Shown here: positions 1 through 31,694 of the stretch, piece by piece
How the letters are laid out: each line of letters starts with the position of its first letter
Position numbering within the stretch: position 1 is the stretch's first letter
IMG/VR virus record: IMGVR_UViG_3300009320_000080
Coordinates: 1 to 31,694 of that record
DNA: 31,694 nt
Reading direction: 5' to 3' (one strand)
Source of the DNA: a virus
Notes under the pieces: model-generated
The model's input: only the letters and a program-made list of their open reading frames with translations
Databases searched by the model: none
What the model was told of the DNA's origin: nothing
Program-made: the position numbers and the translations under genes

Positions 1-47
1 TCTGGACACGCTTCTTTGTCTCTCAGGTCCTTTACCGTAATTTGCAT
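1..47 (-). CDS. Partial small phage protein, N-terminus only
   Basis: Only the first 15 codons are inside the window; the gene continues past base 1. The ATG at 47-45 follows GGGAGGGTGAG, a strong ribosome binding site at normal spacing, and lies two bases after the stop of the upstream membrane peptide. The readable start is MQITVKDLRDKEACP. This resembles the N-terminus of a widespread phage accessory family that begins with an xLRxKxAC motif, and it also resembles LRLLRKHEAC near the start of the 143-residue protein at 4085-4516. Function is unknown. Confidence 0.55.
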   Translation of the reverse strand, partial: MQITVKDLRDKEACP

Positions 48-48
48 C

Positions 49-147
49 TCACCCTCCCCACGCTATGGCCCCGAACACGGAGCCGAAAATCACCACGGCC
101 AACACCCACTCCACCCACGGGGGCCAGTTGTAGTCACTGTCAGTCAT
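49..147 (-). CDS. 32-residue single-pass membrane peptide
   Basis: A very short gene whose ATG overlaps the stop of the upstream gene (ATGA). AGGAGG lies six bases before the ATG, which decides the start. The peptide has a short acidic, aromatic N-terminus (MTDSDYNWPPWVEW) followed by one hydrophobic helix over about residues 13-29 (VLAVVIFGSVFGAIAW). It is therefore likely an inner-membrane micro-protein. Nothing in the sequence gives a role; small membrane peptides in phage early operons can be superinfection-exclusion or host-takeover factors, but that is only a possibility here. Confidence 0.6.
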   Translation of the reverse strand: MTDSDYNWPPWVEWVLAVVIFGSVFGAIAWGG

Positions 148-347
148 CGCCGCCTCCTGAAATGCCGACAGGACTCGGCACTCTCGTCTGGACGTGATGG
201 GCGATAGTACATTGGTGGAGGTGGGGGATCGCTGCACATACATCGCGTAGGATTAGACTCTGACAAGAAGATACATTCCCCGCACCGCTTCTCGCCGCGT
301 TTCGCCTTCCGTTTCTCGTTGCCGTCTGGGTCAAGGTTTCGGGTCAT
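144..347 (-). CDS. 67-residue cysteine-rich protein
   Basis: The ATG at 347 overlaps the stop of the upstream 47-residue zinc-finger gene (ATGA) and follows GAGGG eight bases away. The N-terminal third is very basic (about residues 10-20). Then come CGEC, CMC and a final CxxH, giving five cysteines and a histidine, a pattern suited to binding one zinc ion. A run of five prolines separates the two halves. The C-terminus is basic (HFRRRR). A small nucleic-acid-binding or adaptor protein is plausible; no specific family is recognised. Confidence 0.6.
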   Translation of the reverse strand: MTRNLDPDGNEKRKAKRGEKRCGECIFLSESNPTRCMCSDPPPPPMYYRPSRPDESAESCRHFRRRR

Positions 348-487
348 CGTTTTTCCCTCACGTCGATCCTGCCCGTGCCGTCGCAGGTGGGGCAGTCCTC
401 CCAATACCACGTCGTGGGAAAGCACCGTGGGCAATCGACAGCCCCGCACAGGCCGTCAGAACAGCGGATAGGTTTGGTCCTGGTCAT
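344..487 (-). CDS. 47-residue zinc-ribbon micro-protein
   Basis: A short gene linked by ATGA overlaps to both neighbours: its start overlaps the stop of the helicase-loader-like gene and its stop overlaps the start of the next cysteine-rich gene. The protein contains CSDGLC, CPRC and CPTCDGTG, six cysteines in three Cx2-4C pairs. The CPTCDGTG segment is like the zinc repeats of DnaJ, where CxxCxGxG motifs hold zinc. A small zinc-binding protein is well supported by the motif; the partner is unknown. Perfect coupling on both sides is the best evidence that it is translated. Confidence 0.65.
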   Translation of the reverse strand: MTRTKPIRCSDGLCGAVDCPRCFPTTWYWEDCPTCDGTGRIDVREKR

Positions 488-1023
488 TTGTCACCTATCT
501 GCTTCTGTTCGTGCTTTGACAATACGCCTGGTACACGTCCAGGTGGTAGTCCGGCCTGGTTTGAGGTCGTGTACGCTTTGTACCGCTCGATAAAGTCGCG
601 GCGCGCAAACCCGATCTGTTCAGGGTCATTGGATATGGCCAGCAATCGTTTTAGACCGCGAGCCCCGCCGATGCTGTCAAGTTCCTGTTCGGTCAGGTCG
701 GCGCCCGTTGGTTTTGTTCCGTCCGCTGGACTGTATCCGGCCGGTCCGTCTGTCGCTGAATTCAGAACGTGAGCCCATGCAGTTTCGGCTTCGGTGCCGA
801 GGTTAACGTGACCGGGGAAACGATCCCGTATCGCCGCAGGATATGGGTACGGCGCGGCGTTGGTAGGTCGAAATTCGCTCATGCAACGTCCGCATGCTGA
901 CACGAATGCGTCTCCGTCGTCATCCCCGAATGCGATCCAGTACGCTTTCCAGCGGTCTACACCGGGATCACCGAACGCCGCTGCCAACAGACCCATACCA
1001 GCTTTGTATTTTTCACGCTCCAT
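484..1023 (-). CDS. Probable replicative helicase loader-like protein
   Basis: The start is placed at ATG 1023, six bases after GGAGG; earlier in-frame starts lack such a site and run deep into the preceding gene. The 179-residue product begins with a helical domain (about residues 1-70) with the pattern LLAAAFGD...AYWIAFGDDDGDAF...FRP...YPYPAAI. This resembles the N-terminal domain of phage helicase loader/inhibitor proteins of the SPP1 G39P type, which bind the hexameric helicase. The rest is polar and probably flexible, with a basic C-terminus. It directly follows the initiator-like gene with an 11-base overlap, the usual place for a loader. No helicase gene is visible in the window, so it would have to serve a host or off-window helicase. 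The family call is tentative. Confidence 0.5.
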   Translation of the reverse strand: MEREKYKAGMGLLAAAFGDPGVDRWKAYWIAFGDDDGDAFVSACGRCMSEFRPTNAAPYPYPAAIRDRFPGHVNLGTEAETAWAHVLNSATDGPAGYSPADGTKPTGADLTEQELDSIGGARGLKRLLAISNDPEQIGFARRDFIERYKAYTTSNQAGLPPGRVPGVLSKHEQKQIGDK

Positions 1024-1861
1024 CGCGACCCTCCATGAATTCATCGAATTGTCGCATTCCACCGAAGGAGTCTTTTTTACCGGTTTTATCGTAGATGCCG
1101 CGAAGGATCCGCTCATGGATCGGCGTGCCAGACTTGGTGTGGGTCTGGAAGCAGAACATCATATCAGCGGTCCAGCCGCGTGAACCGCCGCCGCAGAGAA
1201 AGTCGGATTTTATTACACATTCGAAGACAGACCGCCAATACGTGATATCAGGTTTTTCTACCCACTTCTTGCGTATCTTGGCCCTCTCGGTCCTGTTCAG
1301 GGACTCTTTCCGGGATAGGGTGGTTCCCTGGACAGTGAGATTCCAATGATTCATGAGGTCTGTGTACGGGCAGCGTGTCGGGTTCTGGCCCGACGAGGGT
1401 CCGTTAGGACCCGATACTGTAGTTGCTTCTGCCTCTGGATCTGTAGCTGCCTCTGAGGGGCGGACATTCCTAGACGCTGTTGGACTGTCCAAGACATTCT
1501 TAGACTTCCCGCGATATTCTTTCTTCTGTTCACGCCAAATCGCCCGCTGCACTTCCATGTCCGTCATGTCCCGATAATGTTCGTAATTGACGATCTGCCG
1601 CGTGTTCGGGGCGATCTGGACAATTCGCCGGCCTTCTTCATCTCGGCTTGTCGAGTTCGGGTCAGGTTCGGACAGGGTCTTCAAGGCGCTTTCCATTTGT
1701 TCCGTGTCCAGGTTGGCCGCGCGCGCAAGGGCGGCTACCGTTCCATAGACTATTCCACCCCTATCAGCCAGGGCGAGCAATGCAACCCACGCCCACCGGA
1801 TATGTACAGGTTCTTCAGCCAGGCTTGACTGTAGAATTTGTGAGAAAAGTTTCACGTACAC
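1013..1861 (-). CDS. Phage replication initiator / DnaD-like protein
   Basis: A 282-residue protein. The GTG at 1861 is preferred because GAGG lies six bases upstream. Residues 1-95 form a winged-helix-like domain with the pattern FSQILQSSLAEE, WVALLALADRGG, LARAANLD, LSEPDPNSTS, GRRI and NYEHYR. This is the signature of many phage replisome-organiser proteins that bind the origin. A lysine- and arginine-rich linker (about 105-125) and a low-complexity linker (125-160) lead to a C-terminal domain (165-282) with several tryptophans, probably for helicase or loader binding. The helicase-loader-like gene follows with a small overlap. Together they suggest theta-type initiation rather than Mu-style transposition. 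The binding site is unknown; the 45-bp repeats at 5497-5631 are one candidate. Confidence 0.65.
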   Translation of the reverse strand: MYVKLFSQILQSSLAEEPVHIRWAWVALLALADRGGIVYGTVAALARAANLDTEQMESALKTLSEPDPNSTSRDEEGRRIVQIAPNTRQIVNYEHYRDMTDMEVQRAIWREQKKEYRGKSKNVLDSPTASRNVRPSEAATDPEAEATTVSGPNGPSSGQNPTRCPYTDLMNHWNLTVQGTTLSRKESLNRTERAKIRKKWVEKPDITYWRSVFECVIKSDFLCGGGSRGWTADMMFCFQTHTKSGTPIHERILRGIYDKTGKKDSFGGMRQFDEFMEGRDGA

Positions 1862-2022
1862 GACACACCTCTGGAACGTGTTTGGCTCGGCTGGGCCTCG
1901 ATGGTGTCCAGAGTCACCAAAGAGCTTACGCGGGATGCCTCCCGACCCGGCCGAGCATCGAATGGTTGCAATGAACTATCGATTAGTCTACCGCAACCAA
2001 ACGAACGTGTAAAGGTGGTCAT
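1852..2022 (-). CDS. Possible 56-residue protein of unknown function
   Basis: This reading frame fills the only sizeable gap in the early operon. Its ATG overlaps the stop of the 66-residue gene upstream (ATGA), and its stop overlaps the start of the initiator gene by ten bases, the same spacing as other gene pairs here. Against it, the only ribosome binding site is a GAGG about ten bases away, and the product is polar, serine- and arginine-rich and without recognisable motifs. It may be a real small coupled gene or only a leader that couples translation. Confidence 0.35.
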   Translation of the reverse strand: MTTFTRSFGCGRLIDSSLQPFDARPGREASRVSSLVTLDTIEAQPSQTRSRGVSCT

Positions 2023-2219
2023 GTTTGGTTTGCCTCACGCGGCCAATACCCGAGTTCGTCCAGTATCCGCCTGTTCCGTCGCATCCTGCCCATGAACACG
2101 TCCCTGTCCGCGTCCGTGTCCGCGACCGCGTGCTGTCTCGCCGCCTTGACCATGAACTTGAAGTGTCGCACGGCCCGTCGCAGTCGTTGGTTTTCGTCGT
2201 GGAGTTCGCGCGTATTCAT
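2019..2219 (-). CDS. 66-residue charged helical protein
   Basis: The ATG lies three bases after the preceding stop, with a purine-rich GGGGGAAG about ten bases upstream. The product is strongly helical and charged: residues 1-30 have heptad-like spacing (LHDENQRLRRAVRHFKFMV), suggesting a short coiled coil, followed by an arginine-rich stretch and a final LGYWPRE. Its position between the recombination and replication genes suggests a small DNA-metabolism accessory. No family is recognised. Confidence 0.55.
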   Translation of the reverse strand: MNTRELHDENQRLRRAVRHFKFMVKAARQHAVADTDADRDVFMGRMRRNRRILDELGYWPREANQT

Positions 2220-2222
2220 GGT

Positions 2223-2765
2223 CTAGTCTTCCCCCGGCTCGCGCATCCGGTTTGCGTCGTCATCCGTTATCGGCGGCGGGGCGTCGTCTATCGTTTCGTC
2301 CTTGACCTCGTCCGGTACCCTACCTGTTGGTGTGCTACCGGTCTTTTCCAGCTTCCAGTTGAAAGCCTTGCGTTTGTGTAGCTTGATGCGGATGGTCTTG
2401 TCGCGTTCCAAGTCCGGCGAACCCTTGACGCGGATGCCCTTCATTTTCTCGCCACCGACCATGACCTCCACTGTGATCAAAGTAATGATTTTACCAACAC
2501 AGTCCTGCGGATCGGGTCCGAACATTGCCTCGAGACAGATATCGTTTGTCTTGTTCGTGACCCATCCGCGCGACGCTTCCTTGAACCAGACAATATTCCG
2601 TTTCTTCAGGCCGCCTTTATCGTCTTCGAGTATTCGCAGTTCGACCTCTTTACAAGTCAGGTTCCAAGCGTCCCTGGCGGATAGTTCTTCCGCCGTGATG
2701 TACTCTGAATTCGACGCGGCAGCATACGTATGTGGATGCGTCTTTCGTTCGTGGTTTTCACTCAT
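2223..2765 (-). CDS. Phage recombination-cluster protein, possible ssDNA-binding
   Basis: A 180-residue protein whose ATG overlaps the stop of the RecE-like nuclease gene (ATGA). The central part has the pattern YITAEEL, LRILEDD, VWFKEASRGWVTNKTND, FGPDPQDCVGK, ITLITVEV and MKGIRV. This matches a family common in phage genomes beside RecE/RecB-like nucleases (the K-x-L-x-L-N-K-T-N and W-x-G-K-x-I-T-L pattern). Beta-strand alternation over about residues 38-130 and an acidic, disordered tail (about 150-180) resemble the layout of single-stranded DNA-binding proteins, where the acidic tail recruits partners. The SSB-like role is inference from layout and neighbours. Confidence 0.5.
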   Translation of the reverse strand: MSENHERKTHPHTYAAASNSEYITAEELSARDAWNLTCKEVELRILEDDKGGLKKRNIVWFKEASRGWVTNKTNDICLEAMFGPDPQDCVGKIITLITVEVMVGGEKMKGIRVKGSPDLERDKTIRIKLHKRKAFNWKLEKTGSTPTGRVPDEVKDETIDDAPPPITDDDANRMREPGED

Positions 2766-3565
2766 TGGGATACCTCCGTGTAACCCGGTTCTTCACCATC
2801 ATCAGGATAAGCCCAGTTCGGCATTTCCAACGTCTGAACCTGCCCATTCGACTGCCCAGGCCATACGTTCGTTTCCCGACATACGACCAACGCCATCAAT
2901 GCCTTTCGATAGCATTCCTGACCCAGTTCCAATACCTCGTCGTCTATACGGTATACAACAACGTCATGAGGCGGTAACGATTCGACCGCCACTTCTATGA
3001 CGGTATCGGGTTTCTGTCCGAGCGTGTCGAGCCCGTCGTTATAATAAGACCATTGAAGGTGGTATCCCAGTTGCGCGGCCTGAATTGCGAACAGTCGCGG
3101 GTCCACACTCCGCGCCGTTTTCAGACCGACGAGCGCGCCGTTATCGAGCAGCTTATCGACCCTGCCCTTGCACTGGACGCCGGTCACGATATCAGTCCAA
3201 TAAATGGCGTGTTCAACTTTGCCATGTGGTGAAATGTACTGACACGCTTCGTCGCTGGCCATGACCGCATCGCGCATCCCGATGCACTGTTCGTACTGGG
3301 GTCTGGACAGGACCGGTTGGCCGTCGTGTTCAGCCGCCCATTCTTTACCAGCTTTCGTGTTCAACCGCAGTCCAGCGGGCTTGACCGCGTAATGGCCCTC
3401 GAACCGTAGCGGTTCCAACACGGCCATGTGCGCCGCGATGCCGAGTTCAAGGGCGGGCGTAGCCATGCGCGGTTCCTGGAGTCGGTATTGGTAATGCCGC
3501 GGCGACTTCGACCAGATCTCTTTCAGGGTCGAGCAGTTCACGGCGGGGTTATCGGTGTAGTTCAT
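2762..3565 (-). CDS. RecE-like PD-(D/E)xK nuclease, altered active site
   Basis: A 267-residue protein related to the C-terminal nuclease domain of RecE (exonuclease VIII-like), which resects double-stranded ends for phage recombination. ATG 3565 is chosen: GGAG lies six bases upstream and the start overlaps the previous stop (ATGA). Visible family features are STLKEIWSKSPRHY at the N-terminus, LELGIAAHMAVLEP (His46), the glutamate in KVEHAIYW (Glu118), GRVDKL (Asp137) and QWSYY (Gln171). The canonical D-x-K motif reads V-G-L-K-T-A here, with glycine 147 (codon GGT at 3127-3125) where this family normally has aspartate; lysine 149 is kept. One base change from GAT would explain it. The enzyme may be inactive, impaired or use another acidic residue. 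It lies upstream of the possible ssDNA-binding gene. Confidence 0.75.
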   Translation of the reverse strand: MNYTDNPAVNCSTLKEIWSKSPRHYQYRLQEPRMATPALELGIAAHMAVLEPLRFEGHYAVKPAGLRLNTKAGKEWAAEHDGQPVLSRPQYEQCIGMRDAVMASDEACQYISPHGKVEHAIYWTDIVTGVQCKGRVDKLLDNGALVGLKTARSVDPRLFAIQAAQLGYHLQWSYYNDGLDTLGQKPDTVIEVAVESLPPHDVVVYRIDDEVLELGQECYRKALMALVVCRETNVWPGQSNGQVQTLEMPNWAYPDDGEEPGYTEVSQ

Positions 3566-3840
3566 GGGGTTCTCCAAGGATAGCCGGCCAGCCTCGGATA
3601 GTCTTTCGTCGGGTAGTCACGACCCTCACGTGGATGCAGGTCCATCGGGGTTTCGACGAATATGGCCAGCATGCCGTTTTTATTCCGCACTCTGACCCAA
3701 CATTGCCGCGACTGCCGGATACGGTCAGACTCCAAGTCGCAATACCGCTTCCATGTCACTTTCCCGAATTGCGACAGAAGCAGTGTGTTTGGCGGGTAAT
3801 AATTGGTCAGTTGCATTTCGGCGCTCGTTTTCTTTCCCAC
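3562..3840 (-). CDS. 92-residue early protein, unknown function
   Basis: The start is GTG 3840: GGGAGG sits seven bases upstream, while an upstream in-frame TTG at 3846 would be only about one base from that site. The protein has the pattern NYYPPNTLLLSQFGKVTWKRYCDLESDRI followed by WVRVRNKNGMLAIF, suggesting a small mixed alpha/beta fold. A proline- and arginine-rich tail ends in YPWRTP. The stop overlaps the RecE-like gene start (ATGA). No family is recognised. Confidence 0.6.
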   Translation of the reverse strand: MGKKTSAEMQLTNYYPPNTLLLSQFGKVTWKRYCDLESDRIRQSRQCWVRVRNKNGMLAIFVETPMDLHPREGRDYPTKDYPRLAGYPWRTP

Positions 3841-3842
3841 GT

Positions 3843-4088
3843 TCAAACCTCCCGTTTGGTTTCAGCCCCGCACAATGGACAGGGCCCGGTTAGGGGTAGT
3901 GCCAGGCGTTTGAGTTCGTCGCGCGCCCGTTCCAGTTCGCGCCTGCAATTTGCCAGTTTGCCGAGTGCAGAACCGAGTGCAGACGCGCGAAAATATATAT
4001 CAGCATCGACCGGAACGTCCAGTGTCGGTGTACCGATCGAACGCTCGACCCAGTCGCTGATCTCGTCCGTGTTGTATGACCGTTTCAT
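3843..4088 (-). CDS. 81-residue protein with C-terminal CPLC motif
   Basis: ATG 4088 is selected by GGGGAGG seven bases upstream and by the ATGA overlap with the previous gene. The first part has an acidic, mixed composition (about residues 1-35). Residues 38-65 look like a charged helix (KLANCRRELERARDELKRL), probably a coiled coil. The C-terminus carries GPCPLCG, a single zinc-knuckle half, so zinc binding would need dimerisation or partner cysteines. Function is unknown. Confidence 0.6.
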   Translation of the reverse strand: MKRSYNTDEISDWVERSIGTPTLDVPVDADIYFRASALGSALGKLANCRRELERARDELKRLALPLTGPCPLCGAETKREV

Positions 4089-4516
4089 GGCGCTACCTCC
4101 CCGAGCAATTCCAGAAACCGTTTTGCTTGCCATCGGTGTTCCGCAGACCACGCCGCAGACCTCGCCGCAGACAAGTCCTCGTCCGTTGCTTCTCCGCGCA
4201 TCCACGCGCGTTTCGTCTCCACAGCTTTCCACGAGCGGGGATCAGTCCCGATCCCCTTGCGCTTATTCTTTTCCAGCGCCCTTTCAGCGCAGTCACAGGC
4301 GAACGTATGCGCGATCAGGTCACGCCGCTTCTCCTGCTTTTTCGGTACGGCGCACAAGGCCCATAGCGCGTCATCGATCCCGTTCTCTCTCAGGATGCGA
4401 TCGAGCGGGATGCGCCGGCTGTCGGGCCACCCCTTCCCCAACGCCTCTTTCAGGTGCGCGTACCTGTCCTCGCACGCCTCGTGTTTCCGCAGCAGTCTCA
4501 AACTCGTGGTTAGCAT
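4085..4516 (-). CDS. Phage accessory protein of the LRxxxAC / AxDCAERxL family
   Basis: A 143-residue protein; GGAGG seven bases before ATG 4516 supports the start, which overlaps the previous stop by a few bases. It contains LRLLRKHEAC near the N-terminus, IDDALWALCAV, then ACDCAERALEKN, ETKRAWMRGEATDEDLSAARSAAW and a final WQAKRFLELLG. This order is typical of an alpha-helical family found in many phages and bacteria, sometimes labelled as putative immunity protein from homology alone; its biochemical role is not established. The truncated gene at 1-47 may encode a relative. Confidence 0.6.
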   Translation of the reverse strand: MLTTSLRLLRKHEACEDRYAHLKEALGKGWPDSRRIPLDRILRENGIDDALWALCAVPKKQEKRRDLIAHTFACDCAERALEKNKRKGIGTDPRSWKAVETKRAWMRGEATDEDLSAARSAAWSAEHRWQAKRFLELLGEVAP

Positions 4517-4701
4517 TTCACGCCTCCGGGTCCATCGAGGAAAGTGCCACGGGGATGGTCCGTGGCCGGGTCAGCAGGCACCAAGAGGGACATAGACGGC
4601 CAGCCATCCGCGCCGCGTGAACGGGCAGCACACGCGACCTGACCGACTGCTATCGACCGGACAAGGAGATACCCGATCGTGATAGCCTGTTCATCCATCA
4701 T
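4510..4701 (-). CDS. 63-residue protein of unknown function
   Basis: The gene starts at ATG 4701 or the adjacent ATG 4698, overlapping the end of the XRE regulator gene by several bases; a purine-rich GGGAAG precedes it. The N-terminal half is mildly hydrophobic (AITIGYLLVRSIAVGQVACAA), perhaps a membrane-associated helix. The C-terminal half is rich in proline, glycine and aspartate. No motif identifies it. The tight overlaps on both sides are the main evidence for coding. Confidence 0.45.
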   Translation of the reverse strand: MMDEQAITIGYLLVRSIAVGQVACAARSRGADGWPSMSLLVPADPATDHPRGTFLDGPGGVKC

Positions 4702-4912
4702 AAAATTCTTCCCACTCCAGACCGAACATCGCGGCCAGGGCCATGACGATCTGAGTGCCGGCCGGACCCCGTGTCCGTTCCCACTCACTGACATGGCGTC
4801 CGGTTATGGCGTCGGTTTCAAGGCGGCGACAGAGTTCACGCGCAACCGCCTCCTGGGTCATACCCGCCGCGACTCGGGCGTCTTTCAAAGTTCGCGGATT
4901 CCATTTGTTCAT
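4691..4912 (-). CDS. Cro/CI-type XRE-family transcription regulator
   Basis: A 73-residue single-domain DNA-binding protein. ATG 4912 is chosen because AGAGG lies six bases upstream and it overlaps the previous stop (ATGA); the longer open frame upstream is out of character. Residues 8-65 form a helix-turn-helix of the HTH_3 family: LKDARVAAGMTQEAVARELC gives the first helices (MTQEAVA is helix 2), GRHVSEWERTRG is the recognition helix, and QIVMALAAMFGLEWEEF closes the fold. There is no dimerisation or self-cleavage domain, so it is Cro-like rather than a full CI repressor. As the third gene of the early operon it may act on the promoter and palindrome at 5398-5436; that target is inferred. 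Confidence 0.85.
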   Translation of the reverse strand: MNKWNPRTLKDARVAAGMTQEAVARELCRRLETDAITGRHVSEWERTRGPAGTQIVMALAAMFGLEWEEFYDG

Positions 4913-5157
4913 TTCAACCTCTCGTTCACTGCCGGCCACCGTTTCAGGTCCACGCGTCGGACCTCGTATTCGTTCGGCAACCAACCACCGAAAAACTTCA
5001 CGCCCTTGTACCGTGACCATGCCCGGTACCTGACACCATTACGCGCGCGTTCCATGACCTTGATCAACCTCCAGCCCCGGCACCGTTTCGCGGGCGGTAC
5101 GCGACAGAACGTGCCGATCGGGATTCTGGATATGGGGGTGGTCGATTCAGAAAGCAT
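4909..5157 (-). CDS. 82-residue early protein, unknown function
   Basis: ATG 5157 has GAGGAG seven bases upstream and overlaps the previous gene by eleven bases; the stop overlaps the XRE start (ATGA). The product is basic with alternating beta-strand character: PIGTFCRVP, RGWRLIKVMERARNGVRYRAW, then VRRVDLKRWPAV. This is the look of a small beta-barrel protein, a type common in phage early regions. No enzymatic residues or named family are recognised. Confidence 0.6.
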   Translation of the reverse strand: MLSESTTPISRIPIGTFCRVPPAKRCRGWRLIKVMERARNGVRYRAWSRYKGVKFFGGWLPNEYEVRRVDLKRWPAVNERLK

Positions 5158-5353
5158 CGCGCAACTCCTCGATTGCGAAGATGCCTTCCTCGATTGCTGC
5201 TACAGCCTCTTCCATGTCGTTCCCTCGTTCCGACTGTTGCAAGGATTCGGGAAGATTGTCTATCGCCTCTTGTTCTTCTTCAAGAAGATTCTCCAATTCA
5301 AGCAACGCGGTTTTTGTAAGTTGCGCTATCCGTTTTCGTCTTGCGTTGTTCAT
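5147..5353 (-). CDS. Small acidic coiled-coil phage protein (NLPESLQ family)
   Basis: This is the first gene after the control region. GGGAG lies six bases before ATG 5353. The 68-residue product starts basic (NNARRKRIAQL) and becomes an acidic helix, LLELENLLEEEQEAIDNLPESLQQSER, followed by a second helix ending in IEELRDAF. The pattern of RRK, then EEEQEAxxNLPESLQxSE, is frequent in small phage proteins of unknown function. The probable promoter at 5408-5436 gives a leader of about 45-50 bases, so this gene heads the early transcript. Confidence 0.7.
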   Translation of the reverse strand: MNNARRKRIAQLTKTALLELENLLEEEQEAIDNLPESLQQSERGNDMEEAVAAIEEGIFAIEELRDAF

Positions 5354-5397
5354 CTCACTCTCCCTGAAAAAGAATTGTCAAAGGTCCCACCCGGACC

Positions 5398-5409
5398 CTG
5401 TAGATACAG
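5398..5409. promoter_or_regulatory. Perfect 5-bp-arm palindrome, candidate operator
   Basis: CTGTAGATACAG has perfect arms CTGTA and TACAG around two bases. It overlaps the -10 element and the expected start point of the leftward early promoter, where a repressor dimer would block transcription. It resembles half of a LexA box but is too short (12 rather than 16 bp). The XRE regulator at 4691-4912 is the obvious candidate binder; that link is inferred. Confidence 0.45.
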
Positions 5410-5436
5410 TATTTCCGATTCATTCACCCTTGTCAA
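5408..5436 (-). promoter_or_regulatory. Leftward sigma70-type early promoter
   Basis: Read on the minus strand, TTGACA (5436-5431, perfect -35) is followed by a 17-base spacer and AATACT (5413-5408, four of six bases of the -10 consensus). The predicted start is near 5401, about 48 bases before the ATG of the first early gene. The surrounding DNA is AT-rich and an A-rich run lies upstream, which can help promoter strength. The position, directly before the early operon, fits the assignment. Confidence 0.65.
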
Positions 5437-5472
5437 GTTTTTTTCTCAATTTATTTTCAGTCAATACAAGGC

Positions 5473-5495
5473 GACGTGATGTCACGTGTTGCTGG
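5473..5495. repeat. 23-bp flanking direct repeat, copy 1
   Basis: GACGTGATGTCACGTGTTGCT followed by GG. It matches the copy at 5634-5656 at 21 of 23 positions (AT against GC near the centre). Within it, ACGTGA and TCACGT form a perfect inverted repeat around two bases, so it could bind a dimeric protein. The two copies bracket the three 45-bp units. Confidence 0.75.
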
Positions 5496-5496
5496 A

Positions 5497-5631
5497 TTGA
5501 TATCAATGCGAATTTAACTGTCTATAATTCTGGCACTTATTTTGATATCAATGCGAATTTAACTGTCTATAATTCTGACACTTATTTTGATATCAATGCG
5601 AATTTAACTGTCTATAATTCTGACACTTATT
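5497..5631. repeat. Three tandem 45-bp direct repeats (iteron- or operator-like)
   Basis: Units begin at 5497, 5542 and 5587, exactly 45 bp apart and with no spacer. Units 2 and 3 are identical; unit 1 differs by one base (G for A at 5532). Each unit opens with the perfect palindrome TTGATATCAA and later carries TGTCTATAATTCTGACA, an imperfect inverted repeat with TGTC/GACA ends that the base change in unit 1 breaks. Each also contains a perfect TATAAT on the plus strand, but no well-spaced -35. The units are very AT-rich. Iterons of a replication origin, a cooperative operator array, or multiple promoters are all possible. Confidence 0.9.
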
Positions 5632-5633
5632 TT

Positions 5634-5656
5634 GACGTGGCGTCACGTGTTGCTGG
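5634..5656. repeat. 23-bp flanking direct repeat, copy 2
   Basis: GACGTGGCGTCACGTGTTGCT followed by GG, the partner of the copy at 5473-5495. Here TGACG and CGTCA form a 5-bp inverted repeat with a three-base centre, just downstream of the stop of the last lysis gene. It is too weak, and lacks a T-run, to be a convincing terminator. Confidence 0.7.
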
Positions 5657-5663
5657 GAGGTCG

Positions 5664-5843
5664 TTATGAAAAAATACGGTCGCGGTCTTTCGGCTGGTAG
5701 GGGTCGCGGTACCTGCCCTTGCGTCGGTCTTCGATGCGTAACCGACCCGATCGGATGTTCTGCACCTGTTTCGCGGCGATACGTTCACCGATGGCAAGTC
5801 CGGCGTCGAGCAGTTTCAGGACCATGTCCACGATGCCGGTCAT
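5664..5843 (-). CDS. 59-residue protein ending the lysis operon
   Basis: A short gene whose ATG overlaps the stop of the lipoprotein gene (ATGA), with AGGTGA six bases upstream. The N-terminal half is an amphipathic or weakly hydrophobic helix (IVDMVLKLLDAGLAIGERIAAKQ). The C-terminal half is strongly basic and tyrosine-containing (RRKGRYRDPYQPKDRDRIF). The composition is protein-like, unlike the opposite strand. Small proteins with a helix and a basic, YxxPY-type tail often close phage lysis cassettes, but the function is unknown. Confidence 0.65.
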   Translation of the reverse strand: MTGIVDMVLKLLDAGLAIGERIAAKQVQNIRSGRLRIEDRRKGRYRDPYQPKDRDRIFS

Positions 5844-6055
5844 TGATCGTCACCTGATACGAGCCCGGTTATCTGGTCGGTCTTGATACGGAACAGTAAC
5901 GACTCCGAACAGTACCCGGTTACGATCGCGCCCTTCTCGGTCGCCGGGTCATCTTCGATCACGATACGGGTTTCGGGGCAGTATTGGTCAAGCATCGCGC
6001 ACCCGGGCAGCACCATGAGCAGGACCGCGCACACCGTCAGTTTCATTCGTCGCAC
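5840..6055 (-). CDS. Small lipoprotein, candidate outer-membrane spanin
   Basis: A 71-residue secreted lipoprotein. GTG 6055 is preferred, with GGAGG seven bases upstream; the internal ATG at 6046 would be about 16 bases from that site. A basic start (RRMK), a hydrophobic stretch (LTVCAVLLMV) and the lipobox LPGC predict cleavage before Cys19 and lipid anchoring. The mature chain is about 53 residues and has two more cysteines. Its place after the endolysin and two membrane proteins suggests the o-spanin (Rz1-like) role of disrupting the outer membrane at the end of lysis. It is not proline-rich as Rz1 is, so the role is inferred from position and lipobox only. Confidence 0.6.
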   Translation of the reverse strand: MRRMKLTVCAVLLMVLPGCAMLDQYCPETRIVIEDDPATEKGAIVTGYCSESLLFRIKTDQITGLVSGDDQ

Positions 6056-6312
6056 GGCAACACCTCCAGTATCGGGGCCGGTCCATCGTCCTGGACCACG
6101 ATCGCGTCCGTGGCCGGTTCAACGACCGGAGCCGGTTCGACAACGGGATCGAGTGCGGGGTCGAGACTGATCATGGCCTGACCGACGAGAAACGCGATGA
6201 TCAAGACCAGCGTCAGGACCGTCCCATACTTCTCGTTCCGGGTCTTGATCGTGAACGGCCACACGAGCCGGATCACGGTCACGATGAGTTTACCGATGCC
6301 TTTCACGTTCAT
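6043..6312 (-). CDS. 89-residue membrane protein, possible holin
   Basis: ATG 6312 is supported by AGAGG five bases upstream; longer forms would run into the preceding gene. Residues 5-20 form an amphipathic or hydrophobic helix with lysines and arginine, and residues 30-48 (GTVLTLVLIIAFLVGQAMI) a clear transmembrane segment. The tail is acidic and proline-rich (PALDPVVEPAPVVEPA). One or two membrane spans and a position in the lysis cassette fit a holin or an accessory of the lysis machinery. The charged proline-rich tail is unusual for a holin. Confidence 0.5.
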   Translation of the reverse strand: MNVKGIGKLIVTVIRLVWPFTIKTRNEKYGTVLTLVLIIAFLVGQAMISLDPALDPVVEPAPVVEPATDAIVVQDDGPAPILEVLPCDE

Positions 6313-6325
6313 ACGTACCTCTCTG

Positions 6326-6610
6326 TTAACGATTTTCCAACAACCGGTCGATCTTCGTTTCGATCCGGTCAGCCCTTTTACCATGTTCGGTCAGGGTCGC
6401 GCGAACGGCGCCGAGTGTCGCGGCTGTACTCTGCTCGATGGCGATTTGACGGACGAACGCGGACTCCAGCGCGGTAATGCGCGCGTCGTTGGATTCGATG
6501 TACTTCGACGCCTGCCCGAACGCGACCGCGCCCGCTACGACCATGCCTGCTACTACGACTAGATATCCCATGATCTTCCAGAATGTCCTGTTTCCGTTTA
6601 CAAGAGCCAT
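6326..6610 (-). CDS. Membrane-anchored coiled-coil lysis protein
   Basis: A 94-residue protein directly downstream of the endolysin gene, with GAGG seven bases before ATG 6610. It has a short polar N-terminus, one transmembrane helix at about residues 12-33 (IMGYLVVVAGMVVAGAVAF), then a long charged helix with heptad spacing to the end (ARITALESAFVRQIA, ADRIETKIDRLLENR). An inner-membrane anchor with a periplasmic coiled coil is the layout of i-spanins (Rz-like), although this one is shorter than lambda Rz. Similar layouts also occur in XhlA-type holin partners. Together with the lipoprotein gene it could form a two-part spanin. Confidence 0.5.
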   Translation of the reverse strand: MALVNGNRTFWKIMGYLVVVAGMVVAGAVAFGQASKYIESNDARITALESAFVRQIAIEQSTAATLGAVRATLTEHGKRADRIETKIDRLLENR

Positions 6611-6655
6611 CGTCCTACCTCGTTAGTCGCCATTGTACCGCAAACCGTTCAATTT

Positions 6656-7144
6656 TTACCCGCTCCAGTTCCGTTGCCGATCGTGCAGGCCCACGTCTAC
6701 GTGCACGAACCTGGTCCCGTACCAGCCAAAGCCCACGAAATGGCCGTGTTTACGTTCGATATCGACCATGCGGCGGGCCACGTTGCGGAGTTTACGCCGG
6801 TTCAACGGCCCCTTTGCGTACAGGTCGAGCGCCCCGAACTGGACATGGTTCGCGGACGAAGACCGGACCAATTCGTTGTACGCCTCGCACCTGTATCCGC
6901 ACAGGCAATAGACCGGGAAACCGCACGCGGCCCTGATACGATCGGCCAGTTTCAGGGTCGGGACCATATTCGACCATGACTCATGGGGCGGGATCGGATG
7001 CCGTTCACCAGTCCACGCCGGGTTTTTGTGAAAGATCAGGGATCGATGCCTGAAAAAGTGACCAGCGTTCATATGTCGCAGGTACGATTCCAGGCCTATC
7101 CACGACAGCGGGTAGTTTTTGGGGTCTGGTTTCGCGTCCATCAT
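6656..7144 (-). CDS. Endolysin, peptidase M15 family (DD-peptidase-like)
   Basis: A 162-residue zinc peptidase predicted to cut peptide cross-links in peptidoglycan at lysis. ATG 7144 overlaps the stop of the preceding gene (ATGA), with a GGGTGG site upstream. The C-terminal half holds the M15/VanY-type zinc motif: CGYRCEAYNELV, then SSANHVQFGALDLY (His100 and Asp107, the SxHxxGxAxD-type motif) and FVHVDVG (His148, Asp150). The N-terminal 60 residues match a segment (SWIGLESYLRHMN, FFRHRSLIFHKNP) seen in phage tail- or lysis-linked M15 proteins. There is no signal peptide, so release depends on a holin-type protein, consistent with the two membrane genes that follow. Confidence 0.75.
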   Translation of the reverse strand: MMDAKPDPKNYPLSWIGLESYLRHMNAGHFFRHRSLIFHKNPAWTGERHPIPPHESWSNMVPTLKLADRIRAACGFPVYCLCGYRCEAYNELVRSSSANHVQFGALDLYAKGPLNRRKLRNVARRMVDIERKHGHFVGFGWYGTRFVHVDVGLHDRQRNWSG

Positions 7145-7956
7145 GTGTACCACCCGTGGATCTGTACACTGCTTGCGGTCCCGGCGCCGGCGGCGGTTCC
7201 TCGCACTTCAACGTCTGCCAGGGCCGGTATTTTCAATGGGATGCCGCCGAACTCAGACTGACCCGAGTCCAGCAGCGTGGGAAAGCCGGAACGCTCTAGA
7301 TATACGTCCACCAGTTCCCCGTCATGCGTGCTCGTGGAAACAAGGGAAAAGTCGAACGCGACGATAGCGCCGGGCCACGCTGCCCATTCAGAGATATACA
7401 GCGTCTTGCTTGCGGGTACGGTCCAGCGCGCTTGCCTGATCGTGTTTTTGCCTGCCAGCATCGTTGCATACGTGACCGCACCGCCCACGGCTTCGAGCGT
7501 AATGTCGCCAGCCGCGTCGAGTTCGGTCCCGGCCGTCAGCGTGTGCATATCCTGAACCCGCCAGATGTCCGTCGCTGTGGTCAGGGCAGGTGTCAGCCCG
7601 TCCATTGTCAGGGTTTCGTCCTGCTCGGCTCCGTCCGCGTCCAGGTAGTGCAGTTCGACCGTCCGCACACCAACGCCCGCAGCATCGTCTTTGGCATCCG
7701 TGGACACGATCTGCATTCGGATACCACCCGCCGCCGGGTTTACGTACAATGCCGTCGGTCCTTCCCAGATCGTCTCGGTAACGCCGCCTCCAATGCTGGC
7801 GTTGCGACCGAAAATGTGTATCTGCGTGCCAGTGCACAACCCCGCGACTACATCATGCAGATGCGGTTTTGCACTGACTATGATCCGGCCACGGTCCGAG
7901 ACTCGCTGCACGCCAAAAGGGTCACCGTTCGTATCCAGTAATTCCATCTGTCCCAT
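7141..7956 (-). CDS. Putative virion structural protein
   Basis: A 271-residue protein; GAGG with good spacing precedes ATG 7956. It contains the pattern IHIFGRNASIGGGVTETIWEG, ALYVNPAAGGIRMQIVSTDAKDDAAGVGVRTVELHYLDADG, then LTMDGL and ATDIWRVQD. This order (FGxN, IWxGxxxYxxPxxA, SxxxxDxAAGxGxRTVxxxxLDxxG) is shared by structural proteins of several podoviruses and other environmental phages. It is mostly beta-strand, with no obvious enzyme residues. Its place between the tail-fibre genes and the endolysin suggests a particle surface or fibre-associated role. Confidence 0.6.
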   Translation of the reverse strand: MGQMELLDTNGDPFGVQRVSDRGRIIVSAKPHLHDVVAGLCTGTQIHIFGRNASIGGGVTETIWEGPTALYVNPAAGGIRMQIVSTDAKDDAAGVGVRTVELHYLDADGAEQDETLTMDGLTPALTTATDIWRVQDMHTLTAGTELDAAGDITLEAVGGAVTYATMLAGKNTIRQARWTVPASKTLYISEWAAWPGAIVAFDFSLVSTSTHDGELVDVYLERSGFPTLLDSGQSEFGGIPLKIPALADVEVRGTAAGAGTASSVQIHGWYT

Positions 7957-7960
7957 GACT

Positions 7961-8581
7961 TCACCTCGCTGTTTTTATAGCATATTCCAGCGCATCCATC
8001 ATGTTCGGGTGGATGCGTTTTGACACCGCGTATTCCACATGCCGTTCGAACGGCCACGTTGCCGGTATCCGCGCCTGCCTCTTGAACAGGTAGGCGAGCG
8101 CGGGCGGTTTTTTCTTGTACGACTTCCACACCCCGACAGTCCCGCGTTTCGATTTGCCGATAAAGAAGTTCTTTTTCTTCAACAGTTTGGCGGGTCGTTT
8201 CGCGGGAGTGATTTTCTGTCGTTTCGTGCGCCTAATGACTTTTGTAGGGATGGCCAGCACGCCGGTTTCAGGCTTTTTCACGCCGCCGGTACTGTGTCGC
8301 GCCATGAATTCGTCGATGGACCCGACCTCCGCCCAGATGCGGGGATAGTCTTGTTTCCGTGCAGGTGTCACGCGGATGGTCCCGCCGGTGCGCATGGACC
8401 CGAGCATGAACCGTTTGTCTCGGATGGTGTATTCGGTTCGCATTTTCTGGCGCAGGTATTTCCGCGCGGACTGGGCGGTCTTGGTCATGGCCATGGCTGT
8501 TGCGAACGGTATCTGTTTTGCGAAACCGCGTAGGCCGCGCTCAAGGTCGGACGTGTCCAGGGTTACGGAAATGTCGAGCAT
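7961..8581 (-). CDS. Minor tail protein gpZ-like
   Basis: A 206-residue, highly basic protein with GGAG before ATG 8581. The N-terminus follows the lambda gpZ family pattern: DTSDLERGLRGFAKQIPFATAMAMTKTAQSARKYLRQ, with a later basic core (RTKRQKITPAKRPAKLLKKK) and a C-terminal helix. GpZ-type proteins help complete the tail tip at the head-proximal end in lambda-like phages. Finding it after the tail fibre, just before the lysis genes, is unusual, since such genes normally lie beside the terminator gene. A different structural use is possible. Confidence 0.6.
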   Translation of the reverse strand: MLDISVTLDTSDLERGLRGFAKQIPFATAMAMTKTAQSARKYLRQKMRTEYTIRDKRFMLGSMRTGGTIRVTPARKQDYPRIWAEVGSIDEFMARHSTGGVKKPETGVLAIPTKVIRRTKRQKITPAKRPAKLLKKKNFFIGKSKRGTVGVWKSYKKKPPALAYLFKRQARIPATWPFERHVEYAVSKRIHPNMMDALEYAIKTAR

Positions 8582-8589
8582 CGCGGCTC

Positions 8590-9858
8590 CTACACGTCGT
8601 TAATCACCACGTAATCAAATCCGATATCGGGCAATCCGCCACCTGCAGCCGTGCTGTTGATAACCTTGATTGTGACCAGTCCCGCGGCTGCATCCTGTAC
8701 GGGCGCGGTCAACTCCCATCCGCCCGGCGCCATACCCGCGTTATCGTCAAGATGTACCATGACCGTTGTATCAGCATCGATAATCGTGTTGTTGGTCAGT
8801 ACGATACTAAGCATGTCGCCAGCTAAGAGATTTCCGAGGTTGCCGTTGAGATCGAGAAAGAAGCTGCCGTGGGTCGCGTTCTGGGTCAGGGTAACGCTAT
8901 AGACATTTCCGGCATACGCGACGTGAACGGGTCCGACACTCGGTGCGGCGTCTTTCTCGATGTGGACCATCGGCGGATGTTCGGGCGCGGCCCAATTGGT
9001 GGACTTCAACATGATTTTCAGATTCTTGTTTGATAGTCCATCGGGCGTGACTGTTGCCCCATAGCCTAACGCCAGGGTGTATGGATCGATCAACTCCACG
9101 TCTTTGGAGCAGACGATCATTGAATGGCCAGCCAAAACATCCAACGCCGTGTAGACGCCGACGCCGCCCACGCTATGCGAGGCCGCAATAACACCGTGCG
9201 TTCCGTCTGATTGGCAGGCTGTTGACGAAAGGATGGCTGCATTACCGATAGTCGCGCTGGAAGTGTGCGATGCGATTACAGCCGATCCGGCACCCGACGC
9301 TACTCCCGTATCCGAGGCCAATACGATTGACTGTGTATTCGACGCTGTTGACGCATCGCAGGCTATCACGGCCGAGTCGACCGCAGATGCCGTGCACGCA
9401 TCCCACGAAGCTATTACGGCGGACGCCTGCCCCGATGCTATTGCGCCGTTGGTAGCTAGACACGCGCTCGTCGTACCACTTGATCGGCACGCCGCACTCG
9501 CAACACACACCGCCGCAGGACCATCCGCGCGACTAGTCGTGCTAGCTATCAGGGCGTTTTGCAGAAGTGTATCCAGCGCCGTCGTATCCGCTGCGTGACT
9601 GATCATGGCCCCGCAATACGACTCGACAGCGGATGATAGTTGCGTATCAACCGTACCGTCGAGCGCGTTCCCGTACTCGGCCACCCACGGGGATGTATCA
9701 ATGAGGTTGCACAGTTCCTCTTGTATCATGTTCGTCCAGTCCGGGTTTGGGTACGTCCCGGTCGCCCCGCTTTTCGTGAAGTACGCCGGGGCAGCGTCCG
9801 CATCGTATCCGGGGTGAACCGCCGCCGTTGACGCGCCGTTGTCGTCTATCCTTTGCAT
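8590..9858 (-). CDS. Tail fibre with YadA-like 15-residue repeats
   Basis: A 422-residue fibre; AGGAGG precedes ATG 9858. Residues 20-55 hold a common fibre start (YFTKSG...DWTNMIQEELCNLID) that joins fibre to baseplate. Residues 109-230 consist of about eight repeats of 15 residues with the consensus ASGxxSAVIASxxxx, similar in style to the trimeric left-handed roll of YadA and Hep/Hag adhesins, which would give a stiff trimeric stalk. Seven or more cysteines fall in this region. The C-terminal part (about 300-422) is beta-rich and likely the receptor-binding head. It follows the gp48-like gene, the place of gene S in Mu. No chaperone or glycosidase domain is seen. Confidence 0.75.
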   Translation of the reverse strand: MQRIDDNGASTAAVHPGYDADAAPAYFTKSGATGTYPNPDWTNMIQEELCNLIDTSPWVAEYGNALDGTVDTQLSSAVESYCGAMISHAADTTALDTLLQNALIASTTSRADGPAAVCVASAACRSSGTTSACLATNGAIASGQASAVIASWDACTASAVDSAVIACDASTASNTQSIVLASDTGVASGAGSAVIASHTSSATIGNAAILSSTACQSDGTHGVIAASHSVGGVGVYTALDVLAGHSMIVCSKDVELIDPYTLALGYGATVTPDGLSNKNLKIMLKSTNWAAPEHPPMVHIEKDAAPSVGPVHVAYAGNVYSVTLTQNATHGSFFLDLNGNLGNLLAGDMLSIVLTNNTIIDADTTVMVHLDDNAGMAPGGWELTAPVQDAAAGLVTIKVINSTAAGGGLPDIGFDYVVINDV

Positions 9859-9867
9859 GGTCGCCTC

Positions 9868-10797
9868 CTAGTCACGGTACACCGCTATCGTGTGCGCCGG
9901 TTTTATCCTGTCGAAAAGACATTCGAGTTGCAAAGCCTTGTCCGTTTTCGTCCACAGCGGATCCCCGGTCGGGGTCGCGGGCGGGATCATGCCCACGCTG
10001 TAACGTGGTGACATGGTCGCGGTCGTGACCCTGAAAAACGTGAATTCAGCAGGGCAATGGACGATCCAGTGGTGGTGCCACGCCGAAACCAGATAACATT
10101 CGGCCGTCACTCCAGCGGGTACGGCTGCGCCCACAGTCACGTGCACGCCGTTATCACGGTTGAAAGCAGTCCCTACAGCGTCGGCTGTAATATCGATGCG
10201 TTCCCATTCGTCGGCCGTCCATGTCGTTGCAACGTCGGTCGTGTAGTCGTTGCCGTCCGTGTGCTGTATCGCGTGACCGGCCGGCAATACAGATCCGTTC
10301 GTGGCGTAGACGTGGACCCACCCACGGGCCACGTGCGTTGCATCACCACCCCATACGGCGTCAACCAGTCCAGGTTCGTCGATGGTAATGGTACAGCCGT
10401 GCGCCGCTGCGACTTCCGTATAGTAGGCTATCGTCTGCCCACCGTTCGCGCGGACCTTGCCCCATAGCGCGTCCTGTCGGTCAGAGTCGGTCGTAGGCGC
10501 AGGTGAGCAGGGGTCGGGCAGTCCATAGTTCCGTTCCCATGCGTCGAGCATGTCCGTAGTAGTACGCGGGTCCATTTCGTCCAGGACTTCAAGTGCTTTA
10601 TTGTGCAACGCCGTGAACGAGTCCGCGCACGCCATGAGGAATCGACCCAGCCGCGTGTTCGGTTTACTATACCCGTCCGCGTACGTATCTGCGGACAGGC
10701 CAGCGGCGCCACCCCAGAACTTGCCGTGTGGCAGGATACCGACGAGTTGTTTACGGTACTGCTCCGGGGTTTTCGTCGCGTATTGGTCTACGGCCAC
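9868..10797 (-). CDS. Mu gp48-like baseplate protein (DUF2313) with insertion
   Basis: A 309-residue baseplate protein; GGAGG lies before GTG 10797, and it overlaps the gp47-like gene by ten bases. The family core is visible at both ends: YRKQLVGILPHGKFW, FLMACADSFTALHNKALEVLDEMDPRTTTDMLDAWERNYGL (split here across lines of the family pattern) and RQDALWGKVRANGGQT at the start, and ALQLECLFDRIKPAHTIAVYRD at the end. Between them lies an insertion at about residues 158-237 (VHVYATNGSVLP...GNDYTTDVATTWTA...AVPAGVTAECYLVSA). This insertion is absent from short family members and is related to two domains in the upstream gp47-like protein. It probably links the baseplate wedge to the tail fibre. 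Confidence 0.75.
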   Translation of the reverse strand: MAVDQYATKTPEQYRKQLVGILPHGKFWGGAAGLSADTYADGYSKPNTRLGRFLMACADSFTALHNKALEVLDEMDPRTTTDMLDAWERNYGLPDPCSPAPTTDSDRQDALWGKVRANGGQTIAYYTEVAAAHGCTITIDEPGLVDAVWGGDATHVARGWVHVYATNGSVLPAGHAIQHTDGNDYTTDVATTWTADEWERIDITADAVGTAFNRDNGVHVTVGAAVPAGVTAECYLVSAWHHHWIVHCPAEFTFFRVTTATMSPRYSVGMIPPATPTGDPLWTKTDKALQLECLFDRIKPAHTIAVYRD

Positions 10798-12209
10798 GTT
10801 ATCCCTCCAGCAACAATGGTAGCTAGTTCCGTCGATGTTTGCGTGATGTCCGCCAATGCAGCGCCGCCGTCTACAACGTCAAGCGTGAAGTATTCAACAC
10901 CTTCCGCGTCCCCGATCGCATCGCGCAACCACGAATTTTTGATGGTCGTACCGAGCTCGGTCTGCTTTTCTTCGAGCATGGCCTGCAGTTCGGACAAGAT
11001 GTTGGCCTGCACGTCGGCTGTCAGGTAGTTGTCGGCCTCGGTCAACGTGATGGTCAACGTAATGGCGTTTTCAGTCGGCGCGGCCACGGATACGTCTGCG
11101 GTCACGGGCCTGCGGTCTTCATCGAGGTTGCCGATGTAGTCGTCAACGTCCGTGACCTGTGCCGCTGTCGGTACATGGTCATCCCCGGCGACAGTGAAAT
11201 AAATGTCCACGTGGCCGGTTTCGGCGGTCGGACAGTCAACGACGAAAACCCTGTCAGCGATACCGGGCAGCGCCTCCAGCACCCACGCTCTGTAGTCGGC
11301 CACCGCCCCGCCCTGTGGGGTTTCACGGATGTTCTGCAACAGCCTTGTCAACAGACTTGCGTCGGTTTCGACATCGGTGCCGCTATGGATACCGTCGAGG
11401 GACACGTAGCAGTTCGCCTCCACACCTGCAGGCACGGCCGCGTCTACGGTCAAGGGTTCGCCCGGGTCACGGTCCCACGCAACGCCCGGCCCGGTCGCGG
11501 TAATGGTCAGGCAACGATACCCGGTTGCGACCCACGTGGTAGTGTCGTCTGTCGTGTAGTCGTTTCCATCCCCGTGCGATATCCCATGCGCGTTCGGCAA
11601 TACGGACCCGCCAATGGCGTACACTTCTATCTGTCCAGACGCCGCACCTGCCCCGCCTCCGGTGATACCGCCTGTCTCTGCAACCGCCTCCGCTGTAACC
11701 CCTGCGGGCGGACTTGAAACGGTCAGGTCCGCACCCGCGTCGATATTCGAGTCCGTACCCGTGGCCGATGCCGTTACCGCGATGAACCTGTATTCGGTCG
11801 CGGTCCACGTCGTTGCAACGTCCGTGGTGTATTCGTGGCCGTTCACGTCGACCAGAACAGAACTGATAGGCAACACGGACCCGTTGACAGCGTAGACCCG
11901 CGCAAAGCCCGTGGCCGCAGTCGCAGCGCCGCGTGTAACTCCGTGGATGGCCCCGTGTCTGGACAGGACCTCGGCCGTTGCTGTATCCGGGAGTATCTGG
12001 TTGACTAGTGATGGGTTTTTTTCACCGCCGAGGAACAGGTAGATGGCATACAGAGCGGCCGCGTGGACAGGGGCGAAAATCATTGACGCAATGAAACGTG
12101 AATACGACTCTTGGCCATCCATCCGCGACGTGATGTCAGACCGGACTGCGGCCATTATCTCTTTCAGGGATGGGATAGTGGTCCCTGTTTTGCTGTTGAA
12201 TATGGACAT
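10788..12209 (-). CDS. Mu gp47-like / baseplate J protein with duplicated domain
   Basis: A 473-residue baseplate wedge protein; GGGAGG precedes ATG 12209 and the gene begins just after the gp46-like stop. The N-terminus (PSLKEIMAAVRSDITSRM, then LPDTATAEVLSRHGAIHGVTR) and the C-terminal core (GTDVETDASLLTRLLQNIRETPQGGAVADYRAWVLE, HVDIYF) match the baseplate J family. Two similar domains sit between them at about residues 102-175 and 193-268, each with VYAxxGSVLP, G(H/N)(D/E)YTTD, TTWxAT and PPAGVTAEA or VPAGVEANC. A third relative is in the next gene. The glycine-rich link between them (GGITGGGAGAASG) looks like a flexible hinge. The duplication makes the protein longer than Mu gp47. Confidence 0.8.
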   Translation of the reverse strand: MSIFNSKTGTTIPSLKEIMAAVRSDITSRMDGQESYSRFIASMIFAPVHAAALYAIYLFLGGEKNPSLVNQILPDTATAEVLSRHGAIHGVTRGAATAATGFARVYAVNGSVLPISSVLVDVNGHEYTTDVATTWTATEYRFIAVTASATGTDSNIDAGADLTVSSPPAGVTAEAVAETGGITGGGAGAASGQIEVYAIGGSVLPNAHGISHGDGNDYTTDDTTTWVATGYRCLTITATGPGVAWDRDPGEPLTVDAAVPAGVEANCYVSLDGIHSGTDVETDASLLTRLLQNIRETPQGGAVADYRAWVLEALPGIADRVFVVDCPTAETGHVDIYFTVAGDDHVPTAAQVTDVDDYIGNLDEDRRPVTADVSVAAPTENAITLTITLTEADNYLTADVQANILSELQAMLEEKQTELGTTIKNSWLRDAIGDAEGVEYFTLDVVDGGAALADITQTSTELATIVAGGITWP

Positions 12210-12635
12210 CTACACTCCCTCCCATATGTCGTCAAACCGCATGTCCGTGGTCGTACCGTCGTTGTAGGTAAAGGTCACGTGCGCGGCCACCATCGTCGCG
12301 TTATATCGCCACACCGACACGTCTACGCCCGATATCATACCGATGTCCAGCAGCGGATTGAAGCAGTCGCGCAGTCGTTCCTCGTCCAGCCGCATGGACT
12401 GTTCGGATATCGTGTCACGTTCGCCGAGCCACAGTTTAGACCCGACCTCGATACCGTCGTCGCGTACTACGTCGCCCCAGAAACCGCCGCGATACGGGAA
12501 GCGGCCACGGTCATCGGGTAGAATATCATCGTCGTCGGCCCGCTTGTCGGTCAACATGCAAAGCAGCGCCGCGTGGCCGATGAGTTCCTCGTCCGTAAAC
12601 GGTTCGTTACCGGGCAGTATTTCAAAACTAGACAT
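12210..12635 (-). CDS. Mu gp46-like baseplate protein
   Basis: A 141-residue baseplate wedge protein (gp46 family, comparable to P2 gpW and T4 gp25 in role). GGAGG precedes ATG 12635, which overlaps the beta-helix gene by eight bases. The family pattern is clear: ALLCMLTDKRADDDDILP, RGGFWGDVV, GSKLWLGERDT, then LRDCFNPLLDIGMISGVDV and TFTYNDGTT. Normally it lies right next to gp45; here the beta-helix gene separates them. It is followed immediately by the gp47-like gene, as in Mu. Confidence 0.85.
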   Translation of the reverse strand: MSSFEILPGNEPFTDEELIGHAALLCMLTDKRADDDDILPDDRGRFPYRGGFWGDVVRDDGIEVGSKLWLGERDTISEQSMRLDEERLRDCFNPLLDIGMISGVDVSVWRYNATMVAAHVTFTYNDGTTTDMRFDDIWEGV

Positions 12636-13806
12636 GGGACTGCCCTCCGTCCAGACCGTAGAACGTGGTGAAGGTCACGGTCTGTTTCTGATATAGTTCG
12701 TTGTAGAATTCGTACCATCCACGGTCATATCCCTGGCCCTGTGGCCGGACAATGCCGCGCCCGTCTTCGGTTATTCCTACGTTCGTGCCAGTGTCGATGC
12801 AAGGGCTGTTCTGGTTCAGGCTGTGGTCTGTTGCCGACGCAAACGATGGATTTGCCGTGTCGTTGTCTGGCCCGGCTGCACACCCGCCGACAAACGCGCA
12901 GTTGGTCTGGTTGTAGTCAATGGTCGCGGACGCAGGCATGTTGCAGGCATTCGTGAAACCCCACAAGATGTTGTCTTTTACGACCGGGTTTTCAGGCGGA
13001 CCGCCCACCCACGAGCCCTTGACCGCGTCCCCGTTGCCGGGACCATCGTTGACGATGGTATTGAACGCGACCATCGCGTCATCATTGGCGTTGTCTAGCG
13101 CCATGCCGATCATCGGGTTGCCGGCGCCGGGGTCGCCATACGCCCGGCAGTTGGTTATCATCGGCACCAGGTCGGTGTTCAACCACAGGAACACATTGCC
13201 GGGCAGAGCCGATGATACGAGCGCGCCGCCCTCGTGGTCAACGCGATTCAACACGAACCCTGACCCGTTTGACAGGTAGAAGTTGAGTACGTCGCGGCTC
13301 ACGATCTGGTTGACCATGACCTGCGTCGGACTCGTGAACGCCTCTATGCCGTACAGTAAATTCGTGAATGTCAGCCGTCGCAAATTGATCTCGGTTGCAA
13401 CCGCGCCCGAAACGTAGAACGCGGTACCAATCTGGGCCACGGTGTTCTCGAAATCGCAGTCTTGAACGATGCACCTGTCCGCGCCCGGACCAGCCGTTAT
13501 CACACGCTGAACACCGGCATTGTCGGTCGGGATGAACGATGTACGCTCGATGGTCGTGTCCGCGTTGTTGCCCACGTCAATAAGCGTGCCAATATTCTTG
13601 GTAATGATCGGATAATTGGGCATCGTATCGAGGCTGGTCACAGTCACGCCCGCCGCCGGGATCGCCATGCCACCTTCGTTGTAAGTGAACCCGCCTGTTT
13701 CCATGACCGTATCACCCGCGCCCGCCGCAGGGATGCCGGTAGTGTACGTGTCGTATATCGGCCCGGCGGGGTTGCCGGTCACCTGATTGACTTCGATTAC
13801 GGCCAT
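12628..13806 (-). CDS. Parallel beta-helix protein in the baseplate operon
   Basis: A 392-residue protein with repeated short beta-strand turns rich in N, D, T and V (for example MITNCRAYGDPG, MVAFNTIVNDGPGNG, VVKDNILWGFTNACN), as in right-handed parallel beta-helix proteins of the pectate-lyase type. The C-terminal part (about 330-372) has SLNQNSPCIDTGTNVGI and RPQGQGYDRGWYEF, close to the choice-of-anchor Q pattern (SPxIDxG...RPQGxxxDxGAYE) of secreted repeat proteins. Catalytic residues cannot be identified by eye. Beta-helix proteins in phages are typically tailspikes or depolymerases; its position between the spike and gp46-like genes points to a baseplate-attached appendage. Only a weak AGGGG site precedes ATG 13806. 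Confidence 0.7.
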   Translation of the reverse strand: MAVIEVNQVTGNPAGPIYDTYTTGIPAAGAGDTVMETGGFTYNEGGMAIPAAGVTVTSLDTMPNYPIITKNIGTLIDVGNNADTTIERTSFIPTDNAGVQRVITAGPGADRCIVQDCDFENTVAQIGTAFYVSGAVATEINLRRLTFTNLLYGIEAFTSPTQVMVNQIVSRDVLNFYLSNGSGFVLNRVDHEGGALVSSALPGNVFLWLNTDLVPMITNCRAYGDPGAGNPMIGMALDNANDDAMVAFNTIVNDGPGNGDAVKGSWVGGPPENPVVKDNILWGFTNACNMPASATIDYNQTNCAFVGGCAAGPDNDTANPSFASATDHSLNQNSPCIDTGTNVGITEDGRGIVRPQGQGYDRGWYEFYNELYQKQTVTFTTFYGLDGGQSHV

Positions 13807-13815
13807 TAATTACCC

Positions 13816-14361
13816 CTACACAAACGTCCACGGTGCGGTCGGCGTCACGCTCGTCACGATACCGCCTTTGATCACGATCACCATTGCACCCGGCCCCGGC
13901 GGTAGTTGCGTCATCGTGATAGTTCCGGTCACCCCCGTAAACGCGCCCTGTTTGTAATCGCCGGATGCGGTTACGTCCCCGTCCACGTCAAGGTCCGCGT
14001 CCAGTTCCGCGCCGCCGGCCACGAGTTTGAACGTGTGCTGTGGCGAGTGCGCATCGTACAGGCACGAGTCGCCATCGTTCAACCCGGTCGGTCTGTGGTC
14101 GCGGCTGTCCATTTTCAGGACCACGCGATGAGACTGGTCACCGCCTATAGCTGCCAGTATCGCCTCCGACCCTTCTGGCGGTACAGACGTAAAACCGAAG
14201 TCCTGATACCGCTCGAGCGGGCCGTCCACTTCCCCATGCAGGACCGTAACCTGCACCTCTTGCATCATAGTGGAGTCGTCTACGGTCTTGGCCACGGCCT
14301 TGACCAACATCCCGCTGATAGCGCGTTTCATGGACCGTATCATGGGTTTCAACTCGATCAT
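13816..14361 (-). CDS. Mu gp45-like baseplate spike protein
   Basis: A 181-residue protein; ATG 14361 overlaps the stop of the gpP-like gene (ATGA). Residues 1-30 form a basic helix (MIRSMKRAISGMLVKAV). Next comes an OB-type domain with MMQEVQVTVLHGEV, ERYQDFGFTSVPPEGSEAI and SHRVVLKMD, the typical gp45/gpV pattern. The C-terminal 50 residues (AELDADLDVDGDVTASGDYKQG) form the beta-prism repeats of a trimeric spike that punctures the outer membrane. The size and order after gpP match Mu. The C-terminus lacks an obvious HxH iron-binding tip, so the tip may be supplied by another protein. Confidence 0.85.
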   Translation of the reverse strand: MIELKPMIRSMKRAISGMLVKAVAKTVDDSTMMQEVQVTVLHGEVDGPLERYQDFGFTSVPPEGSEAILAAIGGDQSHRVVLKMDSRDHRPTGLNDGDSCLYDAHSPQHTFKLVAGGAELDADLDVDGDVTASGDYKQGAFTGVTGTITMTQLPPGPGAMVIVIKGGIVTSVTPTAPWTFV

Positions 14362-15407
14362 TCCAGACCCCCGATATCGGCCATCATGTCAGCCGTGACC
14401 GGACCCAGTTCGTATGCTTTCGGTAGTGACAGGTACAGCGTGCAACCAGTCCCGTCCTCGCCGTACGAATAGTCCACGGACACGATAAGCAGTTCGCGTT
14501 CGTTCACACCTACACTCGTCACCTTGACCCTGACTAACGTATTCGGTATCCACAGGTCGCCGTTCGACTGCCGCCACCCGTCCGTGGTCACGTCCATGAC
14601 GAAGGACCGGCCCGCACGGTTCGACGCCTCCCATTTCGCGCGCTGTTCGCACGACCCGTCGTTGACCTGCGTTTCGGCCGTGAGTAGCAGTTTACGCGTC
14701 CTCGATATACCCTCGTCCGTGGCCGTGTACCACGGTTCGGTTACGACCTTGCCGTTGTCGTCGTCGCTGCCCTTGCGCTGGCTTACGACCGTGTATTCGG
14801 AGTATCTCATGGACAGGTCCGGCGTTGCGTGAGCAGTTTCGACGTTGACGCCTTCCTCGATCGCGGACGTTGCGCGTGTCGTGCCGGGTCTGGCCAGTAC
14901 CAGGTTCCCGTCCCCGTCATCGAATACGAGCAGGCCACGGACGCGGGCGAGCCTTTCAACGAGGTCGAATACGGTTTCGCCGGTCTGGATGGCTACACGT
15001 TCAAACGCATCGCCAGGCTCGTCGCAGGTCACGGTCACGCCATACGGGTCAGCCAACGCCTGCGATATCTGTTTGATGTTCTGATCGAGGAATTGCCCGG
15101 TTTCGTACATGGCCGAACAGTCAACGAGGTCCTGCGTTATCGACCGGCCAGACACGCCCACGGTATGGCTATCAGGTCCGATGTCGGCCGGGGTCGAGTC
15201 CACGTACCCGGTCACGATACGGTCATCGTCCAGATATACTTCGCACTCGTCGCCGGGCCCGAATGGCAAAAGTTCGTTGTAATCTTCTTTGTGCGCGGTC
15301 GCGGAGAATGAGAACGACCTGCACGCGGTTTCGATGCCGGTGTTCACGTTGACACGAGTCCAACCCGTGTAGTCGTTCGCGCCTATCCTGATCTTCGGTA
15401 CACTCAT
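14358..15407 (-). CDS. Mu gpP-like baseplate hub protein
   Basis: A 349-residue hub protein (Mu gp44, equivalent to T4 gp27). ATG 15407 overlaps the gpN-like stop (ATGA). The family pattern includes YTGWTRVNVNTGIETACRSFSFSAT near the start, GDECEVYLDDDRIVTGYVD, VSGRSITQDLVDCSA, QTGETVFDLVERLARVRGLLVFDDGDGNLVL and a final ERELLIVSVDYSY...GTGCTLYLSLP. These form the stacked beta-barrel domains that connect the tail tube to the spike. It is followed by the spike gene with the same overlap, so the two are probably made in matched amounts. Confidence 0.85.
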   Translation of the reverse strand: MSVPKIRIGANDYTGWTRVNVNTGIETACRSFSFSATAHKEDYNELLPFGPGDECEVYLDDDRIVTGYVDSTPADIGPDSHTVGVSGRSITQDLVDCSAMYETGQFLDQNIKQISQALADPYGVTVTCDEPGDAFERVAIQTGETVFDLVERLARVRGLLVFDDGDGNLVLARPGTTRATSAIEEGVNVETAHATPDLSMRYSEYTVVSQRKGSDDDNGKVVTEPWYTATDEGISRTRKLLLTAETQVNDGSCEQRAKWEASNRAGRSFVMDVTTDGWRQSNGDLWIPNTLVRVKVTSVGVNERELLIVSVDYSYGEDGTGCTLYLSLPKAYELGPVTADMMADIGGLE

Positions 15408-16594
15408 TCTGCCAAAACCTTGACCGGCTCCAGGGAATAAATGAACCCCGGATGCGCGATCGCATTTCGTTCCACTATCTCGTCCTCGCGTTCGGCGTCA
15501 CCGTACAGGTCGTTTGCCAGCGTGATGGCCGGCATGGTCTGTGATAGATCGTGGTTCACAAGGTCTGGCAGGTCCGTGGCCATGACCCTGATCGCGTCTA
15601 CGAATTTGATACGCAAGTCGCGGCATGTGTCGATAACGTCCGGGTGGTCGGCGTTTTCTTCGGCCGTGGTGATGGCGTCGGCGTATTCTTTCGACGCGAC
15701 CATGGCCTCTTGATAACTCGGATACGTGGCTGAAACCGCCGCCGTGGTTGCTTTTGCCAACGCGGTCACATACACAAGCTGGTCCTGCGCGCTGTCATTT
15801 GTTTTCGCCGTCTGTTGGTTGTCGGTCCATACCCACGTTTTGGCCTCAATGTCGATATCGTTCAGCCATATCGCGCTCAGTTCGTTGGAAAGAATCAGGC
15901 CAGGGGATGCGATATTGTCGAGCGCGGTCTGGTACGCGGTTCCGAGGTCCTCACCGTCGTCTGCAAGGTCGCGCACGTTACCGTCAAGGTCGGTCATGCC
16001 AGCCTGAATTGCCGCTGCCTCGTCATCGGGATACGCCAGCGCGACGGTCGCGGATATCGTATCTGCCATCGTAACCGCCTTGTCCACTGCGCCGCGTTTA
16101 ATTGATGGTGGACCCGCGACTGTGTACGCCGCCTTCATTGCCACCAGTGCCGCCGCCATCGCCGCTTCACCGGCCAAGCCTACGTCAACGGACGGTATCT
16201 CGACCGCGACCGGAAATATTCGAACGCCAGCGGGCAGGAACGTAAAATTGATGGTCGCCTTTCCAAACTGTTCAACGTAGTCATATCTGGTCAATACCAC
16301 GGTCATCATGCCGCGCGTCGGGTGCATGAGGATACCCGGTCCCGGCTTTTCGCAGGCGTCGAGAAGGGACTTTACCAGCACCTTGAACGGTGGCCCCATA
16401 TGCGATTCGACCACGAACCCGGTCATGGGTATTTCGCGGGTCGCCTTTCCAATGTCCTCAGTCCAGTTGTCCTCGCGTCCGGGATATTCATGGTTCTGTA
16501 TCCGCCGGCCACCGCTTTGACGGTATCCGCCCTCGACCTTGAACGGTATCCCGCGCCACGACGCAGGCAGGAGACTGTCAGACCAACGTGACAT
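15404..16594 (-). CDS. Mu gpN-like tail/DNA circularisation protein
   Basis: A 396-residue tail protein. The N-terminal domain (about residues 1-125) follows the DNA-circularisation N family: LLPASWRGIPFKVEG, GRRIQNHEYPGREDNWTEDIG, FVVES, and the GPGILMHPTRGMMTVVLT stretch that is most conserved. The rest is alanine-rich and helical, ending in HPGFIYSLEPVKVLAE. In Mu, gpN is a baseplate-tail connector and was linked to circularisation of infecting DNA. It lies between the tape measure and gpP as in Mu, and its start immediately follows the tape-measure stop. Confidence 0.85.
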   Translation of the reverse strand: MSRWSDSLLPASWRGIPFKVEGGYRQSGGRRIQNHEYPGREDNWTEDIGKATREIPMTGFVVESHMGPPFKVLVKSLLDACEKPGPGILMHPTRGMMTVVLTRYDYVEQFGKATINFTFLPAGVRIFPVAVEIPSVDVGLAGEAAMAAALVAMKAAYTVAGPPSIKRGAVDKAVTMADTISATVALAYPDDEAAAIQAGMTDLDGNVRDLADDGEDLGTAYQTALDNIASPGLILSNELSAIWLNDIDIEAKTWVWTDNQQTAKTNDSAQDQLVYVTALAKATTAAVSATYPSYQEAMVASKEYADAITTAEENADHPDVIDTCRDLRIKFVDAIRVMATDLPDLVNHDLSQTMPAITLANDLYGDAEREDEIVERNAIAHPGFIYSLEPVKVLAE

Positions 16595-18052
16595 CTACAA
16601 AGCCTCCATGCGTCTGCCCACGTCTGCGGATACGCCCTCACCGCTAATACGGGTTTCGGTCACGGTGCCGGGCGGGGCGTTTCGGAAGTTCACGTCCACG
16701 GACACTTGACCGCCCTGTCCACGGTTGCCGCGTATCAGGTTTGCGATGTTCTGCGCTGATGCGGCCATTTCGACCCGGCGCTGCGTCATGGTTTCACCGA
16801 ACCGTTCACGACCGACACCGCGAAGCTGGGTCAATGCCTGCTCACGTGTACCACCGGTCAACTGCATCCACGTGGCGAGGTCCTGTTCGACTTGCTGTCC
16901 ACGGCGTTGACCTTGTGTCTGTTGCGCACCTGCGAACGATACAGCCTCTTTGCCACCTCGATACACGGCTGCGACTCCAGCAGCGCCCATGAAACCAGCC
17001 GCGAGTTTGAACATTCCCGCCATCGCGGACGCACCCGCCGCTGCGAGCATCAACCGCTCTATGTCGATGGCCTTTACGCTACCGTCGAACCGGGCGATAG
17101 CTGATCCAGCACGAACAGCGCCGGCTGCGATCTTGCCCATGGCCGCGCCTATCTCAATGACCGCTTCGCCGGTCTTGCGGATGGTTATCTCATTATCTAT
17201 CCACCACTGCCGGGCCTTTTTCAACCACTCGACGATAGCCATGATGGTTTTTTCGATCTTGGTTGCGATGACCTTTTTGTTGACTACGACCCATTCGGTC
17301 AGTTTTTCGATATACGGTCGCAGAGTCGGCAACAGTTCCGAACCGATGGCGATCTGGACACCTTTCAGCGCGGCCTGCAGGTCCGCTTGTGCGTCCATCC
17401 ACTTTTCTGCGGCCCTTGCCTGTTCTTCACTGACAAGACCATAACGGCGCGCTTCCCTACGCAGTTCCTTGATGCCGTTCTTACCGAGTTCCGTCAACCT
17501 GGCCATTTTCAAGCCTGACCGGCCAAACGCGGCATTGGCAAACGCGGCGCGCTGCGTTTCGTCTTCCATTCCGGCCATTTCATCGATGACAAGTGCGAGC
17601 CCGCCTTCGAGCGTGTCTGTATTCTTGATCGCGTCGAGCATGGCCGGGTTGTACTTGTTCAAAAACGTAACAAGCGTGCCGGTCCCAACTTTGGCCTCAC
17701 CTAAATTCTTTCCGACCTTTTCAAGAGCTTTGTCCATTGTCTCGGTGCCGATACCCGCCCTTTCCGCTGCGAAACGATACTCTTGCAAGGTTTCGACGCC
17801 TATCCCGATCTGTCTACTGAATTTGGCTATTTCGTCTGCAGACTTGCCATACGACTGTACAATCTTGGCAAGACCGACAGCCGCCGCCGTCGCCGCGACG
17901 ACTCCGAATTTGGCCACGCTCTTTGCCGCACCCCTGAATGCGCGGGACAGTTTCGCGGTCGCAACTTTGACCTTACGTACGGTCCGGTTCAACCGCTTCG
18001 ACATGTCGTCTTTGAAACCGAGCCGGGTTTTTATCTTGTAGTCTTTAGCCAC
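16595..18052 (-). CDS. Tail tape measure protein
   Basis: A 485-residue protein starting at GTG 18052, with GGAG seven bases upstream; it overlaps the frameshift extension of the chaperone by eight bases. The N-terminus is basic (RLNRTVRKVKVATAKLSRAF), followed by hydrophobic stretches (VVAATAAAVGL; AAGAVRAGSAIARF; MAGMFKLAAGFMGAAGVAAV) and the family segment KSADEIAKFSRQIGIGVETLQEYRFAAERAGI. Alpha-helical, alanine-rich content is typical. It sets tail length as a scaffold inside the tube; at roughly 0.15 nm per residue, a known rule, 485 residues would give a short tail near 70 nm. It is shorter than Mu gp42. The C-terminal tail is polar and probably binds gpN. Confidence 0.8.
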   Translation of the reverse strand: MAKDYKIKTRLGFKDDMSKRLNRTVRKVKVATAKLSRAFRGAAKSVAKFGVVAATAAAVGLAKIVQSYGKSADEIAKFSRQIGIGVETLQEYRFAAERAGIGTETMDKALEKVGKNLGEAKVGTGTLVTFLNKYNPAMLDAIKNTDTLEGGLALVIDEMAGMEDETQRAAFANAAFGRSGLKMARLTELGKNGIKELRREARRYGLVSEEQARAAEKWMDAQADLQAALKGVQIAIGSELLPTLRPYIEKLTEWVVVNKKVIATKIEKTIMAIVEWLKKARQWWIDNEITIRKTGEAVIEIGAAMGKIAAGAVRAGSAIARFDGSVKAIDIERLMLAAAGASAMAGMFKLAAGFMGAAGVAAVYRGGKEAVSFAGAQQTQGQRRGQQVEQDLATWMQLTGGTREQALTQLRGVGRERFGETMTQRRVEMAASAQNIANLIRGNRGQGGQVSVDVNFRNAPPGTVTETRISGEGVSADVGRRMEAL

Positions 18053-18505
18053 GTCCCTGCTCCAGCGGACGGCCGTAGAACATGAGGTCGTCCAGCGTTA
18101 GACTTTCAAGCGCGTCAGGTGGCCAGTGATACGTCAAGGCGAAGACGGTCAAGTACTCTCGCCAGTTTCCTGGCCACCCCCCAATAAAGGGGCGATCTGC
18201 TCCGTCATGCGGGTCATTTCGTCAATGGACAGGCTGTTGACCTGTTCCTCGGTCAGACCCGCGATACGTTCGGCGCATATCAGACCCAATTCCAACGGGT
18301 CGATGTCGATCTCGTCCGTACCTGCGATCCTGTGGTCAGGATGGCGGGACAGGTACGCGCGAAGGTCACCGGTGTTGGTCTTGCGGCCGAATATCAACTC
18401 GGTCGTTTCAGACCCGTTACCGTTCATCTGCATCGGTTCATCCAGTTTCACAACGATAGGCGGGTCAACTGCACCGCGTACGCGCATGTTCGGTTTGTTG
18501 CTCAT
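18045..18505 (-). CDS. Frameshifted tail assembly chaperone (gp41-extension fusion)
   Basis: The ribosome is predicted to read the chaperone gene for 110 codons, slip back one base on GGGGGGT (18182-18176), and continue in the -1 frame for 43 codons to the TAA at 18047-18045. The added part starts WPGNWREYLTVF and contains YHWPPDALESLTLDDLMFY, the kind of segment seen in lambda GT and P2 E+E' products, where a tryptophan-rich helix binds the tape measure. The 153-residue product would be the minor form. The -1 frame has no start codon, so it can only be made this way. Its stop overlaps the tape-measure GTG start by eight bases, as expected for translational coupling. Confidence 0.8.
18149..18505 (-). 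CDS. Mu gp41-like tail assembly chaperone (main product)
   Basis: A 118-residue chaperone (phage_TAC family) that coats the tape measure during tail assembly and is not in the finished tail. ATG 18505 is chosen with GAGG five bases upstream; the GTG at 18511 has no such spacing. The pattern VVKLDEPMQMNGNGSETTELIFGRKTNTGDL, then LELGLICAERIAGLTEEQVNSLSIDEMTRMTEQIAPLL (read here in short parts) matches Mu gp41. The last residues GGGQETGEST are encoded over the slippery site. It follows the tube gene with little gap. Confidence 0.85.
   Translation of the reverse strand: MSNKPNMRVRGAVDPPIVVKLDEPMQMNGNGSETTELIFGRKTNTGDLRAYLSRHPDHRIAGTDEIDIDPLELGLICAERIAGLTEEQVNSLSIDEMTRMTEQIAPLLGGGQETGEST
18176..18182 (-). 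other. Slippery heptamer for -1 ribosomal frameshift
   Basis: On the minus strand the zero-frame codons are TTG GGG GGT, giving the heptamer G GGG GGT of the X XXY YYZ type. Both tRNAs can re-pair after a one-base slip (GGG to GGG, GGT to GGG). It lies ten codons before the chaperone stop, and the -1 frame then stays open for 43 codons. I did not find an obvious strong hairpin immediately downstream by eye. Confidence 0.75.
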
Positions 18506-18512
18506 GCTCACC

Positions 18513-18872
18513 TCACGGAGTTATCTCAGACCCTTCCAGACCTTCGAGCCGGAACGGTGCCACACCCTCTTTGTGGTCGATGACCAACGACGCAGACAGC
18601 CACGCGTCCTCGATCGCGTAACCGTAGCCGCGCGCGTCCGTAACCTGGGCCTTACCCGACAATGCCTCGAAATCATCCACGGACGTATCCTCGTCCATGA
18701 TGATGTTGCCCTCGATGTACGGCGCCTCACGGGTTTCAGTGTACCCGGCCACGGTGTTGTCATCGGCCATGACTGCCTCACGGGTTATCCCTTTGATATT
18801 GCTGGATATCCCGCTGGTTTTGAACGATGATCCGTCCCATTCAAAATTCGAGTAACCTGCTATTCTGCCCAC
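18513..18872 (-). CDS. Mu gpM-like tail tube protein
   Basis: A 119-residue tail tube protein, nearly the same length as Mu gpM. AGGAGG precedes GTG 18872. The family pattern is clear: FEWDGSSFKTSGISSNIKG, TREAVMADDNTVAGYTE, EAPYIEGNIIMDEDTSVDDFEALSG and TDARGYGYAIEDAWLS. It stacks as hexamer rings inside the sheath. It lies right after the sheath gene, as in Mu. Confidence 0.9.
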   Translation of the reverse strand: MGRIAGYSNFEWDGSSFKTSGISSNIKGITREAVMADDNTVAGYTETREAPYIEGNIIMDEDTSVDDFEALSGKAQVTDARGYGYAIEDAWLSASLVIDHKEGVAPFRLEGLEGSEITP

Positions 18873-18882
18873 GTGTCACCTC

Positions 18883-20469
18883 CTAGGCGGCGTATTGGAG
18901 CCGGAAAGAATGTTTGATGGCCACGACCCGCTTCTGGTTCATCAGGTCGGGCGGGAATATCATGTCAATACGGTTCGGGTCATCGCCGCTGCGTTGGACG
19001 ACGAGCTCGGCCATAAACGCGGCCTTGTTCTCGACCAGACCGCGCCTGATCCAGCCGTCGTACAGGGTCGCGCACAGACCGCGAATGTCCATCGGTCTGA
19101 CAATGGCCTGTCCAGCGGATACCGGCGTACCGTCGTCAGCAAGTTTGTGCCGGCCGTAATTCGACTCGATGGCCGCTGCCAGTTCCCGATTCAGGATGGT
19201 CAACGTGGCCGGGGTCTGTACGTCCAGCCATGCGTCATCCGGCGCGCCGTTCGCATCGGTCAAGTAATTAGTCCGTATCCGCTCCATATAAAGCCTGCCG
19301 CCGGATACGTACGTGGTTGCGATGCCGTCCATGAGCAGGACCTGACGTTCTGCCATGGTAAAGATGTCGTTGTCGCGCGGCGGTACAATACCGTGCAGAC
19401 GCAGCCGTTGCAGGGGTCGCGCCGGGTCCATGTCCAGATATCGCGCACACGCCCCGGTCACTGCCCCGGCCATTTCCCACGGCGGGGATGGCACATGGTC
19501 GAGTCCGGTTATCGAGTGGTGAGGGTCGTTGCGCGAGGTCCCGAACGTAGACAACACCGACCGCGAACCGACGATGGAGCTGAACATATGGCCGTAGATG
19601 GCCCTGGAATATCCCCACCTGCCGTTGTCGCCCATTTCCGCTTCAAACAGGTCTAGCGGGGTAGCCGGTGTGGACATGGCCGCGAACGGATGGCCGATGT
19701 AGTCGTATTCCACGTCGCCCATGGCCGTGATGGTGGCCGGGACCGTGGGGTCGCCCGTACCCGCTGCCAGCGCGCCCATTTCGTCCGTGATGACCACGGA
19801 CACGCCAGCGGGGAAGGCTTCGCCGTCTTCTGCGTTCAGGGACAGAAAAATATTGTCCGTGTGCGATGCGTAACCGCCGAGCGTTCCCTTGTTGCGCGCG
19901 GTCAGGGTCACGACTCCAGCCGCGTTGCTGGCCGTGACGGGATATGGTGACTTTGCTGTAACCGCAGCCGCCTCGTTCACGCCCAGCGCGTCTTCAATGG
20001 CGTCCCCGATGTCGGTCGCAGTGTCGGTGTCAGACACCGCTATCCCAATGACAGACCCGTCCTGCGTGCCGCTACTCCCGAGGTCGTCGAGTAGTTGACC
20101 GCCGACACGGAAATACAGAGTCCCATCCGCAGTTGCAGGTCCGGTTATGGTCAGTTTACCGGTTGCAGCAGTTGACCCGCCCGCGTCTGCGATGCCGATG
20201 CAGTACAGTTTACCGGTCGAGTTGTTGGCACGGAACGCGACTACAGATCGGTGCAGGTGCGATCCGAATTCGAAAGCGTCTGCCGCCTCTGATGCCGGGC
20301 CGATATCGACTACAGTTTCAGCCGTAGCCGAACCCGTCGATATCATCTGCGCGATCAGCAACGACGGCTTGGCCGTGGACAGACCGCTGCCGGCCTGACT
20401 CGCGTCCATTTCGATGTAAGTACCGGGTACGCGCAAGTTTGCTGGGATATGGTCGAATGATACACCCAT
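18883..20469 (-). CDS. Mu gpL-like contractile tail sheath protein
   Basis: A 528-residue sheath protein that proves the contractile tail. GGAGG precedes ATG 20469. The N-terminus has VSFDHIPANLRVPGTYIEMDASQA, the gpL family start (ending in PGxYxExD). The central part is GYSRAIYGHMFSSI and LGS-type repeats, and the C-terminal handshake part is DGIATTYVSGGRLYMERIRTNYLTDANGAPDDAWLDVQTP, YGRHKLADDGTPV, RPMDIRG and RIDMIFPPDLMNQKRV (short parts of a continuous match). Residues 110-210 form an extra beta-rich, low-complexity domain, likely exposed on the tail surface. It is a little longer than Mu gpL. Confidence 0.92.
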   Translation of the reverse strand: MGVSFDHIPANLRVPGTYIEMDASQAGSGLSTAKPSLLIAQMISTGSATAETVVDIGPASEAADAFEFGSHLHRSVVAFRANNSTGKLYCIGIADAGGSTAATGKLTITGPATADGTLYFRVGGQLLDDLGSSGTQDGSVIGIAVSDTDTATDIGDAIEDALGVNEAAAVTAKSPYPVTASNAAGVVTLTARNKGTLGGYASHTDNIFLSLNAEDGEAFPAGVSVVITDEMGALAAGTGDPTVPATITAMGDVEYDYIGHPFAAMSTPATPLDLFEAEMGDNGRWGYSRAIYGHMFSSIVGSRSVLSTFGTSRNDPHHSITGLDHVPSPPWEMAGAVTGACARYLDMDPARPLQRLRLHGIVPPRDNDIFTMAERQVLLMDGIATTYVSGGRLYMERIRTNYLTDANGAPDDAWLDVQTPATLTILNRELAAAIESNYGRHKLADDGTPVSAGQAIVRPMDIRGLCATLYDGWIRRGLVENKAAFMAELVVQRSGDDPNRIDMIFPPDLMNQKRVVAIKHSFRLQYAA

Positions 20470-20472
20470 GGC

Positions 20473-20697
20473 CTATTCCTCCGTCTTTTTGGGTTTCGCC
20501 TTTTTCGGTTTCGGTCCGAGTTCACCGGTTTCGTCGTTGACTACTATCACGTCACCGCTGTTGATGGCCTTCTGCCATTCCGCAGTCCAGACTTTCCATT
20601 GTCCGCCGGGTTTCAACGCGCGAAAGGTCCGACAGTCGCGTACGAGCAGACCTTTGACCGGTTTCAGAAGCAGTCGCCGTTTCGGTCGTCGTGGCAT
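20473..20697 (-). CDS. DUF2635-like protein, second copy
   Basis: A 74-residue protein; GGAGG precedes ATG 20697. It shows the DUF2635 (Mu gp38) plan: LLLKPVKGLLVRD at the start, G-x-W-x-x-W in the middle (GGQWKVWTAEW) and GDVIVVND near the end. The ends are strongly basic (MPRRPKRRL; PKPKKAKPKK). The gene directly upstream is another member, so this is a tandem pair. Mu gp38 lies in the same spot before the sheath gene; its function is not known. Confidence 0.6.
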   Translation of the reverse strand: MPRRPKRRLLLKPVKGLLVRDCRTFRALKPGGQWKVWTAEWQKAINSGDVIVVNDETGELGPKPKKAKPKKTEE

Positions 20698-20698
20698 G

Positions 20699-20995
20699 TC
20701 AACCTCCTACCGGCTTGTGGCACAAGGGACAGCGTTTGCGTTCGTTGCCGTTTTTGGTGAAACGGTCGATCTGCTTGCCGCATTTCGGGCAGTCCATGTA
20801 CGCGTCAGCGTCCTGACTGCCGGGGTCGCCGGCTGAATCGGGTATGACCTCGCCTTCAACTTCGAGACAGCCGCACTTCTGCCAGTCGCGCCAGTACGGA
20901 CCGTCTTCAACCTCGCAACCATCCGCCGGTATCGCGTCACCAGTTTCAGGGTCGCGCAATTCCCATCCCTTTCTCGGTTTGATGAAAATAGTCAT
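20699..20995 (-). CDS. DUF2635-like protein with zinc ribbon
   Basis: A 98-residue protein; ATG 20995 overlaps the stop of the terminator gene (ATGA). Residues 1-50 match DUF2635: MTIFIKPRKGWELRDPETGDAIPADG, then YWRDW and GEVIPD. Residues 69-92 add CPKCGK...RCPLCHK, a two-pair zinc ribbon, and an extra pair (KCGC) is nearby. Mu gp38 is not known to carry a zinc ribbon, so this is an added domain. A structural or assembly role beside the sheath gene is likely. Confidence 0.6.
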   Translation of the reverse strand: MTIFIKPRKGWELRDPETGDAIPADGCEVEDGPYWRDWQKCGCLEVEGEVIPDSAGDPGSQDADAYMDCPKCGKQIDRFTKNGNERKRCPLCHKPVGG

Positions 20996-21552
20996 GGGTT
21001 CAATCCCTCCACGTGAATTTCAACCTCGACCTCGCCGTCAGGGCCGTCGCCGGGGTCGATCATGTCCACGTCAATCCAAGCCCTGTTGAAGTCGTCCAGA
21101 CCCGTCACTTTGTAGTCAACGTCGTACGTCAGTGGCATGGTCAGGACCGCACCGCCGCGTCTGGTTTCGCCCTCGACTGTAACCTCGTGCGTTTCGGTCA
21201 TGTCACCGATGCTGTATTCGGTCAGGAAGTCCACATCCGTGAACAGGGTCGCGCGGATGGCTTCGACCAACGAGTCAACCGCCGCTGCCAATGCCGCGTC
21301 CGCAACCGCTCCAGTGCCAGCCCCGACCTTCTGTTCGACCATGACTTGATACAGGACGTTGACCGTACGCCGAAAATGGAGCGGACCATCGGACATGGAC
21401 TCGTCCGCGACCGGCTCCGTGACCACGGACACGAGCGGCAATTCAGACGGGTCGAATTTCGTGACGCGCGTATCGTACACGTTCACACCCGACAACAGCG
21501 TACCGGCTTTTAGTCGGGTCACGATGTCGGTTCTGACCGTTGTCACGCTCAT
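20992..21552 (-). CDS. Tail terminator / completion protein
   Basis: A 186-residue protein in the place of Mu gp37 and lambda gpU. ATG 21552 overlaps the joiner gene stop (ATGA) and CGGAG lies upstream. The layout TTVRTDIVTRLKAGTLLSGVNVYDTRVTKFDPSELPLVSVVTE, then RRTVNVLYQVMVE, a helical alanine-rich part (ADAALAAAVDSLVEAI) and a final TYDVDYKV is typical of terminators that cap the tail tube and bind the head connector. The C-terminal 30 residues are acidic and extended. Confidence 0.65.
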   Translation of the reverse strand: MSVTTVRTDIVTRLKAGTLLSGVNVYDTRVTKFDPSELPLVSVVTEPVADESMSDGPLHFRRTVNVLYQVMVEQKVGAGTGAVADAALAAAVDSLVEAIRATLFTDVDFLTEYSIGDMTETHEVTVEGETRRGGAVLTMPLTYDVDYKVTGLDDFNRAWIDVDMIDPGDGPDGEVEVEIHVEGLNP

Positions 21553-21878
21553 ACACCAGTCTCCGAAAGTCGCAGTTTCATGCTGCCGTGACCGCCCGGT
21601 TGCATTTCCTCAACCGCGTATTCAACCGTTTCGATGGTCACGCGATCTTCCAGTTGCGGGTCCTGTGGCAGGTCCGCGAGTCGGATGTCGATAACAGGCG
21701 CGGTCGTGGACACTTCCACGTCACCCTCCACGTCAACAACATCGAACGCGCTATCAAACGAAATGCAGTCGAATGTCGCGGTCGGGGATCCGCCCTTGCA
21801 GACGTACTCGACCTCACAGCCGAAAGTTTCCTTACCGGCTTTAATCGGGCAATCTGCAAGGGCGGTCCAGTTGCTCAC
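21549..21878 (-). CDS. Head-tail joining protein, gpFII-like
   Basis: A 109-residue protein, close to lambda gpFII in length, starting at GTG 21878 with GAGG upstream. The C-terminal half reads IDIRLADLPQDPQLEDRVTIETVEYAVEEMQPGGHGSMKLRL in order, that is, the family pattern of a beta-barrel ending VEYxVxxxxPxGxGxxxLRL. The N-terminal half contains CEVEYVCKGGSPTATFD. It probably sits between connector and tail terminator. Gene order (head decoration, joiner, terminator) supports this. Confidence 0.65.
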   Translation of the reverse strand: MSNWTALADCPIKAGKETFGCEVEYVCKGGSPTATFDCISFDSAFDVVDVEGDVEVSTTAPVIDIRLADLPQDPQLEDRVTIETVEYAVEEMQPGGHGSMKLRLSETGV

Positions 21879-21887
21879 GCGCCACCT

Positions 21888-23006
21888 CTACAGGTCGGTC
21901 ACGAACACGTTGAATTTCGCCTCAGCGGTCTCGTTGGCGGTGACAGTGACAGTGATCGCGCCGGTCCCGTCCATCGCTACGCTTGCAACGATCTGGTCAT
22001 TGGTCTGCGTCGGGACGCATGACGTGATTGTCCACCCGACGATCGTTGCATCCGCGCCGCTGGAACCGGCTGCGGCACCGAGTGCAATCACAACCTCCAC
22101 GACCTTAAGGTCGGCATACTGCACGGCCTCGTCGCGCACCTCGAAAAGTGCACCTTCCACGTCCGTCGCTGCATACTCGCCAGCCGAGTCTTCGATGCCG
22201 ATCAGGGACGCGCCCTTCGCGTTTGCGTTGGATGCAAGGTCGGCGTCGGTTGCGAGCGCGGAAAGCAGCGTAGTGCTGTCCTTCACCGTTTTGTCAGCCG
22301 CGGCGGATGTGATTACATAGTCGGCTCCACCAGCGGCACCGGTTGCATTCTCGACCACGTCGGCGATCACGACGCCTGAGTCGGACTGCGCGCGGTCAGC
22401 AGCGGCAGTTCCGACCAGGTTGCCGGCCCCGCCTACCGCGGCCATCGTCGGAACGTCGCCAGCACTGATCAGGGAGTCTTGCTGCGTCTTGTCCGCGGCG
22501 CTGGACATGATCAGGTTGCCGGCCGTTCCTACGGCAGCCATCGTCGCCACGTCATCTTTGCTGATGCCGGAGTCGGCGGCGTTGTCGGTTGCGGACAGGC
22601 TCACGAGGTTATCTGTGACCCCGCCTGACACCTTATCCATCTTGTTCGAGATATCTTCGTTGCCAGCCGTGCCTCGGTTTTCCACGAACACATACGCAAC
22701 CGTGGCCAGGTTCGCGGCGACTTTCGTGAAATACCCGACCTGTCGGTTACTGGCGTCGTCCACGTTCGTGAATTCGTCGCTGGTCGAGTTGAAGTACGCG
22801 GGCTCACCCTCGGCGATGGTCACGCCGCTGGTCTTGGTTACGTACCATATGCCGCTCATGGCACATGCGACCGAATCACCGGAGTCGCCGTCTTTCAACG
22901 GCAGGACCAGTTTTCCAGCCTGCAGTACCGGCGTCCCGGATGTGAATCCAGCGCCAGGTGCGATCAGAGTGACGATGTCGCCTTCGCCCTTGTAATTGGT
23001 AGCCAT
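21888..23006 (-). CDS. DUF2190 capsid decoration protein with internal repeats
   Basis: A 372-residue protein; GGAGG precedes ATG 23006. Residues 1-110 match DUF2190 decoration domains: MATNYKGEGDIVTLIAPGAG, then GDSVACAMSGIWYVTK and NRQVGYFTKV. Beyond them, residues 150-250 hold about three repeats of 32-33 residues (MAAVGTAGNLIMSSAADKT / MAAVGGAGNLVGTAAADRA / ATGAAGGADYVITSAAADK). A segment (EYAATDVEGALFEV) common in phage fibres follows. The C-terminus is a beta domain (VEVVIALGAAAGSSGA...VFVTDL). This suggests a short capsid fibre or a decoration protein with an extended surface domain. It directly follows the capsid fusion gene. Confidence 0.7.
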   Translation of the reverse strand: MATNYKGEGDIVTLIAPGAGFTSGTPVLQAGKLVLPLKDGDSGDSVACAMSGIWYVTKTSGVTIAEGEPAYFNSTSDEFTNVDDASNRQVGYFTKVAANLATVAYVFVENRGTAGNEDISNKMDKVSGGVTDNLVSLSATDNAADSGISKDDVATMAAVGTAGNLIMSSAADKTQQDSLISAGDVPTMAAVGGAGNLVGTAAADRAQSDSGVVIADVVENATGAAGGADYVITSAAADKTVKDSTTLLSALATDADLASNANAKGASLIGIEDSAGEYAATDVEGALFEVRDEAVQYADLKVVEVVIALGAAAGSSGADATIVGWTITSCVPTQTNDQIVASVAMDGTGAITVTVTANETAEAKFNVFVTDL

Positions 23007-23039
23007 TGTTCTTTCCTCCGTTTGTCAAATGTTGACCTT

Positions 23040-23065
23040 CGGGGCGGACAACAGCGCCCGCCCCG
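23040..23065 (-). other. GC-rich hairpin after the capsid gene
   Basis: In the 66-base gap between the capsid fusion and decoration genes, an 8-bp perfect stem (CGGGGCGG and CCGCCCCG) closes a ten-base loop. No T-run follows, so it is not a standard terminator. It could stabilise the 3' end of the capsid message, slow transcription, or act as a processing site to set the ratio of capsid to downstream proteins. Confidence 0.55.
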
Positions 23066-23072
23066 TTTCGGA

Positions 23073-25037
23073 TCACGCGCCTGCGTTGTAGGCCAGCCCG
23101 CGCCAGTCTTTCGCCTTCGCAGCGAAGAATTGCCGCCACTGAACCACAACCGCATCAATGCTTTCCTCGCGGTAGGACTTGGTTTCGGGACCGTCAGTAC
23201 CGGCAAGGAAACCGTAGTCCACGGTATCGATCTCGTTCGGGCTGGCCGCGCCGTACCATTTGACCGCGCTCAGACCGTTCAGGATCGGGTCTGCGACTAC
23301 CTGTAGCTGTTGCTGCGCCTTCGTCGCGACCGTTGCGGACGATGTCGGCTGATACCCGGCAGTCTCCATCAACTGGTCCACGCCGAATTTGAGCGCCCAC
23401 GGAATGATTAGGAAACGCATCGGAACGCCGACGGTCGCCACGTCATCAACGCCGGTCTGCGTTGCGATCAGGGTGTCTAGTTGCGCGATACGGACCGCAG
23501 TCGGTACGCCAGCAGACCCGCCGATGTTGCTGTGGTCGGCATGAAACAAGACCGTTCCATCACCCATCGCCGGGTTTGCATTGAGCACGCCGCTGTACAC
23601 GGTCACGCTTTGCTTGCGGGCGCACGCTGAACCGGCTTTGATTGCCAGTCCGACGAAAGCATCGATATCGTCATCGATTGCCATCTCGTCACTGTACGCG
23701 AAACGGTTGCCGGACTTGGAAAGCGCCCACTGCTCACGCCTTTCGCCGAGTGTGACGTACTGGTATTCACCCAGTTCGGCCACGTCCTCGGTATTCGGGA
23801 ATTCTCCGACCGCAATTTCGTTCTTGGTCTGGAGGTTGCGAAGGTCACGTCGTCTGCACCACAGCGGGAAAGTACGCATGTATTCCGTATATGCCTTCAT
23901 CATGGCTTTCTCGCCCACGTCTGCGAACACGAACGGGAAGTCGGATGTCGAATGCGGTCCGGCGCGCATGGCCAAATCAATTACCTTTGTAGGCGGCATG
24001 GTTCGGGTACCGCCGACGCCCTTCTTTGCCAGGTGCTCGCGGGCCATGTCCACGATAGACATGTAGACAAACGGGTTTGACCGTTCGTCAATCTCCATGT
24101 CAGGGAATGAACGCTTCATCAATGCGCCGGTCATGCCTTTGGCGCGCGTGTCGAATTCGTCCACTTCAACACTGACCTGGTTGTGCGTTTCGGTTTCGGC
24201 GTCGGCGCGGTCCGCGTGCAGGTCGATGAGTGCGCCGCGTACCTCGTCCAGCGTCTTGTTGCTGTTGCGGAGATCGAGATATTCATCGGAGTCGCGGTCG
24301 ATCTCGAGCTTGCGCGCTGTCAGTTCGATACCATCGATCCGTTTGCGTGCCAGTGCCTCGCCCTCTTTCCGGGCCTTGTCAGTTTCGGCCTTTACGTCCA
24401 CCTCCGGCTTGCGCTCATCGGCAGGCGTTTCGACCTTTTCGTCGGTCTTGCTTTCCTTTCCCATGTTTTCCTCCATGGTTTCGAGTGAATCGCTTGATCG
24501 AAACGAAGCCGCCGCATCCGCGCCAATCGGCACGGCGGACAGTTCGTATGGTTCCCAGTCCGTGACCCGTACATCGTCGGGTCCATCTTCGTTTTCAGTC
24601 ACGTCCTGTTTGTGGATGACGTAACCGACTGAAATGTTGCGGATGATGCCGTCCTTGATGTCGGCAACGGTGTCAGCGTTGCGGTCGGCACTGGACAGCC
24701 TGACGGTCGCGTACGCCTTGCCGTCTTTGAGTTCGGTGCTGTCAGCGGTCACGTGGCCGATCACGCTTTCAAGCTTGCGGCTGTCATGCGCGGCAAGAAA
24801 CGGGGCGTTGCCGGAATTAAGCCGATCGAGCCTGACAGCCTTTTTACTGATCTCCAACACTTCGTTATACGGGCCACGTACCCACGAATAGCGTTTGACT
24901 GGTGCCTCAGTCGTCCATAGGATATCGACCGTTCTCTTTTCTTCGTCGTACGTTTCAGGTGCGAACGTAGCCTCACGGCTGAAAAGTTCCATCCCGTCAC
25001 GCTTGATGGTTTCAGGTTTCGTCGGTTTATCCGCCAT
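23073..25037 (-). CDS. Prohead protease-major capsid protein fusion
   Basis: A 654-residue protein; GAGG precedes ATG 25037, which overlaps the portal stop by eleven bases. Residues 15-180 form an HK97-type prohead protease (U35): LNSGNAPFLAAHDSRKLESVIG with His84, IIRNISVGYVI with Ser136, and YELSAVPIGADAAA. Residues 185-300 are charged and helical (many E, K, R), like a scaffolding delta domain. Residues 300-654 match Mu gpT-type major capsid protein: TRTMPPTKVIDLAMRAG, SDFPFVFADVGEKAMMKAY, FPLWCRRRDLRNL, YQYVTLGERREQWALSKSG and the final DYGFLAGTDGPE. One chain thus supplies protease, scaffold and coat; self-cleavage would free the coat. An internal ATG at residue 192 (EENMGKES) could also allow a shorter product. 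Confidence 0.85.
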   Translation of the reverse strand: MADKPTKPETIKRDGMELFSREATFAPETYDEEKRTVDILWTTEAPVKRYSWVRGPYNEVLEISKKAVRLDRLNSGNAPFLAAHDSRKLESVIGHVTADSTELKDGKAYATVRLSSADRNADTVADIKDGIIRNISVGYVIHKQDVTENEDGPDDVRVTDWEPYELSAVPIGADAAASFRSSDSLETMEENMGKESKTDEKVETPADERKPEVDVKAETDKARKEGEALARKRIDGIELTARKLEIDRDSDEYLDLRNSNKTLDEVRGALIDLHADRADAETETHNQVSVEVDEFDTRAKGMTGALMKRSFPDMEIDERSNPFVYMSIVDMAREHLAKKGVGGTRTMPPTKVIDLAMRAGPHSTSDFPFVFADVGEKAMMKAYTEYMRTFPLWCRRRDLRNLQTKNEIAVGEFPNTEDVAELGEYQYVTLGERREQWALSKSGNRFAYSDEMAIDDDIDAFVGLAIKAGSACARKQSVTVYSGVLNANPAMGDGTVLFHADHSNIGGSAGVPTAVRIAQLDTLIATQTGVDDVATVGVPMRFLIIPWALKFGVDQLMETAGYQPTSSATVATKAQQQLQVVADPILNGLSAVKWYGAASPNEIDTVDYGFLAGTDGPETKSYREESIDAVVVQWRQFFAAKAKDWRGLAYNAGA

Positions 25038-26580
25038 CGATCACCTCGCCTTCTGGTATCAAATCCACTTCGCCGGTCGTGGCGTTCATCACGAACCGGA
25101 TCAAGTCGCCGCCGCTATTCTCACCGTTCGACTGCACCTGACCAGCCATCGATACCTGCGCGGGTATCGAGTCGAATACGAGTCCGTACTTATCTGCAAG
25201 CTCTTTGAATTTTTTACCTTCCAGCAGAACGTCTTTGTAGTCGTCGCCCTTTTCGGCAATGATGTCAGGCATGGACCGCGTACCGGAACGGGCTTCGAGT
25301 TTGTCTGCGGTCGCCTCTTTGAACCGGTCTATCTCCGTGAATCGTGGATACGCCCATTTCAGCATGTATTCGGATGACAATACGAATAGTCCAGCGGCCT
25401 GCGCAGCATCCAGCCACCATTGCAGGACCGGACGATGAAATAGCGGCACGACAATACCCTTTTGCCACTGACTGATCATGCGCCTGTATCCGAGCAGACC
25501 GGCGCGACTGGACGAGTAATTGGAATTCGACCAGTCACCGGTCATGAGTTCGTATGGAAGTCTGCCACCCGCTGCGATGGCCCGTTGCTGGACCCTCATG
25601 TATTTGTCGTAATTGTCGGTATTCTTTGGCTGGAAAAATGTGATCTTCTTGCCGGCGCGCGTCCGGGTTATCAGCATGGGTTCAAGCTGTTCGACGATAC
25701 GCCCGTCAACGTCCGTTATCGCGGGTGCGATACCGTCGTTTTTCGTGCCATCGTCTTTACTGGCCGGCAACATATCGTCGTCATCCTCGTCGCCTTCGAT
25801 GTTGGCCATGACACAACTCGACCCTTCAAGCCGTTTCAATTCCGACCAGTTGTAGTTTTTGAGATCTTCCAGGAGCAGGGCCGTAGTCGAAAGCAGGGGT
25901 GCGCCGCGAACCTGCCCCGGACGCTCGGCCCTGAACAGGTGCGCTATCAGTTCTGCGGGTACTCGTCTGCTCACGGTCGTGTACGATGTCGAATACAGGC
26001 CGTCATCGCCGGGGTGTTCCGGCAATATCCAATACGCAGCCAAGCGGTCTATCGCGTCAAACTCCACGCCCTGAACTATCTTCCCGCCGTTGGGTAGCTT
26101 GCCGGACTTGGAACTGTCCAGCATGTCGGCTTCGAGTATCTGCAGGTCCAGCGGCACGAGCAGGTCGTCACTCATCTTGCGCGGTCGTTTTCGTATCAGG
26201 ACTTCGCCCGACTCCAACCAGCCGCGACATGCCATTACCTGCTTACCGACCCAGTTCACGCGTTCGCCCCATTCCTGCCACGCTGCTTTGATGGCCTTGT
26301 CCGTAGCGTCGTTGCCAGTGTCGATGTTGGGGTTGATGCCATCGCCTATCAGGTTCGATACGTGTTCCTCGATCGCTTTCGCGGCGTAGCAGTCGTTTCG
26401 CACAAGATCGCGTGAACGGGCTCGCAGGTTGGGTAGGGCCGCTGCCAGTTCCTTGTTCGCGGACGATCCCGTCGTAGTCCAGTGACTCGTATGGCGTCCG
26501 ACCTTAGCGGCCTCGTAATCACGCAACAGCCACTTGCGGAGTTTACGTTTGAACCAGCCTCGCTTTCGACGCTTGCCCAT
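25027..26580 (-). CDS. Portal protein, lambda gpB family
   Basis: A 517-residue portal; ATG 26580 is chosen over the TTG one codon earlier because GGGAG lies six bases before it and it overlaps the joiner stop by one base (TGATG). The family pattern is LRARSRDLVRNDCYAAKAIEEHVSNLIGDGI near the N-terminus, WQEWGERVNW, CRGWLESGEVLIRK, LQILEADML, GVEFDAIDRLAAYWILPEHP, PAELIAHLFRAERPGQVRGAPLL and YELMTGDWSNSNYSSSRAG. Length agrees with lambda gpB. Twelve copies form the ring through which the terminase pumps DNA. The N-terminus is very basic (GKRRKRGWFKRKLRK). Confidence 0.92.
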   Translation of the reverse strand: MGKRRKRGWFKRKLRKWLLRDYEAAKVGRHTSHWTTTGSSANKELAAALPNLRARSRDLVRNDCYAAKAIEEHVSNLIGDGINPNIDTGNDATDKAIKAAWQEWGERVNWVGKQVMACRGWLESGEVLIRKRPRKMSDDLLVPLDLQILEADMLDSSKSGKLPNGGKIVQGVEFDAIDRLAAYWILPEHPGDDGLYSTSYTTVSRRVPAELIAHLFRAERPGQVRGAPLLSTTALLLEDLKNYNWSELKRLEGSSCVMANIEGDEDDDDMLPASKDDGTKNDGIAPAITDVDGRIVEQLEPMLITRTRAGKKITFFQPKNTDNYDKYMRVQQRAIAAGGRLPYELMTGDWSNSNYSSSRAGLLGYRRMISQWQKGIVVPLFHRPVLQWWLDAAQAAGLFVLSSEYMLKWAYPRFTEIDRFKEATADKLEARSGTRSMPDIIAEKGDDYKDVLLEGKKFKELADKYGLVFDSIPAQVSMAGQVQSNGENSGGDLIRFVMNATTGEVDLIPEGEVIDGG

Positions 26581-26780
26581 CAACTACTCCCGCGACTGAA
26601 TTGACCATAGGTCGTGGATGGTTTCTTTGGCGTTGCCAGATATCGGACGATCAGGTTTCGGGTTGTGAGCATGGAGTCGAGACTGCGATATTTGACGGTC
26701 TTGTCGCCGTGACTGACAGTGCGCGCACCGGTTGCGATGGCTTCATCAAGGTTGTCGAGGTCGGTTTGCGTCCAGCCCAC
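26580..26780 (-). CDS. Head-tail joining protein, lambda gpW-like
   Basis: A 66-residue protein, nearly the size of lambda gpW (68). GTG 26780 is selected because GGAGG lies five bases before it; the GTG two codons upstream would lie inside that site. The pattern GWTQTDLDNLDEAIATGARTVSHGDKTVKYRSLDSMLTTRN follows gpW: helix, short hairpin with G-D-K-x-V-x-Y-R-S, helix. GpW plugs the portal so the packaged DNA does not leak. It lies between terminase and portal exactly as lambda A-W-B. Confidence 0.8.
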   Translation of the reverse strand: MGWTQTDLDNLDEAIATGARTVSHGDKTVKYRSLDSMLTTRNLIVRYLATPKKPSTTYGQFSRGSS

Positions 26781-26817
26781 GTACACCTCCGCGCGCGTGT
26801 TGCACGCCTGGTACTAG

Positions 26818-26846
26818 GCTAGAACGGTACTCTGTGTGCCTGTCAA
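26818..26846 (-). promoter_or_regulatory. Possible leftward promoter before head genes
   Basis: In the 84-base gap after the large terminase stop, the minus strand has a perfect TTGACA (26846-26841), 17 bases of spacer, and TCTAGC (26823-26818), only three of six bases of the -10 consensus. The gap is one of the few in the structural region. It might give extra transcription of portal and capsid genes, but the weak -10 leaves doubt. Confidence 0.35.
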
Positions 26847-26864
26847 GGGGATGTTGAAATTAAT

Positions 26865-28823
26865 TTACCGAGTCCGTTGAAACACCGGTCTGCGGCGACG
26901 TGCGGGCTGTTGTCCAGCGTGCCGGGGTGGGGTCTGCATCTGTTTCCGCCTCTTGGCCTCACGCGGTTGCCTGTTTTGTTTAAGCTTGTATCCCTGGCCG
27001 GCCAGACCGACCATGGCCGCGTATGCGTACACACGACAGTCCCACGCTTCGACCGGTGCGCCTTGCGGGGCGACCCATAGGGTGGCCTTGTGGCCGGTCT
27101 TGGAATACCGCGTCTGTTTCGACTCCGCTGTCAGTTGCCGAAAATAACCGGGTACGTCGCCTTCACGGTCGCCTATCCACGGCTGGTTGCGCGGAAAATG
27201 ACAGAAACCGGGTCCGTGTTCGGTTACTTGTAGACGTGCGAAACAGTCGTTCTTTGCAGCGGTTACACCGACGAGCCGGAGTTTGATCCTGCCCTTGAAT
27301 GGCTTGCTGAATTTCGACAGGTCGAAGATCGGTCGCTCGCCCTGCGGGGTATCCGCTCCGCCCTTGATCGGCCATACGCGCCTTTTCTCCTTTTTGTAGC
27401 AGAAACGATAGACGGTCTGTGACTGGTACCCGGAGTCAATGCAACACGCGTGGATGGGTAGGTCGAATATTGCGTGCGGAAACGTGGTCGTTTTCAGGTA
27501 TTCGTCTAGCACGGACCATGGCCCGGTATCTGACAGGTCCGTGGGGTCGCCCCAAAAAATACGATAGTCAATGGACCAGCTCTCGTATTTGTCCGTCCAC
27601 GCGACTACCTCCATTTCCAGGCGGTTGTCCTGAACGTCAACACCGGCCGTGACCAGATAAGCGTCTTCGGGCAGTTTCGGGGCGAACCGTTCAACACGTT
27701 CTTCAAGGTCGCCCATGTCCAGCTTCTCGCCGTCGTCTTCGTCCCATGTCTCGGCCAGCACTGTGTTGATCCATGTCTTCAACCTGACCGGGTCGTTTTT
27801 CACCTCAACGAATTCGGCCGCGATCACGCCCCACGTGTCCCATCCGTGCGGCGCGTACAATGCAGATAGATGATATCCGGCCGTTTGACCGTCCCCGACT
27901 CTGGATGCGCGCCACTCGCCACGGGGTAGCATGTACTCCTTTTCGTGGTTTTCGATACGACCGCCGCAATATTCGCATTCGTAATAGGCTTTCTCCGGTT
28001 CGTTGCCAGGCCACTTGATGCGATATTCCCCGGTGTCCTTGTCGCGCCATCGCAGGACTTGCATTTTTTCGCAGCGCGGACACGGCACCCAGTATTCGCG
28101 CCAGTCGCTATTCTCCATCGTCTTCTCGATACGGGACGCGCCCTTGACCGTGGGCGTGGACGTGATCAGGTGTTTTCTGCTCGTCGAATAGGTCCGGGTC
28201 CGTTTCTTTGCCAGTGATATCGGGTCGCCTTCCCCGCCCACGTCGATAGGGTAGGCGTCAACCTCGTCCGTGAACAAATACCGTATCGGTTTGCCGCGAA
28301 ACCCCGTGGCCACGTTCGCGCCCGTGAAGTGCAACACGCCGCCTGGAAACCGTTTTTCCTTGATCGTGTTGTCAGAGTCGCGCAGTCTCGGATCGCCGAC
28401 CTTTTTGCGGAGACTGGGACAGTTGAAAATGAGGTTGCTGACACGGCCTTTGGATTCACGCTCGGCATCGTTCAAGGTCGGTTGCACGGCCAGAATGGGA
28501 CCGGGCGCATAGTCGATGACGTATCCCATCCACGCGTTGCCGCCGGTCGTTTTGCCCATCTGCGCCGCGAACATGAGCGCAACCGTTTCGACAGGATCGT
28601 CAACGGACAGCCTTTCGAGTATCTCCCGCATGTACGGTGTGACGTTGACGCGGTACCGGCCCGGGATCGCGCCATCCGCCGTGGTCAGGATCATGTTTTT
28701 TTCCGCCCACTGCCACACGTTCAAAGGCGGCGGCGGACGATACAGTGATAGGTCAGCGGTTTCGTGGTCGAGGGTGGTTGCAGGTTCACCTATAGAACAA
28801 GTCCTGTTGTCGTGTCGCTTCAA
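26865..28823 (-). CDS. terL: Terminase large subunit, lambda gpA family
   Basis: A 652-residue packaging motor and nuclease, near the 641 of lambda gpA. TTG 28823 is chosen: AGGAG lies seven bases upstream and it overlaps the methyltransferase stop (TTGA). The N-terminal ATPase has AAQMGKTTGG as a variant Walker A, LFTDEVDAYP as Walker B and LITSTPTVKGASRIE as the coupling motif. CPRC and CEYC form a zinc-binding insert typical of gpA. The C-terminal nuclease carries the acidic residues in VTAGVDVQDNRLEMEVVAW, CCIDSGYQSQTVY and APVEAWDCRVYAYAA. The last 40 residues are basic. In other phages of this family the small subunit gene lies directly upstream; here two genes intervene. Confidence 0.93.
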   Translation of the reverse strand: MKRHDNRTCSIGEPATTLDHETADLSLYRPPPPLNVWQWAEKNMILTTADGAIPGRYRVNVTPYMREILERLSVDDPVETVALMFAAQMGKTTGGNAWMGYVIDYAPGPILAVQPTLNDAERESKGRVSNLIFNCPSLRKKVGDPRLRDSDNTIKEKRFPGGVLHFTGANVATGFRGKPIRYLFTDEVDAYPIDVGGEGDPISLAKKRTRTYSTSRKHLITSTPTVKGASRIEKTMENSDWREYWVPCPRCEKMQVLRWRDKDTGEYRIKWPGNEPEKAYYECEYCGGRIENHEKEYMLPRGEWRASRVGDGQTAGYHLSALYAPHGWDTWGVIAAEFVEVKNDPVRLKTWINTVLAETWDEDDGEKLDMGDLEERVERFAPKLPEDAYLVTAGVDVQDNRLEMEVVAWTDKYESWSIDYRIFWGDPTDLSDTGPWSVLDEYLKTTTFPHAIFDLPIHACCIDSGYQSQTVYRFCYKKEKRRVWPIKGGADTPQGERPIFDLSKFSKPFKGRIKLRLVGVTAAKNDCFARLQVTEHGPGFCHFPRNQPWIGDREGDVPGYFRQLTAESKQTRYSKTGHKATLWVAPQGAPVEAWDCRVYAYAAMVGLAGQGYKLKQNRQPREAKRRKQMQTPPRHAGQQPARRRRPVFQRTR

Positions 28824-31069
28824 GGGTTGACTCCTGCCTGCTTGAACAATTCCAACTCTGCGGTTTCGGCCTGTTTCAGGTTCGTCTGCGCGACTTTCCA
28901 ATATGTTTCTTTGAGTTCAATGCCGATGAACTGCCGTCCGAACCTGACAGCTTGATATCCTTCCGACCCAATGCCTGCGAACGGTGAAAAGACCACGTCG
29001 CCCGGGCCGCTCCATAGTTTGACGCACCGTTCGATAACGCCCAATTGCAGCGGACAGAGGTGTTTCTCGTCGTCTGCGTCCTTGCTACTCCTGACCGACA
29101 GCACGTCACTTTCCCTGATACCGCCTTTCCCAATTCGATGGTGGCCATACCAAACCGCCGATGCCCACTGTATCCATTCCTCACGGGTTATCCATCCATC
29201 CGGATTGCGTTTTCGCGGGTCTTGATGGTCGATCAGAGCTCGTATCGGTTTCGGATTGTCGCCCTTCTTTCGGAATTGCAGCAGATAATCCGGCATGGTC
29301 CCTGTCAGGATCGAGCTATCTTTCGCGGCCGTCTTCATAGCTAGCCCGTGGTCCTTGGTGCGTGCAGCTTTCAGTTGCGGGTCTTTGTCTATGGTCCTCT
29401 CACTGACATATGCCCATCCGCAATTTTCCATCATTATAATGACGTGGCCGCGGAAGTCCCGAAGACCAGAATATCCGGCTTGGTATTTGAAGATCGGCTC
29501 TTGGGTCAGGTGGATGCAGCAGGACCGTCCCGGCATCGTGATTCGGAGTATCTCAGGGGCCAGGTATCTGAAATGCTCTATCAGCGTTGCCGTATCCTTG
29601 CAGTTGCCGATATCTCGTTCACTGTTCGTATATGCGTACATCCCAGGGAAGGGTGGACTAAACACAGACAGCCCGATGGACTCATCGTCTATTTCCTTGA
29701 TGCGTTCGACTGCATCCCCGAGCATGAGTGTCCAGCCGTTACCGGTCGCGTCGTTCGTCTTGTACTTCATTCTATTCCTCCCCTGTTTATCGAGTTGTAG
29801 CCCTTGCATGTGTCCGACGATATTGGCCATCATTGCGGCCGCCTGTTTTTCCTTGCGTGCGATATTGGCGCGGACGTTGCCCTCGGTACTGGCAGTGACT
29901 ATGTGGGCCGTGACCGGCTTGGTCTGACCAAATCTCCAGCAACGTCGGACGGCTTGATAGAACTGTTCATAACTATCAGATAGCCCGAGAAACACCACGT
30001 CCGAACAGCGTTGGAAGTTCATCCCATGACCAGCAATCGTCGGCTTCGTCACCAGACACCGAACGTCACCGTTTGCGAAATCGAGCAAGGTCTTTTCCTT
30101 GTGGTCAACTGCGTCACTGCCCTTGACTTCGACTGCGCCGTCGATGGCTTTCGTGGCCATCTCCGATTCTCTGTTCAGGTTGCACCATACGATCCACGGA
30201 CCCGGGTTGCCGTTGATGATATCCGCTGCCCGTTGCACCCGTTTCTCTATCGATTCGCGCCGTGCTTGCCGTCGTTCGTCCATCGTGATTGCGTCCATCG
30301 CAAATAACATCCCCTCAGTCGGCGTGGTTACGTGGATAGTCTCATCTTGCAAGGTCAGGGGTGGCAATTTGAATCCGTTATCGTCGTATCCTAGATCGGA
30401 TGGTGCACGCATCGCAACCGACCACGTAGCCATCCACCGCCAGAACGCCTCCCGAGCATGCCCCTTCAGCCTCCACTTGTGCGTTGTATTGCCGTCCTGG
30501 ATAAAAAACAGCGCGATGATCTGCTTGCCCGTCATGATATCAAGGAATTCCGCATGGTTCGTGAGTTCTGCAAGGTCATTCGGGGCAGGGGTCGCGGTAC
30601 ATGCGAGCCGATACGGTATCCGCTTGCCGAACGCGGTTATTTCCTTGCGGTAGACTCCACCAAAGGACTTGAGTATCGATGATTCGTCGAGCACGATCCC
30701 GGCGTAGTCGTCGGCGTCGAAGTGATTCAGCATCTCATAGTTCGTGATCGTGATCTTGCCCTTCGGTTTGCCGTCACGCGAATACTCGACCGGGATACCG
30801 AATTTCATACCCTCTCGGATGGTCTGTTGCGCGACTGCGAGCGGCGCTAGTATCAGAACATTGCCTGGCACGTGCGTCGCCCATTCCAGCTGCATCGGGG
30901 TTTTTCCAAGCCCGCAGTCCGCGAATATCGCAGCACGCCCACGCTTCAACGCCCATTCGACGATGTCATGCTGGAATTCAAACAACATTGGATTCATGGC
31001 TGGAATGATGTCAAGGCCGGTTGGAATGTCGTCATAGTCTTTCGTTGTCAGGTATTCAGTATATTCCAT
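28820..31069 (-). CDS. SNF2-type helicase fused to beta-class DNA methyltransferase
   Basis: A 749-residue two-part protein. GGAGGAGG precedes ATG 31069. Residues 28-415 are a superfamily 2 ATPase: ADCGLGKT (50-57, Walker A), LDESS (128-131 as motif II, S where many have A/H), TATPAP (158-163) and QAVRRCWRFGQTKPV (372-386, the SNF2-like motif VI). Residues 435-735 are a DNA methyltransferase with motif order IV then I: SPPF (471-474), a target-recognition part of about 200 residues, EKHLCPLQL, and FSPFAGIGSEG (694-704, SAM binding) with GRQFIGIEL. That order is the beta class, so N4-cytosine or N6-adenine methylation is expected. A matching restriction nuclease is not visible. It may protect phage DNA against restriction or mark DNA for packaging. 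Confidence 0.88.
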   Translation of the reverse strand: MEYTEYLTTKDYDDIPTGLDIIPAMNPMLFEFQHDIVEWALKRGRAAIFADCGLGKTPMQLEWATHVPGNVLILAPLAVAQQTIREGMKFGIPVEYSRDGKPKGKITITNYEMLNHFDADDYAGIVLDESSILKSFGGVYRKEITAFGKRIPYRLACTATPAPNDLAELTNHAEFLDIMTGKQIIALFFIQDGNTTHKWRLKGHAREAFWRWMATWSVAMRAPSDLGYDDNGFKLPPLTLQDETIHVTTPTEGMLFAMDAITMDERRQARRESIEKRVQRAADIINGNPGPWIVWCNLNRESEMATKAIDGAVEVKGSDAVDHKEKTLLDFANGDVRCLVTKPTIAGHGMNFQRCSDVVFLGLSDSYEQFYQAVRRCWRFGQTKPVTAHIVTASTEGNVRANIARKEKQAAAMMANIVGHMQGLQLDKQGRNRMKYKTNDATGNGWTLMLGDAVERIKEIDDESIGLSVFSPPFPGMYAYTNSERDIGNCKDTATLIEHFRYLAPEILRITMPGRSCCIHLTQEPIFKYQAGYSGLRDFRGHVIIMMENCGWAYVSERTIDKDPQLKAARTKDHGLAMKTAAKDSSILTGTMPDYLLQFRKKGDNPKPIRALIDHQDPRKRNPDGWITREEWIQWASAVWYGHHRIGKGGIRESDVLSVRSSKDADDEKHLCPLQLGVIERCVKLWSGPGDVVFSPFAGIGSEGYQAVRFGRQFIGIELKETYWKVAQTNLKQAETAELELFKQAGVNP

Positions 31070-31072
31070 CGT

Positions 31073-31402
31073 TCAATCCTCCTCCACATCCACATACGAA
31101 ACCGGCAGTCCGAGGCTGGACGCGATCTCGATCTCGCCTGCCACACCCGTACTTTCATGCCACCCGTCCAGTTTCAGGACCACGACGCGCGAGCAGCATC
31201 CCATCATTTCCTCATCCACGCGCCGCCAATAGTCCCAGTCCGTGGGCAGGCCGTACAACGCGATGCCGTGCGAGTGCGCGATCGGGGAATAGACCACGAG
31301 CCCGGTTCGCATCATGGACGCAGCGTGTTTGCACACGGCCTCGTAACGGTCACGGCGCACGGACGCTCTCGGGTCCGAATACGGGGATGCGAGGTAGATC
31401 AT
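31073..31402 (-). CDS. DUF1937 family protein
   Basis: A 109-residue protein; ATG 31402 has GGAGG upstream and overlaps the small terminase stop (ATGA). The family pattern is complete: MIYLASPYSDP at the start, GLVVYSPIAHSHGIALYGLPTDWDYW in the middle, and VVVLKLDGWHESTGVAGEIEIA, LGLPVSYVD at the end. The fold is like nucleoside 2-deoxyribosyltransferases, which act on nucleosides, and the ASPYSDP and GVAGE motifs correspond to ligand-binding loops there. The biochemical role in phages is not known; nucleotide modification is a plausible idea given the neighbouring methyltransferase. The longer open frame upstream overlaps terS and is not used. Confidence 0.8.
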   Translation of the reverse strand: MIYLASPYSDPRASVRRDRYEAVCKHAASMMRTGLVVYSPIAHSHGIALYGLPTDWDYWRRVDEEMMGCCSRVVVLKLDGWHESTGVAGEIEIASSLGLPVSYVDVEED

Positions 31403-31694
31403 GAGTTGCCTCCAAATGTTTCTTCGTGGTCGCCTTCCGTCTGCATCCCGCCCGGCGGCGTATCCGCGATCGCGGTCAACGCCCGGTGTACCTCTTTCTC
31501 GATGCGGACGCGGACCTCGGCCGGGTTTGTCAGCGCAGCCAGCGGTGCGGCCAGTCGTGCGGGCAGTTCGTTGATGTTGGATATGACCGCGTGCCGGATG
31601 TTGGCCCACGAGCGTTTCATGTCCGTGACCAGGACCACTTCACCTTCACGTAGGTCGTTTTCAATTTTCAACTTGCGGTACTGTTCGATCTTGA
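31399..31694 (-). CDS. terS: Terminase small subunit, Nu1-like (3' part)
   Basis: The gene is cut by the right edge of the window; the frame is open from the last bases, and the TTG at 31671 is only an internal codon. The visible part reads KIEQYRKLKIENDLREGEVVL, then a helix-rich C-terminus: WANIRHAVISNINELPARLAAPLAAL and VRIEKEVHRALTAI. This is the typical dimerisation or linker helix and C-terminal part of Nu1-type small terminases (..GELV..W......R..LLxLPxRLAPxLA..). The N-terminal DNA-binding winged helix lies outside the window. Recognition of the packaging site by this subunit is family knowledge. Confidence 0.72.
   Translation of the reverse strand, partial: KIEQYRKLKIENDLREGEVVLVTDMKRSWANIRHAVISNINELPARLAAPLAALTNPAEVRVRIEKEVHRALTAIADTPPGGMQTEGDHEETFGGNS

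Follow-up and report, generated by a model that had tools for sequence, protein, structure and literature searches.

The tail assembly chaperone gene of the DNA analysed here very likely encodes, as judged from comparison with relatives, an E/E'-type (G/GT-type) protein pair through a programmed -1 frameshift. We assign a probability of roughly three in four to the more specific reading in which this G/GT (E/E+E') pair is produced by slippage most likely at the heptamer C_CCT_TTA, the G-run after it being more plausibly read as belonging to a hairpin, 5 nt downstream, than as a slip site itself. A preliminary description of this DNA had already proposed a -1 frameshift in the chaperone gene, which the comparison strongly supports, but the site that it named, G_GGG_GGT, is probably wrong, with C_CCT_TTA occupying the homologous slip position.

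The window (the whole stretch of DNA analysed, a 31,694-base virus record from IMG/VR) carries on its minus strand head genes for a terminase GpA, a lambda-type portal and a prohead protease fused to a capsid protein, together with a tail module of the Mu type that includes sheath, tube, chaperone, tape measure, DNA_circ_N and gp44-like hub genes (Table 1). In the fused head gene, the prohead protease (S78) and the capsid domain share one open frame of 654 aa (23073-25037, minus strand). Two further observations concern other parts of the window: a protein of 749 aa (28820-31069, minus strand) combines a SNF2-like helicase with an N6/N4 DNA methylase, and the translation of an ORF on the plus strand (5181-5669) holds a three-copy short tandem repeat, DINANLTVYNS[GD]TYF. 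The chaperone gene lies downstream of the tube gene and adjoins the tape measure gene on its upstream side, the position of a frameshifted tail chaperone. Its 0 frame matched PF10109 (Phage_TAC_7) with 22.5 bits (E=1.1e-4), rising to 24.9 bits (E~2e-5) when the extension was included, compared to a curated Pfam cut-off of 25.

Table 1. Coordinates of the tail genes and of the features at the chaperone junction (positions in the window).
Feature	Positions	Strand	Remarks
Tail sheath, Mu gpL type	18883..20469	-	PF04984/PF17482; 33-42% identity to Mu- and SfV-type sheaths
Tail tube protein	18513..18872	-	PF10618, E=1.5e-14
Tail assembly chaperone, 0 frame	18149..18505	-	ATG at 18505; alternative GTG at 18511 (18149-18511)
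C_CCT_TTA heptamer, in phase, most likely slip site	18185..18191	-	Codon-aligned with C_CCT_TTC of L029
G_GGG_GGT heptamer, in phase, less likely slip site	18176..18182	-	Without counterpart in 130 relatives
Candidate stimulatory hairpin	18117..18179	-	Arms 18179-18170 and 18126-18117; 9 Watson-Crick pairs and 1 G-U
Extension in the -1 frame	18045..18185	-	46 codons if C_CCT_TTA slips, 43 if G_GGG_GGT does, then TAA
GpE/E'-like core motif of the extension, YHWPPDALESLTLDDL	18084..18131	-	PF06528 positions 5-24; alignment with P2 E' and relatives
Tape measure protein	16595..18052	-	phrog_8125, E=4e-37; GTG start at 18052

The 0 frame of the chaperone gene ends as GCC CCT TTA TTG GGG GGT GGC CAG GAA ACT GGC GAG AGT ACT TGA, where C_CCT_TTA is located 9 nt upstream of G_GGG_GGT. 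The preliminary description had correctly found the second heptamer in phase at the end of the gene but treated it as the single slip site, overlooking the first. The -1 frame stays open between 18221 and a TAA at 18047-18045, inside the start region of the tape measure gene, so that the stop/start overlap described before was confirmed, as were the 43 codons opened by a slip at G_GGG_GGT and the 153 residues of the shifted product computed from the ATG. This length is the same whichever heptamer slips, and both products differ at one position only, Ile or Leu, with junction peptides ...APLIGGWPGNWR and ...APLLGGWPGNWR, which cannot be separated by mass because the two residues weigh the same.

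The extension itself gave matches to PF06528 (Phage_P2_GpE) with 15.7 bits (E=0.011; curated Pfam cut-off 23) and to the tail protein family phrog_6416 (E=0.0011). A clearer result was obtained with a profile made from 98 distinct extensions of relatives, from which the window was left out: run over the window's ORFs in all six frames, it matched the -1 ORF at 18045-18221 with E=9.2e-9, with no second match under E=2. The core motif of the extension, which had been likened to P2 E' previously, can be aligned with P2 E' and relatives. A homologous extension in the shifted frame and a slippery site in the overlap are both present, as in frameshifted chaperones, and since homology was matched in that frame alone, a programmed -1 frameshift becomes very likely.

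Relatives were surveyed by gathering sheath homologues from 181 loci (phages, viral contigs and genomes) and reading mechanically the junction before the tape measure gene; these readings were checked by eye in part, and several labelled as 'none' correspond to truncated contigs or unparsable junctions. At 131 loci, window included, the junction holds a -1 extension together with an X_XXY_YYZ heptamer in phase, with T_TTT_TTC at 80, T_TTT_TTT at 27, T_TTT_TTG at 7, C_CCA_AAG at 6, and also C_CCT_TTN and a few others. The -1 direction is used by SfV, ST64B, AH07, YeP1, BgVeeders33, BZS1, PBb002, YPCBV-1, RR1-A and most of the surveyed prophages. As for C_CCT_TTN, nine relatives have it near the junction, five (L029, L102, L126, L137, L151) as their sole heptamer and four together with T_TTT_TTN. 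In most relatives the site is T_TTT_TTN, positioned a codon later. The preliminary description had named the slippery site of related phages as a point of comparison, and there an open -1 frame homologous to that of the window is indeed kept along with a slippery heptamer, but the heptamer is not G_GGG_GGT, which is absent from the junction of all 130 relatives. The closest relatives found have sheaths only about 45% identical to that of the window; the chaperone and DNA_circ_N proteins, used directly as queries, gave no close relatives, a nucleotide search of phage records gave none, and the relatives found through gp44 (L184-L186) have no readable junction.

Some junctions showed peculiarities of their own. 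In Gilliamella prophages (L143, L153, L160, L166, L167, L170), the slip heptamer is C_CCA_AAG instead of T6, a sequence among the most efficient in E. coli, where it reaches 54% with the IS3 pseudoknot (PMC4066793). In two Mesosutterella porci prophages (L128, L131), a GpE-like extension follows CCT CTT TTT GGA in the +1/-2 frame and the Mu motif is lacking; the direction of the shift may have changed independently there.

The assignment of the slip to C_CCT_TTA is supported by L029 (IMGVR_UViG_3300035698_013581), the clearest match to the window at the junction, with a sheath about 41% identical. Both frames align there without gaps, ...IAPLLGGGQETGEST in the window vs. ...VGPFLEKFQGTGETE in L029 for the 0 frame, and ...PLIGGWPGNWREYLTVFALTYHWPPDAL vs. 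...PFLGEVPGNWRDGIAFLAAVYRWPPSEL for the -1 frame, and L029 has a PGNWR...WPPSEL extension like that of the window. Its C_CCT_TTC is placed exactly at C_CCT_TTA of the window, and is the sole slip candidate in L029 because the G6 run is missing, GGG GGT of the window corresponding to GAG AAG there. In the 17 tail, head and packaging genes of the window, X_XXY_YYZ occupies 19 of the 6683 in-phase positions, two of them in the last 15 codons of the chaperone gene, and codon shuffles of this gene yielded at least one heptamer in the 24-codon overlap in 9.4% of the cases and at least two in 0.9%. As shuffling produces them this often, heptamers alone constitute weak-to-modest evidence, in contrast to the homology of the extension, which is strong evidence.

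A 10-bp stem can form 5 nt after C_CCT_TTA and its 5' arm would take up part of the G-run, although its predicted stability was not significantly above that of shuffled sequence (11 of 200 shuffles at least as stable, z -1.1 to -1.9). The hairpin is thus only suggestive, as it is not clearly above chance and results in part from two TGGCCA (Trp-Pro) codon pairs. A search for structure conserved in the downstream RNA of 104 distinct junctions gave a mean z of -1.0 and 24 values below -2, revealing no general signal.

Slippage at G_GGG_GGT, the site proposed at first, has in its favour that this heptamer is canonical, in phase, closer to the stop than C_CCT_TTA and followed by the same open frame, but it is considered unlikely given its lack of counterparts among the relatives. 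When all 64 heptamers were measured in E. coli (Sharma et al., 2014; PMC4066793), a host from which that of this phage may differ, G_GG.G_GG.U was the lowest of all without a stimulator (0.018%), and UUN codons were on average more prone to shift than GGN. In that same host, C_CC.U_UU.A is not among the best motifs either because UUA is a heterogeneous ZZN codon. Moreover, the predicted stem does not stand at the usual downstream spacing for G_GGG_GGT, since it contains part of this heptamer. That the G-run is truly used, alone or in tandem with C_CCT_TTA, and aided by a hairpin that contains part of it, is quite improbable; if so, it would represent a natural case of a slippery site presumed non-functional, this heptamer being essentially inactive in E. 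coli when no stimulator is present.

Explanations that dispense with a -1 shift fare worse. The extension could be a separate small protein, for instance by termination-reinitiation at the TTG that overlaps the 0-frame stop (TTGA, 18152). The claim that the extension has no start codon of its own was not strictly true, as this TTG, a second TTG and an internal ATG are in its frame. A parallel is offered by Paraburkholderia/Caballeronia type phages and prophages (L005, 5104-5370; L034, L039, L111, L114) in which GGC TTC TTC replaces the T6 slippery run and a conserved GTG opens the extension shortly after the chaperone stop, with a -1 frame relation in L005 and +1 in the other four; this clade seems to have abandoned frameshifting, with the extension now translated from a gene of its own. 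In the window, reinitiation is nonetheless very unlikely, as the W/F-P-x-N/D-W stretch kept among relatives (WPGNW) is located just 3' of the slip and upstream of the start-like codons, so it would stay untranslated, and two heptamers are present. It is still less probable that no extension is made and that the open -1 frame is a product of chance or a relic: the Pfam scores of chaperone and extension do fall under the curated cut-offs, but the profile match is confined to the -1 frame, and the position, the stop/start overlap and the heptamer recur across the 131 loci. Least probable of all is a -2 or +1 shift as in Mu, despite the Mu-type tail genes and a G-run near the end of the chaperone gene as in Mu, because the -2/+1 frame of the window extends only 34 nt past the 0-frame stop and lacks the motif of the extension, and the [C/A]GG GGG CGA of Mu kin is absent from the window's junction.

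The longer form of the tail-assembly helper is, as a rule in tailed phages, made by -1 slippage. For the pair proposed here, with slippage at C_CCT_TTA, most ribosomes would complete the 0 frame to give a short chaperone that coats the tape measure protein, and a few per cent would slip -1 shortly before the gene ends. Pro-tRNA and Leu-tRNA would then pair anew with CCC TTT, the A site being occupied by TTA, which, at 7 of 6700, is used less than any other sense codon of the phage. The P2-E'-like C-terminus of the resulting 153-residue form would recruit tail tube subunits. These functions are put forward by analogy with lambda G/GT and P2 E/E+E', in which the short product attaches to the tape measure and the less abundant long one brings in tube subunits (PMC5009743).

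Different phages employ -1, -2 and +1 shifts for the extension of the tail chaperone (reviewed in PMC5009743, among others). The preliminary description regarded a -1 shift in a Mu-type chaperone as a notable variant, a view that does not hold, given the 131 loci with -1 and the KS10 paper (PMC2628397), which already speaks of '-1 (or -2 in Mu)', crediting Xu et al. (2004). Among relatives with Mu-type tails, -1 with a canonical heptamer is the majority form and the -2 of Mu the minority form, its motif [C/A]GGGGGCGA being restricted to Mu, D108 and close kin (L011, L013, L015, L017, L021, L164, L175, L178), as AGGGGGCGA in L013 and CGGGGGCGA in the rest; their extension is in the -2/+1 frame except for L164, whose automatic frame call was mixed. 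In a sheath tree of 116 rows, the window is on a long branch with -1 rows as the nearest ones, and -2 rows cluster more than shuffled labels. The window is a divergent addition to a recoding family that is already well known, and its case shows that a slip site should be placed by comparative alignment and not at the most eye-catching homopolymer.

Compared to known systems, the window resembles P2 E/E+E', with its established -1 shift at T_TTT_TTG (PMC3091744), in the position before the tape measure, the TAC_7 and GpE domains, the direction of the shift, the HWPP core motif and the stop that overlaps the tape measure start, but differs in the heptamer and in that the rest of its tail is of the Mu type (DNA_circ_N, gp44, gpL sheath). 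Phages of the SfV/ST64B type share with the window a similar head/tail combination, the tail gene order and a -1 extension before the tape measure, but they slip at T_TTT_TTC or T_TTT_TTT and their extension carries YWRINP/FWRINP, whereas that of the window carries HWPP. Finally, Mu gp41 (-2 at CGG GGG CGA) belongs to a tail with homologues of the window's sheath, tube, circularisation and baseplate genes, but its extension is read in the -2/+1 frame and follows another conserved motif.
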